Source of the DNA: Luteibacter sp. Sphag1AF
GTDB lineage: Bacteria > Pseudomonadota > Gammaproteobacteria > Xanthomonadales > Rhodanobacteraceae
Length of the DNA stretch: 64,000 nt
Reading direction: 5' to 3'
Assembly (NCBI RefSeq): GCF_014192715.1
Contig: NZ_JACHYH010000001.1
Location: forward strand, 1,364,001 to 1,428,000
The notes beneath the pieces were generated by a model. The model was not told the DNA's origin, did no database searches, and saw nothing but the letters and a program-made list of their open reading frames with translations. Below are positions 1 to 64,000 of this stretch, piece after piece (positions within the stretch are counted from its first letter, which is position 1; every line of letters begins with the position of its first letter). A program made the translations under genes and the position numbers.

Positions 1-1
1 G

Positions 2-352
2 AAAGTTGCGAATTCCGACGTAGTGATTATCGGTTCCGTCGTCATGCAGCGTGTTTACGATGATCGCCTGCATTTCCGTGAATTGGTGGCTCGTGTGCAC
101 GTCGAGACGGTGCTTAAAGGCGATCCCGAAACATTTATCGAGGTTCGTTACGACAGTGACATGCCCGAGATGACGCCAGAATGCTGTGAAGCGAACAAGA
201 CATATCTTCTGTTCCTGGCCAAAATGCCCGGGTCGGATATCTACCGTATTACCTCCGGTGGTTTCGGCGCCTATCCCATTATGGGAGCGGATTTCGCTGC
301 GGATTGGCCAGGGAAGCCGTCTTCGCCGAAGGCGGCGCGAGTCGTCAGATAG
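2..352 (+). CDS. Hypothetical protein, 5' end outside window
   Basis: The frame is open to the left edge, beginning inside the gene (lysine, valine, alanine...), so this is the C-terminal 116 residues of a longer protein. The visible part has a beta-rich pattern with a DVVIIGSVV strand, a VETVLKG segment and a PECCEANKTYLLFL segment with paired cysteines. This pattern resembles small secreted NTR/TIMP-like proteins, but the match is too weak to name a family. A GTG at 23 is in frame but lies inside a strand that already continues upstream, so it is probably not the real start. Confidence 0.6.
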   Translation, partial: KVANSDVVIIGSVVMQRVYDDRLHFRELVARVHVETVLKGDPETFIEVRYDSDMPEMTPECCEANKTYLLFLAKMPGSDIYRITSGGFGAYPIMGADFAADWPGKPSSPKAARVVR

Positions 353-505
353 GCAGCAGGCGGGCCACTTTCGCGCAAAGCGTCTACGCCCGCCCTGCGC
401 TGACGATGCGATAAATGTGCCGCTGAATGCCAGTATCACAAGAATCGGATGGAGCCCTCGCGTGGTCAGGTTCACCCTGATGCTTTCCACGCGAGTGCGA
501 CTTCG

Positions 506-973
506 ATGTCCTTTGTCATTTCCGGTGTTGATCCCACCCCATTCCTTTCCCTGTATGGCCTTTCCGACGAGGAACTGACGCGTCAGGCGGTTTGTCGCGT
601 TGTGGCAAACGAGCCTCGCAGTTTCCCCGAGCGTGTGGAGCTGCGTGATGCGGAGCCGGGGGAATCGCTACTGTTGCTCAACTACGTGCACCAGCCGACC
701 AATACGCCTTATCAATCCAGCCACGCGATTTTTGTACGCGAAGGTGCGACGGTGGCGGCTCGGTTTGAAGCCCAGGTGCCTGCTGTCATGCAGCGACGTC
801 TGATTTCACTTCGCGCATTCAACACCACCCATCACATCGTGACGGCCGACGTTGTAGACGGCAGCGCATTGGAAGCCTCTATCGCTGCGTTCCTGGCGCG
901 CGACGATGTCGCCTACCTTCACGCGCATTACGCGAAGTACGGATGTTTCGCGGCAACGGTACATCGAGCCTGA
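506..973 (+). CDS. DUF1203 family protein
   Basis: A 155-residue protein starting MSFVISGVDPTPF, the usual opening of the DUF1203 family, whose function is unknown. The family pattern continues with a GESLLLLNYVHQ segment, a histidine-rich TPYQSSHAIFV segment and a C-terminal region rich in His and Tyr (AYLHAHYAKYGCFA). An in-frame ATG at 449 would add 19 residues that match nothing in the family, so the start at 506 is preferred although neither has a strong ribosome binding site. No signal peptide is seen; it is probably cytoplasmic. The neighbours give no clue to its role. Confidence 0.75.
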   Translation: MSFVISGVDPTPFLSLYGLSDEELTRQAVCRVVANEPRSFPERVELRDAEPGESLLLLNYVHQPTNTPYQSSHAIFVREGATVAARFEAQVPAVMQRRLISLRAFNTTHHIVTADVVDGSALEASIAAFLARDDVAYLHAHYAKYGCFAATVHRA

Positions 974-1125
974 CATGCGAGCGCCGGCTGCATCGGACAG
1001 GTTCTGCACCTGAGCCTAGCGCAGGTCCCGCCCACCCTCGTCAGAACCCCGCCGCCACACCGCTGCAACAGTATCCCGTTAACGTGGCGCGCCCGCCGGG
1101 GACGTCCGACAGGGGGACGTCCTGG

Positions 1126-2109
1126 ATGCGGGATTGCCCTGGCGCCACCTGCATGTCTTCACATTTGAACGTTTCCTTCCTACGGCGCGCGGCCATCGCG
1201 GTGGCTGTACTGGCTGTCGTGGGTGCGGGCGCAGTCTTCGCGCTTCATCAGAGTCACGGCGAAAGTGGTGAGGTTGTTGCGGCCTCCGACGATACGGCTG
1301 ATGCCGGCACTCAGGCGAAGGGTGGCGGAGAGGTGGAGATCCTGCTTGGCCTCGCGCGTGACGCCATGAAGGACAACCGGCTGGTGTCTCCGCAGGGCAA
1401 CAACGCCTACGAGTATTACCTCAGTGTGGTGCAGCTCCAGCCGAACAACGTAGTGGCGCTGGATGCGTTGCGCGAGACGCTGCCTTTTGCGTCCACGGAA
1501 GTGGAGCGCCTGATCAATCAGCGCGAACTGGATGAGGCACGGCGCGAAATCGCCCTGCTGCGCGACTTCGATCCCACCAACTACACGCTGGTGATTCTGG
1601 GTGCGAAGCTCGATGCACAACAGCGCGTGGTCACGGCTGAAGATGAAGCCCGCGCGTCGATGATGCGCGCTGCCGATGCAAATCCTGCCCGCGCCACCCG
1701 CGCGCCGGAACCCGTGGCTGCGCCCGTGGTGGCGACCGCTCCCGCGACGACCGTCCACAACCCGGTGCGCAGCGCCCCCACGCCCGCCGCTCCGGCCGCC
1801 GCTGCCGCGGCACCGGCTGTCACAACTGCCGCCACCCGCAGCGAAACGCCACCGATCCTCCGGCGCGAAGTGTCTCCGTCGTATCCGGCCGATGCGCGTC
1901 GGCTCAAGCGTCAAGGCTGGGTGGAAGTCAGCTTCACGGTGGAGCCGGACGGCCGCGTGAGCCAGGCGTCTGTCGCCGATGCTGACCCGCGCAACCTCTT
2001 CGATCTGGCGGCGGTAAGTGCGGTGAAGCGCTGGGAATTCTCTCCCGCCACCCGCGATGGCCTGCCCGTGCGCAGCGTTCAGCGACGCAGGATTCAGTTC
2101 ACGCTTTGA
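1126..2109 (+). CDS. TonB-like energy transducer family protein
   Basis: A 327-residue protein with one N-terminal membrane anchor (about residues 20-40), a helical, TPR-like periplasmic part (about 65-180), an Ala/Pro-rich linker and a C-terminal TonB domain. The TonB domain has the hallmark YPADARRLKRQGWVEVSFTV, a PDG turn and a final KRWEFSPA strand. Such proteins normally pass proton-motive energy from ExbB/ExbD to outer-membrane receptors, but no exbBD genes are nearby. The start at 1126 has an AGGGGGA Shine-Dalgarno 8 nt upstream; the later ATG at 1153 has none. The helical insert is unusual for a plain TonB, so a specialised role such as scaffolding is possible. Confidence 0.75.
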   Translation: MRDCPGATCMSSHLNVSFLRRAAIAVAVLAVVGAGAVFALHQSHGESGEVVAASDDTADAGTQAKGGGEVEILLGLARDAMKDNRLVSPQGNNAYEYYLSVVQLQPNNVVALDALRETLPFASTEVERLINQRELDEARREIALLRDFDPTNYTLVILGAKLDAQQRVVTAEDEARASMMRAADANPARATRAPEPVAAPVVATAPATTVHNPVRSAPTPAAPAAAAAAPAVTTAATRSETPPILRREVSPSYPADARRLKRQGWVEVSFTVEPDGRVSQASVADADPRNLFDLAAVSAVKRWEFSPATRDGLPVRSVQRRRIQFTL

Positions 2110-2153
2110 CCGTCGCGTCATAATGGGGTCACACCTCAATCAAGGCGTGACCC

Positions 2154-2453
2154 ATGCGATCGACTATCCTCTTAGCCTTCGTCGTGGCCTGCTCCGTCGC
2201 AGGCCTTGCCGGTTGCCAGACCACGTCTGCGGGCGCGCAGCCCAAGCCCGTGGCCGGTTTTGTCACTGACATGAAGGCGTTTGATACCTTCATCGCCACG
2301 CATCCCACGCCGGACCAGTTCCGCGCCGCTTATCCGGATGTGCAACTCGTGCTACCGGGCATGGTCACCACCATGGAAATGCGCATGAACAACAGCCGTT
2401 ATTCGGCGCAGCTGGATGACCAGGGCCGCATTACCGGCGGCAATTTCCAGTAA
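2154..2453 (+). CDS. Small lipoprotein, tandem copy 1
   Basis: A 99-residue predicted lipoprotein: a hydrophobic leader followed by a LAGC lipobox with the lipidated Cys at residue 21. The mature part holds FVTDMKAFDTFIATHPTPDQF, then a YPDVQLVLPG strand and an ending with NSRY, QLDDQGRITGG. The same body recurs in the next gene, so the pair is a recent tandem duplication. No known domain is recognised. The short mature domain (about 78 residues) suggests a periplasmic-face accessory or structural role. It is probably co-transcribed with its twin 25 nt downstream. Confidence 0.8.
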   Translation: MRSTILLAFVVACSVAGLAGCQTTSAGAQPKPVAGFVTDMKAFDTFIATHPTPDQFRAAYPDVQLVLPGMVTTMEMRMNNSRYSAQLDDQGRITGGNFQ

Positions 2454-2478
2454 CGCGGACCTTCCAAGGAGACATTCC

Positions 2479-2775
2479 ATGATTCGTCCTTCCGCAGTAT
2501 TGCTGGCCCTTGCTCTCGCGGGCATGTCATTGGCCGGTTGCGATGCGGCACATCCTGCCGCGACCCGACCTGTAGCCGGAGCGGTTACCGACATGACTGC
2601 CTTTGATGCTTTCATCGCCACGCATCCCACACCCGATCAGTTCAAGGCGACCTACCCTGACGTCATGCTCGTGCTGCCCGGCACCATGGCCACTCGCGAA
2701 TTTCGCCACGACAACAGCCGCTATTTCGCTCAACTGGATGCAGAAGGCCGGATCACCGGCGGGAAGTTCATGTGA
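2479..2775 (+). CDS. Small lipoprotein, tandem copy 2
   Basis: A 98-residue paralogue of the preceding gene: LAGC lipobox with Cys at residue 21, then VTDMTAFDAFIATHPTPDQF, YPDVMLVLPG and a terminal LDAEGRITGGKF. The start at 2479 has an AAGGAGA ribosome binding site 7 nt upstream. An in-frame ATG at 2416 would put the signal peptide internally and is rejected. The sequence after the lipobox differs from copy 1 while the core is almost the same, so the two were probably kept by selection on the core. Function unknown. Confidence 0.8.
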   Translation: MIRPSAVLLALALAGMSLAGCDAAHPAATRPVAGAVTDMTAFDAFIATHPTPDQFKATYPDVMLVLPGTMATREFRHDNSRYFAQLDAEGRITGGKFM

Positions 2776-3308
2776 ACAATGTTCGACCCTATAAAGGCGT
2801 GCTGCCCACCTTCGGCGCACGCTGCTATGTCGACCCGGCCGCCACGCTGATTGGCGATGTGGTGCTGGGCGACGACGTATCCATCTGGCCGGGTGCGGTC
2901 GCACGCGGTGATGTGCATTACATCCGCATTGGCGCCCGCACCAACCTTCAGGATGGCGCGATCATCCACGTCACTCACGACGGCCCGTATTCGCCGGGTG
3001 GTTATCCCACGATCATTGGCGAAGATGTGACCATCGGTCACGGTGCGGTCATTCATGCGTGCACCATTGAAGATGCCTGTCTCATCGGCATGCACGCCAC
3101 GGTGCTCGATGGCGCCACGGTGAAGAAGAACGGCTTTGTCGGTGCCGGCGCGGTCGTGTCGCCGGGCAAGGTGGTCGGAGAGCGGGAACTGTGGCTGGGC
3201 AATCCGGCCCGGATGGTCCGCCTGCTTACCGATACGCAGGTGGAGCAGCTGTATTACTCGGCCGCCACCTACGTTCGCGTCAAAGACGATTACCTCGCCG
3301 AAGGCTAA
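2772..3308 (+). CDS. yrdA: Gamma carbonic anhydrase family protein (YrdA-like)
   Basis: A 178-residue left-handed beta-helix protein built of hexapeptide repeats (for example IGDVVLG, IGEDVTIGHG, IGMHATVLDG). Histidines at the expected spacing for a trimer-interface metal site are seen in DGAIIHVTHDG, IGHGAVIHAC and GMHATV. The family comprises Zn/Co/Fe gamma carbonic anhydrases and relatives such as YrdA, CaiE and PaaY; real anhydrase activity cannot be judged from sequence. It starts with GTG, overlapping the stop of the upstream lipoprotein gene by 4 nt (translational coupling), and overlaps the convergent patatin gene by 4 nt at its 3' end. Confidence 0.88.
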   Translation: MNNVRPYKGVLPTFGARCYVDPAATLIGDVVLGDDVSIWPGAVARGDVHYIRIGARTNLQDGAIIHVTHDGPYSPGGYPTIIGEDVTIGHGAVIHACTIEDACLIGMHATVLDGATVKKNGFVGAGAVVSPGKVVGERELWLGNPARMVRLLTDTQVEQLYYSAATYVRVKDDYLAEG

Positions 3309-5017
3309 GCGCCCCGTTTGAGAACGCGGGCTGTGTGCGCATAGCCCGCGTCGACCGCTGCCTGCCAGCCGTTCCAGTCCAGCATGCCCACGTGCTCAAG
3401 CGGTGGGGTCAGCAGAAGGTCAGCCAGGGCGCGGCGTTCTGCACTGGCGACTTCAGCGTTCACCATGGCCGCGCGCACCAGCGTAGATACCAGCGAGGGC
3501 CGCACGATGCCCCGCCGCCCCTGAAACCACACCCGAAGCGGATGCGGACTGGCCGTTTCGTCCAGACTGGCTGTCAGGGATGTGCCCGCACGGATGTCCA
3601 CGGCGGTGATATGGCCGATGTCGTCCGCCCGCATCACGTCGGTGGGAAGGTTATCCACCAGCGCGCCGTCCACGAAGACCCCGCCGTCATGCGTGACCGG
3701 TGGGAGCACCCCGGGAATGGCGCTACTTGCACGCAGCCATTGCCAGAGGGGCCCGCTTCGATGCACGGCCTTGCCCGCCCCGCTGAGGTTGGTCGACACG
3801 CAGAAGAACGGAATCGGCAGGTCCTCGATGGACACGGCGCCGAAGGTCCGCCGAAGCATGCGCGTGGCACGACGTCCCCGCGTCAGGGCGACAAGCGGCA
3901 GTGTCCAATCAGATAGAGGACGTCCTGATACGAAGCCGGCGCACATCGTGTCGGCCATGCGTTCCACGGGCCAGCCCATGGCCACTCCGGCGGCCACGAT
4001 GGCGCCAATGCTTGTGCCACCTACGGCATCAAAGGCCAAGCCTGCTTCGCTGAAAGCCCTCAGCGCACCCAGATGAGCCATGCCCCGCGCTCCGCCGCCT
4101 GCGAGCACCAGTCCACGACCGTGTCCGGAAACCAGTCGCGCGATGCGGTCCACATCCGCGCCGGATCGCACGTGATGCTGGCGCGCCCCCGGGGGCAGCC
4201 ACATCAGCCAGCGCGCGGCCGCGCCCTGAAGTACGTCGTGCCCCGGATGAATCAGGATCAGGTGGTGCGGACGACGGTCGTCGGGATGGTCGGGCGCCAT
4301 GCCCTGCCACGGCGTCGCCTGTTGGGCGGCCAATACCGGCAGAAGCAGCGAATCGGCCTGGCGGATGCAGCGTGCGCGCCAGACGCCCTCGCCCTCGGTG
4401 TCCAGATAGACCGTGTAGTCCAGTTCCGCTTCGCGCTCGGCAAACCACGCACCGCTGCGGCCTGCCCCATGTTCCGGGCCGATCAGCGCCGCCCGGCCGT
4501 GCCGCGACAGCGCCTGCACCAGCCGTGTTGCCAGCGTGCGTGCTGGCACGCCGCGGTCATGAGCCAGTACGGCAAAGGTCCGTGGCTGGCCGGTGCGCCG
4601 GTCGGTGGAGGTGTCGCGCAACTGGCGGATCGCGCCCTGCGCCGTCGCGAGCATGATGGCGCCGTGGTGTCCGGCCACTTCCGTGAAGTGACGTGAGGGA
4701 AGCCAGAGCAGTTCGGTGTCGCGCACGGCGCGCACCGTTCTGCGCCGCGGATCGCCGGTGATCTGACCTACGCCGCCGACGATGCCGCCCGCAGGGATCA
4801 GGTAATCCGTGCCGCCCTGGTCAGTGAGTGACGCCAGACAGCCGCTCCGCACCACATACAGGCCATCGGAGATTTCCCCGCTTGTGAACAGCGTTGACCC
4901 ACCCGGAAGCGACAGCCAGACGAGCCGCCGCCGGATGGCCTCACGCGCCAACGGGTCCAGCGCCGCGAATTCGGCGGATCGGCAGAGCAGGTTGTCCACA
5001 TCCGCAGGCAGAAGCAT
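3305..5017 (-). CDS. Cyclic-nucleotide-binding / patatin-like phospholipase (NTE-type)
   Basis: A 570-residue protein in three parts. Residues 20-130 look like a cNMP-binding (CAP-like) fold. Residues 140-300 form a linker resembling the middle of NTE/RssA-type proteins. The C-terminal patatin domain has the oxyanion loop GGGARGMAHLG, nucleophile Ser336 in GGTSIGA and the catalytic Asp450 in VDGALVDNLP, so the Ser-Asp dyad is complete. It probably hydrolyses lysophospholipids, with the N-terminal domain as regulator. The ATG at 5017 was chosen because the family begins here; an upstream extension to 5323 would run into the divergent peptidase gene. It shares a 98-nt divergent promoter region with that gene. 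Confidence 0.85.
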   Translation of the reverse strand: MLLPADVDNLLCRSAEFAALDPLAREAIRRRLVWLSLPGGSTLFTSGEISDGLYVVRSGCLASLTDQGGTDYLIPAGGIVGGVGQITGDPRRRTVRAVRDTELLWLPSRHFTEVAGHHGAIMLATAQGAIRQLRDTSTDRRTGQPRTFAVLAHDRGVPARTLATRLVQALSRHGRAALIGPEHGAGRSGAWFAEREAELDYTVYLDTEGEGVWRARCIRQADSLLLPVLAAQQATPWQGMAPDHPDDRRPHHLILIHPGHDVLQGAAARWLMWLPPGARQHHVRSGADVDRIARLVSGHGRGLVLAGGGARGMAHLGALRAFSEAGLAFDAVGGTSIGAIVAAGVAMGWPVERMADTMCAGFVSGRPLSDWTLPLVALTRGRRATRMLRRTFGAVSIEDLPIPFFCVSTNLSGAGKAVHRSGPLWQWLRASSAIPGVLPPVTHDGGVFVDGALVDNLPTDVMRADDIGHITAVDIRAGTSLTASLDETASPHPLRVWFQGRRGIVRPSLVSTLVRAAMVNAEVASAERRALADLLLTPPLEHVGMLDWNGWQAAVDAGYAHTARVLKRGA

Positions 5018-5115
5018 GCGGTCAGGCTGGCAGGCCAAGATGACAAACACTTGGCGATCCGGCTTGATTTGACGCCTGCGTAGCACCACGCTTGGCGGTC
5101 TAAAGGAGACCCAGT

Positions 5116-7155
5116 ATGGATAGCAATCCGCTGCTTGCCGAAAATGACCTGCCCACCTTCTCGGCCATCCGCCCGGAGCACATCGAGCCGGCGGTCGATG
5201 CCCTGATTGCCGCCGAAAAGGCCGCCATCGAGGCCATCGCCGCGCCTGGGGCGCCTCGCGATTTCGCCCATGTGATGCTGGCGCAGGAACGTGTGGGCCA
5301 GCGCCTTTCGCGCAGTTGGGCACCCGTCAGCCACCTGCATTCGGTGGCCGATTCCGAAGCTTTGCGCAAGGCGCACGGCGCGGCGGAAGAAAAGCTCACC
5401 GACCATGGCATCGAGATGGGCCAGAACCGGGAGCTGTACACCGCCGTGCAGGCCGTCGCCGACAGCCCGGCCTTTGCGTCGCTGTCGAAAGCCGAAAAGG
5501 CCTCGATCGAGCACGCGCTGCGCGACTTCCGCCTTTCCGGCGTCGCGCTCGAAGAGCCTGCGCGCAGCCGTTTCCGCGAGATCGGCGTGGAGCTGTCCAG
5601 GCTCAGCACCGATTTCTCCAATGCCGTGCTGGACGCCACCGAAGCATGGCACGAGCACATCACCGACGAGCGCGACCTGGCAGGCATTCCGCCCTCGGGC
5701 CGTGCGGTGCTGCGCGAATACGCCAAGGAAATGGACCTTGAGGGCTACGTCGTCACCCTCAGGCAGCCCAGCGTGCAGGCGGTTCTCACCTACGCAGAAA
5801 ATCGCGAACTGCGCGAACGTGTGTATTGGGCCTACCAGACCCGCGCCTCGGATCAGGGTCCGAATGCCGGCAAGTTCGACAACTCCGAGCGCATCGAAAC
5901 CATCATGGCGCTCCGCCACGAAGCCGCCCAGCTGCTTGGCTTTGCCAACGCAGCCGAGGAATCGCTGGCTACCAAGATGGCGACTTCGCCGCAGGAAGTG
6001 CTGGATTTCCTTGGTGATCTGGCCCGCCGCGCGCGCCCCGTCGCACAGGAAGAATTGAAGGAACTGCGCCGCTTCGCCAGCGAAGATCTGAAGCTGGACA
6101 ACCTGGAACCCTGGGACGTCGGCTTCGCGTCCGAGCGCCTTCGTCAGTTGCGCTATGCGCTGGACGAAGAGCAGCTGAAGCCCTATTTCCCGTTGCCCTC
6201 TGTCATTGAGGGCCTGTTTGCGGTCACGCAGCGCCTCTACGGCATCACGCTCGCGCAGCGCGCCGACGTGGATACCTGGCATCCGGACGTTGCCTATTAC
6301 GACGTTCTGAATGCCGAGGGCAACGTATTTGCTGGCGCCTACGTGGATCTGTATGCCCGCTCGGGCAAGCGTGGCGGCGCTTGGATGGATGTGTGCGTTG
6401 CCCGCTTCCGTGACGGCGACAGCCTGCAACTGCCGGTGGCTTTTCTTACCTGCAACTTCGCGCCGCCCAGCGATGGCAAGCCCGCCCTGCTGACCCACGA
6501 CGACGTGGTTACCCTCTTCCATGAATTCGGCCACGGCCTGCACCACCTCCTGACGGAGGTCGACCTGCCTTCGGTGGGCGGCATTGATGGCGTGGAATGG
6601 GATGCCGTGGAATTGCCCAGCCAGTTCATGGAGAACTTCGCCTGGGACCGCAAGGCACTGGACCTGTTCGCCCGTCACTACCAGACAGGCGAGGTGCTGC
6701 CTGAGGAGATGTATCAGCGCATGCTGGCCGCGCGTCACTACCACGCCGGCCTGTTCCTCGTGCGTCAGCTGGAGTTCGCGCTGTTCGATTTCCGCCTGCA
6801 CCTGGAATACGACCCGGCGCGCGGGGCTCGTCCGATGGATGTGCTGGAAAAGGTCCGGCACGACGTCGCCGTGATGCATCCGCCGGCCTGGCAGCGCTTC
6901 CCGCACGCGTTCACCCATGTGTTCTCCGGTGGCTATTCGGCCGGGTACTACAGCTATCTGTGGGCCGAGGTGCTTTCGGCCGACGCGTTCGAGCGGTTCG
7001 AGGCGGCGGGCGTGCTGGACCGCACGACTGGCGACGCATTCCGTCGCGAAATCCTCGCGGTGGGTGCGACTCGTCCGGCGCTGGAGTCGTTCGTGGCATT
7101 CCGCGGTCGTGAGCCGCAGCCGGCCGCGCTGCTGCGCAGTTACGGCCTCGCCTGA
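5116..7155 (+). CDS. prlC: Oligopeptidase A, M3 metallopeptidase
   Basis: A 679-residue cytosolic zinc peptidase of family M3, the usual length for oligopeptidase A (PrlC/OpdA), which degrades oligopeptides and cleaved signal peptides. The zinc site HEFGH is at residues 469-473, followed about 28 residues later by the third-ligand glutamate region EWDAVELPSQF. The C-terminal substrate-binding FSGGYSAGYYSYLWAEV motif is intact. An AAAGGAGA ribosome binding site lies 5-6 nt before the ATG. It is transcribed divergently from the patatin gene and followed by the exonuclease III gene after 71 nt. Confidence 0.93.
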   Translation: MDSNPLLAENDLPTFSAIRPEHIEPAVDALIAAEKAAIEAIAAPGAPRDFAHVMLAQERVGQRLSRSWAPVSHLHSVADSEALRKAHGAAEEKLTDHGIEMGQNRELYTAVQAVADSPAFASLSKAEKASIEHALRDFRLSGVALEEPARSRFREIGVELSRLSTDFSNAVLDATEAWHEHITDERDLAGIPPSGRAVLREYAKEMDLEGYVVTLRQPSVQAVLTYAENRELRERVYWAYQTRASDQGPNAGKFDNSERIETIMALRHEAAQLLGFANAAEESLATKMATSPQEVLDFLGDLARRARPVAQEELKELRRFASEDLKLDNLEPWDVGFASERLRQLRYALDEEQLKPYFPLPSVIEGLFAVTQRLYGITLAQRADVDTWHPDVAYYDVLNAEGNVFAGAYVDLYARSGKRGGAWMDVCVARFRDGDSLQLPVAFLTCNFAPPSDGKPALLTHDDVVTLFHEFGHGLHHLLTEVDLPSVGGIDGVEWDAVELPSQFMENFAWDRKALDLFARHYQTGEVLPEEMYQRMLAARHYHAGLFLVRQLEFALFDFRLHLEYDPARGARPMDVLEKVRHDVAVMHPPAWQRFPHAFTHVFSGGYSAGYYSYLWAEVLSADAFERFEAAGVLDRTTGDAFRREILAVGATRPALESFVAFRGREPQPAALLRSYGLA

Positions 7156-7226
7156 TCGTCAGCCGCGCCCATCCCCTGACCGGGATGGGCGCAGCGTTTA
7201 CTGGCGTCCTCGCCTACAATGGCGCC

Positions 7227-7997
7227 ATGAAAATCGCGTCGTGGAACGTCAATTCGCTGAAGGTCCGCCTGCCGCATTTGCAGCAGTGGCTCACCGATGC
7301 CCAGCCCGATGTGGTGGCGCTGCAGGAAACCAAGCTGGAAGACAGCAAGTTTCCGGCCGACGAAATCGCCGCCCTTGGTTATCGCTGCGTCTTCTCGGGC
7401 CAGAAAACCTACAACGGTGTTGCCATCCTTGCCCGCGGCGAAATCACGGATGTGATGACGGACATCCCGGGGCTGGACGATCCACAGCGTCGCATTCTTG
7501 TCGCCACCGTGGGTGGCGTCAGGGTGGTCAATCTCTACGTGGTGAACGGCAAAGCCGTAGGCGATGAGAAGTACGCCTACAAGCTGAACTGGCTCGCCCG
7601 TGTCCGTGATTTTCTTGCGGATGAAATCACCCGCTATCCGAACATGGTGGTACTGGGCGACTTCAATATTTGCCCGGACGACCGTGATGTCTACGATCCG
7701 GTGGCCTGGGGCGAGGACATTCTGTGTTCGCCGCCTGAGCGTGCCGGTCTTGCCGCCATCACGGCGCTGGGACTGCACGACAGCTTCCGTCTTTTCGAGG
7801 CCGAGGCCGGCCATTTCAGCTGGTGGGACTACCGTCAGGCAGCCTTCCGGCGCAACATGGGTTTGCGGATCGACCTCATCTTGATCAGCGATGCGCTTAA
7901 ATCAGCGGCGACATCGTCAGTTATCGACCGCACCCCACGGACCTGGGAGCGTCCCTCGGATCACACGCCGGTGACGCTGGAGCTTTCCCTTTCATGA
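7227..7997 (+). CDS. xth: Exodeoxyribonuclease III
   Basis: A 256-residue AP endonuclease/3'-5' exonuclease of the EEP superfamily that acts in base excision repair. It shows MKIASWNVNSLKVR, the LQETKLED metal-binding glutamate, the VVLGDFNICPDD Asp/Asn pair and the C-terminal RTWERPSDHTPV motif with the catalytic Asp-His. All signature residues are present. The start at 7227 is set by the conserved MKIASWN opening; an upstream in-frame ATG at 7185 is not supported. Its stop overlaps the next start by 4 nt (ATGA), so the two are translationally coupled. Confidence 0.93.
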   Translation: MKIASWNVNSLKVRLPHLQQWLTDAQPDVVALQETKLEDSKFPADEIAALGYRCVFSGQKTYNGVAILARGEITDVMTDIPGLDDPQRRILVATVGGVRVVNLYVVNGKAVGDEKYAYKLNWLARVRDFLADEITRYPNMVVLGDFNICPDDRDVYDPVAWGEDILCSPPERAGLAAITALGLHDSFRLFEAEAGHFSWWDYRQAAFRRNMGLRIDLILISDALKSAATSSVIDRTPRTWERPSDHTPVTLELSLS

Positions 7998-8668
7998 ATA
8001 CCCCAAAGTCCGATTGGCCCAGTTCGCTGGACGACAAGGAACTGGAAGAACTCGACCGCTACCTGCGAACTCACGGGGGCGAAGGCGACCTGATGCTCGA
8101 TGGCGTCCATGGTCTGCTGTCTGCCATCGCGGTGGGTCCGCTGGAAGTGTTGCCTGACGAGTGGCTTCCGGAAGTGCTGCATGATGCCTTTACCGACGAG
8201 GAAGAAGGCAATCGCATACTGGCGCTGCTGGCCAAGCTCAACGACTCCATCGGGGCGGAGCTTGAGGTGGACGCCTACGAGCCCATCCTCGGCGAAATCG
8301 ACACCGAGCAGGGTCCGATGCTGACAGCCGCTGGCTGGTGCGAAGGTTTCAGCCGGGGCATCGACATGCGCGCTGTGCTGTGGGAGACCCGTCTGGCCGA
8401 AGATCCGGCATTGATGGAAATCCTGGGGCCGATCATGGCCCTTGCCGTGGACGAGGGCATCCTCGCGGCCGATACCGAGTTCGAGAAGCTTACCGACGAC
8501 GAGTACGACGACTGCCTGGCGCAGGTTCCCGTGGTACTTGGCGCGGTGGGCGACTACTGGCATACCCATGCGCCGACTCAGGCCGAGGTCGAGGCCATGG
8601 CCAAGCCGCGCACGGACGAGGGCGACGACCATCCGCCGCGTCAGCGCAGCGGTCACTGGGTGCACTGA
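7994..8668 (+). CDS. UPF0149 (YecA/YgfB) family protein
   Basis: A 224-residue acidic, mostly helical protein of the UPF0149 family. It shows the family features ELDRYL, the MLDGVHGLLSAIAVGP segment (usually LDG...HGFLTGLA) and the W(C/G)EGFSRGI core. It lacks the C-terminal Cys-rich SEC-C metal motif of some YecA members, ending instead in RQRSGHWVH. Function is unknown; members are probably cytoplasmic. It is coupled by an ATGA overlap to the exonuclease III gene, so they probably form one transcript. Confidence 0.8.
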   Translation: MNTPKSDWPSSLDDKELEELDRYLRTHGGEGDLMLDGVHGLLSAIAVGPLEVLPDEWLPEVLHDAFTDEEEGNRILALLAKLNDSIGAELEVDAYEPILGEIDTEQGPMLTAAGWCEGFSRGIDMRAVLWETRLAEDPALMEILGPIMALAVDEGILAADTEFEKLTDDEYDDCLAQVPVVLGAVGDYWHTHAPTQAEVEAMAKPRTDEGDDHPPRQRSGHWVH

Positions 8669-8758
8669 CGCCTCGCGGAACGCAGCGTTCACCGTACGGT
8701 GCTTGGCGGCCACCCGGCCAGGCACCATCCTTACGGCCTCTCACCCGAGGACCGTCCC

Positions 8759-9589
8759 ATGACTGACCGCACCATTACCCACCGCGTCCGCGGCATGGAT
8801 ACGTCCGATGGAGCGGGCGTCAGGCTCAAGCGCGTGATCGGCCAGCCGGCGCTCGACATGCTGGACCCGTTCCTGCTGCTGGACGAATTCCGCTCCGATC
8901 AGGCCGGCGACTACATCGCGGGCTTCCCCGAGCACCCGCATCGCGGCTTCGAGACCGTGACCTACATGCTGGCCGGCCGCATGCTGCACGGTGACAACCA
9001 CGGCAATCGCGGTGATCTGACCGCAGGCAGTGTCCAGTGGATGACCGCCGGGCGTGGGATCGTGCACTCCGAGATGCCGCAGCAGGAAGAAGGCCTGATG
9101 TGGGGCTTCCAGCTCTGGGTCAACCTGCCTGCATCGGACAAGATGACCGCGCCGCGCTATCAGGACATCCCGCCGGAAAACATTCCGGTGACCTCACCTG
9201 CGCCAGGTGTCACCGTACGCGTGGTCGCGGGCGATATCGCCGGCACCCGCGGGCCGGTGGACGGCGTGGCGACGCGTCCGATGTATCTGGATATCGCACT
9301 GGATGCCGGTGCGCGCTTCGATCTGGATGTTCCGGAAGGCCACAGCGCGTTTGCGTACGTGTTCGAGGGCAAGCAGGCCGAAGTGGCGGGCGAGACTCTG
9401 ACGCGCAGCGAGTTGGCAGTGCTTTCCAGGGGAGATCGCGTCACGTTCGCCGCTGATGAGCCCACGCGCGTGTTGTTCGTGGCGGGTCGGCCGTTGAATG
9501 AGCCGGTCGCCCGCTACGGCCCGTTTGTGATGAACACGCCGGCTGAAATCCACGAAGCCATCGCCGACTTCCGCGCAGGCAAGTTCTGA
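8759..9589 (+). CDS. Pirin family protein
   Basis: A 276-residue bicupin of the pirin family, often quercetin 2,3-dioxygenase-like or redox-linked regulators. The N-terminal cupin has the metal ligands in FPEHPHRGFETVTYML and GIVHSEMPQ (three His and one Glu). A C-terminal cupin with GDRVTFAADEPTRVLFVAG follows. The start at 8759 matches the usual MTDRTITHRVRG opening. It stands alone between UPF0149 and a HAD phosphatase gene. The true substrate is not visible from sequence. Confidence 0.9.
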   Translation: MTDRTITHRVRGMDTSDGAGVRLKRVIGQPALDMLDPFLLLDEFRSDQAGDYIAGFPEHPHRGFETVTYMLAGRMLHGDNHGNRGDLTAGSVQWMTAGRGIVHSEMPQQEEGLMWGFQLWVNLPASDKMTAPRYQDIPPENIPVTSPAPGVTVRVVAGDIAGTRGPVDGVATRPMYLDIALDAGARFDLDVPEGHSAFAYVFEGKQAEVAGETLTRSELAVLSRGDRVTFAADEPTRVLFVAGRPLNEPVARYGPFVMNTPAEIHEAIADFRAGKF

Positions 9590-9678
9590 CGGACAACGTG
9601 TTCCGATACGCCAGAAGCGAACGAACTTCGCTTCTGGCGGCATTGAACGGGTAGGGCTGTGCCCTTACCCTTCAAGGC

Positions 9679-10362
9679 ATGTCCCGAGCCAAACACGCGT
9701 TTCTCTTCGACCTCGACGGTACCCTCGTCGACAGCGTCTACCAGCACGTCCTTGCCTGGAAGGAATCTCTCGATCTTGAGGGTATCGACCTTTCGGTATG
9801 GCGCATTCACCGCAAGATCGGCATGAGCGGTGGCTTGTTCACCGACATCCTTCTGCGAGAAACCGGTACCGAGATTACGCCTGAGCGCATCGAGCGCCTG
9901 CGCGTGAATCACGCCGCCGCCTATGGACGACTGGCTAAAGCTGGCGCGGTGCGGCCGCTGCCAGGCGCCAAAGAGTTGCTGGCGTGGCTGACGGAAGCGG
10001 GCATCCCCTGGGCCATTGCGACCAGCGGACGGATGGAGACGGCCGCACACAATATTGCCGCGCTGGGCGTCGATCCTGAAAAAATCCCGGTCGTCACCCG
10101 CGATCAGGTACGCCACGCCAAGCCGGACCCCGATTTGTTCGTGACGGCGGCTGAACGCCTGGGTGTCGACATCCGGGACGCTCTGGTCCTGGGTGACAGC
10201 ATCTGGGACATGCTTGCCGCACAGCGTGCGCGCGCCCTGGGAATTGGTCTGCTATCAGGCGGTTACGGCGAAAATGAGCTGGAGCGCGCTGGCGCTTATC
10301 GGGTCTTCGCCGACCCGGCCGACCTACTGCTTCACATTGATGAAGTGGCGGCGCGTAGCTGA
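9679..10362 (+). CDS. HAD family hydrolase (phosphoglycolate phosphatase-like)
   Basis: A 227-residue haloacid dehalogenase subfamily IA enzyme. Motif I is FLFDLDGTLVDS with the nucleophile Asp, motif II is AIATSGR, motif III lysine is in RHAKPDPDLF and motif IV is LVLGDSIWDMLAA. A helical cap lies between motifs I and II. It is most like phosphoglycolate or sugar-phosphate phosphatases, but the substrate is not determined. It is preceded by 89 nt containing a short GC-rich inverted repeat. Confidence 0.87.
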   Translation: MSRAKHAFLFDLDGTLVDSVYQHVLAWKESLDLEGIDLSVWRIHRKIGMSGGLFTDILLRETGTEITPERIERLRVNHAAAYGRLAKAGAVRPLPGAKELLAWLTEAGIPWAIATSGRMETAAHNIAALGVDPEKIPVVTRDQVRHAKPDPDLFVTAAERLGVDIRDALVLGDSIWDMLAAQRARALGIGLLSGGYGENELERAGAYRVFADPADLLLHIDEVAARS

Positions 10363-10460
10363 ACGCTGTCATCCACTGACATCCAAATGTTAAGTGGGGT
10401 TAATCGTTTGGGTGTCTTTCGTCGCTAGGCTGTGAACATCTGTTCTTACAGGACCCGCCT

Positions 10461-10805
10461 ATGCGTCACCTGTTCACGTTGGCCCCGTTGGCTCTGGCCG
10501 CGATCCTCGCGGCCTGTTCCCCCTCTTCTCCCGACAGCGCGTCGTCGTCTCCCTCGGCATCCGAGCCCGCCCCTGGCAAGACGGCTCCGGCCAATCCCTC
10601 GCTGGGATCGCCCGAGTGGTACGCGTGGGTCGACAAGACACTGGCCATCAGCGATGACGGTCACGGTCCCAAGGCCGGCACGCCGGAATGGGATTCTGCC
10701 GTGCAGGCGAAACTGGGCGAGGAAGCCCCGCAGCAGAAGCTGGGCTCGGCCGAATGGCAGCAGTCAGTGGATGCGTTGTTGCGGACGCGGGTCGCTACCC
10801 ATTGA
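10461..10805 (+). CDS. Small lipoprotein with three EW repeats
   Basis: A 114-residue predicted lipoprotein with lipidated Cys19 in ILAAC, a Ser/Pro-rich linker to about residue 45, and three diverged repeats of about 30 residues. Each begins with a G(S/T)(P/A)EW core: LGSPEWYAWVD, AGTPEWDSAVQ and LGSAEWQQSVD. I do not recognise a named family. The repeats suggest a small helical module that may bind a surface partner. It is followed directly by a REP-like inverted repeat and then by the convergent 3' end of the glycosidase gene. Confidence 0.75.
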   Translation: MRHLFTLAPLALAAILAACSPSSPDSASSSPSASEPAPGKTAPANPSLGSPEWYAWVDKTLAISDDGHGPKAGTPEWDSAVQAKLGEEAPQQKLGSAEWQQSVDALLRTRVATH

Positions 10806-10810
10806 GGTAT

Positions 10811-10869
10811 TCGCGGGCAAGCTCGCTCCCCTGGAAATCAGGTCACTGTGGGAGCGAGCTTGCTTGCGA
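10811..10869. repeat. REP-like inverted repeat
   Basis: Two 20-nt arms (10811-10830 and 10850-10869) match as reverse complements at 18 of 20 positions, with a 19-nt loop. The arm GGGAGCGAGCTTGC with a preceding GTG closely resembles the Pseudomonas-type REP consensus. It lies between two convergent gene ends, the typical site for REPs, and may also act as a transcription barrier. A second GTGGGAGCGA hairpin lies at 37925-37954. Confidence 0.6.
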
Positions 10870-10893
10870 CGCCTGCGGAGCGCCGCATCGAAT

Positions 10894-13608
10894 TCAGAGA
10901 GGGACTTTCAGCGTCGTAACGCCACCCGGCACGACCTTGTCCCCAGCCGGTAGCGACAGAACAAATCCACCCGGCGGTTTCGCATCGCCACTCAATGTCA
11001 GTACCGCGTCCTTTCCGACGCGCTTCAGCGTGTAGCCGAGCTTCCCGTACGGCGTACGCATATCCCGCACGATGATGCCCTCGCCTTCCAGCCACGCGGC
11101 CGGCACACCCGCGGCGAGAACGAACGCATGGTCTGCCGCGCGGTCATAAGCGAAGAGATCAAGCGCCGAGCGCACGTAGTCCGACGCGATCCACGCGTGC
11201 GGCATGTCGCCGACGAAGCGCGGCTTGCGCGGATCACGACCCACCACTTCCGCCCACTGGTTCCATGCGGCCGGACGGCGGTCGGCAAAGAAGAACCTCA
11301 GCAGTTCCTGCGTCCGATCCCGCCAGCCAAGCCGCACGAAGGTCGCCACGGTGCGCAATTCGTAAGGTGTGTAGTCGTCCCATTCGAGCTTGCCATCCCG
11401 GCGCGCCACGAAGGCCTGCCAGTAACGCTCGAACGTCTGTTGCACCAGCGCGGCGGGCAGACGCGCCTGTTCGCCGCCGGGAGAAATGGCAATCGTGGTG
11501 GAGGTGGCGTCGAAGTCGCCCAGTTCCGCCGCACCCGGAATGAAGTCGATGTGCTGAGCCTTCACCGCTGCCGCAATGGACGCGTGCAGATCGGTGCGGA
11601 ACGCATCCCGCGACGCGCTCATCGTCGAGGCCTGTCCGGGCTTGCCCACAACAGCCGCAAGCTCCGCCGCGTCGTCGTAGCCCTTCATTGCCCAGAAATC
11701 GTCCCAGTACGAATGCATCGGCTTGGCGGAATAGCCTTCGTGGCTGATCGACGCCGGCATCAGGCCATACAACGGCGTGCCGCGCTGTGCGTTGGTCTGT
11801 TCGCTGCGACGCAGGATGTCCATGTAGGCAACGGCTCGCTCCACGTGCGGCCACAACGCATCGAGCTGAGCGCGGTTGTGCGTATAACGCCAGAGTTCCG
11901 CCACGCTGAAAATCAGCTCACCGTGACTGTCGTTCTCCGGCACCGGATCCGATCCGCGCGCATCCACGCAGCACGGCACTTTGCCGTTGGAGAACTGATG
12001 TGGCGCATACCATTGAACAAACTGGGCGGCGACGTCGTCGTGCCCGGTGCGCAGCAGGCCTTCCATCATCATCGCGCCATCGCGCACCCAGGTGCGGCCA
12101 TACGAGCGCGTGCCCGGCTGAAGCGCGGGCCCCTGCCGTGACATCAGAATCTGCGCCACGCCGCTGCGCATCGTGTCGACGATGGCCTGGCCCGCGGGCG
12201 GCACACGAACCTGCACGCGGTTGAGCTTCTCGCGCCATTCAGCCGCCGTGCGTTGAAGCGCAGCCTCAGCCCACGCGTTGCTGCTGGAGGTGGGCAGCGC
12301 TGGCGCTTTCTCCGTGGCTGCCACCAGAACCACATCGGCGTAGCTGTGGGCCGCCACATGCAAACGATAGAGCATCGCGCCCTGAGCGAATCCACGCTCA
12401 TCGTGCAGCGAACGGATTGAAGGCGCCTTTCCACCATCCAGTTGTTCGCTGAGTGACCCATCGACGTCACGGCTGCCGATGAAATCGTCTGCCTTACTGA
12501 GCGAAATCACCTGCTGTGACTGGTTGACGGTGAGCTGGCGGCCATCCCACGACAGATCGTGAATGGGACTGGTTCCACCTGGCGAGTTGAGGAACTGCGT
12601 CGGCGGATTAACCTGGAACGGTCGGGCCATCAGTGCGAGCGTGACATCACGCGCATCGTCGCCATCATTGCGCACGCGATAACGCATCACGGTACGCGAC
12701 GCGCCCGGCTCGCCCTCGGCGAACACCGTGGTCGTCAGAGCCAACGGGCCCTTCGTCCATGCCACGGACGGAATCGGCAGATAGCCGTCCAGAAGCGACT
12801 GCGTGGTATCGACGTCTGCCCACGTGATGAGCTTGCCACCGTCCACGAGAAACGGCTCAATCGAGAAACTGCTCTTGCGTACTTCGACCGCACCATCTTC
12901 GGAAATCAACGCGGAATCGGCGCTGCCGCCATCCACGCCAACCAGAGTCCAGTACGACTGCTCACCGGAGAAGCCGCGCGGATACAGGCCGCGGCGCACT
13001 TTCTGCGCCTGATTCTGGAAGTAGACATTCGGCGGTGCGGATGCCGTGATCGGCGTTGTGTTCGCAGGCTCCGGATCGCGTGGTATCAACGACAGATGGC
13101 TGAAGCACAGTTCGCCCTTTCCACCCTTCTCCGCGTAGACCATCAGCTCGACAGATTCGGTGTGCGACAGCGTGCGATCCTTCGTCGGACCCCATGCAAA
13201 CTCGATGTCCTTGCGACGGGCTTCGATATGTTCGCCACCACCTGCCACAAAGCCGGGCCGCTGATGCCACCAGACGTTGTCACCACTTGCGTCGATAAGC
13301 TTCAGCTGAAGCGTGTTTGGCTGCGTCGATCCGTGCACATTGAACGACAGCGCGAAGTTCGCCGGGAAGTCGATGGGCAGTTTGCGTCGGATCGACGCCG
13401 AGCCGGACACGCCGTTGAAGTTGTAATCGAGGCAAAGGCTGCCCTGATCGTTGCGAAGCGTGGCGCTGACATCATCGGTATGTTCAGCCGTCCATCCACC
13501 CGAGGTGAAGTTGTCGATGACATGGACACGCGGAGCGGATGCGTGGGCGCAGCCAAACACACAGCCGGCAGCGAGCGCGGCTGTGAGGGTCATGGAGCGA
13601 AGAAGCAT
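10894..13608 (-). CDS. Secreted six-hairpin (alpha/alpha)6 glycoside hydrolase
   Basis: A 904-residue protein with a signal peptide (cut near residue 23, after HAS). About 170 residues follow of a beta-sandwich resembling carbohydrate-binding modules (FTSGGWTAEHTDD ... LCFSHLSLIPRD), then a beta-rich supersandwich and a C-terminal helical barrel. The barrel has RTWVRDGAMMMEGLL, ENDSHGELIFSVAELWRYT and HSYWDDFWAMKGY, as in GH15/GH63/GH65-like enzymes. The exact GH family is not clear; relatives in Xanthomonas carry only a generic coagulation-factor-5/8 label. It is the last gene of the minus-strand sugar operon, 3 nt after a permease gene, so it should act in the periplasm on the oligosaccharide that the operon imports. 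Confidence 0.7.
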   Translation of the reverse strand: MLLRSMTLTAALAAGCVFGCAHASAPRVHVIDNFTSGGWTAEHTDDVSATLRNDQGSLCLDYNFNGVSGSASIRRKLPIDFPANFALSFNVHGSTQPNTLQLKLIDASGDNVWWHQRPGFVAGGGEHIEARRKDIEFAWGPTKDRTLSHTESVELMVYAEKGGKGELCFSHLSLIPRDPEPANTTPITASAPPNVYFQNQAQKVRRGLYPRGFSGEQSYWTLVGVDGGSADSALISEDGAVEVRKSSFSIEPFLVDGGKLITWADVDTTQSLLDGYLPIPSVAWTKGPLALTTTVFAEGEPGASRTVMRYRVRNDGDDARDVTLALMARPFQVNPPTQFLNSPGGTSPIHDLSWDGRQLTVNQSQQVISLSKADDFIGSRDVDGSLSEQLDGGKAPSIRSLHDERGFAQGAMLYRLHVAAHSYADVVLVAATEKAPALPTSSSNAWAEAALQRTAAEWREKLNRVQVRVPPAGQAIVDTMRSGVAQILMSRQGPALQPGTRSYGRTWVRDGAMMMEGLLRTGHDDVAAQFVQWYAPHQFSNGKVPCCVDARGSDPVPENDSHGELIFSVAELWRYTHNRAQLDALWPHVERAVAYMDILRRSEQTNAQRGTPLYGLMPASISHEGYSAKPMHSYWDDFWAMKGYDDAAELAAVVGKPGQASTMSASRDAFRTDLHASIAAAVKAQHIDFIPGAAELGDFDATSTTIAISPGGEQARLPAALVQQTFERYWQAFVARRDGKLEWDDYTPYELRTVATFVRLGWRDRTQELLRFFFADRRPAAWNQWAEVVGRDPRKPRFVGDMPHAWIASDYVRSALDLFAYDRAADHAFVLAAGVPAAWLEGEGIIVRDMRTPYGKLGYTLKRVGKDAVLTLSGDAKPPGGFVLSLPAGDKVVPGGVTTLKVPL

Positions 13609-13611
13609 GTT

Positions 13612-14433
13612 TTATCCCTTGACGCTGCCGAGCAGCAGGCCTTCGAGGTAGTAGCGCTGAAGTGCGAGGAACAGCACCAGCACCGGCAGAATGGTGACCA
13701 CAGAGCCCGCCATCATCAGCTCGCTGTCCTGCACGTGTTCGCGCGACAGTGAGGCCAGCGCGATGGGCAGCGTGTAATGTTCCTGACCGGTCAGTGCAAT
13801 CAGCGGCCACATGAAGTCATTCCATGCGGCGAGAAAGGTGAAGATGGCCAGCGTCACCATGATGGGCTTCAGAAGCGGCATCACGATAGTAACGAAGATG
13901 CGCATTTCACCCGCACCGTCGATGCGTGCGGCTTCCATCAGGTCATCGGGGATGCCGCGCGCGTACTGACGCACGAGGAAGATACCGAAGATGGTCGCCA
14001 TCGCAGGAACGATCACGGCGCCGTACGTGTTCACCAGACCCAGATACTTCAGCAGCAGGAACAGCGGCAACATGGCCACCTGCGCGGGAATCACCAGCGC
14101 ACCGAGCAGGCCCTGGAAGAGACGCTCGCGCCCCCTGAACTCCAGCTTCGCGAAGGCGTAGCCGGCCATCAGGTTGAATGCGAGCGAGATCGCGGTGATG
14201 GCCGTCGACACCACAAGGCTGTTGATGAGATAGCGGCCCATGCCCGCATTGGCGAACAGCTCGCGGTAGTTCGCCCACGTGGCGTGGTGTGGAAGCAGCG
14301 GAGCCGGAAGCGAGCTTGCTTCGCCCTGTGTCATGAACGATACGGAGACCATCCAGATCAACGGAAGCAGCGCGATGACGGCGGCGGCGGTCAGCAAGCC
14401 ATTGATGATGGCCTTGGCCATGCGCGGGTTCAT
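13612..14433 (-). CDS. Sugar ABC transporter permease, MalG/LacG-type
   Basis: A 273-residue inner-membrane permease with six predicted membrane segments and the EAA loop DDLMEAARIDGAGEMRIFVTIV, which docks the ATPase. It ends in LEGLLLGSVKG, typical of MalG-type carbohydrate (CUT1) permeases. Its start overlaps the stop of the partner permease by 4 nt, and it precedes the glycosidase gene by 3 nt. It works with the partner permease, the solute-binding lipoprotein and an ATPase that is not encoded in this window. Confidence 0.9.
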   Translation of the reverse strand: MNPRMAKAIINGLLTAAAVIALLPLIWMVSVSFMTQGEASSLPAPLLPHHATWANYRELFANAGMGRYLINSLVVSTAITAISLAFNLMAGYAFAKLEFRGRERLFQGLLGALVIPAQVAMLPLFLLLKYLGLVNTYGAVIVPAMATIFGIFLVRQYARGIPDDLMEAARIDGAGEMRIFVTIVMPLLKPIMVTLAIFTFLAAWNDFMWPLIALTGQEHYTLPIALASLSREHVQDSELMMAGSVVTILPVLVLFLALQRYYLEGLLLGSVKG

Positions 14434-15308
14434 GCTTCATCTCCGCGACGGGACAGGCGCAGCATCACCGCTGTGACGGCGAACATGATGATGAAAAGAA
14501 GGAACGCCACAGCCGATGCGGAGCCGAGGTTCCACCATTTGAAGCCTTCTTCGTACATCAGGTACAGCACGCTGGTGGTGCTTTGCAGCGGGCCACCTTC
14601 CGTCATGACGTACGGCTCGGCAAACAGCTGGAAATAACCGGACACCGTGAGGATGCTCACCATCACCATGGTGGGTTTGAGCATGGGCAGTGTGATGTGC
14701 TGGAACTGGCGAAGCGCCGATGCACCGTCGATTCGCGCGGCTTCGTAGAGGTCCGCAGGAATCGCCTGAAGGCCGGCCATGAAGATGATCATGTTGTATC
14801 CGAAGTTCTTCCACACGGCGAACAGGATGATCGTTGGCATGGACCAGTGCGGATCACCCAGCCAGTCGATGGGCGCGATGCCGATGCTGTCCAGCGCGGC
14901 GTTGACCAGGCCGTATTTCGTGTTGAACAGATACCGCCAGATCACCGCAACGGCGACCACGGTGGTGACCACGGGCGCAAACAGCGCGGTACGGAAAAAT
15001 GGCTTGAAGCGCGCAAGCGGCGAGTTCAGCAGCATGGCTGCGCCCAGCGATGCCGCCAGCGACAGCGGCACGCCTACCACCACGAAGTAGACGGTATGAC
15101 CCAGCGCAGACCAGAACAGGGGACGATGCAGCAGCGTCCAGTAGTTCTCCAGGCCGATGAAGCGCAGGTTGCGGATATCCGCCAGCGCATAGAGGTCGTA
15201 ATCGGTAAGGCTAAGCAGCAGCGCGGCAAGTACGGGCAGCAGGAAAAACATGCCCAGCACGATCAGCGCGGGCGTCAGGAACAGCCAGGCGGCGCGCGTG
15301 GTCGTCAC
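14430..15308 (-). CDS. Sugar ABC transporter permease, MalF/LacF-type
   Basis: A 292-residue CUT1-family permease with six membrane segments. It begins AAWLFLTPALIVLGMFFLLPV and carries an EAA loop, ADLYEAARIDGASALRQFQHI. It is the MalF/LacF-type partner of the next permease. Four-nt overlaps at both ends (with the solute-binding gene and the second permease) show tight translational coupling within the operon. Confidence 0.9.
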   Translation of the reverse strand: MTTTRAAWLFLTPALIVLGMFFLLPVLAALLLSLTDYDLYALADIRNLRFIGLENYWTLLHRPLFWSALGHTVYFVVVGVPLSLAASLGAAMLLNSPLARFKPFFRTALFAPVVTTVVAVAVIWRYLFNTKYGLVNAALDSIGIAPIDWLGDPHWSMPTIILFAVWKNFGYNMIIFMAGLQAIPADLYEAARIDGASALRQFQHITLPMLKPTMVMVSILTVSGYFQLFAEPYVMTEGGPLQSTTSVLYLMYEEGFKWWNLGSASAVAFLLFIIMFAVTAVMLRLSRRGDEA

Positions 15309-16597
15309 TTTTCGTTACTCCGGGGGTGATCGAGAATCCAGCGACGCTTTTCAAGAATGGCGTCGGTGCGGCGATCCAGTTCCGTCGCGGCGTCATCCAC
15401 GGAGATCTTGCCGCTGGCCGCTTCGGCGGCGAGCAGCTGCATTTCCGTGACGATGCGTTCCCACTCGGGAATGGGTGGCGTGGGTTTCACGCGCTCCAGC
15501 TGATCGCGGAATGCGGCGGCTTCCGGATCGTTGCGCAGCGCATCTTTCTCCCACGACGAACGACGTGGCGGCATGTCGCCAAGAATCTCGTAGAAGCGCG
15601 CCTGAATATCGGGACGGGAAAGAAACTCGACCAGCGCCCATGCGTCATCCTTGTGCCTGGACGCACGGAAGATCACAAGGCTGGAACCACCGGCATTGGA
15701 TGCACCCGGACCATTGGGGCCCGGCAGTGGCGTGGTCGACCAGTCTTTCTGCTGTTCCGCCGGCAGGCGCTTGCGGAACTCACCAATGTTCCAGGGACCG
15801 GACAGATAGAACGTGTAATAACCCTGGCCGAACGCAGCCCACGGATTGCCGACGCCCACGTTGGTAATCAGCGGGGCCTGATGCTGCTTGAACGTATCGA
15901 CATAGAACGTCAGCGCACGCTTGAACCCCGCGCTGCGGAAGTTGCCGTAGCGGTTGTTGTCCCGCAGAGGCGCGTCGTCCTGCTGCAACACCAGCGACAG
16001 CAACTGTTCAAACTCGTTGGTCGGGAGAAGCACACCGTAGGTGGTGCCAACCGGCTGGCTGAGCCTGGCCATCATCGTGCGCCACTGTGCCCAGTCACGC
16101 GGCGGATGGTCGTAGCCTGCTTTGGCGAGCAGATCCTTGCGATAGAAAAGCAGGCGCGTATCCACGTACCAGGGCACGCCATACAGCGTGCCGTCGATGA
16201 CGTTGGTAGCCCAGATGCTTGGGAAGTAGTCATCCGGCTGGATGATCTTCGAGGCATCCACGCGCGACTGCAAAGGCTCGATGGCCTCCAGCGCGGCCAT
16301 CTCCGCAACCCAGGTATTGCCCAACTGGGTGAGGTCTGGCGTGGAGTTGCCGGCAAAAGCAGTAAGCAGCTTCTGGTGGGCAGCAGTCAGCGGCAACTGT
16401 TGCACGCTGACATGCAGCCCGGGGTGTTCGCGCTCAAATTCTGGCAGCAGCTTTTCCACCGCCTGGCCTTCGCGGCCGATGGTCCAGAAATTGAGCGTGC
16501 GCGTGGAGTCTTCTTCTTTCGCGCATCCAGCAAGCATCATGGCGCCGGTGAGGGCCAGCACCATGATGCTGCTCGATCGAACGTGGCGCATTTTCAT
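15305..16597 (-). CDS. Sugar ABC transporter substrate-binding lipoprotein
   Basis: A 430-residue family 1 (MalE/UgpB-like) extracellular solute-binding protein. The lipobox MLAGC gives lipidated Cys25. It is followed by LNFWTIGREGQAVEKLLPEFEREHPG, a classical opening lobe, and by GVPWYVDTRLLFYRKDLLAKAG and LSGPWNIGEF hinge and binding segments. It is expected to capture the oligosaccharide in the periplasm for the two permeases downstream. It overlaps the GH144 gene by 4 nt upstream and the first permease by 4 nt downstream. Confidence 0.92.
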   Translation of the reverse strand: MKMRHVRSSSIMVLALTGAMMLAGCAKEEDSTRTLNFWTIGREGQAVEKLLPEFEREHPGLHVSVQQLPLTAAHQKLLTAFAGNSTPDLTQLGNTWVAEMAALEAIEPLQSRVDASKIIQPDDYFPSIWATNVIDGTLYGVPWYVDTRLLFYRKDLLAKAGYDHPPRDWAQWRTMMARLSQPVGTTYGVLLPTNEFEQLLSLVLQQDDAPLRDNNRYGNFRSAGFKRALTFYVDTFKQHQAPLITNVGVGNPWAAFGQGYYTFYLSGPWNIGEFRKRLPAEQQKDWSTTPLPGPNGPGASNAGGSSLVIFRASRHKDDAWALVEFLSRPDIQARFYEILGDMPPRRSSWEKDALRNDPEAAAFRDQLERVKPTPPIPEWERIVTEMQLLAAEAASGKISVDDAATELDRRTDAILEKRRWILDHPRSNEK

Positions 16598-18075
16598 TTT
16601 GCGTCGGCGCCCTTCTCAAGCCAGCCGCCGGTGAAGCCCGCGCGCTCCAGGCCCTTGCGGACATACGGGTTTTTCTTCATCACGTTCCAGACGAAGTCGC
16701 TACGATAGTTCTCGATCATCAGCACGATCGGGCCCTGGTCGATGCCCAGGTGCACGGTGTCGAACCAGCCCACATCGGGAACCAGGCGACCGGTGCGCAG
16801 ATCGGTCTGCGTGTGGAAGCTCAGGTTGAACGCATCGACGAAGCCGTACTTGGTGAATGCGTACTTGCCGTACTTCGACTTCATTTCTTCCAGCGCGGGA
16901 ATCACGATTTCCGGAGCGAATGCGATTGAGCCGCCCGCTGCCGTGGGCACGATGGTGCCGTCGTCGGAGATGTAGTCGATGCCGGCGCCACGTGCGGTGT
17001 AACCGTGGAACGTGCGCTCGGTGTCGCCCTGCTTGACGATCAGGCCGCCGGGGCCGTTGCTGGCCGTGAGGCCCCACACGTTCTTGCCGTAGCCCGTCCA
17101 CTTGCCCGGATTGGCCACCGCATAGGCCTGCTGCGAGTACGCCGCGCGACGGCTGTTCTCGAAGTAGTCCAGGTTGTGCTCACGGCTCCAGGCATCGCGA
17201 ATGCCGCGGAAGTCGACCCACGTGTGGCTGTACTGGTGACCGAACATCGGCGCGAAGCCAAGATGGGTCTGGCCGTAGAACTCGCCCCAGGTCTTTGAAT
17301 AGGTCGCCGACCAGGCGCTCCACGCGTCATCGCCAATGGGATGCGTCGGCGAGCCAAGCGCCAGGATGTAGACGAGCATGCCTTCGTCGTAGCCCTTCCA
17401 GTCGTGCTCGATGAACTTGCCGCCCGGCGTCCAGCCCATGCTGATGAGCGGCGTGCGCTGCTGTGCCCAGGTCCACTCCACGCGACGATAGATGTCGTCG
17501 GCGAGTTTGCGGATTTCCTGTTCCTGCGCGTTGTCGCGGTCGTAGTAGCTTTGTGCGAACAGCACGCCGCCAAGCAGCAGCGTGGTATCGACTGTGGACA
17601 CTTCCACCCAGCGCGCAAAGCGCTTGCCGGTCTTCATGTCCAGGAAGTGATAGTAGAAACCGTGGAAACCGGTGGCGTCATCTTCCGAATCGTTCTGTGC
17701 CGATTCGTTGAAGAAGCGCAACGTGGTCAGCGTGCGTTTTGCCGCTGCCTCACGCGTGACATACCCGCGCTCAACGCCCACGCCATACGCGGTGAGGCCG
17801 AAGCCCACCGAGGCGATGGAGGCGAACGAGTCGGTCGGGTAATGGTCGGGAATAAGGCCATTGGAGGTGTTCGCACTGTCCCAGAACCACTGGAACGTCC
17901 GCTTCTCAAGATCGTCGATCATCGGCGGAACCGCATGCACTTCTTTCAGTGCCGACGCCGTAGCCACCTCCTTTCCTTTTTTGGCCGGTGTCTTGGCGTT
18001 GGCGACCAGCGGTACTGCGCAGACGAGCAGCGCGCCGAGGGCGAGGGAAAGATGCTTGAGCTTGTTCGCGATCAT
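16594..18075 (-). CDS. GH144 / Glycoamylase-domain glucanase, secreted
   Basis: A 493-residue protein with a signal peptide (cut near VANA, residue 27) and the PF10091 'Glycoamylase' (alpha/alpha)6 domain. Family marks are STVDTTLLLGGVLFAQSYY, ADDIYRRVEWTWA, GGKFIEHDWKGYDEGMLVYI and the end LGIDQGPIVLMIENYRS. Characterised relatives form GH144, endo-beta-1,2-glucanases; that this protein cuts beta-1,2-glucan is inferred from the family. It should act in the periplasm on material delivered by the TonB receptor. A perfect LacI-type palindrome lies 103 nt upstream, separating it from the receptor gene. It heads the five-gene operon that continues to 10894. Confidence 0.85.
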   Translation of the reverse strand: MIANKLKHLSLALGALLVCAVPLVANAKTPAKKGKEVATASALKEVHAVPPMIDDLEKRTFQWFWDSANTSNGLIPDHYPTDSFASIASVGFGLTAYGVGVERGYVTREAAAKRTLTTLRFFNESAQNDSEDDATGFHGFYYHFLDMKTGKRFARWVEVSTVDTTLLLGGVLFAQSYYDRDNAQEQEIRKLADDIYRRVEWTWAQQRTPLISMGWTPGGKFIEHDWKGYDEGMLVYILALGSPTHPIGDDAWSAWSATYSKTWGEFYGQTHLGFAPMFGHQYSHTWVDFRGIRDAWSREHNLDYFENSRRAAYSQQAYAVANPGKWTGYGKNVWGLTASNGPGGLIVKQGDTERTFHGYTARGAGIDYISDDGTIVPTAAGGSIAFAPEIVIPALEEMKSKYGKYAFTKYGFVDAFNLSFHTQTDLRTGRLVPDVGWFDTVHLGIDQGPIVLMIENYRSDFVWNVMKKNPYVRKGLERAGFTGGWLEKGADAK

Positions 18076-18177
18076 GGATGGATCCTAAAAAACGATGCGA
18101 GCCGTAACCCAATCTAAGTGGGCCGCGGCGGTGAAGCCTCCAGAAGGGAAGAGTATGCGAGCCAGCCGTGGCACGCA

Positions 18178-18191
18178 CGTAAACGTTTACG
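18178..18191. promoter_or_regulatory. LacI-family operator before the GH144 operon
   Basis: CGTAAACGTTTACG is a perfect 14-bp palindrome centred on AACGTT, the standard LacI/GalR-type core. It lies 103 nt before the GH144 start, inside the gap after the receptor gene. Two further copies of the core lie before the receptor and lacI genes. It is probably bound by the LacI-family repressor encoded at 21540-22562. Confidence 0.75.
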
Positions 18192-18206
18192 CCGAAGGGG
18201 CGAATA

Positions 18207-18226
18207 AAGGGCCCTCGCGGGCCCTT
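18207..18226 (-). terminator. Candidate terminator after TonB receptor gene
   Basis: An 8-bp perfect stem, AAGGGCCC and GGGCCCTT, with loop TCGC. On the minus strand the stem is followed by TTTATTCG, a short U-rich tail, which suits a terminator for the receptor gene ending at 18288. It sits 16 nt from the LacI-type palindrome, so it may insulate the downstream operon's promoter. Confidence 0.55.
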
Positions 18227-18244
18227 CTTTGATACGGGTGTTAC

Positions 18245-18279
18245 CTGGTGGCTCCGCCGGGGAGCGCCGGAGCCACCAG
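18245..18279. other. 12-bp hairpin directly after the receptor stop codon
   Basis: A perfect 12-bp stem, CTGGTGGCTCCG (18245-18256) and CGGAGCCACCAG (18268-18279), with an 11-nt loop. It lies 8 nt beyond the receptor stop codon and is not followed by a U-run. It is better read as an mRNA 3'-end stabilising hairpin or pause signal than as a complete terminator. Confidence 0.5.
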
Positions 18280-18287
18280 TTGCTACA

Positions 18288-21200
18288 TCAGAACTTCAGA
18301 CCGACCGTGAAGCGGGCCGTACGCGGCAGGTAGGTGATGTTGCCGACGGTGTTGTACTGCGCACCGTTGGTGTTCAGCACGCCGTTGGAGCCCCAGTTGG
18401 TCAGATAGTCGCTGTAGTTGTGCCAGTTGAACACGTTCAGGATATCGAAGCGGGCGTAGAGCTTCGTGTCCTGGTCGATCACGAAGTCCTTCGTCAGCTG
18501 AAGGTCGATATCGCGGTAGCCCCAGATGTCGCCACCGACCAGGAACTTCGAACCGTGCGGCGTGGCCGACACCGGCAGGCAGGCGCTGCCCGTGTTCGGG
18601 TCGATTGCACCGTAGCAGGCGATGTCATTCTTCGGCAGCGGGGTCGCCAGGGTCAGCTTCAGCGAGCCGGAGATGCCCCACGGCAGGTCCATCGTGCCGG
18701 TCGCCACGAAGCGGTGCTTCGCCACGGCATCGGAGGTGATGAACGGATAGTCGTTGATCGAGGCTTCGTCGAACGAGTAGTGCTCGGCGATGGCGCGGTT
18801 CTGCTTGGCGTGCGAGTACGTGTACGCCAGGCTGGTGCTCCAGCCAGAATCCTTCGTGTACGGCTTCTGGGCCGACAGCAGGACCTGGGTGGTGCGCGTG
18901 GCGATACCGTTGTTGCCGATGATCAGGCCGCCGAGGTTCGGTACGCCGTTACCCCAGGGCTGGCTGCCGGATGCGTTGAAGAACGAGCCGTTCGGGTAGC
19001 GGTTGCCCAGGGTGAACACGAAGCCGTCGCGGGTCAGTACGCGGGTGACCGTGGCGTCGGTGAGCCACTCGCCAACCGTGTTGGACATGCCGAGGCTGAA
19101 CTGGTCCGAATACGGAGCCTTCAGCTTGTTGTTCAGCATGTCCACTTCCTGGCCGGAGTTGCCGCCCTGGAAGAGACCCTGCAGAACCTGCTGGCCACCG
19201 AGGTAAGCCGGGTTCCAGGGGATGCAGTTCGACGCGCCGGTGTCGCACGGGTGACCCGGGGTGTTGAAGAACAGCGTGGTCTGCGGCAGCGAGAGCTTGG
19301 TCTGCTCGACCTGCAGGTAGTCATACAGGTTGCGGTCGTACGCACGACCGGCGCCACCGTGGATCACGTGCGCCTCATCGGCGAACAGATCGTAGGAGAA
19401 GCCCAGACGCGGCTGCCACTCACCACGGAACGCCTTACGGTTGTTGCCCGTGCTGATGTAGTCGTTCACGTTGACGCCGCCCTTGGCCAGCGACTCGGCG
19501 TAGGTCTGGCCAGCGGGCGCGCCTGCGTACGGGTCCTGCGAATTCAGGGCGTCGATGACGCGCTGCGGGGTCACGTAGTTCAGGTACGACGGGGTGACTT
19601 CGTAGTCCCAGCGAACGCCGAGGTTCAGCGTCAGGTGGTCGTTCACTGCCCAGTCGTCCTGAGCAAACAGGCCGTACTGGCGCGAGGTCGTCTGGGCGAT
19701 GCCCGTCTGGCCCGGCAGGTTCTGTGCGTAGAACACCTTCCACGGCGTGGTCGAAGCGCCGACGCCCGGGTTCACGTCATAGAAGAACTGCGGGTTGTTG
19801 GCGGCAGCGTCCTGTGCGGTCAGTTCGATGGACTTGAACTTGTAGCCCAGCTTCACGACGTGATCGCCCTGCCACTGCAGGTCGTTGAACGTGAAGGTGT
19901 CGGAGATCGTGGGACCTTCCTGTGCCTTGTTCTGCGTCGCGCGCGGATCGGACGAGCCCGTCGAGATGATCAGGGCGTCCTGCTGCGGCTGGTAGGTGTA
20001 GTTGAAGCCGTTGGTGTCGTTGATCGGCGTCGGCTTCACGAAGGCGTTCTCGTACGAGAACATCAGTTCGTTGAACCAGCTGTCACCGCTGTGCTGCCAC
20101 TTGAAGGTGGCGCGCGTGTCGTGGTTCTTGTTGTCCACGCCGGCCGATGCCGTCAGGCCCGAGCCGATGCCCTGGCGCTGGGTCTCGCGACGCACCTGGG
20201 TGCTGACTTCGATACGGTCACGATCCGTCAGTTCCCAGTCGATCTTGCCGAAGTACAGCTTCTCGTTGAACGGCAGGTTCGACGAACCGAGCTGCGACTG
20301 CACGTCCTGCGGCAGCAGGGCTGTGACGTTGGCGTTGTTCACCGGGTTCGGGACGACCGAGATCGGCGTGTCGAACTTCTTCTCTTCGTAGGCGAGGAAG
20401 AAGTGCATCTTGTCCTTCATGATCGGGCCGCCGACGGCGAAACCGTATTCCTTGGAGGACGAAGGGGTCTTCTTGCGGGTGAATTCTTCGGTCGCCGTCG
20501 GCGCGCGGAACGCGTCGTTGGTGTAGGTGCCGAACACTTCACCGTGGAATTCGTTCGTGCCCGACTTGGTCTCGGCCGTGATGGCCGCGCTCGACACCTG
20601 GTCGTATTCGGCCTTGTAGTTCGAGGTGATGACCTTGTACTCGCCGATGGCGAGCTGCGGGAACGGGTTGCCCTGGCTGGCGTTCTGGCCGGACACGCCG
20701 CCTTCCTTCACGTAGCTCTTCTGGCCCACGCCGTCGATGTAGACGTTGGTCGAGCTGTCGTTCTGGGCACCGCCGCGCAGCGAGGTGTTGCCCTTCGCGT
20801 CGATGTTGAAAACCATGCCCGGCACGGTGTCGGCGAACTCGAGGAAGTTGCGCGATGCCTGCGGGATCGTGGCGATCTGGTGCAGCGAGATGGTCTGGCC
20901 CACTTCCGGCGTTTTCACTTCGGTCATCGTGGTGGCGGCAACCGTCACGCCCTGCAGCGAGGTGGCGTCAGCGGCGTTGGCCGTCGAGGCAGCTGCGGCT
21001 TCGGGCGTCAGGTTCAGCGTGGCGGTCGATGCGACCGTCAGCGTGACCGTCTTCTCGGTGCCTGCGCCTGCGTCGACCGAGTACGTACCCGGAGACAGGC
21101 CAATGATGCTGTAGGAACCATCGGCGCCGGCCGTGGTGCGACGGGTGGAGCCCGTGGCAACGTTCTTGGCGGTAACCGAAGCGGACGGCGTTGCCTTACC

Positions 21201-21320
21201 GCGCAGGTTGGCGTCAGCCGACTGTGCGAAGGCGCTCATCGAGGTCATTGCAGCGGCGGCAACGCTGGCAGTGATCACGCTGGCAAGGACTTTCTTCTTG
21301 ATCTGCATCGAGGCTCTCAT
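18288..21320 (-). CDS. TonB-dependent receptor with carboxypeptidase-regulatory-like domain (Oar type)
   Basis: A 1010-residue outer-membrane receptor. After a signal peptide (cut near AFAQ) comes a carboxypeptidase-regulatory-like beta domain (about residues 35-110: LRGKATPSASVTAKNV, GSYSIIGLSPGTYSV). A plug domain (about 150-270) follows, then a long beta-barrel ending in RFTVGLKF, a terminal Phe typical of outer-membrane barrels. Such receptors import oligosaccharides with TonB energy. The start at 21320 was chosen for its GAGAGGGG ribosome binding site; an upstream ATG at 21434 adds 38 residues before the signal peptide. A LacI-type operator lies about 170 nt upstream. It belongs functionally with the GH144/ABC operon. 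Confidence 0.9.
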   Translation of the reverse strand: MRASMQIKKKVLASVITASVAAAAMTSMSAFAQSADANLRGKATPSASVTAKNVATGSTRRTTAGADGSYSIIGLSPGTYSVDAGAGTEKTVTLTVASTATLNLTPEAAAASTANAADATSLQGVTVAATTMTEVKTPEVGQTISLHQIATIPQASRNFLEFADTVPGMVFNIDAKGNTSLRGGAQNDSSTNVYIDGVGQKSYVKEGGVSGQNASQGNPFPQLAIGEYKVITSNYKAEYDQVSSAAITAETKSGTNEFHGEVFGTYTNDAFRAPTATEEFTRKKTPSSSKEYGFAVGGPIMKDKMHFFLAYEEKKFDTPISVVPNPVNNANVTALLPQDVQSQLGSSNLPFNEKLYFGKIDWELTDRDRIEVSTQVRRETQRQGIGSGLTASAGVDNKNHDTRATFKWQHSGDSWFNELMFSYENAFVKPTPINDTNGFNYTYQPQQDALIISTGSSDPRATQNKAQEGPTISDTFTFNDLQWQGDHVVKLGYKFKSIELTAQDAAANNPQFFYDVNPGVGASTTPWKVFYAQNLPGQTGIAQTTSRQYGLFAQDDWAVNDHLTLNLGVRWDYEVTPSYLNYVTPQRVIDALNSQDPYAGAPAGQTYAESLAKGGVNVNDYISTGNNRKAFRGEWQPRLGFSYDLFADEAHVIHGGAGRAYDRNLYDYLQVEQTKLSLPQTTLFFNTPGHPCDTGASNCIPWNPAYLGGQQVLQGLFQGGNSGQEVDMLNNKLKAPYSDQFSLGMSNTVGEWLTDATVTRVLTRDGFVFTLGNRYPNGSFFNASGSQPWGNGVPNLGGLIIGNNGIATRTTQVLLSAQKPYTKDSGWSTSLAYTYSHAKQNRAIAEHYSFDEASINDYPFITSDAVAKHRFVATGTMDLPWGISGSLKLTLATPLPKNDIACYGAIDPNTGSACLPVSATPHGSKFLVGGDIWGYRDIDLQLTKDFVIDQDTKLYARFDILNVFNWHNYSDYLTNWGSNGVLNTNGAQYNTVGNITYLPRTARFTVGLKF

Positions 21321-21491
21321 TGTTCCCCTCTCCCAAAAAGTTTCTGAAATGTTGTTTCGACGCGACTGGCTCTGAGCACGGGTGCTGACGTCGTTGTCGT
21401 TGTTTGTGAAGCTGTTTTCTTTTCCGTGTCTCAAAGCCGTCCCATGTCGCGGTACAGCGGGTGTCGCGCGTCCCTGGATCTACTGCCTTCC

Positions 21492-21505
21492 TGTAAACGT
21501 TTTCA
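21492..21505. promoter_or_regulatory. LacI-family operator before the TonB receptor gene
   Basis: TGTAAACGTTTTCA shares the AAACGTTT core with the perfect palindrome at 18178 but is imperfect at its outer bases. It lies about 170 nt before the receptor start and close behind the lacI stop codon (21540). It is the second of three copies and is expected to mediate repression of the receptor gene. Confidence 0.65.
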
Positions 21506-21539
21506 CCGACCGGCGATACCTTGCCGGCCGGTCTTTCAA

Positions 21540-22562
21540 TCAGAGTTGCCGCTTGGAGGGTTCGCCGCCGCCGCAGGAGGCGCGTATCACCAGTTCGGTG
21601 CCTACGGTCTCGCGGGGTATGGGGCCATCTTCGTCGGGGGATTCGATGATTCCGGCCAGGCGATCCAGCGCCTTGGCCCCCAGTTCGGCGATCCGTACGC
21701 GGACGGTCGTCAGCGGGGGCGACACGTAACGTGCCATGGGAATGTCGTCGAATCCGGATACGCCAATATCCGTTGGAACATGTACGCCGGCTTCTTCCAG
21801 CGCGGACAGACAGCCGATGGCCATCATGTCGTTCGCAGCAAAAATCGCATCGGGGCGGGGTGACATCGCAAGAATCTGCTGACCTGCGTGGTAGCCCGAT
21901 TCCTCCGTGAAGTCGCCCGGGAGCACACAGATCGTGTCGGCCTTGCCCGCGGCACTCAGTTCGTCGCGGTAACCGCGGGCGCGCTCCTGCACGTCGTGGT
22001 TGACCTCGGGGCCGGCGATGAACGCAATGCGCTGGCGGCCGTGGTCCAGGAAGTGCCGGACCATCGTGCGGGCGCCGCCGTAATCATCCACATCGAGGAC
22101 GGCATGGCGATCCGACTTCACGTGGCTGTACATCAGCACGGTGGGCAGGAGGATCGGCAGATTGTCGTCCAGGAAGACCTGATCGGCGTGGGGCGACATC
22201 ACCAACAGACCATCGACACGGCCCTGCATGGCGCGCAGGGCAATGGCCGCCTCGGTGGCGTCGCCATGCGAGCTGGACACCAGCAAATACAGGCCACGCG
22301 CACGTGCGGCGATGTCGATGCCGCGAATCAGTTCGGAGAAGAACGCGCCATGCAGATCGGGCAAAAGCGCGCCGATGGTCTGTGTGCGACGGGTGATGAG
22401 GCTGCGGGCGGCGCTGTGCGGTACGTAGCGCAGGCGCGCGGCAACTTCCCGGATACGCTTCTGCGTTTCCGGGGTAACACCCCCGTGTCCATTCAGGGCG
22501 CGCGACACCGAGGCCACCGATACGTTGGCCATCTTCGCGACGTCTTTGATGGTGACACTCAC
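21540..22562 (-). CDS. LacI family transcriptional repressor
   Basis: A 340-residue regulator. The N-terminal HTH is VTIKDVAKMANVSVASVSRALNG with hinge segment YVPHSAARSLITRRTQTIG. The C-terminal periplasmic-binding-like effector domain shows GALLPDLHGAFFSELIRGI, DVDDYGGARTMVRHFLDHG, AIFAANDMMAIGCLSALEE and VSGFDDIPMARYVSPPLTTVR. It is likely to repress the sugar genes on the same strand and itself, since an operator copy lies 50 nt before its start. The GTG at 22562 fits the family opening and has a weak AAGGGCAGG site; the TTG at 22592 would add an atypical Arg-rich tail. Confidence 0.93.
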   Translation of the reverse strand: MSVTIKDVAKMANVSVASVSRALNGHGGVTPETQKRIREVAARLRYVPHSAARSLITRRTQTIGALLPDLHGAFFSELIRGIDIAARARGLYLLVSSSHGDATEAAIALRAMQGRVDGLLVMSPHADQVFLDDNLPILLPTVLMYSHVKSDRHAVLDVDDYGGARTMVRHFLDHGRQRIAFIAGPEVNHDVQERARGYRDELSAAGKADTICVLPGDFTEESGYHAGQQILAMSPRPDAIFAANDMMAIGCLSALEEAGVHVPTDIGVSGFDDIPMARYVSPPLTTVRVRIAELGAKALDRLAGIIESPDEDGPIPRETVGTELVIRASCGGGEPSKRQL

Positions 22563-22611
22563 GCTGGTACGCCTGCCCTTACCCCTGCCCAACCGGGCTG
22601 TCGGCGCGGAA

Positions 22612-22625
22612 CGTAAACGTTTTCA
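22612..22625. promoter_or_regulatory. LacI-family operator before lacI
   Basis: CGTAAACGTTTTCA has the same AAACGTTT core as the operators at 18178 and 21492, lying 50 nt before the GTG start of the LacI gene. This position suggests autoregulation. Its right half matches the operator before the receptor and its left half matches the perfect palindrome. Confidence 0.65.
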
Positions 22626-22814
22626 CATGAACTTGTAAAGCGTGCTAAATCAACCGCTTGCTGCACTGCGGAAGGATGCCCCTGGCACAGGGGTGAAATG
22701 AGATTACCCCGTTAAGAAATCATTTTAGCTCAAGAGCTTGCGAGGCAATTCTCAAATGCTGCGATGCACCACGCGATTTCGTGCGGCGTGCAACTTCATG
22801 AACAAGCTGCCACG

Positions 22815-24404
22815 TCAGGCAACATGCTCGACCAGCTTTTCCGGGGCACGGCCAGATCCCGCCCATACGCTATTCGGGTCGCCTTCGATTGTGCGTCGGC
22901 GGGTCGCCACAGCCAGCCATCCGAAGCCAACCGCCATGGCGATGGCGACGGCATCCACGCCAGCCACGGCCCACTCACCTTCGGCCATGGAACGTAGCAG
23001 CCGATCGTGGTGCAGCGTGATGTCCAGAACGGCCGTGGCGAGTGACAGGAGGGCGGTGGCCCATAGAAGCTCAACCGCTGCGCGGGCCGGGCGGCGCAAG
23101 AGGGTCCAGGCCACGGCTGCCGCGAACACGCCGAAGCAAACCGGCTGCACCACCGCTTCAGGACGGGAGCCCAGGAACGGGGACACCACGTTGGCGACGA
23201 AGGCCGCGGAAATGGCCAGGCACGAACCGATACAAACGCCTACAGTGGCTGTAGCCATGGCCCGCACCTTCAGCGGCTGGTCGGCCTGGCGGCGCTTGCG
23301 GCGGGTCTCGATATACAGAAGGTTGCCCGAGTAGAAGAGGAACGCGCCGGCAAGGCCCAGCAGGAAATAGAGCCAGCGCACGGTCACATTGCCAAAAGTG
23401 CCGAAGTGCAGGCCAAACATGCCCGAATACGTGGCGTGGTTGGCATCGCGCTTGCCCGCCACCTGGATCGCCAGCACTTTGCCGTCCACGGCGCTCAGCG
23501 CCACCATGCCGTACTCGCCCAGCGTTTTGGTGGAGGTGCCGCGCACTTCGGCGCCCGCGCCTGCATCGCCGTAATGTTTGTAGCTCATGTAATCGGGCTC
23601 GAAGTCCGCCGCGCCAGCTGCCAGTGCAGCCTGACGCGCACGCGCAGCCAACTCCTGCGGCGACAGCATCACGGCCGGGCGACCCAGTGGTTTGATGTCC
23701 GGCATGGCGCTGGTCATCTGTTCGCTGGCGGGCGCCAGCTTGCCGTCGAAGGCCAGCCTGTCGAACGCCAGCAGCGTCACCAGCGACAGACACAGCAGCG
23801 CGCCGGTTACCGCAAAGATGATGTGGAACGGAAGACTGAGAATGCCGATCACGTTGTGGGCGTCCTGCCACAGGCGCTTGAGGTTGTGCCCCGGCCGCAG
23901 CGCCGCCAGTTCGCGAACCAGGTGCGGCAGGTGGATCAGCAGTCCGGTGAGCAGCGCCAGCCCATAAATGATGCTGATCACACCCATGAAGTAGATGCCT
24001 GCCACCGGAATGCCGAGCGTGTAGTGCAGCTCGTAAACGAAGTCGGCAAGGCCGTGCTCGTGATCTTCACTGGATGTCGGCGCGGCGTCGGTCAGCGACT
24101 GCGTCTTCCATTCCTTGTCGAACCAGTAAGCAGCGATGTGGTGCGAGGGGTGGTTTCCGGGCAACGTGACGCCAATCTGTTCTTTCGCTGCCGGCGACGT
24201 GGCCACGATGCCATCCAGCATGCGATGCGCCCGATCCATCGTGTCGGCAGCAGCTTCGCTGGAGTGCGGCACGGCCCAGACGTCGATTTCGTCGTGGAAC
24301 ATGGTCAGTGCGCCGGCATAGAACGCGATGAAAAGCGCAAAGCCCGCGAGAAGCCCCGTCCAGGTGTGGACGGTGGTGAACGTACGGATCGTGGCGGCTT
24401 TCAT
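22815..24404 (-). CDS. PepSY-associated TM helix protein (PiuB-like)
   Basis: A 529-residue inner-membrane protein with about seven membrane segments. It opens with RTFTTVHTWTGLLAGFALFIAFYAGAL and carries HYTLGIPVAGIYFMGVISIIYGLALLTG, GHNLKRLWQDAHNVIGILSLPFHIIFAVTG and the LHFGTFGNVTVRWLYFLLGL segment, with His residues placed as in PepSY-TM/ferric-reductase-like proteins. Such proteins are tied to siderophore-iron uptake, possibly reduction of imported ferric siderophores. The tail has several more helices than the shortest PepSY-TM members. It is the last gene of a Fur-boxed operon with DUF3649 and DUF3325 genes, 4 nt after the previous stop. Confidence 0.85.
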   Translation of the reverse strand: MKAATIRTFTTVHTWTGLLAGFALFIAFYAGALTMFHDEIDVWAVPHSSEAAADTMDRAHRMLDGIVATSPAAKEQIGVTLPGNHPSHHIAAYWFDKEWKTQSLTDAAPTSSEDHEHGLADFVYELHYTLGIPVAGIYFMGVISIIYGLALLTGLLIHLPHLVRELAALRPGHNLKRLWQDAHNVIGILSLPFHIIFAVTGALLCLSLVTLLAFDRLAFDGKLAPASEQMTSAMPDIKPLGRPAVMLSPQELAARARQAALAAGAADFEPDYMSYKHYGDAGAGAEVRGTSTKTLGEYGMVALSAVDGKVLAIQVAGKRDANHATYSGMFGLHFGTFGNVTVRWLYFLLGLAGAFLFYSGNLLYIETRRKRRQADQPLKVRAMATATVGVCIGSCLAISAAFVANVVSPFLGSRPEAVVQPVCFGVFAAAVAWTLLRRPARAAVELLWATALLSLATAVLDITLHHDRLLRSMAEGEWAVAGVDAVAIAMAVGFGWLAVATRRRTIEGDPNSVWAGSGRAPEKLVEHVA

Positions 24405-24408
24405 CGGA

Positions 24409-24675
24409 TCAGAGGCCCGGGAGGGTGTGCTTCAGCGCCCACAGGAGGGCGAACGCGCCGACATTGGCGACGGCCAGCCAGCTCCAGGCACGCAGACCAC
24501 TGGGAAACAGATACGTGGCGGCCATGATGCCGGTCCACAGTGGAAAGAACGCAAGAATGGTGAATGGCATCACCACCGATGCACTGGAGCCCGGCCATGC
24601 CCAGATGGCACAGGAAATCAGAAGCACGGACAGCGGCAGTCCGAGCACGATGCCAGCGAAGCAACGCGCGAGCAT
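24409..24675 (-). CDS. DUF3649-like small membrane protein (iron operon)
   Basis: An 88-residue protein with three predicted membrane helices (LARCFAGIVLGLPLSVLLISCAIW, then PFTILAFFPLWTGIMAATYLF, then LAVANVGAFALLWAL). Its size and place between DUF3325 and PepSY-TM genes match DUF3649 in pseudomonad siderophore loci. The ATG at 24675 overlaps the upstream TGA by 1 nt (TGATG), so it is translated by coupling. An upstream in-frame start would lie inside the preceding gene and lacks support. Biochemical role unknown. Confidence 0.65.
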   Translation of the reverse strand: MLARCFAGIVLGLPLSVLLISCAIWAWPGSSASVVMPFTILAFFPLWTGIMAATYLFPSGLRAWSWLAVANVGAFALLWALKHTLPGL

Positions 24676-24950
24676 CAGGCGCGCCTCCGTTCGCGGCTGG
24701 CTGCCGGTCGAATCCACCAGACCAGGTAGGGCAACGCCACGGCGGCCAACATGGCGGCACTGAGTGTGGCGAAGAAGCCGGGCAACCCGCGTTCTTCCGC
24801 AGCCCAGAACGCCACGGCAAGCACGGTCAGAGCGGCCCCAGCAACGCGCCATGCCCGGGACAACGGCTTTTGCCGGAGCCGCTGAGTGGGCAGCGTCAGG
24901 TAGACCAGGGTCACGGCGACGAACGCCATCGCACAGGCAAGGAGGTTCAT
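24675..24950 (-). CDS. DUF3325-like small membrane protein (iron operon)
   Basis: A 91-residue protein with three predicted helices, from MNLLACAMAFVAVTLVYLTL to LAAVALPYLVWWI. The spacing, the internal RQKPLSRAWRVAGAALTVL segment and the operon order match DUF3325 proteins of siderophore-iron operons. The ATG at 24950 has an AACCTCC/GGAGG-type region nearby and matches family length; an upstream extension to 25025 would run through the Fur box. First gene of the operon. Confidence 0.65.
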   Translation of the reverse strand: MNLLACAMAFVAVTLVYLTLPTQRLRQKPLSRAWRVAGAALTVLAVAFWAAEERGLPGFFATLSAAMLAAVALPYLVWWIRPAASRERRRA

Positions 24951-24981
24951 GGGCGCCGGAACTCTGGGAAGGTTTTCTAAT

Positions 24982-24996
24982 TGATAATTATTAGCA
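24982..24996 (-). promoter_or_regulatory. Fur box before the PepSY operon
   Basis: TGATAATTATTAGCA matches the 7-1-7 Fur motif TGATAATNATTATCA at 13 of the 14 fixed positions. It lies 32-46 nt before the first start of the operon. This AT-rich stretch stands out in the GC-rich background. It indicates iron-dependent repression of DUF3325-DUF3649-PepSY. Confidence 0.75.
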
Positions 24997-25258
24997 TTCG
25001 CTGAGGCGGGGTCAATGTAACCCACGTGGGGTCATCGTTTGCCTGCCTGCACGGTCGGCTCGCCGAAAGGGTGCCGGGTGGGCTCTTCGCCTGCTCAAGT
25101 TTTGACCAAACCGACCGCTGACTGAATAGCTGCGTATGTAAAGCTGGCGTTAACCAGGTTCGTTAAAATACAATTAACCACGCCGTATTCATTGAGATGT
25201 CAGTCACTTAGACGGCATCCGCTGAACGAAATCCAGTAACTAACTGATTTGTAACGAC

Positions 25259-25693
25259 ATGCACCTCTCTGTCCTCATCAGCGTGATCCTCGCCACCATC
25301 GCCCTTGTTGCGATGTCGGTGAAGCGTATCCCCGAAGGCAAGGTGTACAGCGTGCGTCGCCTGGGTCGTCCGGCTGCGCTGTTGAGCGCCGGTACCCACG
25401 TTGTGATGCCGGTGATCGATCGCGTGTCGCACAAGATCGACCTCAATGGCCAGATCCTGCACTTCGACGGCGGCACCGTGTACTGGCAGGTGCTGGAGCC
25501 GGAGCGTGCTGACGCCGTGATCGACCACGCCACCGACCTGATCCGCACGCGCGCCCAGGCCGCGATGCGCGATGCCGTCGCCCACGCCGTGGATCGCAGT
25601 GCCACCGGCAAGCTGCTCAAGCAGGTCATGAACGGCTCGCTGCGGGACAACGGCATGCTGGTCACCCGCGTCGAACTCGACGCCGTCGCCTGA
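25259..25693 (+). CDS. Short SPFH/Band 7-like membrane protein
   Basis: A 144-residue protein with an N-terminal membrane anchor (about residues 4-20), then VKRIPEGKVYSVRRLGRPAALLSAGTHVVMPVIDRV, the start of an SPFH/Band 7 domain like HflC or stomatin. RAQAAMRDAVAHAVDRSATGKLLKQVM follows, as in the Band 7 helix. It is about half the usual size and lacks the long C-terminal coiled coil. It may be a compact membrane-organising protein. No Shine-Dalgarno is obvious. It lies alone, with the Fur box and a region rich in TTAAC repeats upstream, and rsmG 63 nt downstream. Confidence 0.7.
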   Translation: MHLSVLISVILATIALVAMSVKRIPEGKVYSVRRLGRPAALLSAGTHVVMPVIDRVSHKIDLNGQILHFDGGTVYWQVLEPERADAVIDHATDLIRTRAQAAMRDAVAHAVDRSATGKLLKQVMNGSLRDNGMLVTRVELDAVA

Positions 25694-25756
25694 TCCGGCT
25701 GGCGTCAGGCCCGCCACTGCCGCGATACTTCCCGCCCCGCAATCCAAGGTGGCCGC

Positions 25757-26389
25757 ATGTCCGGGCGCGAAATTCTGCAAAAACAGCTTGAGCGCGGCAT
25801 CGCCGCGCTGGGCACCGAGCTGCCCGATGGCGCCGTGGACCGTCTGCTGGACTATCAGGCGCTGCTGCAGCGCTGGAACGCCGCCTACAACCTGACGGCC
25901 GTGCGCGACCCCGCGGAAATGATCACGCGCCACCTGCTCGACTCGTTGGCCATCATTCCCTTTGTGAAAGGCGACACGCTGGCCGACCTGGGCACGGGCC
26001 CTGGACTGCCCGGCATTCCGCTGTCCATCGCGGCGCCCGAACGCGAGATCACGATGGTGGACTCCAACGGCAAGAAGGTCCGCTTCCTGCGGGAGGCCAT
26101 CCGTTCGCTGAAGCTGACCCACTCCCACGCCGTGCAAAGCCGGGTGGAAGAGGTGGAAGGCACGTTCGACTGCATCACGGCGCGCGCTTTTGCCAGCCTG
26201 GCAGACATGCTGGGCTGGGGCGGCCATCTGCTGGCGCCCAACGGCATCTGGCTGGCCATGAAGGGCCGGCACCCGGAAGAAGAGCTCGATGGCGTGCCCG
26301 AAGGCTTCACCGTCGAGCGCATTGAAGCCATCCGCGTGCCCGGCCTGGATGCCGAGCGGCACATCGTGGTGATCCGCCGTACGGGCTGA
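25757..26389 (+). CDS. rsmG: 16S rRNA (guanine527-N7)-methyltransferase
   Basis: A 210-residue SAM-dependent methyltransferase that modifies G527 of 16S rRNA. Marks are LLDYQALLQRWNAAYNLTAVRDPAEMITRHLLDSLA and the SAM-binding glycine loop LADLGTGPGLPGIPLSI, then MVDSNGKKVRFLREAIRSL and ITARAFASLADML. All family motifs are present. The neighbourhood rsmG-parA-parB is the usual arrangement near the replication origin in many proteobacteria, though mnmG is not present here. Confidence 0.95.
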   Translation: MSGREILQKQLERGIAALGTELPDGAVDRLLDYQALLQRWNAAYNLTAVRDPAEMITRHLLDSLAIIPFVKGDTLADLGTGPGLPGIPLSIAAPEREITMVDSNGKKVRFLREAIRSLKLTHSHAVQSRVEEVEGTFDCITARAFASLADMLGWGGHLLAPNGIWLAMKGRHPEEELDGVPEGFTVERIEAIRVPGLDAERHIVVIRRTG

Positions 26390-26477
26390 TCCGCGAGGTT
26401 CCGCCAACTCAAGCTAGGGAGCCACCCCCCGTCGATGCTACGCTAGCGCCCTTTCCGCGTACGGCATCGACGACTTC

Positions 26478-27317
26478 ATGGCTCGCATCATCGCAGTCGC
26501 CAATCAGAAAGGCGGCGTCGGCAAGACCACCACATCCGTGAACCTCGCCGCGGCGCTTGCCGCAGCGAAGCGCAAGGTGCTGCTTGTCGACCTGGATCCG
26601 CAGGGCAACGCCACCATGGCGTCGGGCGTGGACAAGCACGAAACCAAGCCCAACGGCTGCGAAGTGCTGCTGGACGAAGTGTCCATCACCGACGTGCTGG
26701 TCACGACCGAAGCCGGCTTCGACCTGTTGCCGGGCAATGGCGACCTGACGGCCGCCGAGCTGAAACTGATGGATCAGCTCGCCCGCGAGCATCGCCTGAA
26801 GGAACAGCTGGCCAAGGTTTCCGACCGTTACCACACCATCCTGATCGACTGCCCGCCGTCGCTGCACCTGCTCACGCTCAACGCGCTGACGGCTGCGCAC
26901 GGTGTGCTGATTCCGGTGCAGTGCGAATATTTCGCGCTGGAAGGTCTGTCCAGCCTGCTGGACACCATCAAGGCGGTGCGCCAGCGCCTCAACCCGGAGC
27001 TGGAAGTGGAAGGCCTGCTGCGCACCATGTACGACGTGCGCAACAATCTCGGCAACGAAGTATCGGCCCAGCTCACCCAGCATTTTGGCGACAAGGTGCT
27101 GCGCTCGATCATTCCGCGCAACGTGCGTCTGGCTGAAGCGCCCAGCCACGGTCAGCCCATCCATCTGTACGACCGCGGATCGCGCGGTGCCATCGCCTAT
27201 ATCGGTCTGGCCGGCGAGATCATCCGCCGCGAGCGGAACCAGGCAGCCGAAGAAGCACGCGAGTCCGACGACACCGCGAACGATGCGGCGTCTGACGCCA
27301 CGCCGTCGACCCACTAG
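26478..27317 (+). CDS. parA: Chromosome-partitioning ATPase ParA
   Basis: A 279-residue ParA/Soj ATPase. It has the deviant Walker A in IIAVANQKGGVGKTTTSVNLAAALA, switch segment LLVDLDPQGNATMASG, Walker B-like ILIDCPPSLHLLTLNAL and LIPVQCEYFALEGLSSL. It acts with ParB and parS in origin segregation. Compared with the usual length it has about 20 extra residues in a charged C-terminal tail (EEARESDDTANDAASDATP). It is followed 8 nt later by parB, so they form an operon with rsmG. Confidence 0.95.
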   Translation: MARIIAVANQKGGVGKTTTSVNLAAALAAAKRKVLLVDLDPQGNATMASGVDKHETKPNGCEVLLDEVSITDVLVTTEAGFDLLPGNGDLTAAELKLMDQLAREHRLKEQLAKVSDRYHTILIDCPPSLHLLTLNALTAAHGVLIPVQCEYFALEGLSSLLDTIKAVRQRLNPELEVEGLLRTMYDVRNNLGNEVSAQLTQHFGDKVLRSIIPRNVRLAEAPSHGQPIHLYDRGSRGAIAYIGLAGEIIRRERNQAAEEARESDDTANDAASDATPSTH

Positions 27318-27325
27318 GAGTTCTC

Positions 27326-28189
27326 ATGGCAGCAGCGAAGAAACGTGGCCTCGGGCGCGGTCTGGATGCCCTGCTTGGCGGCGGTGAAGCCGGCCCTTCC
27401 GTGGTTGAGCAGGAAGGTGAACTGCGCTTGTTGCCCATCCACCAGATTCAGGCGGGCAAGTATCAGCCGCGTCGCCACTGGAATGAAGAAGCGCTGGACG
27501 AACTGGCTGCTTCCATCAAGGCCCAGGGCCTCATTCAACCGGTGGTCGTGCGTGCCATCGGCAAGAACAGCTATGAACTGATTGCCGGCGAACGCCGCTG
27601 GCGCGCCGCGCAGCGCGCGCAGATGAGCGACATTCCCGCGCTGGTGAAGGATGTTCCCGAGCAGTCCGTGCTGGCCATGGCGCTCATCGAAAACATTCAG
27701 CGTCAGGAACTGACCCCGCTGGAAGAGGCGCAGGCACTCAAGCGGCTGATCGACGAATTCGACCTCACCCATCAGCAGGCGGCTGACGCGGTGGGTCGCT
27801 CGCGCGCTGCCGTGTCCAACCTGCTGCGCCTGATGGAACTGCCCGCCTCCATCAAGCAGCTGCTGGACGAATCGAAGCTGGAAATGGGTCACGCCCGCTG
27901 CCTGCTGACGCTGCCCTCCACCATCGCCGAACCGCTGGCGCTGGAAGCGGCCCGCAACGGCTGGACGGTGCGTGAGCTGGAAGAAGCGGCACGCCGCGCC
28001 CAGCTGGCACCCAAGGGCAAGGCAAAGACCTCGATGCCCGATCCCAATGTGGCCAACCTCGAACGCGAGCTGGCAGAGCGTTTCGCCACCCGCGTGGAAC
28101 TGGCGCAGGGCCGTGGTGGCAAGGGCAAACTGGTGATTCACTATCACAGCCTCGACGAGCTCGACGGCATCCTCAGCAAGGTTCGCTAG
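27326..28189 (+). CDS. parB: Chromosome-partitioning protein ParB
   Basis: A 287-residue ParB/Spo0J protein. It opens with KKRGLGRGLDALLGG and carries the CTP-binding ParB core (IQAGKYQPRRHWNEEALDEL, then ELIAGERRWRAAQRAQ). The HTH is LTHQQAADAVGRSRAAVSNLLRL, and the C-terminal dimerisation domain ends GKLVIHYHSLDELDGILSKVR. It loads on parS sites near the origin. No canonical parS sequence is noticed in this window. It is co-transcribed with parA. Confidence 0.95.
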   Translation: MAAAKKRGLGRGLDALLGGGEAGPSVVEQEGELRLLPIHQIQAGKYQPRRHWNEEALDELAASIKAQGLIQPVVVRAIGKNSYELIAGERRWRAAQRAQMSDIPALVKDVPEQSVLAMALIENIQRQELTPLEEAQALKRLIDEFDLTHQQAADAVGRSRAAVSNLLRLMELPASIKQLLDESKLEMGHARCLLTLPSTIAEPLALEAARNGWTVRELEEAARRAQLAPKGKAKTSMPDPNVANLERELAERFATRVELAQGRGGKGKLVIHYHSLDELDGILSKVR

Positions 28190-28211
28190 AACCCACTGAA
28201 AGGAAATGGCC

Positions 28212-28742
28212 ATGCCTCCGGTCCATAAGGATGTGAACTCGAAGCAGCGACAATACGAAGCCATGGTGCGGGCATGGTCCGCGGATCTTTACCGGTTCGC
28301 GTTCTGGCTATGCCGCAACGAAGCGCTGGCCCAGGACCTGGTGCAGGAAACCTTCCTGCGCGCCTGGAAAAACCTCGATGCGCTGCGCGATGCCGAGCTG
28401 GCCAAGCCCTGGCTCATCACGATCCTGCGGCGCGAGCACGCCCGTCTTTACGAGCGCAAACGATTCGACACGGTCGAACTGGACGACACCGTTCCCGAAG
28501 ACACGGCCTGGGCCAGTCCGGAACGCAGCGGGGACGCCGCCCATGTGCGCGACGCAATGATGAAATTGCCCAACAAATACCGCGAGCCGCTCGCCATGCA
28601 GGTGCTGGGTGGCATGAGCTGCGACGAGATCGCCGCCGCCACCGAGCAACAGCCCGGTGCCGTCATGACGCAGCTGTTCCGCGCGCGTCAGCGGCTGAAA
28701 TCCCTGTTGGGTGGCCGGGCCGCCGCCGAGGGAGCACTGTGA
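28212..28742 (+). CDS. ECF sigma-70 family RNA polymerase sigma factor
   Basis: A 176-residue extracytoplasmic-function sigma factor. Region 2 shows YRFAFWLCRNEALAQDLVQETFLRAWKNL; region 4 shows MKLPNKYREPLAMQVLGGMSCDEIAAAT and a C-terminal RQRLKSLLGG helix. The ATG at 28212 is chosen over that at 28206 because the AGGA Shine-Dalgarno (28201-28204) is 7 nt away from it but only 1 nt from the earlier ATG. Its stop overlaps the start of the downstream partner gene by 1 nt, so the two are coupled. Target genes are not visible. Confidence 0.9.
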   Translation: MPPVHKDVNSKQRQYEAMVRAWSADLYRFAFWLCRNEALAQDLVQETFLRAWKNLDALRDAELAKPWLITILRREHARLYERKRFDTVELDDTVPEDTAWASPERSGDAAHVRDAMMKLPNKYREPLAMQVLGGMSCDEIAAATEQQPGAVMTQLFRARQRLKSLLGGRAAAEGAL

Positions 28743-29473
28743 TGGACTGCCTCCAGTTCCGCCGCCAGTTGATGGCCGAGCCCCGTTCGCACGATCCCCA
28801 ATTGCTTGCTCACCGCGAGGAATGTCCCGCATGCCAGGCGTTCTGGCTGCGCACACAGCACTTTGAAGATCAGCTGGAACAGGCCATGGACGTACCTGTG
28901 CCTGCCGGTCTTGCTGACCGCATCCTGCTGGCCCAGGCCACCGATGCCCGGCGTCGCCAGATGGTTCGCCGCCGTGGCTGGCTGGCCGTGGCGGCCAGCA
29001 TTCTGATTGCGGTGGGTGGTGGCACGGTGATGTGGCGTCAGGCGCAGAGCCATTCGCTGCCTGTGCTGGCGGTTGCGCACATGCCCAAAGAGATCTCCGC
29101 GCTGGCACTGACCGCCGCTATTCCCGACAGCATGGTGACCGAAGGTTTCGCCGAGCGTGGCACCACCATGCGCGGGCCGATGCCTCTGCACGTGACCTAT
29201 GTTCACGACTGTCAGGTCGGTCCTTACCGGGCGGTGCACGTGGTCAGCCGGGTCGACGGTCAGCCGGTCGTGGCGCTGTACATGCCCGGCAAGATGACCG
29301 ACAAGCCGGAGCATTTCAGCCGGGGCGGATGGACGGGGCGGGAAATCCCGCTCAACGACGGCACGCTGGTCGTCCTGGCCCAGCATGCCTCGCCGGATGC
29401 CCTGGATCAGGCGGAGGCGGGCTGGCGCATGGCCATTGATGGACCCGGCGGTCCATCGCTGACCAGCATTTAA
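28742..29473 (+). CDS. DUF3379-family protein, probable anti-sigma partner
   Basis: A 243-residue protein. A short N-terminal cytosolic part carries a zinc-binding-like HREECPACQAFW motif (residues 25-36), as in ZAS-type anti-sigma factors. One membrane segment follows (RGWLAVAASILIAVGGGTVMW, about residues 78-98), then a periplasmic C-terminal domain with a conserved beta-rich pattern (TYVHDCQVGPYRAVHVV, VVALYMPGKMTD). It is overlapped by 1 nt with the ECF sigma gene. A role as inner-membrane anti-sigma factor is inferred from domain order and coupling. Confidence 0.75.
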   Translation: MDCLQFRRQLMAEPRSHDPQLLAHREECPACQAFWLRTQHFEDQLEQAMDVPVPAGLADRILLAQATDARRRQMVRRRGWLAVAASILIAVGGGTVMWRQAQSHSLPVLAVAHMPKEISALALTAAIPDSMVTEGFAERGTTMRGPMPLHVTYVHDCQVGPYRAVHVVSRVDGQPVVALYMPGKMTDKPEHFSRGGWTGREIPLNDGTLVVLAQHASPDALDQAEAGWRMAIDGPGGPSLTSI

Positions 29474-29534
29474 TGACCCATCGCTCAGGTTCATAGGCGA
29501 TAATGCGCGCCTGCACCCTTCCGGACCCCAAGCG

Positions 29535-30251
29535 ATGACTCAGCTCGCCGTGGTCGTGCCCGTTTTCAACGAGCGCGACAACATCCCGCCGCTTCTCGCC
29601 GAAATTGCCTCGGCCCTGCGCGGCCGGATCGACTTCGAGATCATCTACGTCGACGACGACAGCACCGACGACAGCGTCGCCGTGCTCGCTGCTGCGCGTG
29701 CGCAGTATCCGGAGTTGCGCGTCATTCGCCACATCACCCGCAGCGGGCAGAGCACCGCCGTGTGGAATGGCGTGCGCGCGGCCCGTGCACCGTGGATCGC
29801 CACGCTGGATGGCGACGGCCAGAACGATCCGGCCGACATTCCCAAACTGTTGGCCGCCCGCGATTCGGCCGCTGCGGATGTGCGCCTGTTCGCTGGCTGG
29901 CGCGTCACGCGCCGGGACAGCTTCAACAAGCGCATTTCCTCGAAAGTCGCCAATGCGGTGCGTTCGCGCATGCTTCGCGACAACACGCCTGACACGGGCT
30001 GCGGTCTGAAGCTGTTCGAGCGTGAAGTCTTCCTGCGCCTGCCCTACTTCGACCACATGCACCGCTATCTGCCCGCGCTGGTGAAGCGCGCCGGGTTTGC
30101 CAGCACCAGCGTGCCCGTGGGCCATCGTCCGCGAACGGCAGGCACGTCCAAGTACGGCATGCTGGATCGTCTGTGGGTCGGTCTGGCCGATTTGCGCGGT
30201 GTTGCCTGGCTGATGCGCCGGGGCAAGGTCACGAAGACGGAAGAACTCTGA
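29535..30251 (+). CDS. Glycosyltransferase family 2 (dolichol-phosphate mannosyltransferase-like)
   Basis: A 238-residue GT2 enzyme. It shows AVVVPVFNERDNIPPLL and IIYVDDDSTDDS, the nucleotide-sugar site ATLDGDGQNDPADIPKL, and a C-terminal segment close to polyprenyl-phosphate mannosyl/glucosyl transferases (DTGCGLKLFEREVFLRLPYFDHMHRYLPALV). It lacks the C-terminal membrane helices of DPM1-like proteins of the GtrB type, so it is probably a soluble or peripheral enzyme transferring a sugar to a lipid carrier. No cell-envelope operon is adjacent. Confidence 0.85.
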   Translation: MTQLAVVVPVFNERDNIPPLLAEIASALRGRIDFEIIYVDDDSTDDSVAVLAAARAQYPELRVIRHITRSGQSTAVWNGVRAARAPWIATLDGDGQNDPADIPKLLAARDSAAADVRLFAGWRVTRRDSFNKRISSKVANAVRSRMLRDNTPDTGCGLKLFEREVFLRLPYFDHMHRYLPALVKRAGFASTSVPVGHRPRTAGTSKYGMLDRLWVGLADLRGVAWLMRRGKVTKTEEL

Positions 30252-30289
30252 GTCTTTCAGCAATTCACTGACGCACCGCCGGGCGGTGC

Positions 30290-31249
30290 TCAGTGGTGCC
30301 CGGACTGGGCCAGTTCCATCGCCGGATTCCATGCCGCCAGTGATTTGCGTGTGCGCTCGCGCCCCAGCTCGATGAGTTCGCGGGCGCGATAGAACTCATA
30401 CATCGTGGACACGTTGCGCGGAATTTCGACCAGCAAATCGGGCTGATACGCCGCCAGGCGCAGGCGTGACAGGTTCGATTGCATCAGGTCCATGGCCTGA
30501 TTCATCAGATCGAACGCGCCCGGATCTTTCGGCTTGTGCCCGTTGTGCGGCATCACCCGGCCAAAAAACGCGCCGATGCGCTGGCGATAGCCGCCCGACT
30601 CGTCCGTAGTGGATGCATCGCGCTCGGGCGGCACCTGCAATTCGGCGGCGCCGTCCACGCTCACGGCCACCACGTAGTCGGCCTCCTCGCGCATCAGGGG
30701 CATCACCGGCAACGGATTGAGCAATGCGCCATCGACCAGCCGACGACCGCCGATCACGTGGGGGCGGAAGATCGTTGGAATGGCGATGGATGCGCGAATG
30801 GCATCGAACAGCGGCCCGCGGGTCAGCCACACCTCGCGCTCGCGGTCGATATCCGTGGCCACGGCTGTATACCCGATGGGCAAGTCTTCGATGTTCACCT
30901 CACCGATCAGCTCGCGAAGCGCGCCGATGATGCGATCGCCCTTGATGAAGCCGCCGCCGGAAAAGCTCCAGTCCACCAGCTTCAGCACATCGAAGCGCGC
31001 CAGGGTGGAAACCCAGTCGCGGTAGATGTCCAGCTTGCCCATGCCGTAGATGCCGCCGATCAGCGCACCCATGGACGTGCCGGCAATGGCGACGATTTCG
31101 AAGCCGTGGGCTTCCAGTTCCTCAATCGCACCAATGTGAGCCAGGCCCTTGGCGCCGCCGGCGCCCAGTGCCAGGGCCACGCGCGGACGGCGCGGCGATC
31201 CGCTCGCGGACGGAACGGCGCCGGTTTCGGCAATATCGAAGTCGCTCAT
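30290..31249 (-). CDS. Patatin-like phospholipase (RssA/YchK-like)
   Basis: A 319-residue patatin-family lipid acyl hydrolase. It has the oxyanion loop GAGGAKGLAHIGAIEELEAHG, nucleophile Ser59 in AGTSMGALIGGIYG and a DGA-type catalytic motif in RLVDGALLNPLPV. It shares the RssA organisation but has an extra C-terminal helical part (from about residue 250). It is a second patatin of the window (the first is at 3305-5017, which has a cNMP domain). Function is probably membrane lipid turnover; no partner is visible. It is encoded 10 nt after a WYL regulator gene on the same strand. Confidence 0.87.
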   Translation of the reverse strand: MSDFDIAETGAVPSASGSPRRPRVALALGAGGAKGLAHIGAIEELEAHGFEIVAIAGTSMGALIGGIYGMGKLDIYRDWVSTLARFDVLKLVDWSFSGGGFIKGDRIIGALRELIGEVNIEDLPIGYTAVATDIDREREVWLTRGPLFDAIRASIAIPTIFRPHVIGGRRLVDGALLNPLPVMPLMREEADYVVAVSVDGAAELQVPPERDASTTDESGGYRQRIGAFFGRVMPHNGHKPKDPGAFDLMNQAMDLMQSNLSRLRLAAYQPDLLVEIPRNVSTMYEFYRARELIELGRERTRKSLAAWNPAMELAQSGHH

Positions 31250-31259
31250 GACGCGAACC

Positions 31260-32240
31260 TCAATGAGAGCGCTGGTAGCCGGTAAGGGCCAGTTGGAGCA
31301 GGATCTTCATTTCTTCGCGAAGCGGCAGCGGCGCCACGATTTCAGCGTCCGGGCCGTATTTCAGAACATCCATCAGCAGCTCTCGGGAATTGGAGTAAGG
31401 CACCTTCAGCTCATAGCGTCCGTCGGGCAGCCACTCGCCGCGCTGCTGCGAATGCCAGTGCTCGTCGGCCACCCAGCGGGCGGCGTGGGCGGAAAAACGA
31501 ATGGTTGCCCAGGCCTTGGGCTTGCCGGCGAAGATGCCGTAGCTGGAGGCCAGCATGTCGTTCAATTCAGCGTCTTCGACGTCGCGGGCCGGGGAGTCCA
31601 GCGCCTGCGGCTCGGCAATGCGGTCCACGGCGAAGCTGCGCAGCGCTTCGCGGTCGTGATCCCACACGTCCAGATACCAGTTGTCGCGGTAATGGGTCAG
31701 GCGTTGGGGCGACACGATGCGGCCGCTATCCGAATTGGTGGTACGAGCGCGATAGCGGAAGCGCAACTGGCGACGTTCCAGTACGGCACCGGCCACGATG
31801 CGGAACACCTGCTGGTCCATCTTGCGGGCGCCCCAGGAAATGACCCGGATGCGATCCACCGGCAACGCCCGGCCGCTGCCGTGGTCGGACAGCAGGCGTT
31901 CGATGCGTGCCTTGAAGGGCGCCAGGGCGCCGGCCAGAACTCCCGGGTCGGAGCGCCCGATGAGTTCGTTCAAGGCCATCAGGGCCGCCAGTTCGTCGCT
32001 GGTCAGCCACAGACCCGGCAGTTCAAAGCTGTCGCCCTCGCCGGATTCGTAGCGGAACGAGGCCTGCTCTCCCGGTACGCTTTGCACGGGTGCGCCAAGG
32101 CCGTCGCGCAGGAACGCCACATCGCGGTAGAGCGTGGCGCGCGAGCACTCCAGCTCATCCATCAGGCGGGAGAGCGGAACCGGGTAATGAGCCGATTTCA
32201 GCAGGCGGTGGAGGGTGAGAATGCGCTCGTAGCGGTCCAT
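31260..32240 (-). CDS. YafY-type WYL-domain transcriptional regulator
   Basis: A 326-residue regulator. The N-terminal winged HTH is RILTLHRLLKSAHYPVPLSRLMDELECSRATLYRDV. The WYL domain (about residues 135-230) carries RLTHYRDNWYLDVWDHDREALRSFAVDRI. A C-terminal WCX extension with PDAEIVAPLPLREEMKILLQLALTGY follows. WYL domains bind small ligands or nucleic acid. The gene lies 10 nt before a patatin gene on the same strand and diverges from a membrane protein gene by 211 nt. Confidence 0.9.
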   Translation of the reverse strand: MDRYERILTLHRLLKSAHYPVPLSRLMDELECSRATLYRDVAFLRDGLGAPVQSVPGEQASFRYESGEGDSFELPGLWLTSDELAALMALNELIGRSDPGVLAGALAPFKARIERLLSDHGSGRALPVDRIRVISWGARKMDQQVFRIVAGAVLERRQLRFRYRARTTNSDSGRIVSPQRLTHYRDNWYLDVWDHDREALRSFAVDRIAEPQALDSPARDVEDAELNDMLASSYGIFAGKPKAWATIRFSAHAARWVADEHWHSQQRGEWLPDGRYELKVPYSNSRELLMDVLKYGPDAEIVAPLPLREEMKILLQLALTGYQRSH

Positions 32241-32451
32241 GGATGTCGCCGGCTGTTAACGCGGAAGGTGGTACTGCAAGTGTGTCCACGGGTGCGTGAC
32301 GCGCACATGTACGTCTTCGTACCGCGCAGGCGTCAAGCATGGGCTCGGCCTCAACGAACCGCAAGCGGCTACAAGGCCAGTTTGCGTCATATGCCGATAG
32401 GCGCAAAAATGCTTCCTTTGTCATTCGCCACCAGGACGCTCTTCCGAAGTC

Positions 32452-33387
32452 ATGGCGGAAAATAAAGACGCACCACGCTCCGGCGAGCATGCCGGTATGC
32501 GTGAGGACGACGCTTCCCCGGCGCAATCCCTGTTCTCCTTTGCCGGCGTACTCCTGCAGGTGGCCACGGCGACGGGCTACGGCCTGTGGATGGTGCTGGG
32601 CACCGCACTGGCCATGGGCCTGTACTCGGACGGTCGCGGGGAGGTGCTGGCACCCCTGACGCTCGGGCTGGTTCTGGTCAGCCTTGGGCTGGTGGCCGCC
32701 TGTCTGCACCTGCGTTTCGCTCCGGACTGGCACGGCTGGAACCCGCTGAAGCGGACCATGCCCACCGGCGAGGGCATGATCGCCATGGCCAATTACCTTC
32801 CGATGCTGGCGCTGGCCGGTCTTGCCCGTGGTGACAACGATTTCTGGGCTACCCGCGTGGCTGGCGCCGCCCTGATGCTGTGCAGTCTGGCCACGCTGGT
32901 GTATTCCGCCCGGGGTATTTCGCGGCGGCTGCCCACTGCGCTCGCCTCGGTCGCCAACGCCCTGCCGCTGGGGCGCACCGTCTCGGCGCTATTTGCCGGT
33001 GGCCTGTGGTTCTGGCTGTGCGTGGCCCTTCAGGCCGATTCGCCCGTCGATCCGGTGAGCCCGTGGCGCCTGGCCCTGCTGGCCGTGGCGCTGGTGCTCG
33101 GGGTCGTGGAGGGCGCGCGCTGGCAGGCGCTGCGCCGTCTGGCGGAAGAACAGGGTACGATCGTGCGTCTGGATGCTGGCGGCACCGCGTTTTCGCTGCT
33201 GGGTCGCCGCTTTGCGGCCGCGGCGCTTTCCGTCGGTCTGCCCTGCCTGTTGCTGGTGATCCACGGCGGGGTGATGCACGCCAGCATGGCGGGTCTGGCC
33301 GCGTTAAGCTGCGTTATCGGTCAATGCCTCGAACAGCGGCTGTACGGTTACGCCTACGGCTTCGCCCTGAACGGGTCGAAGACGTAA
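32452..33387 (+). CDS. Polytopic membrane protein, DmsC-like
   Basis: A 311-residue predicted inner-membrane protein with about eight hydrophobic segments (from FAGVLLQVATATGYGLWMVLG to AGLAALSCVIGQCLEQRLYG). The segment ACLHLRFAPDWHGWNPLKRTM has the general look of the DmsC/NrfD anchor proteins, but no reductase subunits flank it and no heme or quinone motif is certain. The first 24 residues are charged and probably cytosolic. The identity remains open; DmsC is only a possibility. Confidence 0.6.
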   Translation: MAENKDAPRSGEHAGMREDDASPAQSLFSFAGVLLQVATATGYGLWMVLGTALAMGLYSDGRGEVLAPLTLGLVLVSLGLVAACLHLRFAPDWHGWNPLKRTMPTGEGMIAMANYLPMLALAGLARGDNDFWATRVAGAALMLCSLATLVYSARGISRRLPTALASVANALPLGRTVSALFAGGLWFWLCVALQADSPVDPVSPWRLALLAVALVLGVVEGARWQALRRLAEEQGTIVRLDAGGTAFSLLGRRFAAAALSVGLPCLLLVIHGGVMHASMAGLAALSCVIGQCLEQRLYGYAYGFALNGSKT

Positions 33388-33506
33388 CGGCCGTTACGTT
33401 CTACCCTTCCCCGCTGGGATGGCCTTCCATGTGGCCAATGTGTGCGCCGTGATTCGTCATGGCGCTCGGGCAACGCTTTAACTTTTCTTTTTAAAAACAC
33501 GGGTCG

Positions 33507-34355
33507 ATGATGAACAAACTTTCCCTCGCCGCTCTCATCCTGGCAGCCCTTCCTCTGGCTGCCATGGCCGACGACTACCAGACCGCCACGCCGCCGTCGG
33601 GCACTGCTGCCAACAATGGTGGCTGGTCCGGCTCGGGTGAATTCGGCTTTGCCTCCGCCCGCGGCAACTCGCGTTCGGAGAACGCCAACGCGAAGCTCGG
33701 CCTCAGCCAGGAAAACGAGCTGTGGAAGAACAACTTCTACCTCAACGGCCTGCGCTCCAAGGGCAACGTGGACGTCGAAGATGGCAACGGCAACACCGTG
33801 GACAAGTTCACCACCACGGCCAACCGTTACGACACGGGCGCATCGGTGGGTTACAAGTTTGATCCGCGCAGCTACGTGGTCACTGCCGCGCGTTACGAGC
33901 ACGACGATTTTGGCGCCAACCTCTGGCAGGGCATCGTCTCCATCGGCTACGGCTACATTGCCCTGAAGAACGAGCGCGCTGAGCTGTCGTTCGAAATCGG
34001 TCCCGGTTTCAAGCGCTACCAGGCCGCCAACAGCACGCGCGAAGTGGCTGATCCGGCTAACCCGGGTGCGACCATCAGCGAGTCGTACAAGCCGGATGCG
34101 CAGAGCGAAGTGGTCGGCCGTGGCCTCATCAACGCCAAGTACCGTCTGACGGACAATACGGCGCTGGAAGACACGCTGCTGGTCGAAGCAGGCTCCAAGA
34201 ATCAGTACTACCAGAACGATATCGGCCTGTCGGTCAGCATGACCCGCAAGATGGCGCTCAAGGTGGGTTACCAGATCCGCTACAACAGCAACACGCAGCC
34301 GGGTACGGTAAGCACCGACAAGCTGATGACGACGAACCTCGTCTACAACTTCTGA
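33507..34355 (+). CDS. DUF481 outer-membrane beta-barrel protein
   Basis: A 282-residue protein with a signal peptide (MNKLSLAALILAALPLAAMADD) and a DUF481 barrel pattern of alternating strands such as GEFGFASARGNSRSENANAKLGL, VGYKFDPRSYVVTAARYEHDDFG and AELSFEIGPGFKRYQ. It ends with the aromatic residue in NLVYNF, as expected for outer-membrane barrels folded by Bam. The function of DUF481 (YdiY-like, acid-inducible in E. coli) is unknown. It is convergent with hemC. Confidence 0.87.
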   Translation: MMNKLSLAALILAALPLAAMADDYQTATPPSGTAANNGGWSGSGEFGFASARGNSRSENANAKLGLSQENELWKNNFYLNGLRSKGNVDVEDGNGNTVDKFTTTANRYDTGASVGYKFDPRSYVVTAARYEHDDFGANLWQGIVSIGYGYIALKNERAELSFEIGPGFKRYQAANSTREVADPANPGATISESYKPDAQSEVVGRGLINAKYRLTDNTALEDTLLVEAGSKNQYYQNDIGLSVSMTRKMALKVGYQIRYNSNTQPGTVSTDKLMTTNLVYNF

Positions 34356-34365
34356 GCGACCCGCG

Positions 34366-35289
34366 TTAAAGCTTGCGCGGCGTCAGGAAATCGCCCGCGC
34401 CAAGTTCCAGCAGCATGTTGGCCACGATGCGCCCCAGTTCCAGGGGCGCATCGGTGGCGCTGTCGGCCTGGGCATGCAGCAGTTCACCCGTATTGGCGTC
34501 GCCCACCATGCCGTGCAGTGTCAGGCCGTGTTCGGCCACCACGCACCACGCACCAATGGGCACCGAGCAGCTTCCGCCCAGTGCCTCATTCATCGCGCGC
34601 TCGGCGCTTACCGCCAGACGCGTTTCCGGATCGTCCAGCGCCGCCATCAGCTCCGCCACATGGGCGTCGCCCGCGCGCGTTTCCACGGCGATGGCGGCTT
34701 GTCCTGCTGCGGGCAGCCAGTCGGGAGCCATCAGGCGCGAACGGATGCGATCGGCCAGACCCAGGCGTTCCAGGCCAGCACACGCCAGCATGATCGCGTC
34801 GTACTGACCGGCATCCAGTTTGGCCAGGCGTGTGTTGACGTTGCCGCGCAGGTCCAGCGTCTGCACATCCGGGCGCACTGCTTTCAACTGCGCCTGACGG
34901 CGTAGCGACGACGTGCCCACGCGGGCGCCGGGCGGCAACTCGGCGAGATTGGCGTAGTGCAGGCTCACGAAGCCATCCGCCGCATCCGCGCGAGGCAGCA
35001 CGGCGGACAGGGCAAAGCCCGGCTCCAGTTCGGCTGGCATGTCTTTGAGCGAATGCACGGCCAGGTCGGCACGGCCTTCATGCATGGCCACTTCCAATTC
35101 CTTCAGGAACAGGCCTTTGCCGCCGATGGCAGCCAGCGACCGATCCAGGATTTCGTCGCCGCGTGTGGACAGCGGCACCAGCTCGACCCGCAGTCCCGGA
35201 TGAGCCTGGCGCAGCAGCGCGGCGACGTGCTCGGCCTGCCAGAGCGCCAGTGCGCTCTTACGGGTGGCAATACGCAGCGGCTGGATCAT
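34366..35289 (-). CDS. hemC: Hydroxymethylbilane synthase (porphobilinogen deaminase)
   Basis: A 307-residue heme-biosynthesis enzyme that condenses four porphobilinogen units. It shows [59 protein letters not shown] and the dipyrromethane-cofactor Cys241 in [13 protein letters not shown]. All catalytic motifs are intact. It follows the algZ-algR pair with a 77-nt gap in the same direction, the order known in Pseudomonas aeruginosa. It is convergent with the DUF481 gene. Confidence 0.95.
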
Positions 35290-35366
35290 CGGAAACTTTC
35301 CTGGGAGGGCGAACGGCGGTCAGCGATTGTCCCGCAATTCGCGCGCTGACGCAGCGCGACTCGGCG

Positions 35367-36080
35367 TCACAGGTCCGTGGTGCGCAGCATCTGGCGCACG
35401 ATGGCCAGATTGCGCCGGCTGACTTCAGGCATCACCTCCGTCCCTGCCAGCCGCGCCAGCACGCGTCCATCAGCCAGCGTCTTCAGGCCCAGCAAACGCT
35501 GCCGTGGCACCAGACAATTGCGGTGCAGCCTGACCAGCCGTTCGCCGTGCGCCTGTTCCAGCTGGCGCAGGGAATCGTCGATCAGCCACGCGCCGCCCGC
35601 GTGATGGACGGCGACGTACTTCTCGTCAGCCAGCAGATAGTGGACATCGTCCAGTGCGACACGCACTTCATCGGCGCCGGAACGCGCTCGCAGAAACGCG
35701 GGTGCTGGCTTCGGCCGGGTGAGGCGGCGGGCGCGTACGCGATCCAGTGCTTCGGCCAGTCGTTCAGGACGCACGGGTTTCAGCAGGTAGTCGGTGGCGC
35801 CCAGTTCAAACGCGTGCACGGCGTGCTGGTCGTATGCCGTGCAGAACACGATCTGCGGCGCCTGCGACATCACGCCGATCCGCCTTGCCAGCGCTGTGCC
35901 GGTGATGCCGGGCATCTCGATGTCCAGAAGAATGAGGTCCACCTGGCGATCCGCGCAGGCTGCCAGCACCGCTTCGCCATCGGCCACGCTGCCCACCACT
36001 TCCACATCGGCGGTACCGGCGAGCAAGGTCGCCAGTCGCGCGCGGGCCAGCGGCTCGTCGTCAGCGATCAGCACGCGCAT
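35367..36080 (-). CDS. algR: LytTR-type response regulator (AlgR-like)
   Basis: A 237-residue two-domain regulator. The receiver domain (1-120) has the acidic pocket ADDE, phosphoacceptor Asp53 in LILLDIEMPG, and the Thr and Lys of CTAYD and LLKPVRPE. The LytTR DNA-binding domain (about 135-230) has VHYLLADEKYVAVHH and RLVRLHRNCLVPRQRLLGLK. It overlaps the sensor gene by 20 nt, so the pair is co-translated. The position before hemC matches AlgR of pseudomonads, which controls exopolysaccharide and motility; that role here is inferred. Confidence 0.9.
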   Translation of the reverse strand: MRVLIADDEPLARARLATLLAGTADVEVVGSVADGEAVLAACADRQVDLILLDIEMPGITGTALARRIGVMSQAPQIVFCTAYDQHAVHAFELGATDYLLKPVRPERLAEALDRVRARRLTRPKPAPAFLRARSGADEVRVALDDVHYLLADEKYVAVHHAGGAWLIDDSLRQLEQAHGERLVRLHRNCLVPRQRLLGLKTLADGRVLARLAGTEVMPEVSRRNLAIVRQMLRTTDL

Positions 36081-37125
36081 GGATGGCGTTCTCCGGAAGG
36101 TAAAGCGTGACGACGAAGCGGCCGCCGATGTCTTTCACGTCCACCAGCGACTGCGTTCCAAAGTGGTACGCCACCCGTTCGCGCACGCTATGCAGACCGT
36201 GGCCGGTGCCACCCGTGGCCGGCGCATCGGGCAGCGGATTGTCCACCACCAGCTCTATGCCGCCGGGCACACGCCGACCGCTGAGGCGAACTGTACCGCC
36301 CTCACGCAGCGGCTGGATGCCGTAGCGGATCGCGTTTTCCACCAGCGGCTGCAACAGCATGCGCGGCAGCGGGAAATCCGTCGGCACATCCAGATCGCGC
36401 TCGATCCGTAGCCGCTGGCCGAGGCGCAGCAGCTCGATGTCCAGGTAGCGCTCCACCAGCAGCAATTCTTCGCCGAGCGTACCGGTCGTGGAGGTGTCGC
36501 TGCCCAGTGCCGCGCGAAACAGCTCGGCCAGATTCAGCACCGTGCGCTCGGCAGCATCCGGGTCCACGCGCACCAGCGCCGCCACGGTGTTCATGCTGTT
36601 GAAGAGGAAATGGGGGCGAATCCGCGCCTGCAACGCTGCAACCTGTGCGTGCGCGGCGGCTGCCTGCCGGGTCTGCCACTGCGCCACCACGTAGAAATAG
36701 CGCAGCAGGCCAGCGCCCAGAAGGCCGGTCGCCAGCGTGCTGTCGCGAACGAACGCGTCAAGTGACGCGGGTGTCAGGCCCGTGCTCATCGCATGGTCCA
36801 GCCAGCCAATGACCGTGCTTGAGACCGCCACGGTCGTGACCAGCACCAGCCACACGGCGGCGTAGGGCCAGAGCCCTGCCAGTCGCTGCATGGCAGGGCG
36901 CAGTTTGCACAGCGCCACGGTCAGCAGCATCGCCACAAACACCACGAAGAGCATGGCGACGCAATACCCGCGCAGGCTGCTCTGGTTTCCCGGCGCCAGC
37001 CACATCAGCGACACCGTCAGCGCGCCCACCACCAGCAGCGCAAAAAGTACCGGGAGACTGCAGAAGTCGGGCAGATCGGCCGAGTGGGCGCGTGTGCGGG
37101 TTGGCGTCGGTCGGCGGGTCGGCAT
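36061..37125 (-). CDS. algZ: LytS-type sensor histidine kinase (AlgZ/FimS-like)
   Basis: A protein of about 354 residues with four to six membrane segments (LPVLFALLVVGALTVSLMWL onward). The His_kinase domain carries the phosphoacceptor region ARIRPHFLFNSMNTVAALVRVDP and an HATPase domain with LLQPLVENAIRYGIQPL and TGGTGHGLHSVRERVAYHFG. The start at 37125 (MPTRRPTPTR) or a GTG at 37149 cannot be decided; neither has a strong ribosome binding site. It pairs with the downstream response regulator. No periplasmic sensor domain is visible, so the signal is probably sensed in the membrane. Confidence 0.88.
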   Translation of the reverse strand: MPTRRPTPTRTRAHSADLPDFCSLPVLFALLVVGALTVSLMWLAPGNQSSLRGYCVAMLFVVFVAMLLTVALCKLRPAMQRLAGLWPYAAVWLVLVTTVAVSSTVIGWLDHAMSTGLTPASLDAFVRDSTLATGLLGAGLLRYFYVVAQWQTRQAAAAHAQVAALQARIRPHFLFNSMNTVAALVRVDPDAAERTVLNLAELFRAALGSDTSTTGTLGEELLLVERYLDIELLRLGQRLRIERDLDVPTDFPLPRMLLQPLVENAIRYGIQPLREGGTVRLSGRRVPGGIELVVDNPLPDAPATGGTGHGLHSVRERVAYHFGTQSLVDVKDIGGRFVVTLYLPENAIHARADR

Positions 37126-37170
37126 GCGGCGGAGTATGCACGATGGCACGTGGGGCCATCGTGCGTTGGA

Positions 37171-37848
37171 TCACCCGTTGGCGGATGCCGCGAAGCGCTG
37201 TCCGAGCCACGTGCGCAGGTCGGCAATTTCCTGTGCGCAGACCTGATGCGCCATCGGGTAGGTGTGCCAGTCCACCGTGTAGCCCAGCGTTTGCAGGAGG
37301 TCGCGCGAAGCCGTGCCCCGTGCCAGCTGCACGATCGGGTCAGCGGTGCCATGGCCCCAGAAAATGGCGATGTTCTGATTGCTGGCGCTGCGCTCGGCCG
37401 TCACCACATCGCGGATGGGCACATAGGTGGACAGCGCGACGATGCCGGCCAGCGGGGTGGCGTGGCAGAGGCCGGCGGCCAGGGCGATGGCGCCCCCCTG
37501 GGAGAAGCCTGCCAGCACGATGCGCGATTCGGGGACACCCCGCTCCACTTCGCGGGCGATCAGCGCCTGCACCTGGGCGATGGACTCGCGGATGCCGTCG
37601 GCATCCTGCTGGTCTTCCAGGCCGAAACCCATGATGTCGTACCACGCCCGCATCGGCATGTTGTTGTTGATCGTGACCGGTCGCACGGGCGCATGCGGAA
37701 ACACAAAGCGGATGGCGGGCCATTGCGGGTCCACCAACTCCGGCACGATGGGTGCGAAGTCGTTGCCGTCCGCGCCGAGGCCATGCAGCCAGATGATCGA
37801 ATGGGTCGGTTGCGCGCGGGTTTCGGTTTCGACGACAGGCAGGGTCAT
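37171..37848 (-). CDS. Carboxylesterase / phospholipase, alpha/beta hydrolase
   Basis: A 225-residue member of the phospholipase/carboxylesterase family (EstB-like). It shows the oxyanion strand IIWLHGLGADGNDF, nucleophile Ser116 in LAGFSQGGAIAL, the catalytic Asp in WGHGTADPIV and the His in YPMAHQVC. It probably hydrolyses short-chain esters or lysophospholipids, in the cytosol as no signal is present. It lies between the AlgZ gene and the S9 peptidase gene, all on the minus strand. Confidence 0.9.
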   Translation of the reverse strand: MTLPVVETETRAQPTHSIIWLHGLGADGNDFAPIVPELVDPQWPAIRFVFPHAPVRPVTINNNMPMRAWYDIMGFGLEDQQDADGIRESIAQVQALIAREVERGVPESRIVLAGFSQGGAIALAAGLCHATPLAGIVALSTYVPIRDVVTAERSASNQNIAIFWGHGTADPIVQLARGTASRDLLQTLGYTVDWHTYPMAHQVCAQEIADLRTWLGQRFAASANG

Positions 37849-37924
37849 GGGGTGAGCTTGAGTCAGAGGAACGAACGGGGATGGTAGCCCGTCCGTTCGC
37901 TCATTGGCTCAAGCGCCATGACGT

Positions 37925-37954
37925 CCCCGTGGGGGCGACCTCGCTCCCACGGGG
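37925..37954. repeat. GTGGGAGCGA-type hairpin
   Basis: Two 14-nt arms, CCCCGTGGGGGCGA (37925-37938) and TCGCTCCCACGGGG (37941-37954), pair at 13 of 14 positions with a 2-nt loop. It sits between the S9 peptidase stop and the esterase start. The arm contains GTGGGAGCGA, shared with the REP-like repeat at 10811. It lacks a U-run, so it is more likely an interspersed repeat than a terminator. Confidence 0.5.
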
Positions 37955-37959
37955 GTTTG

Positions 37960-40053
37960 TCACAGACCCAGTTCGTTGGCGAAGAACGTCATGGACAGCG
38001 CGGCATTGCCCACCCGCTGACTGAACGGCGCGCCGATTCCGTGGCCGGCATTCATGCGTGTCAGCAGCAGCACCGGCTTGCCGGACGTGGTGGCGTCCTG
38101 CAGCGCGGCGGCGAACTTGCGCGACTGCCACGGTGCCACGCGCGGATCATTCGCGCCGGTCGTGAGCAGCACGGCCGGATACGCGGTGCCGGGCTTCACG
38201 TTGTGCAGGGGCGAATACTTCAGCGTGGCGCGGGCCTGTGCCGGATCGGTCACCGTGCCGTACTCGCTCACGTTGTACGGACCATTGGCGAACGCGGTTT
38301 CATGGCGTGGCACGTCGTAAATGCCGACGCTGCCCACCACGGCGCGGTACTGCTCGGGATGCTGCACCAGCGAGGCACCCATCAGCAGGCCGCCGTTGCT
38401 GCCACCCAGAATGCCCAGGTGGCTGGTGTCGGTCCACTTGCTGGCAACCAGCGCCTGAGCGGCTGCGTAGAAGTCGTCGAAGACGTTCTGCTTCTGCAGC
38501 TTCTGGCCCTGTTCGTGCCAGGCTTCGCCGAACTCGTTGCCGCCGCGGATGTTGGCGTAGGCCAGCACGCCGCCACGTTCCAGCCACGCCAGGTTCGCAC
38601 CCACGAAGCCCGGGGTGACCGGCAGGCCGAAGCCACCGTAGCTGTACAGAATGGTCGGGCGCTTGCCGTTGGCTTCCACGCCATCCATGGACAGCACGGT
38701 GACCGGAATCTTGCTGCCATCCTTGGACACGCCCTCGATGCGGTGCACGCGGACCTTTGAATAATCAGCCGCAGGCTTCACTTCAAACACGGTGCGCAGT
38801 TCACCGCTCTTGCCGTCGTATTCCACCCAGCGGGTCGGAGTGGTCCAGCCGGCATAGGTGATCAGCGCCTTGTCCTGGCCTGATTCCGACGCGACGCTGT
38901 TGATCGCCACGCCCGTGGCCGGGAACGGCAGGCGACGCACCAGCTTGCCGTTGCCGTCGTACTGCTCCGCCGACCAGTCGGGGCCGGCGCTGCGGGTCAC
39001 GATGAAGCCATCACCCATCGGCGATACGTGCTGGATGGCCGTGTCGCCCTGGGGTAGCACGTCGGTGCGCTTGCCCGTGGCATCCACGGCGATCAGCTTG
39101 CCGCGCGGCGCGTCGGCAAACGACACGACGATCAGGCGGCCGTTGATCCAACTGGCCGAACGCACGTCGGCATCACGGCCCAGCACGCGCTGGAATTTGC
39201 CGTCGCGGCGGAAATACACCTCGGCCGGGCCACCGTCGCCTTCGTTGGCGAGCACGGCAACGTCCTTGCCTGCGGGGCCTTCCAGCAGGATGTATTCGGC
39301 CACCTTCGAGTAGCCCTTGCCGAACACCGTGGTGTCGGTCACCGGGGCATCGCCCAGACGGTGGTGCGCCAGCGTGGCGTCAAACTGCTTCACCTCGGCA
39401 CCTGCCGCCGGCGTGTCAAAACGCACGTACGTGAAGCCCTTCTCGTCAGCGTCCCACGCCAGCCCCTGCGGCGTGGTGCCGCCGCCGGCATACGGGAGCG
39501 AATCGGGGAGTGCCTTGCCGGTGTTCGTGTCCAGCACGTGGATGGTGGTCAGTTCGCTGCCACCTTCGGCGGTGCCGTAGGCCAGGTAACGGCCGCTCGG
39601 CGAGGGCCAGTACTCGGTGATGGCCGTGCCGCCACCGTTGGCATTCAGATCCACCAGCGTGCGCGGCTGGCCGTCGGGCCACTTCTGCGCCACCAGCACG
39701 GGCTGCGGCTGGGGCGGCGTGTTCTGCATGTAGAACAGCGTGCCGCCTGCCAGCGTCGGGGACGAGCGCGTGGTGGAGGTGATGGCCAGTTCGCGGATGC
39801 GTGCTGCCAGTTCCTTGCCATGCGGCATCGCGCCGATGGTGGCCTCGGTGTACGCGTTCTGCGCCTCGATCCAGGTTTTCACTTCCGGGGAGTTCGCATC
39901 TTCCAGCCAGCGATACGGATCGTTGACCGGCACGCCCGCCAGGGTTTCAGACACCACGTGCTTCGGGGTGGCCGGGGCGGCGGGAGTGGCGCCATGCGCC
40001 GTGCCAGTCAGCGCGAGCGCGGCGGCAAAGATGTAGGGAATGGTGGACCGCAT
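37960..40053 (-). CDS. Secreted prolyl oligopeptidase family (S9) peptidase
   Basis: A 697-residue S9A prolyl-oligopeptidase with signal peptide MRSTIPYIFAAALALTGTAHG. The propeller part has YRWLEDANSPEVKTWIEAQN; the catalytic domain has YSYGGFG, nucleophile Ser552 in ILGGSNGGLLMG, an Asp in GANDPRV and a His in MNAGHGIG. It is probably a periplasmic post-proline endopeptidase. The start at 40053 puts the signal peptide at the N-terminus; an extension to 40137 is rejected. It is divergent from the second S9 peptidase. Confidence 0.9.
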   Translation of the reverse strand: MRSTIPYIFAAALALTGTAHGATPAAPATPKHVVSETLAGVPVNDPYRWLEDANSPEVKTWIEAQNAYTEATIGAMPHGKELAARIRELAITSTTRSSPTLAGGTLFYMQNTPPQPQPVLVAQKWPDGQPRTLVDLNANGGGTAITEYWPSPSGRYLAYGTAEGGSELTTIHVLDTNTGKALPDSLPYAGGGTTPQGLAWDADEKGFTYVRFDTPAAGAEVKQFDATLAHHRLGDAPVTDTTVFGKGYSKVAEYILLEGPAGKDVAVLANEGDGGPAEVYFRRDGKFQRVLGRDADVRSASWINGRLIVVSFADAPRGKLIAVDATGKRTDVLPQGDTAIQHVSPMGDGFIVTRSAGPDWSAEQYDGNGKLVRRLPFPATGVAINSVASESGQDKALITYAGWTTPTRWVEYDGKSGELRTVFEVKPAADYSKVRVHRIEGVSKDGSKIPVTVLSMDGVEANGKRPTILYSYGGFGLPVTPGFVGANLAWLERGGVLAYANIRGGNEFGEAWHEQGQKLQKQNVFDDFYAAAQALVASKWTDTSHLGILGGSNGGLLMGASLVQHPEQYRAVVGSVGIYDVPRHETAFANGPYNVSEYGTVTDPAQARATLKYSPLHNVKPGTAYPAVLLTTGANDPRVAPWQSRKFAAALQDATTSGKPVLLLTRMNAGHGIGAPFSQRVGNAALSMTFFANELGL

Positions 40054-40184
40054 GTTCGTCACTTCCACAGGGGTGAAACCCCGAGGGTAACTCCGCGCGG
40101 CCGTCGCGTCAGCGGGACCCCTGGCGGTTGCGGCCACGGGCCGCTCCGCTATGCTTCAAAGTATTTGCCCAAGGGAAAACCCTC

Positions 40185-42581
40185 ATGCGTCCTCTTGTCG
40201 TTGCCCTGTTCGCCGCTCTCGGCGCGGGCTCTGCCGTTGCCGCCCCCGTGGACCGGCTCGACATGGAAACCATCATGGCCAATCCGGACTGGATCGGGCC
40301 GGCGGTGGAATCGCCCTACTGGAGCGTGGACGGTCGCAGCATCTACTTCTCGCAGAAGCGCGACGGTAGTTCCGTGCGTGATCTGTGGCGCGTGGCGGCG
40401 GCGGGTGGCAAACCCGAGCGCCTGGACCCGGCCGCCGTGGCGGGTGCCGATGGCCCGGCCGTGTTCGACGCAGATCGCCATCGCGCCGCTTTCATCCGCC
40501 ACGGTGACGTGTTCCTGCGCGATGGCGGCCGCACGATTCAGGTCACCCGAACCAGCGAAGACGAGGCCTCGCCGCGCTTCTCGGCGGACGGCCATGCCTT
40601 GCAGTACCGCGTGGGCAACGACTGGTTCACCTATGACATCGCCGCCGCCGTTGCCGCGCCCGCGGCTGTGCTGAAGGTCGGCGACGATCCGGACGAGGCC
40701 AGCACCAGCACGCTGGAAGACGGGCAGCAGGCACTCTTCAGCACCCTGCGCAAGATCAAGGCGGACAAGAACGCAAAGCGGGATGCCGAGCGCGACCTCG
40801 CCGCCTCGGACCCCAGCCGCGCACCGCGGCCGGTGTATCTGGGCAAGGACATCAGGATCGTCGATACCGAACTGTCCCCGGACGGTCGCTGGATGGTCGT
40901 GGTTACCGAGCCGAAGGACCGGGATGGTGGCAAGACGCCCCAACTGACCCACTACGTGACCGATTCCGGTTACGCCGAATCGGAGGACGTGCGCACCTAC
41001 GTGGGGCGCAAGGACCCCGCGCCGCAGTCACTGCTGCTGGTGGACGTGCGCGCACGCCAGCACTTCGCGCTGAAGACCGATGCGTTGCCCGGTATCAGCC
41101 AGGACCCGCTTGCCGCGCTTCGCACGGAGAGCGCCACGGCGCTGCGCAAGGCTGGCAAGAACGACGAAGCCGATGCGCTGAAGGCACCGGCCGTACGCCC
41201 GGTGACCATCAATGCCGAATACAGCCCGGGCATCGTCTGGAGCGACGACGGCCACCATGTCGCCGTGCAACTGCGCGCGGTCGACAACAAGGACCGCTGG
41301 ATCGCCTCCATTGATCTTGGCAAGCACGCCCTGGTCAACGAGCACCGCCTCACCGATGCCGCCTGGATCAACTGGAACTTCAACGATTTCGGCTGGCTGA
41401 AGGACAACACCACGCTCTGGTACCTCAGCGAGGAATCGGGCTATTCGCAGCTGTACACGCGTCGTGCGGGCGCCTCGTCTGTCGCGTTGACCCGCGGCCA
41501 GTTCGAAGTCAGTCATCCGGTGCTTTCCGGCGACGGCCGCTGGTTCTACCTGCGCAGCAATCAGACCGCGCCCTACAGCTACGACGTGTATCGCGTGGCG
41601 GTGACCGGTGGCGCGGCCGAGCGTGTCACTCACTACGAAGGTATGGACGACTTCGCCCTGTCGCCCGATGGCACCCAGCTGGCCGTGTTGCATTCGTCGG
41701 CCTACGTGCCCTCGCAACTGGCTGTGCAGGGCAGCGACGGTGCATCGCCGCGTGATCTCACCGATACCCGCAAGCCGGACTTCGCTGCCCGTTCGTGGAC
41801 CGCGCCGAAGATCGTGGGCGTGCCCTCGACGCATGGCGCCGGTACGGTATGGTCGAAGTTCTATGCATCCGCCGAAGCGGCGCCTGCGGCCGGCCGTCCC
41901 GCTGTGATCTTCGTGCACGGTGCGGGCTATCTGCAGAACGTGCATCTGTCCTATCCCGCGTACTTCCGCGAGCAGATGTTCCACAACCTGCTGGTGCAGC
42001 GCGGCTATGTGGTGCTGGACATGGACTACCGCGCGTCGGAAGGCTACGGCCGCGCGTGGCGCACCGCGATCTATCGCGACATGGGACATCCGGAACTGGA
42101 CGACCTGCTCGATGGCAAGGCGTGGCTGGTGAAGAACCAGGGCGTGGACCCGAAGCGCGTGGGCATCTATGGCGGCAGCTACGGCGGCTTCATGACGCTG
42201 ATGTCGCTGCTGCGCGCGCCGGGTGAATTCGCCGCGGGCGCCGCACTGCGCCCGGTAACGGACTGGACCACGTACAACCACGAGTACACGTCCAACATCC
42301 TCAACGATCCCCAGATCGACCCGGCCGCCTACCGCACCAGTTCGCCTATCGAATACGCCGACAAGCTCGCCGATCCGCTGCTGATCATGCACGGCATCAT
42401 CGACGACAACGTGCTGGCCAGCGACTCCATCCGCCTGTACCAGCGCTTCATCGAACTGCACAAGAAGAACTTCTGGATGTCGCTGTACCCGATGGAGCGC
42501 CACGGCTTCGTTCACCCAGACTCCTGGTACGACGAATACCGCCGCATCGACGAACTGTTCCAGCAGAAGCTGGGCCAGTAA
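40185..42581 (+). CDS. Secreted S9 peptidase, dipeptidyl-peptidase IV-like
   Basis: A 798-residue S9 serine peptidase with signal peptide MRPLVVALFAALGAGSAVAAP. A seven-bladed WD-like propeller (for example YWSVDGRSIYFSQKRDG, ARFSADGHALQYRVG) precedes an alpha/beta hydrolase domain with Ser665 in IYGGSYGGFMTLMS, Asp in IMHGIIDDNVLASDS and His in PMERHGFVHPDSW. Its size is near that of DPP IV-type peptidases. It is divergent from the prolyl oligopeptidase gene by 131 nt, suggesting shared regulation. The start at 40185 is set by the signal peptide. Confidence 0.9.
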   Translation: MRPLVVALFAALGAGSAVAAPVDRLDMETIMANPDWIGPAVESPYWSVDGRSIYFSQKRDGSSVRDLWRVAAAGGKPERLDPAAVAGADGPAVFDADRHRAAFIRHGDVFLRDGGRTIQVTRTSEDEASPRFSADGHALQYRVGNDWFTYDIAAAVAAPAAVLKVGDDPDEASTSTLEDGQQALFSTLRKIKADKNAKRDAERDLAASDPSRAPRPVYLGKDIRIVDTELSPDGRWMVVVTEPKDRDGGKTPQLTHYVTDSGYAESEDVRTYVGRKDPAPQSLLLVDVRARQHFALKTDALPGISQDPLAALRTESATALRKAGKNDEADALKAPAVRPVTINAEYSPGIVWSDDGHHVAVQLRAVDNKDRWIASIDLGKHALVNEHRLTDAAWINWNFNDFGWLKDNTTLWYLSEESGYSQLYTRRAGASSVALTRGQFEVSHPVLSGDGRWFYLRSNQTAPYSYDVYRVAVTGGAAERVTHYEGMDDFALSPDGTQLAVLHSSAYVPSQLAVQGSDGASPRDLTDTRKPDFAARSWTAPKIVGVPSTHGAGTVWSKFYASAEAAPAAGRPAVIFVHGAGYLQNVHLSYPAYFREQMFHNLLVQRGYVVLDMDYRASEGYGRAWRTAIYRDMGHPELDDLLDGKAWLVKNQGVDPKRVGIYGGSYGGFMTLMSLLRAPGEFAAGAALRPVTDWTTYNHEYTSNILNDPQIDPAAYRTSSPIEYADKLADPLLIMHGIIDDNVLASDSIRLYQRFIELHKKNFWMSLYPMERHGFVHPDSWYDEYRRIDELFQQKLGQ

Positions 42582-42587
42582 GTCGCG

Positions 42588-43376
42588 TCAGAGGGCTCCC
42601 ACGGTCTTCAGGTAGCGCCCTGGCGATTCACCGAAAGCCTTGCGGAACATTGCGACGAAGGCGCTGGGCGTGGCATAGCCCAGCGCATCGGCCACACTGG
42701 CCACGGCTTCACCCGTGGCCAGTCGTTCCAGCGCCCGGGTGAGTCGCGCCTGCTGGCGCCACTGCGCCATGCTGCATTGGGTTTCCTGGCGGAACAGTCG
42801 GCTCATCGTGCGCAACGACATCCCTGCCCACGTGGCCCACTCTTCCATGCCGCGGTTATCGTCCGGGCGTTCCAGCATGGCCATCGCCACACGGCGCAGG
42901 CGCCGGTCCACCGGCATCGGCAGATGCAGCGACTCCACGGGGGCGCGCCTGATTTCATCCAGCAGCACGGCCATGATGCGTTCCTGCTCGGCCGACAGCT
43001 CCTCGTCGAACGTCCAGCTGGTGGCCCGGGTCACCAGGGAACGCAGCAAGTCATTCACGCCCACCACGCATGCGTAGTTGGGCAGGCACTGCGCCGCATC
43101 CGGTGCAATGAACACGCCCCAGCCACTACTTGGACCCGCGATGCTTACCGTGTGCATTTCGCCGGGCGGCAGCCAGCCGGCGCGGTGCGGCGGAAGCAGC
43201 CATGAACCCTTGGCGGTCTGGGTGATAAAGAGCCCTTCCTCGACATAGAAAAACTGGCCGCGCACGTGCGAATGCCAGTCCGATTCCGCCAGTGGAATAG
43301 AGCGTTCGGCTTTGTAGGCCACCAGTGGTGGACCTTCCGCACTTTCCAGTGCGCGTAGCAGGGCTTCGTTGAGCAT
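42588..43376 (-). CDS. AraC family transcriptional regulator
   Basis: A 262-residue regulator. The N-terminal cupin sensor carries SDWHSHVRGQFFYVEEGLF and PPHRAGWLPPGEMHTV. The C-terminal double HTH has EEWATWAGMSLRTMSRLFRQETQCSMAQWR and GEAVASVADALGYATPSAFVAMFRKAFGESPGRYLK. The start at 43376 gives a normal domain layout; an in-frame ATG far upstream would add 44 residues without similarity. It is convergent with the S9 peptidase gene, 6 nt apart. Target is not visible. Confidence 0.9.
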   Translation of the reverse strand: MLNEALLRALESAEGPPLVAYKAERSIPLAESDWHSHVRGQFFYVEEGLFITQTAKGSWLLPPHRAGWLPPGEMHTVSIAGPSSGWGVFIAPDAAQCLPNYACVVGVNDLLRSLVTRATSWTFDEELSAEQERIMAVLLDEIRRAPVESLHLPMPVDRRLRRVAMAMLERPDDNRGMEEWATWAGMSLRTMSRLFRQETQCSMAQWRQQARLTRALERLATGEAVASVADALGYATPSAFVAMFRKAFGESPGRYLKTVGAL

Positions 43377-43519
43377 TGGCCGAATCTCGACATAAGTTGG
43401 CCAGATAACGATATCAGGCCCCGGCTGCGCATGGTTAACATGGCGACTCGCCGACTCCGGCAACCGAACCCACGCGCAAGCGCAGAGGCCGGCTTTCCCT
43501 ATCCCCACGGGAGATTCCG

Positions 43520-43771
43520 ATGCATCGACCTGCCCAATTACAGATCGTGGAGCGCACCGCTGACGCTTCCGACGCCCTCACTGTCTTCGTTGTCTGCGCT
43601 CAGGCGATGCTCGATCCGATGACGCCCGAGCCCCTCCGTCGCACCTACGAGAGCCGCCTGGTGGGCCAGCTGACCACGCTTAAAGCCTTGGGTGCATTCG
43701 ATTTGTTCTCCATCCGGGACCCCGCTCTGGCCGCCCTGGTAAACGACGAACTGGCGACCGTTTCTGGCTGA
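43520..43771 (+). CDS. Small hypothetical protein
   Basis: An 83-residue protein with no recognisable family. The body is helical (LVGQLTTLKALGAFDLFSIRDPALAALVNDELATV). The start has a good GGGAGA ribosome binding site 7 nt upstream. It lies in the divergent gap between the AraC and MarR genes, immediately before the MarR operator region. Confidence rests on the ribosome binding site and on protein-like composition only. Confidence 0.5.
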   Translation: MHRPAQLQIVERTADASDALTVFVVCAQAMLDPMTPEPLRRTYESRLVGQLTTLKALGAFDLFSIRDPALAALVNDELATVSG

Positions 43772-43782
43772 TAGCTGACTAG

Positions 43783-43854
43783 ATTTTGAGAAAGTACTCA
43801 AAATACATGTTATTGATCTATTTGCCTTGACAACTATATTTTGAGCAATAAAAT
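43783..43854 (+). promoter_or_regulatory. Promoter and MarR operators of the efflux operon
   Basis: A perfect palindrome ATTTTGAG-N6-CTCAAAAT spans 43783-43804, and a third ATTTTGAG half-site lies at 43838-43845. Between them is a sigma-70 promoter: TTGACA (43827-43832), 16-bp spacer, TAAAAT (43849-43854). The half-site sits inside the spacer, so the MarR repressor should block RNA polymerase directly. The MarR ATG (43863) is only 9 nt after the -10 box, suggesting a nearly leaderless mRNA. Confidence 0.65.
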
Positions 43855-43862
43855 GCACGGCC

Positions 43863-44321
43863 ATGAACACCCCCCTCTGCTTCCCGATCGACGACCAGGA
43901 GAGACTTGGCGCCCTCGTGGGCCAGGTTCGTACGGAGATCGTGCGCCGGCTTGAGACCGAGCTGGCCGCTCAGGGGGTGGGTCTGCGGTTCACGCAGTTC
44001 CTGGTGCTGAAGAAACTGGCCACCTGTGGGCCGAAGTCCGCTACCGAGCTTGCCCGCGCCATCGACCTCGATGGCGGCGCCATGACTCGCCAGCTGGACC
44101 AGCTGGAAACAAAGGGTTACCTCCGACGTACACCTCACGAACAGGATCGACGCGCCTTGCGCATCGAACTGACCGAGGCCGGCGAGGCGTTGTGGAAGCA
44201 CATGTACGACAGCAACGCCGCGACCCTGGAACGCGCACAGCGCGACCTGAACCAGGAAGAGCGCGACCGCTTGCACGATTACCTCGAACGCGTGCTCCGT
44301 GCGCTTCGCGAGAAAGACTGA
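43863..44321 (+). CDS. MarR family transcriptional repressor
   Basis: A 152-residue winged-helix regulator. It has LRFTQFLVLKKLATCGPKSATELARAIDLDGGAMTRQLDQLETKGYLRRTPHEQDRRALRIELTEAGE, with the recognition helix and the DxRx wing of MarR proteins. It should repress the downstream efflux operon and itself through the ATTTTGAG sites just upstream, and release on binding toxic compounds. It precedes the outer-membrane channel gene by 27 nt. Confidence 0.93.
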   Translation: MNTPLCFPIDDQERLGALVGQVRTEIVRRLETELAAQGVGLRFTQFLVLKKLATCGPKSATELARAIDLDGGAMTRQLDQLETKGYLRRTPHEQDRRALRIELTEAGEALWKHMYDSNAATLERAQRDLNQEERDRLHDYLERVLRALREKD

Positions 44322-44348
44322 ACTGAACTTCTGCCCAGGCAACTATTT

Positions 44349-45809
44349 ATGCGTCTGCACACACTCGTGGCGGCCACCGGATTGGCGTTGGTTCTTGCCG
44401 GCTGCGCAAGCAGCGGCGGCCTGCACCCCGAAGGCACCCTGACCGATCCCGCTTCACTGCACGCCGAACGCAGCCTTTCCAAAGGCAGCGTGACGCCGGC
44501 AGCGTGGCCCGCTGCTGATTGGTGGACGGGGCTTGGCGACAGTCAGCTCAACGCCCTTATCGACGAAGCGCTGAAGAACAACCCGGATCTGGCTTCGGTC
44601 GATGCCCGCGCGCGTCAGGCTCAGGCGCAAGCCGGTTCGGCCGACGCCGCACGCAGCCCGAAGCTCAATGCGGGCGCCAGCGTGGCCGGTGCCCGCCTGC
44701 CCAATTCGCTGATCCCCGAGCCCGTCGGTGGTCATTTCTCATGGGCGAAGTACGGCTATGCCAGCTTCTCGTGGGATCTGGACGTATGGGGCGGCAAGCG
44801 TGACGCCTGGGAAGCGGCCGTAGGCACCGCGCATGCCAGCGAAATCGACGCCCGCGCTGCGCGCATCGAGCTGTCGGCCAATGTGGCCCGCGCTTACTCG
44901 CAGCTGGGCTATGCCTATGCCCAGCTCGATGTGGCCCAGGCCGAACTGGATCGCAGCAAGGCATCGCGTGACCTCACCCGGCAGCGCGTTGCCGCCGGTG
45001 TCGACAACCAGATCACCCTAAAGCAGGGCGACGGCGAAGTCGCCAGCGCCGAAGGCGAAGTGGCCGTGGCAGAGCGCGCGATCGATTCCGCCCGCTCGTC
45101 GCTGTCGGTGTTGCTGGGCAAGGGGCCGGATCGCGGTCTGGACATCGCCCGCCCCGCCCCGCTGAACCCGGCAGCCGTCGCGGTGCCGTCCACCGTGCCG
45201 GCCGATCTGCTGGGCCGTCGTGCCGATCTGGTCGCTGCACGCTGGCGCGTCGAAGCGGCGTCCAAAGACATCGCATCGGCCAAGACCGAGTTCCTGCCCA
45301 ACATCAGCCTCGGTGCCATGGCGGCGTTGGCGAGCGGCGGTTCCAATGGCCTGTTCAGCTCGCGCGACCGCTTCTATGAAGTGGCGCCGGCCGTCAGCCT
45401 GCCGATCTTCGACGGCGGACGTCTGCGTTCCAATCTTGCGAGCAAGGATGCCGAGTACGACCTGGCCGTGGCCCAGTACAACAAGACGCTGGTCGGCGCG
45501 CTCAACGAAGTGGCGGACGATCTGTCGGGCCTGGATTCCATGACCACGCAGATCGACGCGCAGCAGCGCGCCCAGAACGCAGCCCAGCAGGCATACGACC
45601 TGTCGCAGCAGCGTTACAAGGCCGGCGTGGGCAGCTATCTCGAATCGCTGAGCGTGCGCCAGCAGCTTCTGATTGCTGAGCAGCGCATGGCTGCCCTCCG
45701 CGCGCAGCAGGTCGATCTGTCCGTCCAACTCATTCAGGCGCTCGGCGGCGGTTTCCGTCCCGAGGCAGGTGACCTGCCGGTCGCCAGCGCTGCGCCAGTC
45801 AATAACTAA
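44349..45809 (+). CDS. NodT-family outer-membrane efflux lipoprotein
   Basis: A 486-residue TolC-like channel. The lipobox VLAGC gives lipidated Cys19. Two OEP repeats follow, with WWTGLGDSQLNALIDEALKNNPDL near residue 57 and SFSWDLDVWGGKRDAWEAA. The C-terminal repeat carries VSLPIFDGGRLRSNLASKDAEYDLAVAQYNKTLVGALNEVADDL. It forms the outer-membrane exit duct for EmrA/EmrB. It is the second gene of the MarR operon. Confidence 0.92.
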   Translation: MRLHTLVAATGLALVLAGCASSGGLHPEGTLTDPASLHAERSLSKGSVTPAAWPAADWWTGLGDSQLNALIDEALKNNPDLASVDARARQAQAQAGSADAARSPKLNAGASVAGARLPNSLIPEPVGGHFSWAKYGYASFSWDLDVWGGKRDAWEAAVGTAHASEIDARAARIELSANVARAYSQLGYAYAQLDVAQAELDRSKASRDLTRQRVAAGVDNQITLKQGDGEVASAEGEVAVAERAIDSARSSLSVLLGKGPDRGLDIARPAPLNPAAVAVPSTVPADLLGRRADLVAARWRVEAASKDIASAKTEFLPNISLGAMAALASGGSNGLFSSRDRFYEVAPAVSLPIFDGGRLRSNLASKDAEYDLAVAQYNKTLVGALNEVADDLSGLDSMTTQIDAQQRAQNAAQQAYDLSQQRYKAGVGSYLESLSVRQQLLIAEQRMAALRAQQVDLSVQLIQALGGGFRPEAGDLPVASAAPVNN

Positions 45810-45826
45810 GTAACGAGGCTGCCCCG

Positions 45827-47032
45827 ATGTCACAAGAAACTTCCGCCCCGGCCGGCGCCGTCGTTGCGCCGCCCCCGAAGAGCCGTCGCGGCTTCTTCCT
45901 CAAGCTGCTCATGCTCGTTGTCGTTCTCGGCATCGCGGGTTGGGTGGTGTGGTACTTCGTTGATGGTCGCTGGTACGAGGACACCGACGATGCCTACGTC
46001 AATGGCAACATCGTGCAGATCACCCCGCAGGTGAACGGCACGGTCATCAGCATCGGTGCCGATGATGGCGACCTGGTGCATCAGGGCGACACGCTGGTGA
46101 AGCTCGATCCCAGCGATGCCGACGTGGCGCTGGAAAGCGCGCGCGCCAACCTGGCCAACACCGTGCGTAAAGTGCGTGGCCTGTACAACAATGTGACCAG
46201 CGCCCAGGCCGACGTCGCCGTTCGCAAGACCGCTGTCGACAAGGCTCGTGCCGACTTCAACCGTCGTCGTGACCTTGCCAGGTCCGGCGCGATTTCGGCC
46301 GAAGAACTGTCGCACGCTCAGGACACGCTGACCTCCGCCGAAAGTGCGCTGGCTTCCTCGCAGCAGTCGTACAACAGCAGCAAGGTGCTGGTCGACGATA
46401 CCGTCGTTGCCTCGCATCCTGATGTTCGCGCGGCAGCCGCCAAGCTGCGCTCGGCCTATCTGGACGACATCCGCACCACGCTGGTGGCACCGGTCGACGG
46501 CTACATCGCCAAGCGTTCGGTGCAGGTTGGCCAGCGCGTGCAGCCGGGCGCTCCGCTGATGGCCGTGGTTCCGCTTCATGAAGTGTGGATCGACGCCAAC
46601 TTCAAGGAAACCCAGCTCAGCCACATGCGCATCGGTCAGCCGGTGGAAGTTACCGCAGACGTCTACGGCAGCGGCGTGAAGTACGACGCGCGCGTGCAGA
46701 GCCTTGGCATCGGCTCGGGCAGCGCCTTCTCGCTGCTTCCCGCACAGAACGCCACGGGCAACTGGATCAAGATCGTGCAGCGCGTGCCGGTGCGTGTCGT
46801 GTTCACCAAGCCGGAGCAGCTGGAAAAGAATCCGCTGCGCCTCGGTCTGTCCACGAAGGTAACGGTGGGTCTGCATGACCAGAACGGTGCGCTGCTTGCC
46901 CAGCAGGCGCCGACCAAGCCCGCCTTCAGCACGACCGTGTACGACGCGCAGCTGAAGAATGCCGACGTCGAGATCGAAAAGATCATCCATGAAAACGTGG
47001 CGGCCGGTGAGAGCCAGCAGGCGCCGAAGTAA
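45827..47032 (+). CDS. emrA: EmrA-type membrane fusion (HlyD family) protein
   Basis: A 401-residue periplasmic adaptor with one N-terminal membrane segment (FFLKLLMLVVVLGIAGWVVWYFV, about residues 24-46) and a lipoyl/hairpin core: DTDDAYVNGNIVQITPQVNGTVI, LVKLDPSDADVALESARANL, RRRDLARSGAISAEELSHAQDTL and STTLVAPVDGYIAKRSVQVGQRV-like strands. It links EmrB to the outer-membrane lipoprotein. A gap of 17 nt from the channel gene indicates an operon. Confidence 0.92.
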   Translation: MSQETSAPAGAVVAPPPKSRRGFFLKLLMLVVVLGIAGWVVWYFVDGRWYEDTDDAYVNGNIVQITPQVNGTVISIGADDGDLVHQGDTLVKLDPSDADVALESARANLANTVRKVRGLYNNVTSAQADVAVRKTAVDKARADFNRRRDLARSGAISAEELSHAQDTLTSAESALASSQQSYNSSKVLVDDTVVASHPDVRAAAAKLRSAYLDDIRTTLVAPVDGYIAKRSVQVGQRVQPGAPLMAVVPLHEVWIDANFKETQLSHMRIGQPVEVTADVYGSGVKYDARVQSLGIGSGSAFSLLPAQNATGNWIKIVQRVPVRVVFTKPEQLEKNPLRLGLSTKVTVGLHDQNGALLAQQAPTKPAFSTTVYDAQLKNADVEIEKIIHENVAAGESQQAPK

Positions 47033-47132
47033 CCGAAGGAAGAACCCCCAGCCGTGGGAGTGACAGGCGACGTGACGTGAAAGCGTGGCGTCGCCGGTCA
47101 TCCCGGTCACCCCTTCCGGATCAGGCCATACG

Positions 47133-48659
47133 ATGAGCACCAACTTCCGTCCACCCAATCTTGCATTAGCGACGGTCGGCCTCTCGCTGGCCACGTTCAT
47201 GCAGGTGCTGGACACCACCATCGCCAACGTATCGTTGCCCACCATCGCGGGCAACCTTGGCGTCAGCTCCAACCAGAGCACGTGGGTCATCACGTCGTTC
47301 GCCGTCAGCAATGCCATCGCGTTGCCACTCACCGGCTTCCTCACCCGCCGTTTTGGTGAAGTGAAGCTGTTCGTGTGGGCGACGCTGCTCTTCTCGCTCG
47401 CCTCGTTCCTGTGCGGTATCGCGCAGAGCATGAGCATGCTGATCCTGTTCCGCGCGATCCAGGGTGCGGTTGCCGGCCCGATGTATCCGATCACGCAGAG
47501 CTTGCTGATCTCCATTTATCCACCTGCCAAACGAGGCATGGCCCTGGCCCTGCTGGCGATGGTCACCGTCGTCGCGCCCATTGCGGGCCCGATTCTTGGC
47601 GGTCTTATCACCGACAACTACTCGTGGCCCTGGATCTTCTTCATCAACGTCCCCATCGGCATCTTCGCCAGCATGGTGGTCGCCAACCAGATGAAGGGGC
47701 GTCCGGAAGTCACCGAGCGTCCGAAGGTCGACTACATCGGTCTCATCACCCTCATCATCGGTGTGGGCGCCTTGCAGATCGTGCTGGACAAGGGCAACGA
47801 CGAAGACTGGTTCTCCTCGCAGTTCATCGTCATCACCTCGATCATTGCCGCCATCGGTCTTGCCGTGTTCCTGATCTGGGAACTCACCGACAAGGACCCG
47901 ATCGTGAACCTTCGCCTGTTCCGCCATCGCAACTTCGCGATGGGCACGCTGGCGCTGGTGCTCGCGTACGCGGCGTTCTTCGCCATCGGTCTGCTGGTGC
48001 CACAGTGGTTGCAACGCAACGTGGGATACACCTCCACATGGGCGGGATTTGCGGCGGCGCCATTGGGCATCCTGCCTGTGATCCTCACGCCCTTCGTGGG
48101 TCGTTACGCGCACAAGTTCGATCTGCGTGTGCTGGCTTCCGGCGCGTTCATCGTGATGGGCGCCACGTGCTTCCTGCGCTCGGAGTTCTACCTTGAGGTC
48201 GACTTCTATCACGTGGCCATGGTGCAGCTGTTGCAGGGCCTGGGTGTCGCGCTGTTCTTCATGCCGGTGCTCAGCATCCTGCTGTCCGACCTGAAGCCGA
48301 ACGAGATTGCCAGCGGTTCGGGCCTGGCCACCTTCCTGCGTACGCTGGGTGGCAGCTTTGCGGCGTCACTCACCACGTATCTGTGGGAGCGACGAGCCGT
48401 GGTGCATCACGCGCAACTGTCCGAACACATCACGGCGTTCGATCCCACGGCGCAAGCCGCCATCCAGCAGATGGGACACGGCGATACGCAACTGGCGGCC
48501 GCCCAGATCAACCAGATGATCACCCAGCAGGGATTCCAGCTGTCGTTCAACGAGGTGTTCCACATCCTCGGCTGGATATTCATTGCACTGGTCTTCGTCG
48601 TCTGGCTGGCCAAGCCACCCTTTGGCGCGAAAGCAGGCCCGGAAGCAGCCGGTCACTGA
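47133..48659 (+). CDS. emrB: DHA2-family MFS drug exporter (EmrB-like)
   Basis: A 508-residue exporter with 14 membrane helices. It shows motif C-like ATLLFSLASFLCGIAQSMSML, LDTTIANVSLPTIAGNLGVS, RRFGEVKLFVWATLLFS and GPILGGLITDNYSWPWIFFINVPIG, typical of DHA2/EmrB proteins, which expel hydrophobic drugs. The start at 47133 is set by MSTNFRPPNLALATVGLS. It ends the operon, followed by a strong terminator at 48677. Confidence 0.92.
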   Translation: MSTNFRPPNLALATVGLSLATFMQVLDTTIANVSLPTIAGNLGVSSNQSTWVITSFAVSNAIALPLTGFLTRRFGEVKLFVWATLLFSLASFLCGIAQSMSMLILFRAIQGAVAGPMYPITQSLLISIYPPAKRGMALALLAMVTVVAPIAGPILGGLITDNYSWPWIFFINVPIGIFASMVVANQMKGRPEVTERPKVDYIGLITLIIGVGALQIVLDKGNDEDWFSSQFIVITSIIAAIGLAVFLIWELTDKDPIVNLRLFRHRNFAMGTLALVLAYAAFFAIGLLVPQWLQRNVGYTSTWAGFAAAPLGILPVILTPFVGRYAHKFDLRVLASGAFIVMGATCFLRSEFYLEVDFYHVAMVQLLQGLGVALFFMPVLSILLSDLKPNEIASGSGLATFLRTLGGSFAASLTTYLWERRAVVHHAQLSEHITAFDPTAQAAIQQMGHGDTQLAAAQINQMITQQGFQLSFNEVFHILGWIFIALVFVVWLAKPPFGAKAGPEAAGH

Positions 48660-48676
48660 TCCACTCGTGAAGAGCC

Positions 48677-48722
48677 AAAAACCTGCTGTCAGGACAGATG
48701 TCCCGACAGCAGGTTTTTTTTT
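48677..48722. terminator. Bidirectional rho-independent terminator after emrB
   Basis: A 14-bp stem, AAAAACCTGCTGTC (48677-48690) and GACAGCAGGTTTTT (48705-48718), with a 14-nt loop and nine T residues (48714-48722). The matching A-run on the left makes it usable in both directions. It separates the plus-strand efflux operon from the minus-strand effector gene ending at 48760. Confidence 0.85.
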
Positions 48723-48759
48723 GCCAGGACCATCCGCGCCATCTCGTCGCGAGACGTGC

Positions 48760-50487
48760 CTACCGGCAAAGCGACATGGACGGGCCACGTAGCTCCTGGC
48801 TCAGTTCGTGTTGCCGCTCCAGGTCCCTCTGCATCTGTCGCTCAACGAGCGCATGGAAATGGTTGTCGCTTTCCAGCGCGGGTGGTGGTGGCGTACTGAG
48901 GTCGATGACGGCGTGGGTGCCGGGGGTGAGGCCGGTGAGCATCAGTCTTTCGCCTTCGATATCCATCGTGCGGATATGTCCTGCTTCGATGCCGCCTTTC
49001 TTTACCGCCCACGCAATTTGCGCCAGCCGGTCGGGCGAGGTCTCGGCGGGCAAGGCGTCGCGGAGTTCGCGGTGCAGCGCGGAGTTCATCAACGGGGCGG
49101 GTCGCGCGTTGATGGGTGACTCGGGAACATGCGAAAACTGGTGCGGGCCATCCAGCGTGTGATCGAAGTGGCTCCGTGACGCGGGCGACCGGCTGGTATC
49201 GGCATACGGAAGCGATCGCTTGGAGGGCAGGCCGAGGCCCAGTGGCTCGATGACATCTTCATGCAGGCCCAGGTGCTCCATGTTGATCTGCACCTCCGGT
49301 TTCTTGCCGTGAACGGTCGGGCTCTTCTGTTCCGCCTCTGCGATGATCTTCACGGCCCAGTTCCCGTAAAAGTCCGGATAGTCGCCTATGCCTTTGGCGC
49401 CCAGCGTCATCACCTGCCGCGTGTCGTCGGGTTGTTTGTGCAACGGGCTGGGGCGGTTGAAATAGTTTTCGCCCATGCCCGCGATGTTGGTGGGGGTGAA
49501 GGGCATCGACAGGTCGGGGTTGAGGTGGATGTTTGATCGGGGTAAGGACTTGTCCTGACCTACTCGCATCAAGAAATCTTCTGCCCGGTCGTGTGCTGCA
49601 TTGAGTATGTCGTCGAGCGTCATATTCGGATGGGATTGCTGGACACGACTATGAAGCGCATTCCATCCAGCAATTTCTGCTTTCGCCTCGTCGTCTCTGC
49701 TCGACTGAATGAAGCGCCCGACGGGCTGCGTATAGTCGTGTGCCTCTTCCCGGGTGGACGCGACCTTGTGAACGTCGTTATCAAACGTTCTGACCGCCCT
49801 GGCGGTGGCGGCGCTGTTGAAGCCATGCTGCGCCTCGTGACCGATCACAAATGTCAGGTCATGGGGCCGGTAACTTCCCTGCGGGTGATGGGGTCCTTTG
49901 ACGACAAGCGAGGCGCTCGGAAGGTTCAGGGCACGGTGCTCACTGTCATAGCTTCCGCCGACGCCAGCGCCGGCGCGGGGCCCCAGAATCTGGAACGACT
50001 CCAGGATCATGGGAGCGGTGTTGTCTTGTGCGTAGGTGGTGGCGGCCCTTTTGACCTCGGCGGCCAGATGAGGGGAGCTGTTCAACGTGTCTTGCAGGTT
50101 ATGGATCATTTCCGCACAGGGCAGCCGCTTTGTTTCTGTCTCGTCTTCGTACTGCCTCGAGGAGAGAGCGACCACCATCGACTGGATGCGCAACACGGCC
50201 CGAAGGTCGGCGGATGGCCGCGTGGTGGGAGGGGTGAACGAGCTTGCCGGCAGGGTGACTGTACCGCTCGTGGGGTTGAAGTGCCCGGTGGGAATGGCTT
50301 GTCCGTCAGCGGACTGCACGGCAAAGTGCTTTACCGCACCGGAGGCAGCGGCGGCATTCAATAATCCAAGAAGGATCTTGTCTGCTTTTAGCGTCGACCT
50401 GAATTGTTCCATCTGTCCGGGCGACACATTCGGTTGGTTCTCAAGCTGCGTGAGCGCGCTATCGAGTGCCTGATTTGTCCTTGGCAT
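48760..50487 (-). CDS. Putative type IV secretion effector with HEAQH zinc-protease motif and XVIPCD
   Basis: A 575-residue protein without a signal peptide. Residues 1-150 are helical; a central domain has the metalloprotease motif HEAQH (residues 217-221) with a downstream RDDEAKAEIAGWN segment that could give the third ligand. Residues about 435-575 resemble the XVIPCD: SHFDHTLDGPHQF, DRLAQIAWAVKKGGIEAGHIRT, LTPGTHAVIDLSTPPPPAL and a Gln-rich tail (ERQMQRDLERQHEL). XVIPCD proteins are secreted through the VirD4-dependent antibacterial T4SS of Xanthomonadales. Ribosome binding site AAAGGAAA, 15 nt after the upstream immunity-copy stop. I infer a toxin cutting a periplasmic target in rival cells; the target is unknown. 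Confidence 0.72.
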   Translation of the reverse strand: MPRTNQALDSALTQLENQPNVSPGQMEQFRSTLKADKILLGLLNAAAASGAVKHFAVQSADGQAIPTGHFNPTSGTVTLPASSFTPPTTRPSADLRAVLRIQSMVVALSSRQYEDETETKRLPCAEMIHNLQDTLNSSPHLAAEVKRAATTYAQDNTAPMILESFQILGPRAGAGVGGSYDSEHRALNLPSASLVVKGPHHPQGSYRPHDLTFVIGHEAQHGFNSAATARAVRTFDNDVHKVASTREEAHDYTQPVGRFIQSSRDDEAKAEIAGWNALHSRVQQSHPNMTLDDILNAAHDRAEDFLMRVGQDKSLPRSNIHLNPDLSMPFTPTNIAGMGENYFNRPSPLHKQPDDTRQVMTLGAKGIGDYPDFYGNWAVKIIAEAEQKSPTVHGKKPEVQINMEHLGLHEDVIEPLGLGLPSKRSLPYADTSRSPASRSHFDHTLDGPHQFSHVPESPINARPAPLMNSALHRELRDALPAETSPDRLAQIAWAVKKGGIEAGHIRTMDIEGERLMLTGLTPGTHAVIDLSTPPPPALESDNHFHALVERQMQRDLERQHELSQELRGPSMSLCR

Positions 50488-50502
50488 AGTGATTTCCTTT
50501 GG

Positions 50503-51113
50503 TTACTTTAAGTCGAAGGTTTGCACTAGAAGAATGCATTCCCGGTCTTTGGCCGCAATCGAAAAGTCAGTGGACATGACGAAGACAATTAAGTCTCACT
50601 TCTCGAAGTTCCATGAGTTGATGCGTTCATGATGTTCGGGCTGTATCCATTCTTTGAATCCACGGGGAATGAGTGCAGAGCGGATTCGATCCAGATCCAT
50701 GCACAGACAGGCGTTGGGTCAGCAGTGAGATCTTTGTTGTAGAAGCGCAAAGCGAAACCGGGCTTTGTATCTGGCTGGGGTGCCCGGTACGCGACGGAGT
50801 AAATCCAGCCTGCCCCGATCTGCCGTTTGGCATAGTGCGTGCCGGGTCGAATTTCACTCAAAGATAAGTGGAACGCCCGCTCCATCGCTGCCTGCGTGAT
50901 ATCCGCTGTACTACTCAACCCAGCAACAAAGTCGAGAAAGCGCGTCGCTGCTTGCTCGGCCACGTCACTGGCAGGGGGATATGGTGGTGTATTCGACGTG
51001 GCCCGACTGTCCAGTACGGGCGATGAAGAGATGGGTGTAGATGCTTGCGAAAGCCCTGCCACTGCCATCGCTGCCATAGCGACGGCGGTGATTGTTTTGT
51101 TACCCATTGGCAT
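50503..51113 (-). pseudogene. Decayed immunity-protein gene, copy 2
   Basis: A paralogue of the Tfi domain at 51193-51804. The 174-residue reading frame (50589-51113) matches copy 1 from MPMGNKTITAVAMAAMAVAG through SDVAEQAATRFLDF and SEIRPGTHY to PTPVCA. A 1-nt deletion relative to copy 1 (TGCGTTATGG against TGTGCATGG) then shifts the frame and ends it early. In the original frame the sequence still resembles copy 1 for a further 60 codons, but GAG is replaced by TGA. The ancestral stop lies at 50503-50505. The signal peptide and ribosome binding site GAGAGG are kept. A truncated protein with a novel tail could still be made. Confidence 0.75.
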
Positions 51114-51177
51114 GTACCTCTCGCTGTCTGGCGAGTTGCATGGCGGCGCTTTCGAGCGCCTGATGTGTCCTTGGCAT
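51100..51177 (-). pseudogene. Remnant of an effector-gene start (25 codons)
   Basis: A short frame, MPRTHQALESAAMQLARQ..., matches the effector start MPRTNQALDSALTQL at 50487: the first 33 nt differ at only four positions. Its ATG lies 15 nt after the stop of immunity copy 1, with AAAGGGA before it, exactly as the intact effector lies 15 nt after the ancestral stop of copy 2. It ends at a TAA inside the start of copy 2. It is best explained as what remains of a first effector gene after deletion. Confidence 0.72.
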
Positions 51178-51192
51178 AGTTAATCCCTTTGC

Positions 51193-51804
51193 TTATTTTA
51201 AGTCGCGGGTTTGCACCAACAGCACACACTCCCTGCCATGGCTATCGGTTGAAAAATCTCTGGAAAGAATCATGACAACCAAGTCCTCTTTCTCGAAATT
51301 CCATGAGCTGATGCCTCCGTGATGCCGAGGATTTGTCCATTCTTTGAATCCACGGGGAATGAGAGCAGAGCGGATTCGCTCCAGATCCATAACGCAGATG
51401 AGCGTTGGATCGGATGTTCGGTCTGGGTGATAGAAATCGAACGCGAAGCCAGCTTTTGTATCAGGCCGGGGAGCTCGGTAAGCGACGGAGTAAATCCAGC
51501 CGGCCCCGATCTTCTGTTCGACAAAGTACGTGCCGGGTCGAATTTCACTCAAAGATAAGTGGAACGCACGCTCCATCGCTGCCTGCGTGATATCCGCCGT
51601 ACGACTCAACCCCGCAACAAAGTCGAGAAAGCGCGTCGCTGCTTGCTCGGCCACGTCACTGGCTGAGGGCGGGGGTGGTGTTTCCGTCGTGGCCTCAATA
51701 GCCGGGACGGGCGGTGCCGGGGGGGGCGTTGATGCTTTTGACAACCCTGCCACGGCCAGTCCTGCGACGGCAGCGACGGCGATGGTCTTTTTACCGATGG
51801 GCAT
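51193..51804 (-). CDS. Putative T4SS immunity protein (Tfi-like), copy 1, internal start
   Basis: The same frame as VirD4 has an ATG at 51804 preceded by GGAGAGG, 4 nt upstream, so a 203-residue protein could be made alone. It starts with MPIGKKTIAVAAVAGLAVAG, a signal peptide without a lipobox Cys, a Pro/Thr-rich linker, then ASDVAEQAATRFLDFVAGLSRTADI, SEIRPGTYF and a terminal beta-rich part ending in ECVLLVQTRDLK. The intact partner of the decayed copy 2, it should act in the periplasm to protect the producer from the effector. The GAGAGG site is conserved in copy 2, supporting independent translation. Confidence 0.65.
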   Translation of the reverse strand: MPIGKKTIAVAAVAGLAVAGLSKASTPPPAPPVPAIEATTETPPPPSASDVAEQAATRFLDFVAGLSRTADITQAAMERAFHLSLSEIRPGTYFVEQKIGAGWIYSVAYRAPRPDTKAGFAFDFYHPDRTSDPTLICVMDLERIRSALIPRGFKEWTNPRHHGGISSWNFEKEDLVVMILSRDFSTDSHGRECVLLVQTRDLK

Positions 51805-53490
51805 AGGCCTCTCCATGGTGAGTGCCGCCACTTCCACGGGGGGAAGCAGGCGTGCGGTGAATCGCTTGTCCTGGTAGTAGCGAATCTTCTGGCAGCGCAC
51901 GGGGTGGGCGATGCCTTCGTAAAGAATCACTTCCTTGTCGGTGCCCAGGGCTTTCAGTTCCTGGGGCAGCATCAACGCACGACGCTCTTCGGTGCGTGTG
52001 CGTGATGGTCCTGCTTCGCCGCGTGAGATCGTGTCTCTCGATACGGTGGTGTATCCGAGCATCTGGGAATAGTCGTTCGCGTCGTTCTGTTCGCGGGGCG
52101 CGTAGATGATCTGTAGCGCGTGGTTGGTGATGATGGTGCGGGATATGTCCTTGCCGTAGGTCGCATCCAGCTGGGCCATGCTCTGGATGATGGGCAGAAG
52201 GCGCAGGTTGTAGCCGGCCATGTAGGACACGGCTCTGGCCAGGATGTCGATCTTCCCGATGGAGGTGAACTCGTCCATCAGCAGCAGGCACTGATGTTTC
52301 AGCGTTGCGTCGTTTTGCGGAAGCTCGCGCGTGTTCTCGTTGATGAGCTGGCTGAAGAACAGGTTGACGATCAACTGGCTTTCGGCGAGCTTGTTGGGCT
52401 GGATGCCGATATAGATCGTCATCTTCTTTCTGCGCACGTCGGTGAGCCGGAAGTGGTTTCCGCTGGTGGCGGCATCCAGTGCCGGGTTGATCCAGGCATT
52501 CAACGGCGCCTTGAAACTTCCCATGATGGAGGAAAAGGTGTCTCGGGCCTGCGACAGCAGGTTGTTGAAGGCGCCTTTGGCCTCCTTACTCAAAAAATCG
52601 CTGTTGCGCAGGGTTTCGATATGCTTGCGCAGGTCGCTGCCATTTCCCGAGGAGAGTCGATAGATCTCGCCCAGTGTCGGAAACCGGTGCGTGGAGGTGG
52701 GCAGTGCCAGGGTGATTTCCCTGTCGTAGCTTTCATACAGATAGAGCGCGAACGCCATGAACGCATGGCGTGCCTGGTTGACCCAGAATTTCTGTGCCTC
52801 GCCTGCGTCCGGATACAGCATCGCGGCCATGGCCTGGATATCGGCGATGCGAAGCGATGGGTCGGGCGACGCGTAGCTGAGTGGATTCCAGCGATGGGTG
52901 CGCCCGTCTTCGGCGAACGGGTTGAACAGATACACCTCCTGGCCCTGCGCTTTGCGCCAGCCGCTGGTCAGCTGGAAGTTCTCCTGCTTGATATCCAGCA
53001 CCACGACGGATTCCTGATAGTCCAGCAGGTTCGGAATCACCACGCCCACGCCTTTTCCCGAACGGGTGGGTGCGGCGAGGATGGCGAACTGCTGTCCGCT
53101 CAGTCGAATCAGCTTGCGGCCGAACTTGCCCACGATGATGCCGTTGGGCGACTCGGCCAGCAGACGGCTTTTCTTCAGATCCCGGAGACCGGCGAAGCGT
53201 GCGTCACCGTGAAGTGAGCGGGGCTTCGCCTTCAGTAGCGGCATCAGGCAACACACCCATGCAAAGAGTGGCAAGCCGAAACCCACGATGCCCGTGATGT
53301 AGACCTTCAGGCGGAAGTGTTTGTATTCGGGAAGTTGCGCGTCCCGGTAGCTATCCCACCAGACGCGGAAGGTCAGCGGTATGTCTGCGTTGATGACAAC
53401 GAGCAGAAGATAGCCTGACGCATAGGCGCCGGCGACGATGGCCGCCAGAAGCAGCGCTATCGCGCAGACAGCTTTCCATGGGTAGTTCAC
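51193..53490 (-). CDS. virD4: VirD4 coupling protein fused in frame to an immunity-like domain
   Basis: A 765-residue open frame. Residues 1-562 are a VirD4/TraG-type ATPase: two N-terminal membrane helices, Walker A in AAPTRSGKGVGVVIP (Lys146), LDIKQENFQLTSGWR, and Walker B in LLLMDEFTSIG (Asp406, Glu407). Normal VirD4 proteins end near residue 560. From Met563 the same frame continues without a stop into a signal-peptide-like segment and a 200-residue Tfi-like domain. VirD4 recruits XVIPCD effectors and feeds them to the T4SS channel. No other virB genes lie in the window. A sequencing indel at the junction could not join the frames without also affecting one of them. Confidence 0.85.
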   Translation of the reverse strand: MNYPWKAVCAIALLLAAIVAGAYASGYLLLVVINADIPLTFRVWWDSYRDAQLPEYKHFRLKVYITGIVGFGLPLFAWVCCLMPLLKAKPRSLHGDARFAGLRDLKKSRLLAESPNGIIVGKFGRKLIRLSGQQFAILAAPTRSGKGVGVVIPNLLDYQESVVVLDIKQENFQLTSGWRKAQGQEVYLFNPFAEDGRTHRWNPLSYASPDPSLRIADIQAMAAMLYPDAGEAQKFWVNQARHAFMAFALYLYESYDREITLALPTSTHRFPTLGEIYRLSSGNGSDLRKHIETLRNSDFLSKEAKGAFNNLLSQARDTFSSIMGSFKAPLNAWINPALDAATSGNHFRLTDVRRKKMTIYIGIQPNKLAESQLIVNLFFSQLINENTRELPQNDATLKHQCLLLMDEFTSIGKIDILARAVSYMAGYNLRLLPIIQSMAQLDATYGKDISRTIITNHALQIIYAPREQNDANDYSQMLGYTTVSRDTISRGEAGPSRTRTEERRALMLPQELKALGTDKEVILYEGIAHPVRCQKIRYYQDKRFTARLLPPVEVAALTMERPMPIGKKTIAVAAVAGLAVAGLSKASTPPPAPPVPAIEATTETPPPPSASDVAEQAATRFLDFVAGLSRTADITQAAMERAFHLSLSEIRPGTYFVEQKIGAGWIYSVAYRAPRPDTKAGFAFDFYHPDRTSDPTLICVMDLERIRSALIPRGFKEWTNPRHHGGISSWNFEKEDLVVMILSRDFSTDSHGRECVLLVQTRDLK

Positions 53491-53836
53491 TTGCGCGGCG
53501 CTCCGTGCCTGTTGGGTGTGCGGAGTCTAGCCACAGTGCATCGTGTTGAACGACCGCGCGTGTCATACGCAATCGTCTGGAACGGCTAAGCGCAAGGGTT
53601 TGGCGGCGTTTTCTTGTGTAGGCGTTTTCTGTGGATCGTGTTGTCGTGCATGCGGTGTGGTTACGAATTGACTCATCGCATGCCAGCGATGCGTGTTGCA
53701 TCGCCGATTCAGCGCTCTCAAATAATTCCGACGATTTTTTCGGAATAATCGGATGGCTACGCCTGCGGCGAGTCGGGATGCTTCCCGCGTCGCCGAATCC
53801 TCGGCGGCCGGGTGTGGAAGCCCGTATCCATTGTTC
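53491..53836. other. Intergenic gap before the structured leader
   Basis: This gap upstream of VirD4 carries no convincing gene. It holds a 7-bp hairpin, ATTCCGA (53725-53731) with TCGGAAT (53740-53746) around a T-rich loop, and an AT-rich patch (53717-53750) that may contain the promoter for the element downstream. Short open frames on both strands do not look protein-like. Confidence 0.4.
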
Positions 53837-53978
53837 ACACAGGCGGTTCGCCGCCTGTGTTCTATGCGCACGTGCTTACGGCGGGCGTGTCGGGCAGGCT
53901 CGCGCCTGACCGGGTACAGAACGAATGGACCGGTCTTCCACCCCGACACGTCCGCCACCTGCACACGCAGGGGCGGAC
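53837..53978 (+). ncRNA. Highly structured RNA leader, four hairpins
   Basis: Four successive hairpins: H1 ACACAGGCGG-TTCG-CCGCCTGTGT (53837-53860, perfect 10-bp stem with UUCG tetraloop); H2 CAGGC-TCGC-GCCTG (53895-53908); H3 GACCGG with CCGGTC (53908-53935); H4 GTCCGCC-A-CCTGC-ACAC-GCAGG-GGCGGAC (53950-53978, 12 bp, one bulged A). H4 ends 24 nt before the ATG of the zinc-ribbon gene, and the Shine-Dalgarno lies between. Such density is well above the local background. It may be a 5' leader that controls the downstream gene, or a small RNA. No known class is recognised. Confidence 0.5.
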
Positions 53979-54001
53979 TCATCGAGGCAAAAGGAACCGT
54001 C

Positions 54002-54334
54002 ATGAACCCGACCCGCCAAACCCTTTCATGTCCGTCGTGCCACAGCGACGTTGAACTCAGCAACGACCAGTTGCACAGCGCTGTTGTCGGGCGGCTCAAC
54101 GATGCGACAGATGTGCTCGACGTGCTCTCTCACACGTTCGAGGCCGACATGAATCCTGCGGTATGGCGGCGTACTGCCCGCATGGCGAAGCGGCTCATCG
54201 AAGAGTCGAAGCCTGCGATTGACGCGATCCGCTACAGCCGGGTCGAGTTCATTCCCTCGGATGTGATTATGGGGTTGTGCGGCGAAGCGCGAGGCGACGA
54301 TCACTGCACCCCGACATCAGGGAAACGCGCGTAA
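54002..54334 (+). CDS. Small zinc-ribbon hypothetical protein
   Basis: A 110-residue protein opening with TLSCPSCHSDVELS, a CxxC that would need a second pair for a full zinc finger; one more Cys pair is not obvious, so the metal site may be dimeric or different. The rest is helical (VVGRLNDATDVLDVLSHTFEADM, WRRTARMAKRLIEESKPAIDAIRYSRVEFIP). Shine-Dalgarno AAAAGGAA lies about 6 nt before the ATG. It follows the structured leader and is likely to be regulated by it. Function unknown; possibly a small nucleic-acid-binding protein. Confidence 0.6.
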   Translation: MNPTRQTLSCPSCHSDVELSNDQLHSAVVGRLNDATDVLDVLSHTFEADMNPAVWRRTARMAKRLIEESKPAIDAIRYSRVEFIPSDVIMGLCGEARGDDHCTPTSGKRA

Positions 54335-54351
54335 CCCCAACAGCAAGCCAC

Positions 54352-54391
54352 AAAAAAAACCTCCTGCCGGAACAGACGTGCCGGCAGGAGG
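54352..54391 (-). terminator. Rho-independent terminator of pagL
   Basis: On the minus strand an 11-bp perfect stem, CCTCCTGCCGG with CCGGCAGGAGG (54360-54370 and 54381-54391), has a 10-nt loop and is followed by eight U residues (A-run 54352-54359 on plus). It is 20 nt past the pagL stop. The convergent zinc-ribbon gene ends 18 nt away, so it may also affect that transcript. Confidence 0.8.
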
Positions 54392-54410
54392 CTTATTTAG
54401 TGCAAACCGG

Positions 54411-54938
54411 TCAGAGATCGAAACCCAGACCCACCAGCGCCATTGTCTCGCCACGGTTCGGCTTCTTGAAGCTGCCGTTGGAAATGTGGCGAACCTGCAG
54501 GCTTACGTTCTTGTACTGCCAGCCCAGTGTGCTGACGAATTCGTAAGCGCTGCTGAGTGCCTGCGTGCGTCCGGTCTGGCCAGCGACCTGGAAGCTGAAG
54601 AACAGCGGCTGATACCAGTCGCCTGCGCTGCCGTAATGGAAGCGCGCACCGGCGGCACCGATCAGCACGTGATCGGTCACGCCCGGATTGGAACTGGCGT
54701 AGCGTTCAATCTGGCGGCCCTTGATGTAGCCCAGCGACACGTCAGGGGACCAGGTAAACCGGCTGTTGCCCATGGGATTGGGTGCGAAAACCGACTCGAT
54801 GAAGAAGGCAGCCGTGCCGTGATCGTCCATGTAACTGCGACCACCCTGGACCTCGATATGGGTTTGAGCAATTGCCGGGATGGTGGCGGCGAAGGACAGC
54901 GCGGCCACAAGGCCGAGGGCAAGTTTGGACGGGCGCAT
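54411..54938 (-). CDS. pagL: PagL-type lipid A 3-O-deacylase
   Basis: A 175-residue outer-membrane enzyme with a signal peptide (cut near IAQT) and eight beta-strands. The C-terminal catalytic region is RHISNGSFKKPNRGET with His151 and Ser153; a Glu follows at 164, one residue closer than in Pseudomonas PagL as I recall it. It ends GLGFDL. PagL removes the 3-position acyl chain of lipid A and so lowers TLR4 recognition. It is a monocistronic gene with a strong terminator. Confidence 0.87.
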   Translation of the reverse strand: MRPSKLALGLVAALSFAATIPAIAQTHIEVQGGRSYMDDHGTAAFFIESVFAPNPMGNSRFTWSPDVSLGYIKGRQIERYASSNPGVTDHVLIGAAGARFHYGSAGDWYQPLFFSFQVAGQTGRTQALSSAYEFVSTLGWQYKNVSLQVRHISNGSFKKPNRGETMALVGLGFDL

Positions 54939-55185
54939 GGAGCGTTATTTCCTGGCAGATTTTTGTTTGTGAACCGAATAGTTCGGTAAATGGTGTCTGC
55001 CGGTTGTGAAAAAAGGGGGCCACGACAACTATTTTTCCGATTTGTCGCAAAATGTCCGGAAACCCGCATTCCGCCTAGCCTGCCCAGCCCTCAAGCGCCC
55101 CCCTTTGCGGCCGATAGCTTGAGACGGGCGACATTCGCCGGATAGTCTGGGCGCGCGCTCGGGTGCATAGGGGAGATGAATCCAG

Positions 55186-58100
55186 GTGGTGGCAGCGGCG
55201 GAGGACGCAGTAGGTTCGCGAGCGCGCACGCGGCGCTTTCGGGGTGCCACCTGGTCGGTGGCGTCGGTGTTGTCCATCGGCATCATCGTGCTGGTGGGCG
55301 CGTCCCTGATCGACAGCTATGGGTCCATGGTCACAGCCGCGCGCCAGCAGGCAGAAGGCGTAGCCGGAGGCATCGTGCGGGTGGTCGATTTGCAGGTGGA
55401 CGCCAGCCTGGGTCCGCTCATCGCGCTGCGCAACGCCGTGGATTCCCCCGACCTTGGCCTGCTTCACACCCGTCTGGCGGAAGTGCGTGCACGCCACCCT
55501 GAGCTTTCCAGCTTCGTCGCGCTGGATGACGAGGGGAAAGTCGTCGCCAGTTCCGGCTCGTTGTCCGTGGACTGGCAGCCTTCTTTGCGTACCGCTCCCC
55601 AGGAAATGCTGGGTGTCCCCGTTCGCGTGGCGGTGGCCGCCGGCAATGGCGACGATGCCCCGCGCGCCATCCGGGTGATTGTGGGCTCGCGCATCCGCAT
55701 GCCTTCGGCCTTTGCCGCCGAGATCGACAGCGCTCGTGTCGGCGAGAGTCTTCGTCATACCGGCCTCGCGCCGGGAGCCTCCATCGCCGTGCTTTCACGG
55801 CATGGTCGCGTGCTGGTGTCGAACCATGGCGACGAGTCGACCATCTGGGACCGGCACGTCCCGGCGCCCGGGGAAACCGGACACTTCGATACGGAAGGGC
55901 CGCAGGGACGCCTTTACAGCTATGCCGCCTCTGAAACCCATCCCTACATTGTTCTGGTGGGCGTGGACCGGCGTGCGCTCACCCTTGCATGGCAGCGCCA
56001 GGCCATGCCCTCGGCGCTGGCCGCCCTCGCGCTCATCCTGCTGCTGGTCGCATTCACCGTATGGCTGGGCCGCGCATACCGGCAACAGGATGGCCTGAAA
56101 GCACAGTACCGGTTCCTGTTCGATCACAGCCCTCTGCCTACGTGGATCTTCGATGCGCATACGCAGAAGATTCTCGCGGTCAACGAAGCGGCCCTGGCCA
56201 CTTACGGTTACGAGCGGGCCGCATTTCTCGAGCTGACCATCAACGACCTGCACGCTGCTGATCAAGAGCCGCGTCTGCGACGCCTGCTGGATGACGGAAC
56301 GGCGTTCGATGAGGCCCATACGTGGATGCACCGGCATCGCGATGGCCATCTCATCTACATGCGTTGCCAGGGCGCTCATATCGACTTCTTCGGGAAGCAG
56401 GCGCGCCTGATCGTCGGCCTCGATTTCACCGCCAAGTTCACGGCCGAGCGTGAACTCGCCGCCAGCGAAGCGCGCTTGCGCATGCTGGCGCGCGCCACCA
56501 ACGATGCGGTGTGGGACATCGACCTGCAAGGGGAAAGTGTGTGGTGGAGCGACGCCTTCTATATCCGTTACGGTTATTCGCGCGACGAAGACAACGGTCT
56601 GTCCGCGTGGCTCGGGCGCCTGCATCCGGACGACCGTCAGCAGGTGGTTGATGGTTTCGCCGCCGCCGTGCGCGGCAAGGCGCTCACCTGGCGCATGGGT
56701 TATCGCATGCGCCGCAAGCAGGGCGACTACGTTGACGTAATGGCGCGTGCATACATCATTCGCGATGAAGAGGGGAACGCCATACGTTCCGTCGGCGGCC
56801 TCAGCGATCAGACGGCTCAGATGCAGGCGCGCCGCGCGCTGGAAGAGCGCGAGTCCGCGTACCGGTTGCTGGTGGAACAGATGCCGCTGCCGCTGCTGAT
56901 CGTCCGTAATGACGAGATCGTCTACGCCAACCGTCAGGCGGAAGAACGCCTTGGCCGTGACGGTCGCACGCTGACCGCGCGCGCCGCCGCAGACTTCATG
57001 GACAGCGATGCGCTGAACGTTACGCGTGGCCTGGCGCCGCACGGCACGCACATCAATGCATGGCTGAATCCCGATCAGGGCGCACCGTTCGAGGCAGAGC
57101 TGGCGTTCTCCGATTATCACGATGCACGCGGCAGCGGCACGCAGATCATCGTGCGTGACATGACCGATCAGCGCCGCTACGAAGAGCGTCTGGCCTACCA
57201 GGCCACGCACGACGAATTGACGGGTTTGCCCAATCGGCGCGCCCTTCAGGCGCATCTGGACGAGATGATCATGGAGGCGGCGGCGAGCCAGTCAGGCCTG
57301 ATGTTGCTGTTCATCGACCTGGACCATTTCAAGTTCATCAACGATGCGCTGGGCCACATGCTGGGCGACGAAGTGCTGCGGGACGTGACGCTTCGACTCA
57401 CCGATGCCATCGACGACCGTAGTTACGTCGGCCGCTTTGGTGGCGACGAATTCGTGGCGGCGATTCCGTTCTCCTGTTCGCCCGCTCGCGCACTCGATGT
57501 GCTTCCCGTCATCCAGCAAGCCATTGAAGCGCCTTTCATCGTGGGTGGCACTGAGCAACACATCAAATGCAGCATCGGGGTCGCCTTCGCACCGCGCGAC
57601 GGCAACGATGCCGAGACGCTGATCCGCAATGCGGACACCGCCATGTATGACGCCAAGCGCAAGGGCAGGCACACATGGCGTCGCTATTCGTCTGAAATGC
57701 ACGATGTGGCGATGGCGCGGCTGGCCGTGCTGTCGCGCTTGTCCGGCACGTCGCTGGATCACGAGCTGGCCCTGCATTACCAGTCGCAGCATGGCGCCGA
57801 TGGCAGCGTAATCGGCGTGGAAGCGCTGTTGCGCTGGCCTGCCGGCCCCGGGGAGCTGTCGCGCGCCGACCGTCTCGTGCCACTTCTGGAAGAGACCGGT
57901 GCCATCGTGCACATCGGCAAGTGGGTGCTGCGCGAGGCGTGTCGGCAGCAGCGCGCGATTGCCGCGGCTGTGGGTCACCCCTGTCGCGTGGCCGTGAACA
58001 TCTCGGCGCAACAGTTGGTGCATACCGACCTGGTCGCCGTGGTTGCTGAGGCGCTGGCAGACACCGGTGCCAGCGCGGATGGTCTGGAACTCGAACTGAC

Positions 58101-58497
58101 CGAAAGCGCGTTCCTCACCGATCCGGATCGCGCCATCCGCACGCTGCGCGAATTGCGCGCGATGGGTGTTTCCATCGCACTGGATGACTTCGGCACGGGG
58201 TATTCCAACCTCACTTATCTGAGCCGGCTTCCGCTGGACACCATCAAGATCGACCGGCACTTCACCACCGCGCTGCTGCACGACGAGGTGGATGCCTCCA
58301 TCTGCCGCTCGATCATTTTCATGGCGCAGAGCCTGCATCTGGGCGTCATCGCCGAGGGCGTGGAAACCGACCGCCAGCGCGAATGGCTGCTGGCAGCGGG
58401 TTGTGACCGGATGCAGGGTTTCCTGTTTTCCCGGCCGGTGCCGCTGGACCGCCTGGCCGACATGCTGGGGACCCGGCAGCTCGCCAGCACGCGCTGA
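55186..58497 (+). CDS. Sensor protein with PAS, GGDEF and EAL domains
   Basis: A 1103-residue inner-membrane protein. TM1 (about 24-45) and TM2 (about 270-295) flank a periplasmic Cache-like sensor domain. Three PAS units follow (about 300-420, 425-550, 560-665). The GGDEF domain has intact GGDEF at 752-756, and the EAL domain has EALLRW at 879-884 with ELTES, DDFGTGYSNL and AEGVET. Both catalytic motifs look intact, so it may make and degrade cyclic di-GMP. The start is GTG at 55186 with AGGGGAGA 10 nt upstream. It is not in an operon. Confidence 0.9.
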   Translation: MVAAAEDAVGSRARTRRFRGATWSVASVLSIGIIVLVGASLIDSYGSMVTAARQQAEGVAGGIVRVVDLQVDASLGPLIALRNAVDSPDLGLLHTRLAEVRARHPELSSFVALDDEGKVVASSGSLSVDWQPSLRTAPQEMLGVPVRVAVAAGNGDDAPRAIRVIVGSRIRMPSAFAAEIDSARVGESLRHTGLAPGASIAVLSRHGRVLVSNHGDESTIWDRHVPAPGETGHFDTEGPQGRLYSYAASETHPYIVLVGVDRRALTLAWQRQAMPSALAALALILLLVAFTVWLGRAYRQQDGLKAQYRFLFDHSPLPTWIFDAHTQKILAVNEAALATYGYERAAFLELTINDLHAADQEPRLRRLLDDGTAFDEAHTWMHRHRDGHLIYMRCQGAHIDFFGKQARLIVGLDFTAKFTAERELAASEARLRMLARATNDAVWDIDLQGESVWWSDAFYIRYGYSRDEDNGLSAWLGRLHPDDRQQVVDGFAAAVRGKALTWRMGYRMRRKQGDYVDVMARAYIIRDEEGNAIRSVGGLSDQTAQMQARRALEERESAYRLLVEQMPLPLLIVRNDEIVYANRQAEERLGRDGRTLTARAAADFMDSDALNVTRGLAPHGTHINAWLNPDQGAPFEAELAFSDYHDARGSGTQIIVRDMTDQRRYEERLAYQATHDELTGLPNRRALQAHLDEMIMEAAASQSGLMLLFIDLDHFKFINDALGHMLGDEVLRDVTLRLTDAIDDRSYVGRFGGDEFVAAIPFSCSPARALDVLPVIQQAIEAPFIVGGTEQHIKCSIGVAFAPRDGNDAETLIRNADTAMYDAKRKGRHTWRRYSSEMHDVAMARLAVLSRLSGTSLDHELALHYQSQHGADGSVIGVEALLRWPAGPGELSRADRLVPLLEETGAIVHIGKWVLREACRQQRAIAAAVGHPCRVAVNISAQQLVHTDLVAVVAEALADTGASADGLELELTESAFLTDPDRAIRTLRELRAMGVSIALDDFGTGYSNLTYLSRLPLDTIKIDRHFTTALLHDEVDASICRSIIFMAQSLHLGVIAEGVETDRQREWLLAAGCDRMQGFLFSRPVPLDRLADMLGTRQLASTR

Positions 58498-58504
58498 AAT
58501 AATT

Positions 58505-58543
58505 TATACCCGGGTATATTGTGGCTTCTATTTAACCCGGGTA
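58505..58543. promoter_or_regulatory. Paired CCCGGG palindromes before DUF2239
   Basis: TATACCCGGGTATA (58505-58518) is a perfect 14-bp palindrome; 27 bp downstream (centre to centre) lies a second ACCCGGGT core with diverged flanks (58534-58543). They lie 32 nt before the DUF2239 start. Spacing near 2.5 helical turns suggests two dimers of an unknown repressor that controls the DUF2239-MATE pair. No regulator gene is adjacent. Confidence 0.5.
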
Positions 58544-58574
58544 ATATCGCGCCAACGTCACATGGTGCCCTCCC

Positions 58575-59144
58575 ATGCCCCACTCCTATATCGCCTTTGA
58601 AGGCACGCGCCGCCTCGCCGCAGGTCCCCTCGCCGAGGTGGCCAGCCACTGCAAGCGCCTTCTGGATGAACGTCCGGACGCCACCGTGTCGCTGTTCGAT
58701 GATGCGACCGGTCGGGCGCTGGATATCGACTTCCGCGGCAGTGTCGAGGACGTGCTGGGACGACTACAGCCCGCTGAGCCTGCGGCCGCGCGACGCGGGC
58801 CGGGTCGGCCGCGTCTGGGCGTCGTCGCTCGTGAAGTCACCCTGCTGCCCCGTCACTGGGACTGGCTGGCTGGCCAGCCCGGTGGCGCGTCAGTTGCGCT
58901 TCGCCGGTTGGTGGAGCACGCCAGTCGCGGTTCGGCGCCGGTCGATGCACAGCGCGCTGCGCGCGATGCGGTGTACAACTTCATGTATGCGACCGGCGGC
59001 AACCTGCCCGACTACGAAGAAGCGTCGCGTGCGTTCAACCGGCAGGATCGCGACACCTTCGAGCGCCTCATCGCACCGTGGCCGGCCGATGTGCGCGACC
59101 ATATCCTTTACCTCGCCGACATTGCGCGCGGCCGCACTCCCTGA
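58575..59144 (+). CDS. DUF2239 family protein
   Basis: A 189-residue cytosolic protein of DUF2239. Hallmarks are FEGTRRLAAGPLAEVASHCKRLL, TVSLFDDATGRALDIDFRG, a GRPRLGVVAREVTLLPRHWDWL strand and AARDAVYNFMYATGGNLPDYEEASRAFN. Function unknown. It follows paired CCCGGG palindromes and is 12 nt before the MATE gene, so they are probably co-transcribed. The start at 58575 is the family start. Confidence 0.85.
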   Translation: MPHSYIAFEGTRRLAAGPLAEVASHCKRLLDERPDATVSLFDDATGRALDIDFRGSVEDVLGRLQPAEPAAARRGPGRPRLGVVAREVTLLPRHWDWLAGQPGGASVALRRLVEHASRGSAPVDAQRAARDAVYNFMYATGGNLPDYEEASRAFNRQDRDTFERLIAPWPADVRDHILYLADIARGRTP

Positions 59145-59156
59145 CCCTGGAACCTT

Positions 59157-60611
59157 ATGGCACCGCCTGCTGCTGGCAAGGATTTACTGACGCGGGGACC
59201 CATCCCGCTCACACTCCTGATGTTCGCGCTGCCGATCCTCGGCAGCAACGTGCTTCAGTCCCTCAATGCTTCGATCAATCTGGTCTGGGTGGGTCATTAC
59301 CTCGGGGAATCGGCGTTCGCCGCAACGTCCAACGCCAATCTCATTCTCTTTTTCCTGTTGGGCGTGGTGTTCGGCATCAGCATGGCCACCACCATTCTGG
59401 TTGGCCAGACCACGGGCGCGGGCAACATTGCCGAAGCACGTCGTGTGGTGGGTACGTGCACCAGTTTCTTCGCGTTGCTGTCGATACTGGTGGCATTGCT
59501 CGGTTTCATTGTCACGCCGTCGCTGCTGCGCGCGATGGGCACACCGGATGACGCGCAACCGTACGCCATCGCGTACCTGCGCATCATCTTCGTGGCGCTG
59601 CCACCGATGTATTTCTACAACTTCCTGATGATGACGCTGCGCGGCGCCGGTGATTCGCGCACGCCTTTCATGTTCATGCTGTTGTCGGTCGTGCTGGACG
59701 TGGCGTTGAACCCGGTTTTCATCTTCGGTATCGGCCCGATTCCGCGAATGGGCATTGCAGGTTCCGCCGTCGCTACGCTGATTGCGCAGACGGTGTCGCT
59801 GGGCGGCCTGATCTTTCATCTGTACCACCGCAAACATTTCCTGTGCATACGGCGGGGCGAACTCGGCCTGCTTCGCCCGGACCCGGCGATTCTTAAGTCG
59901 CTGATCGTCAAAGGCTTGCCGATGGGTTTGCAGATGGTGGTGATTTCATCCTCCGCCATCGTGATGATCGCGCTGGTCAATCGCCATGGTTCGCAGACCA
60001 CGGCAGCCTATGGCGCTGCCGCCCAGCTTTGGACGTACATCCAGATGCCGGTACTGGCCGTGGGTTCGGCGGTGTCGTCGATGGTGGCGCAGAACGTCGG
60101 CGCACGGCTGTGGGATCGGGTGACGACGATTGGCCGGGTGGGCGTGATGTACAACTTTGTGCTGACCGGCGCGCTGGTGGCGCTGATCTACCTGTTCAAC
60201 CGTGCGGCACTGGGCCTGTTCCTGCCAGACGATGGCGACGCCATCAGCATTGCGCAGCATCTGAACGCCATTGTGGTCTGGTCGTTCCTGTTCTTCGGCG
60301 TGACCTTCGTGCTGTTTGGCGTGGTGCGTGCCACGGGTGCCGTGATGGCGCCGCTGGTGATCCTGGTGATCTCGATGTGGCTTGTGCGCTATCCGTTCGC
60401 GGCCCTGCTGGAACCGCGCTATGGCGCGGATGCCATCTGGTGGAGCTTTCCGGTCGGCTCGCTGGTGTCGGTGACGCTGGCCATCGGTTACTACCGGTTC
60501 GGCAACTGGCGCAAGGCGCGCATGCTGTTGCCAGAGCAGACACCGCCAGCGGAACAGGCCCCGACGACGGGCGCCGGAGCGCCCGCCCTCACGGTCACAC
60601 CTCAGGACTGA
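59157..60611 (+). CDS. MATE family multidrug exporter
   Basis: A 484-residue exporter with 12 membrane helices in two halves. It begins PIPLTLLMFALPILGSNVLQSLNASINLVWVG, has GNANL-like NLILFFLLGVVFGISMATTILVGQ, and FVALPPMYFYNFLMMTLRGAGDSRTPF in the typical MATE positions. It couples sodium or protons to drug export. A short Pro/Ala-rich tail (AEQAPTTGAGAPALT) follows the last helix. The 3' end overlaps the convergent RND gene by 17 nt. Confidence 0.92.
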   Translation: MAPPAAGKDLLTRGPIPLTLLMFALPILGSNVLQSLNASINLVWVGHYLGESAFAATSNANLILFFLLGVVFGISMATTILVGQTTGAGNIAEARRVVGTCTSFFALLSILVALLGFIVTPSLLRAMGTPDDAQPYAIAYLRIIFVALPPMYFYNFLMMTLRGAGDSRTPFMFMLLSVVLDVALNPVFIFGIGPIPRMGIAGSAVATLIAQTVSLGGLIFHLYHRKHFLCIRRGELGLLRPDPAILKSLIVKGLPMGLQMVVISSSAIVMIALVNRHGSQTTAAYGAAAQLWTYIQMPVLAVGSAVSSMVAQNVGARLWDRVTTIGRVGVMYNFVLTGALVALIYLFNRAALGLFLPDDGDAISIAQHLNAIVVWSFLFFGVTFVLFGVVRATGAVMAPLVILVISMWLVRYPFAALLEPRYGADAIWWSFPVGSLVSVTLAIGYYRFGNWRKARMLLPEQTPPAEQAPTTGAGAPALTVTPQD

Positions 60612-63600
60612 GCAGGCCACCCTGGTCGCGGAGTTCGCGGTTTGTGCGGCGAACTTCGCGGCGGTAGCGGCGGGCGTCACGGCGCTCCTTGCGGTCGTGA
60701 TTCCACAGATAGATGGCGGGCGTGCTCAGCAGGGTCAGCAATTGGGATACGAGCAAGCCGCCTACGATGGCGATACCCAGCGGGCGACGCATTTCCGAAC
60801 CCACACCAAAGCCGATGGCCAGCGGCAGCGCCGCTCCCATCGCCACCAGCGTGGTCATGGTGATCGGACGGAAACGCACCAGCGCAGCTTCGCGGATGGC
60901 CTGCACGGGCGTCATGCCATGTTCGCGTTCGGCGACCAGCGCAAAGTCCACCATCATGATCGCGTTCTTCTTCACGATACCGATCAGCAGCAACACCGCG
61001 ATGATGGCCATCAGCGTGAGCTGGGTCTGGGTGACCAGCATGGCGAGGAAGGCACCTGCGCCAGCCGCTGGCAACGTGGAGATGATGGTCAGCGGGTGGC
61101 CCAGGCTTTCGTAGAGAATGCCCAGCACGATATAGACCGCCAGAATCGCGGCGATGAGAAGCACCATGCCGTTGGACTGTGCATCCTTGAGGCGCTGGTT
61201 CTCACCCGTGAAGTCCATGCGGATGCCTTCCGGAAACTGCATTTCCGCAATGGCCTGCTCCACCAGCGCGTTGCCCTTGTCCGGTGAAATGCCGGGCGCC
61301 AGGTTGTAGGTGATGTCGGCCGACTCGAACTGGTTCTGGTGGGTCACCGCGCTGGGCGCGGCAATCGGCTCGATATGTGCCACCGCTGACAACGGCACCA
61401 TCGTGCCCTTGGCGTTCTTCACGAAGGTATTGAGCAGGGCATCGGGACTCAGCGTCTGCGCAGAGGCTGCCGTCAGCACGACCCAGTACTGGTTGATGTC
61501 CGAATAGATGATAGACACCTGACGCTGTCCGAACGCGTTGTACAGCGCCGAATCGATGTCTCCCATGCCGACCTCAAGACGCCCGGCCGTATCACGATCC
61601 ACTTTCAGCATCTGCTGCTTGCCCACGATATCGAAGTCGCTGCCGACGTCGCGCATTTCCTTCATCGTGCGAAGCTTGCGCACCGTTTTCAGCGCCCATT
61701 CCTGAAGTGGCTCACCGTTGGTACTGATGAGCTGGAACGAATACTGGCCACGGTTGCTGCTGTTGCCGCCCCCACCCAGGAACTGCACGGGACTCAGGAA
61801 GACCTGCACGTCAGACAGTTTTTCGTACGACTTGCCCAGGCGCTCCATCACCTGTTTCATCTTGTCCTCTCGCTGGCCGGGCTGATGCCCGAATGGTTTG
61901 AGGTCCACGAACATCGTGCCGCTGTTGCCAACAGCGCCGCCATTGTCGTTGCCCAGAATGGTCGTGACGTCCTGCACGGCCGGGTCCTTCTGCATGATTT
62001 CGCCCACCCGCTTGAGGCGACGGGCCATTTCATCCGGTGAAATGTTGGCGTCTGCGGTGACATCCGCCTGCATCATGCCGGTGTCTTCCTCGGGCATGAA
62101 TCCGCCGCCGGCGGTTTTGACCACACCCATCGCCAGTCCCACCGTGGCAATCAGCAGCAGCAACGGCTGCCAGCGCATCAGGCGGCGATGCCGGAGCGCC
62201 CAGTCCAGGGCGTTCTGGTAAATGCGCTGCAAACCGTTGTCGAACCGTTCGAGCGCGCGCTCGAATCGGGACACCTTGCGATCGGCCTCCTCATGCTTGA
62301 GGTATCGGCCACACAAGGCCGGCGTCAGCGTGAGCGACACCACTGCGGAGATCAGCACCGCCGATGCCAGCGTCACCGAGAACTCGCGCAACAGCTTGAT
62401 GATGAGGTTGTTGCCGAACAGTAGCGGCGCGAATACCGCCACAAGGGACAGCGTGATGGAGATGACGGTGAACCCGATTTCGCGCACGCCTTCCAGCGCG
62501 GCCTCCATCGGCGAGGCACCCTTCTCCATGTGCCGCACGATGTTCTCGATCACCACGATGGCATCGTCCACGACGAAACCAATACAAAGCACCAGCGCCA
62601 TCAGGGACAGCGTGTTCAGCGTATAGCCGAGGGTCCACATCATCACGAACGCGCCCGCCAGCGACAGCGGCACGGACAGCGTGGCGATCATGGTCGGGCC
62701 GAGGCGGCGCAGGAACACCATCATCACCGCCACGACCATCATGATGCTGATCAGCAGCGCGATCTTCACCTCATGAAGTGCGGACTGCGTCGTCTGGGTG
62801 AGGTCGAAGATCGGCGTGACCACCGCGTCGGCTGGCAGCGAACTGGCAAAGCGCGGCAGCGCCTCGCGGATCGCCTCGGCGGTCTCGATGGAGTTGGCCT
62901 CGGGACGTTTGCGGATCTGCATCGTGACCGCGCGCTCGCCCTGGAACCATGCGGCCTGGTACTCGTCCTGGGGGCCGCTCTGCACCTTGGCGATGTCGCC
63001 CAGACGCACGGGCACGGTGTTGCGCACGGCGATCAGCAGTGAGGCGAAGTCTTTGGGTTCGTGCAGGCTGTCGTTGGCCAGCACCGTCATCTGGGTTGCG
63101 CCGTTGCTGATGATGCCCTGCGGCGAGGTCACGTTGGCTGCATGCAGCGCATTGGACACATCGTTGGCCGTCAGTCCCTTGGACGCCAGCGCCTTGGTGT
63201 CCAGTTCCACGCGCACCGCGTGCGGCGTGCCGCCGAATACCTGGACACGGGAGACGCCAGGAATCTGCGCCACGGCGGGAGCCAGCAGCGTGTCGACCGT
63301 GTCGTACAGCTTGTCTGGCGGCAGCGACTTGGACGTGATCGACACCAGCAGCACGGGAATGGAACTGGTGTCGAACTTGAAATACTGGGGCGGCGAAGGC
63401 ATGCCGGGCGCAAGGTCGGGCATGGCGGCGTTGATGGCAGCCTGCACGTCGCGTGCTGCCTTCTCGGTGCTGCGATCCATGTTGAAGCGGACCTGCACGA
63501 AGCCCGAGCCTTCGGTGCTATTGGAATAAAGCTTGTCGACGCCGGGAATCTGTCCCAGGTGGCGCTCAAGCGGTGCAATGACTGTGGACGCCATCGTCTG

Positions 63601-63768
63601 GGCGTTGGCGCCTGGCAACTGGGCCGACACGAACACGGCGGGCACGTCGATGGACGGCAGCGCAGCCACGCCCAGCAAGGCGTAGGCAATCATGCCGGCA
63701 AGCGTCAGGCCCATCGCAAGCAGCGACGTTCCGATGGGTCTGCGGATAAATGGGGCAAAGATATTCAC
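60595..63768 (-). CDS. RND multidrug efflux permease (MdtB/MdtC-like)
   Basis: A 1057-residue HME/HAE1-type resistance-nodulation-division permease with 12 membrane helices and two periplasmic loops. It opens with FVNIFAPFIRRPIGTSLLAMGLTLAGMIAYALLGVAALP and holds LVLCIGFVVDDAIVVIENIVRHMEKG in TM4, with the paired Asp residues of proton transfer. The GTG at 63768, with AGGGAG 6 nt upstream, is chosen over the ATG at 63795. No membrane fusion gene is adjacent: upstream is a receptor gene and downstream a convergent MATE gene. It overlaps that gene by 17 nt. Confidence 0.9.
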   Translation of the reverse strand: MNIFAPFIRRPIGTSLLAMGLTLAGMIAYALLGVAALPSIDVPAVFVSAQLPGANAQTMASTVIAPLERHLGQIPGVDKLYSNSTEGSGFVQVRFNMDRSTEKAARDVQAAINAAMPDLAPGMPSPPQYFKFDTSSIPVLLVSITSKSLPPDKLYDTVDTLLAPAVAQIPGVSRVQVFGGTPHAVRVELDTKALASKGLTANDVSNALHAANVTSPQGIISNGATQMTVLANDSLHEPKDFASLLIAVRNTVPVRLGDIAKVQSGPQDEYQAAWFQGERAVTMQIRKRPEANSIETAEAIREALPRFASSLPADAVVTPIFDLTQTTQSALHEVKIALLISIMMVVAVMMVFLRRLGPTMIATLSVPLSLAGAFVMMWTLGYTLNTLSLMALVLCIGFVVDDAIVVIENIVRHMEKGASPMEAALEGVREIGFTVISITLSLVAVFAPLLFGNNLIIKLLREFSVTLASAVLISAVVSLTLTPALCGRYLKHEEADRKVSRFERALERFDNGLQRIYQNALDWALRHRRLMRWQPLLLLIATVGLAMGVVKTAGGGFMPEEDTGMMQADVTADANISPDEMARRLKRVGEIMQKDPAVQDVTTILGNDNGGAVGNSGTMFVDLKPFGHQPGQREDKMKQVMERLGKSYEKLSDVQVFLSPVQFLGGGGNSSNRGQYSFQLISTNGEPLQEWALKTVRKLRTMKEMRDVGSDFDIVGKQQMLKVDRDTAGRLEVGMGDIDSALYNAFGQRQVSIIYSDINQYWVVLTAASAQTLSPDALLNTFVKNAKGTMVPLSAVAHIEPIAAPSAVTHQNQFESADITYNLAPGISPDKGNALVEQAIAEMQFPEGIRMDFTGENQRLKDAQSNGMVLLIAAILAVYIVLGILYESLGHPLTIISTLPAAGAGAFLAMLVTQTQLTLMAIIAVLLLIGIVKKNAIMMVDFALVAEREHGMTPVQAIREAALVRFRPITMTTLVAMGAALPLAIGFGVGSEMRRPLGIAIVGGLLVSQLLTLLSTPAIYLWNHDRKERRDARRYRREVRRTNRELRDQGGLLSPEV

Positions 63769-63801
63769 GAACACTCCCTGTAGCGCGGCAAGCATAACCG
63801 C

Positions 63802-63828
63802 CCACGACAGCCTTTATGCCTGTCGTGG
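63802..63828. other. 9-bp hairpin upstream of the RND gene
   Basis: CCACGACAG (63802-63810) and CTGTCGTGG (63820-63828) form a perfect 9-bp stem with a 9-nt loop. It lies 34 nt before the GTG start of the RND gene, and no U-run follows. It may be an operator for an unseen regulator or a leader hairpin. Confidence 0.45.
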
Positions 63829-63856
63829 AGCGGGGTTGCGTGTGCCTGAAGTCGCT

Positions 63857-63876
63857 CCCCTGCCGGAAGGCAGGGG
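63857..63876. other. GGAA-loop hairpin downstream of the TonB receptor
   Basis: CCCCTGCC (63857-63864) and GGCAGGGG (63869-63876) form an 8-bp stem with a four-base GGAA loop. It lies 26 nt beyond the stop of the partial receptor gene. The lack of a U-run makes termination uncertain, although the GC-rich stem suits an attenuator or 3' stabiliser. Confidence 0.45.
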
Positions 63877-63901
63877 GCGGGAGTGAGGTTTGCCGGGCGA
63901 C

Positions 63902-64000
63902 TTACTGGCCGGGCATGTACCGCACGGTGAGATAGAACGTGCGGCCCAGCTGGTTGTAGAACGATGCCGTTTCGTAGGAACGATCAAACACGTTCGCGAC
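63902..64000 (-). CDS. TonB-dependent receptor, C-terminal end only
   Basis: The last 32 residues of a protein cut by the window edge: a strand pattern NVFDRSYETASFYNQLGRTFYLTVRYMPGQ and a stop at 63902-63904. The NVFD...YET...YNQ.GR.....L motif is the C-terminal signature of BtuB-like/FepA-like TonB-dependent receptors. The ligand cannot be told from this fragment. It is in the same orientation as the RND gene, with 133 nt between the stop and that gene's start. Confidence 0.75.
   Translation of the reverse strand, partial: VANVFDRSYETASFYNQLGRTFYLTVRYMPGQ

Follow-up and report, generated by a model that had tools for sequence, protein, structure and literature searches.

C4 is a classic immunity RNA of phages. 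In the immI operon of phages P1 and P7, the downstream genes are icd and ant. The C4 and c4-a1b1 motifs both figure in the pages of Weinberg 2010 (PMC2864571) that bear on them. For phage P4, a passage of PMC4825925 states that pairing of the CI RNA with seqA leads to premature termination, and it describes CI and seqA as analogues of a locus of the kind described below. C4-like RNAs have also been found on bacterial chromosomes: sections of PMC5320573 deal with the Group 1 sRNAs of Acinetobacter baumannii (21 sequences), and a table in PMC12189769 includes C4 matches from Xylella. Multi-copy chromosomal C4s have been read as sRNAs seeking targets. In the open literature, the titles, openings of abstracts and passages covered gave no account of self-leader targeting by chromosomal C4s or of the units described below.

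The window, by which we mean the whole 64,000-nucleotide stretch of Luteibacter DNA that was analysed, contains a cluster of hairpins in front of a small gene. The initial annotation had found that no named class fitted them, and this did not hold: they belong to a C4 antisense RNA of the phage type, which lies beside its own a1b1 target, a known RNA family in a new setting. Rfam C4 (RF01695) matched at 53874-53962 with 51.9 bits against a cut-off of 45, covering model positions 1-87 of 87, and was the sole Rfam match above cut-off in the full-window scan (E 4.3e-7; E 6.8e-9 in a 1-kb scan). A relaxed Rfam scan covered 53500-54500. Full-length matches below cut-off were c4-a1b1 (RF03163) at 53776-53828, with 34.3 bits against 46.7 (E 1.1e-6), and isrK (RF01394) at 53789-53861, with 31.6 bits against 50.

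The unit lies on the forward strand. Its upstream block (CTCTCAAATAATTCCG..TTTTTCGGAATAATCGGATGG, 53715..53757), which contains the inverted repeat ATTCCGA/TCGGAAT and is near-invariant in the 12 units of this genome, is presumably the promoter or operator region. A putative -10 element, GATGCT (53777..53782), is invariant in 12/12 units, and transcription probably starts near 53789. The a1b1 target leader (53776..53836), recognised by the sub-threshold RF03163 match and by its complementarity to C4, comprises a hairpin at 53789-53808, a second one at 53809-53824 with b1 in its loop (GTGGAAG, 53814-53820), and then a1 (53827-53836). It is followed by a terminator-like hairpin (53837..53861) with a 10-bp stem and a UUCG loop, which forms the 3' end of the isrK-like stretch 53789-53861. 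The C4 antisense RNA itself (53874..53962) consists of P1 (53880-53894/53942-53956), P2 (53895-53908) and P3 (53908-53935), with the a' loop at 53914-53929 and b' at 53935-53941; an RNase P-type 5' end is presumed near G53880, where P1 has a GG at its expected start. A 12-bp stem with a bulged A (53950..53978) comes next, and an ORF after a GGA Shine-Dalgarno encodes a CPxC small protein of 110 aa (54002..54334). The order of target, terminator-like hairpin and antisense RNA is the one known from phage immunity regions.

The structured, cis-located regulatory RNA that the initial annotation had placed before this gene is indeed there. The RNA 53780-54010 has a minimum free energy of -120.3 kcal/mol, compared with -93.1 (s.d. 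5.1) in 200 dinucleotide shuffles (z -5.4), and 0/200 shuffles were equally stable. All the hairpins it had stated are present: the 10-bp UUCG stem is read from the sequence as perfect at 53837-53860, the 12-bp stem spans 53950-53978 as 7+5 bp around the bulge A53957, and P2 (CAGGC/GCCTG, 53895-53908) and P3 (GACCGG/CCGGTC, 53908-53935) sit between the two. The main helix, however, the 15-bp P1 at 53880-53894/53942-53956, had been overlooked. The unit had also been cut short, in that the upstream block and target at about 53715-53836 fell outside it, as did two further hairpins of the unit at 53789-53824. Covariation, proposed as a check, was observed: of the 15 P1 pairs, 13 are changed on both sides in one or more of 38 aligned sequences. 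From this alignment RNAalifold failed to predict P2 and P3; the processed C4 took a three-stem fold in three examples (the window unit, L002 and L036). P1 and the bulged-A stem are mutually exclusive because the 3' strand of P1 is also the 5' half of the bulged-A stem, and when the whole leader is folded, the structure of lowest energy contains the bulged-A stem.

In its C4 fold, its order of a1b1, C4 and gene, and its a'/b' antisense pairing, the unit resembles the C4 of P1 and P7. It differs in lacking a clear a2b2 where the gene begins and in occurring in 12 copies in one genome; the neighbours of the units are chromosomal, and none was recognised as a phage gene. Its gene also encodes a CPxC protein rather than icd or ant, a distinction drawn from Pfam, PHROG and NCBIfam profiles. 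With the CI/seqA/seqC system, as described in passages on P4, it shares a leader target upstream of the antisense RNA and a terminator-like hairpin between them, termination being predicted here; this likeness is one of description, and P4 has a downstream second target, seqC, whereas no such excess is seen here. In passages on the IsrK locus of Gifsy-1, too, a short RNA ends at a terminator and a complementary processed RNA lies downstream (the isrK match here being sub-threshold), but there the short RNA is reported to activate translation of an antirepressor operon, and the gene that follows here encodes a CPxC protein. The Group 1 RNAs of A. baumannii, as published, are similar in being many chromosomal C4s with variable a' loops (21 sequences); unlike here, an upstream Region 1 is considered perhaps auxiliary, and self-leader targeting is undescribed in those sections of PMC5320573.

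We found 12 C4 matches, all above cut-off, in the genome that contains the window (4.18 Mb, 18 contigs), and each of these 12 units is followed by a family gene. Ten of the 12 ORFs are complete, one has an internal TGA and one runs into a contig end. In L005 (G000:C3:79754), the RNA is intact and the CPxC gene carries a premature TGA. When aligned, the 12 units have in common a sharp left edge, the upstream block, the GATGCT box, the a1b1 leader, the hairpin, C4, a stem resembling the bulged one and the CPxC gene; a1 and a' are the most variable RNA stretches. A 21-base pattern taken from this upstream block has 12 exact copies in the genome, every one at a unit, and a copy with two mismatches at one further site. 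This site is the relic L197 (G000:C1:731431), where the upstream block and a1b1 leader are kept and neither a C4 match nor a family gene is found. Among 84,980 species of a public set, which possibly omits this genome, the exact pattern was present in 8 stretches, 7 of them from Luteibacter rhizovicinus; the pattern at L205, a Patescibacteria contig, lies inside a coding gene and was taken as a chance match.

Within the genus, 5/23 genomes had any C4 match: 12 here, 17 in L. rhizovicinus (G011) and one apiece in three others. Sixteen of the 17 in L. rhizovicinus were above cut-off, and three weaker, sub-threshold C4s were found in addition. CPxC family sites, for which 197 genomes of the bacterial family were searched, numbered 12 in this genome, 20 in L. 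rhizovicinus and 1, weak, in a third. The 20 genes of L. rhizovicinus follow a listed C4 in 15 cases and a sub-threshold C4 in 3, and 2 (L216, L219) have no C4 upstream. Loss of the stems with retention of the gene, which the initial annotation had named as evidence against its proposal, therefore occurs, but rarely (these 2/20). Conversely, 2/17 C4s in L. rhizovicinus (L043, L045) have no family gene. Another genome of the same bacterial family (G069, 6.5 Mb) has 19 C4 matches spread over its chromosome (L074-L091). A weak CPxC relative at L221 (G014:C1:448128-449556) has no C4 match; this locus has a sub-threshold match to the SymR antitoxin RNA (44.7 bits against a cut-off of 61).

Pairing energies between each leader and the a'/b' part of C4 were calculated with RNAduplex for all pairs within each of seven genomes, with 12/12 units used for this genome (G000), 17/17 for G011, 18/19 for G069, 9/10 for G479, 6/6 for G461, 4/5 for G575 and 4/4 for G418. 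Mean self pairing was better than mean cross pairing in 7/7 sets. In this genome, self pairing reached -43.5 kcal/mol compared with -33.3 for cross pairing, and a leader's best partner was its own C4 in 9/12 units, among them the window unit, whose self pairing ranked 1 of 12; in the other 3/12, another unit's C4 equalled or outscored it. The corresponding values were -37.6 and -29.6 kcal/mol in L. rhizovicinus (own C4 best in 13/17) and -39.3 and -27.8 in G069 (18/18), and permutation of the partners gave 0/20,000 arrangements as good in each of these three genomes. The own C4 was also the best partner in 7/9 units of G479, 6/6 of G461, 4/4 of G575 and 4/4 of G418. For the shuffle and nested-block tests, 10 hand-picked single copies from other genomes were added. 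Complementarity to the leader reached z < -3 against dinucleotide shuffles in 10/12 units here, 8/17 in G011, 11/18 in G069 and 5/9 in G479, and two nested exact complementary blocks of at least 6 nt were found in 70/80 self pairs but only 154/926 cross pairs. Furthermore, b1 and b' changed in a compensatory manner (GTAGAAA/TTTCTAC versus GTCGAAA/TTTCGAC) in three pairs of units of this genome that share their a1/a' core, namely L001/L002, L003/L005 and L004/L006. An a' loop that could take any host target would not be expected to match its own leader better than those of other copies, and the own match is better. Judged from complementarity, pairing of C4 with its own leader is strongly supported; the two are probably carried on one transcript.

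Selection for unique keys was also considered and was not supported: in the sets compared, b' differs between units that have an a' core in common, yet the permutation P values were 0.39 and 0.54 in the two Luteibacter genomes, with 20 units from L. rhizovicinus (the 17 plus the three sub-threshold ones). In this test, 37 pairs had a common 8-nt a' word, and b' was the same in 2, L008/L034 and L081/L086, whose a' cores differ; with the corrected b' of L002, L002/L034 is a third same-b' pair, again with different a' cores. Counts of anti-Shine-Dalgarno sequences in a' gave a mixed outcome.

We propose that the window unit is a C4/a1b1 module of the phage P1/P4 immunity type that is present as a solitary chromosomal unit and probably acts as an autoregulatory antisense attenuator of its own CPxC gene. 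A single promoter would drive the b1-a1 leader, the terminator-like hairpin, C4 and the CPxC gene, and RNase P would free C4 from this transcript. The a' loop and b' strand of C4 would then pair with a1 and b1 of nascent transcripts from the same unit and, as P4 CI RNA does on seqA, may favour a stop at the hairpin between a1b1 and C4, so that the CPxC gene would stay low. In the alternative state, suggested by predicted folds, pairing of a1b1 with a'b' in cis would leave no C4, place its 3' strand in the bulged-A stem and make the mRNA possible. The predicted folds of the window unit, L002 and L036 show this cis pairing with the 3' strand of P1 in the downstream stem, and this fold and the C4 fold are mutually exclusive. 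In a rough comparison, the full leader had a lower predicted energy than its separately folded parts in 12/12 units of this genome. Cofolding of an intact leader with an intact C4 brought a net gain of only 0 to -8.5 kcal/mol, and pairing in trans would therefore need kissing loops or nascent RNA. No long U run follows the hairpin in the window, whereas in G069 and other genomes, among the matches listed, hairpins at the equivalent place are followed by T runs; intrinsic termination is thus expected to be weaker here than there. Since a' changes together with a1 and b' with b1, we predict that the dozen units of this genome work for the most part as switches independent of one another.

An unlikely alternative to attenuation is repression of translation as in P1, in which C4 would block ribosome binding through an a2b2 target at the Shine-Dalgarno of the gene. 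According to a passage of PMC5320573, the C4 of P1 and P7 occludes ribosome-binding sites through b'. We searched the 75 nt downstream for complementarity, scored as z against shuffles with a threshold of z < -3, and it was commoner in phage-like and single copies (4/6 in G461, 2/4 in G575, 1/4 in G418 and 2/10 single copies). In the multi-copy sets it was rare, at 1/12 in this genome, 0/17 in G011, 0/18 in G069 and 1/9 in G479, and the window unit, with z -1.2, showed no a2b2 target at its ribosome-binding site by this threshold. The missing excess in the multi-copy sets therefore points to control through the leader only, though the comparison sets are small. Still less probable is that these RNAs are trans-acting sRNAs whose targets are unrelated mRNAs of the host or of phages, the co-option proposed for Acinetobacter; the variable a' loops of the 21 A. 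baumannii Group 1 sequences are read in this way in sections of PMC5320573, but here a1 of the same transcript accounts for the variable a', and two exact a1b1 patterns (L001/L002; L038) had no match in viral contigs.

We give an equally low probability to the view that the units are functionless, decaying remnants of phage immunity regions. Decay would fit the leader-only relic L197, the premature stop in L005, the C4s without a gene (L043, L045) and genes without a C4 (L216, L219) in L. rhizovicinus, and the restriction of any C4 match to just 5/23 genomes of the genus. Against it, compensatory changes from copy to copy preserve the complementarity of a1 with a' and of b1 with b', all aligned sequences keep CPxC, and 10/12 ORFs of this genome are complete, a single one being broken and another ended by the contig edge. 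That the leader is really coding, as an N-terminal extension of the ORF, is barely credible. A 193-aa frame is indeed open from 53753 through the leader, but the C4 segment varies from 87 to 91 nt over the 12 copies; these differences are not multiples of three and the frame is not kept, and we rejected the extension for this reason. The RNA pairs covary, and a Shine-Dalgarno precedes the ATG at 54002.

The product of the gene that the attenuator would control had been called a zinc-ribbon protein by the initial annotation, which was too generous: the single CPxC pair, C10 and C13, holds the only invariant cysteines in the family, where a zinc ribbon would have two Cys pairs and four ligands. 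Neither the window protein nor its relatives matched Pfam, PHROG or NCBIfam at E <= 0.001. A single-sequence AlphaFold model (pLDDT 75.8) comprised one beta knuckle and a helical hairpin, and a second model from 7 sequences was poorer (pLDDT 67.3). Foldseek with the CPxC model returned 0 matches at E <= 0.001 and thus no close fold in the PDB, and a profile search of the PDB gave a designed helical barrel as the best match (E 0.0033), with RING- and LysW-type knuckles at E 0.03 or more. A link to DUF3077 was not retained. Its sole match was weak (the L065 ORF, E 0.12), and PF11275 was found in 0/274 class genomes and in no control either, so that nothing follows from it for such a link. By analogy with Icd of P1 and with AntQ, our guess is that too much of the CPxC protein would do harm.

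The surroundings of the units are chromosomal. Of 22 other genomes of the genus, 20 have an EmrB-like gene no more than 1.5 kb from a PagL-like gene, with gaps of 44 to 1129 bp. In the window, the two are separated by a 5.7-kb block made up of an XVIPCD-like ORF, a VirD4-type coupling gene and the C4 unit; the first of these has no Pfam match and, we assume, resembles XVIPCD effectors. L. rhizovicinus has a C4 unit of another subfamily between the same gene pair. The block of VirD4 gene and XVIPCD-like ORF occurs twice in the genome (window 48760-53490; L012:4993-9199), each time adjoining a C4 unit, and in the second copy VirD4 is 93.7% identical and the unit has a different key. The VirD4-type ORF of the window (51193-53490, 765 aa) has an extra C-terminal part; its relatives also adjoin as separate matches. 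A third, more distant VirD4 (53%) flanks unit L019, and a VirD4 in L. rhizovicinus flanks L023. Between valS and lptF, the gap in this genome measures 1159 bp and contains a unit, whereas that in L. rhizovicinus measures 237 bp and contains none; this comparison covers 2/22 loci, the other 20 being without lptF in the stretch examined. At these two sites, EmrB/PagL and valS-lptF, the units look as if gained or lost as discrete cassettes. Residence in a prophage was considered and set aside: among 19 nearby proteins, the Pfam matches were of chromosomal types such as ValS, LptF, adenylosuccinate lyase, RapA and KdpA, or were VirD4-type. Phage and plasmid records gave no match, and viral contigs gave none for two exact patterns and one protein.

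Multi-copy C4s have already been published for Acinetobacter, and what is new here is their setting before CPxC genes. The comparison of self and cross pairing gives a simple answer for the target, namely the unit's own leader, and the loops whose variability had been puzzling become natural RNA keys that may be orthogonal. It is conceivable, though rather doubtful, that Luteibacter has a repertoire of at least a dozen orthogonal switches in small intergenic cassettes, each repressed by its own C4, with keys that behave like incompatibility or superinfection-immunity types; under the pairing rule found here, the same would hold for other C4-rich genomes. If so, an incoming element or a duplicated cassette with the same a/b key would be silenced. 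This raises the question of why one genome keeps a dozen C4 units before small proteins.

A compact arrangement was observed at L175 (G461:C9:1300-3692), in a 1.5-Mb genome, where four C4 units stand in tandem within 1.4 kb; they have four different b' strands, and three of them have the same a'.
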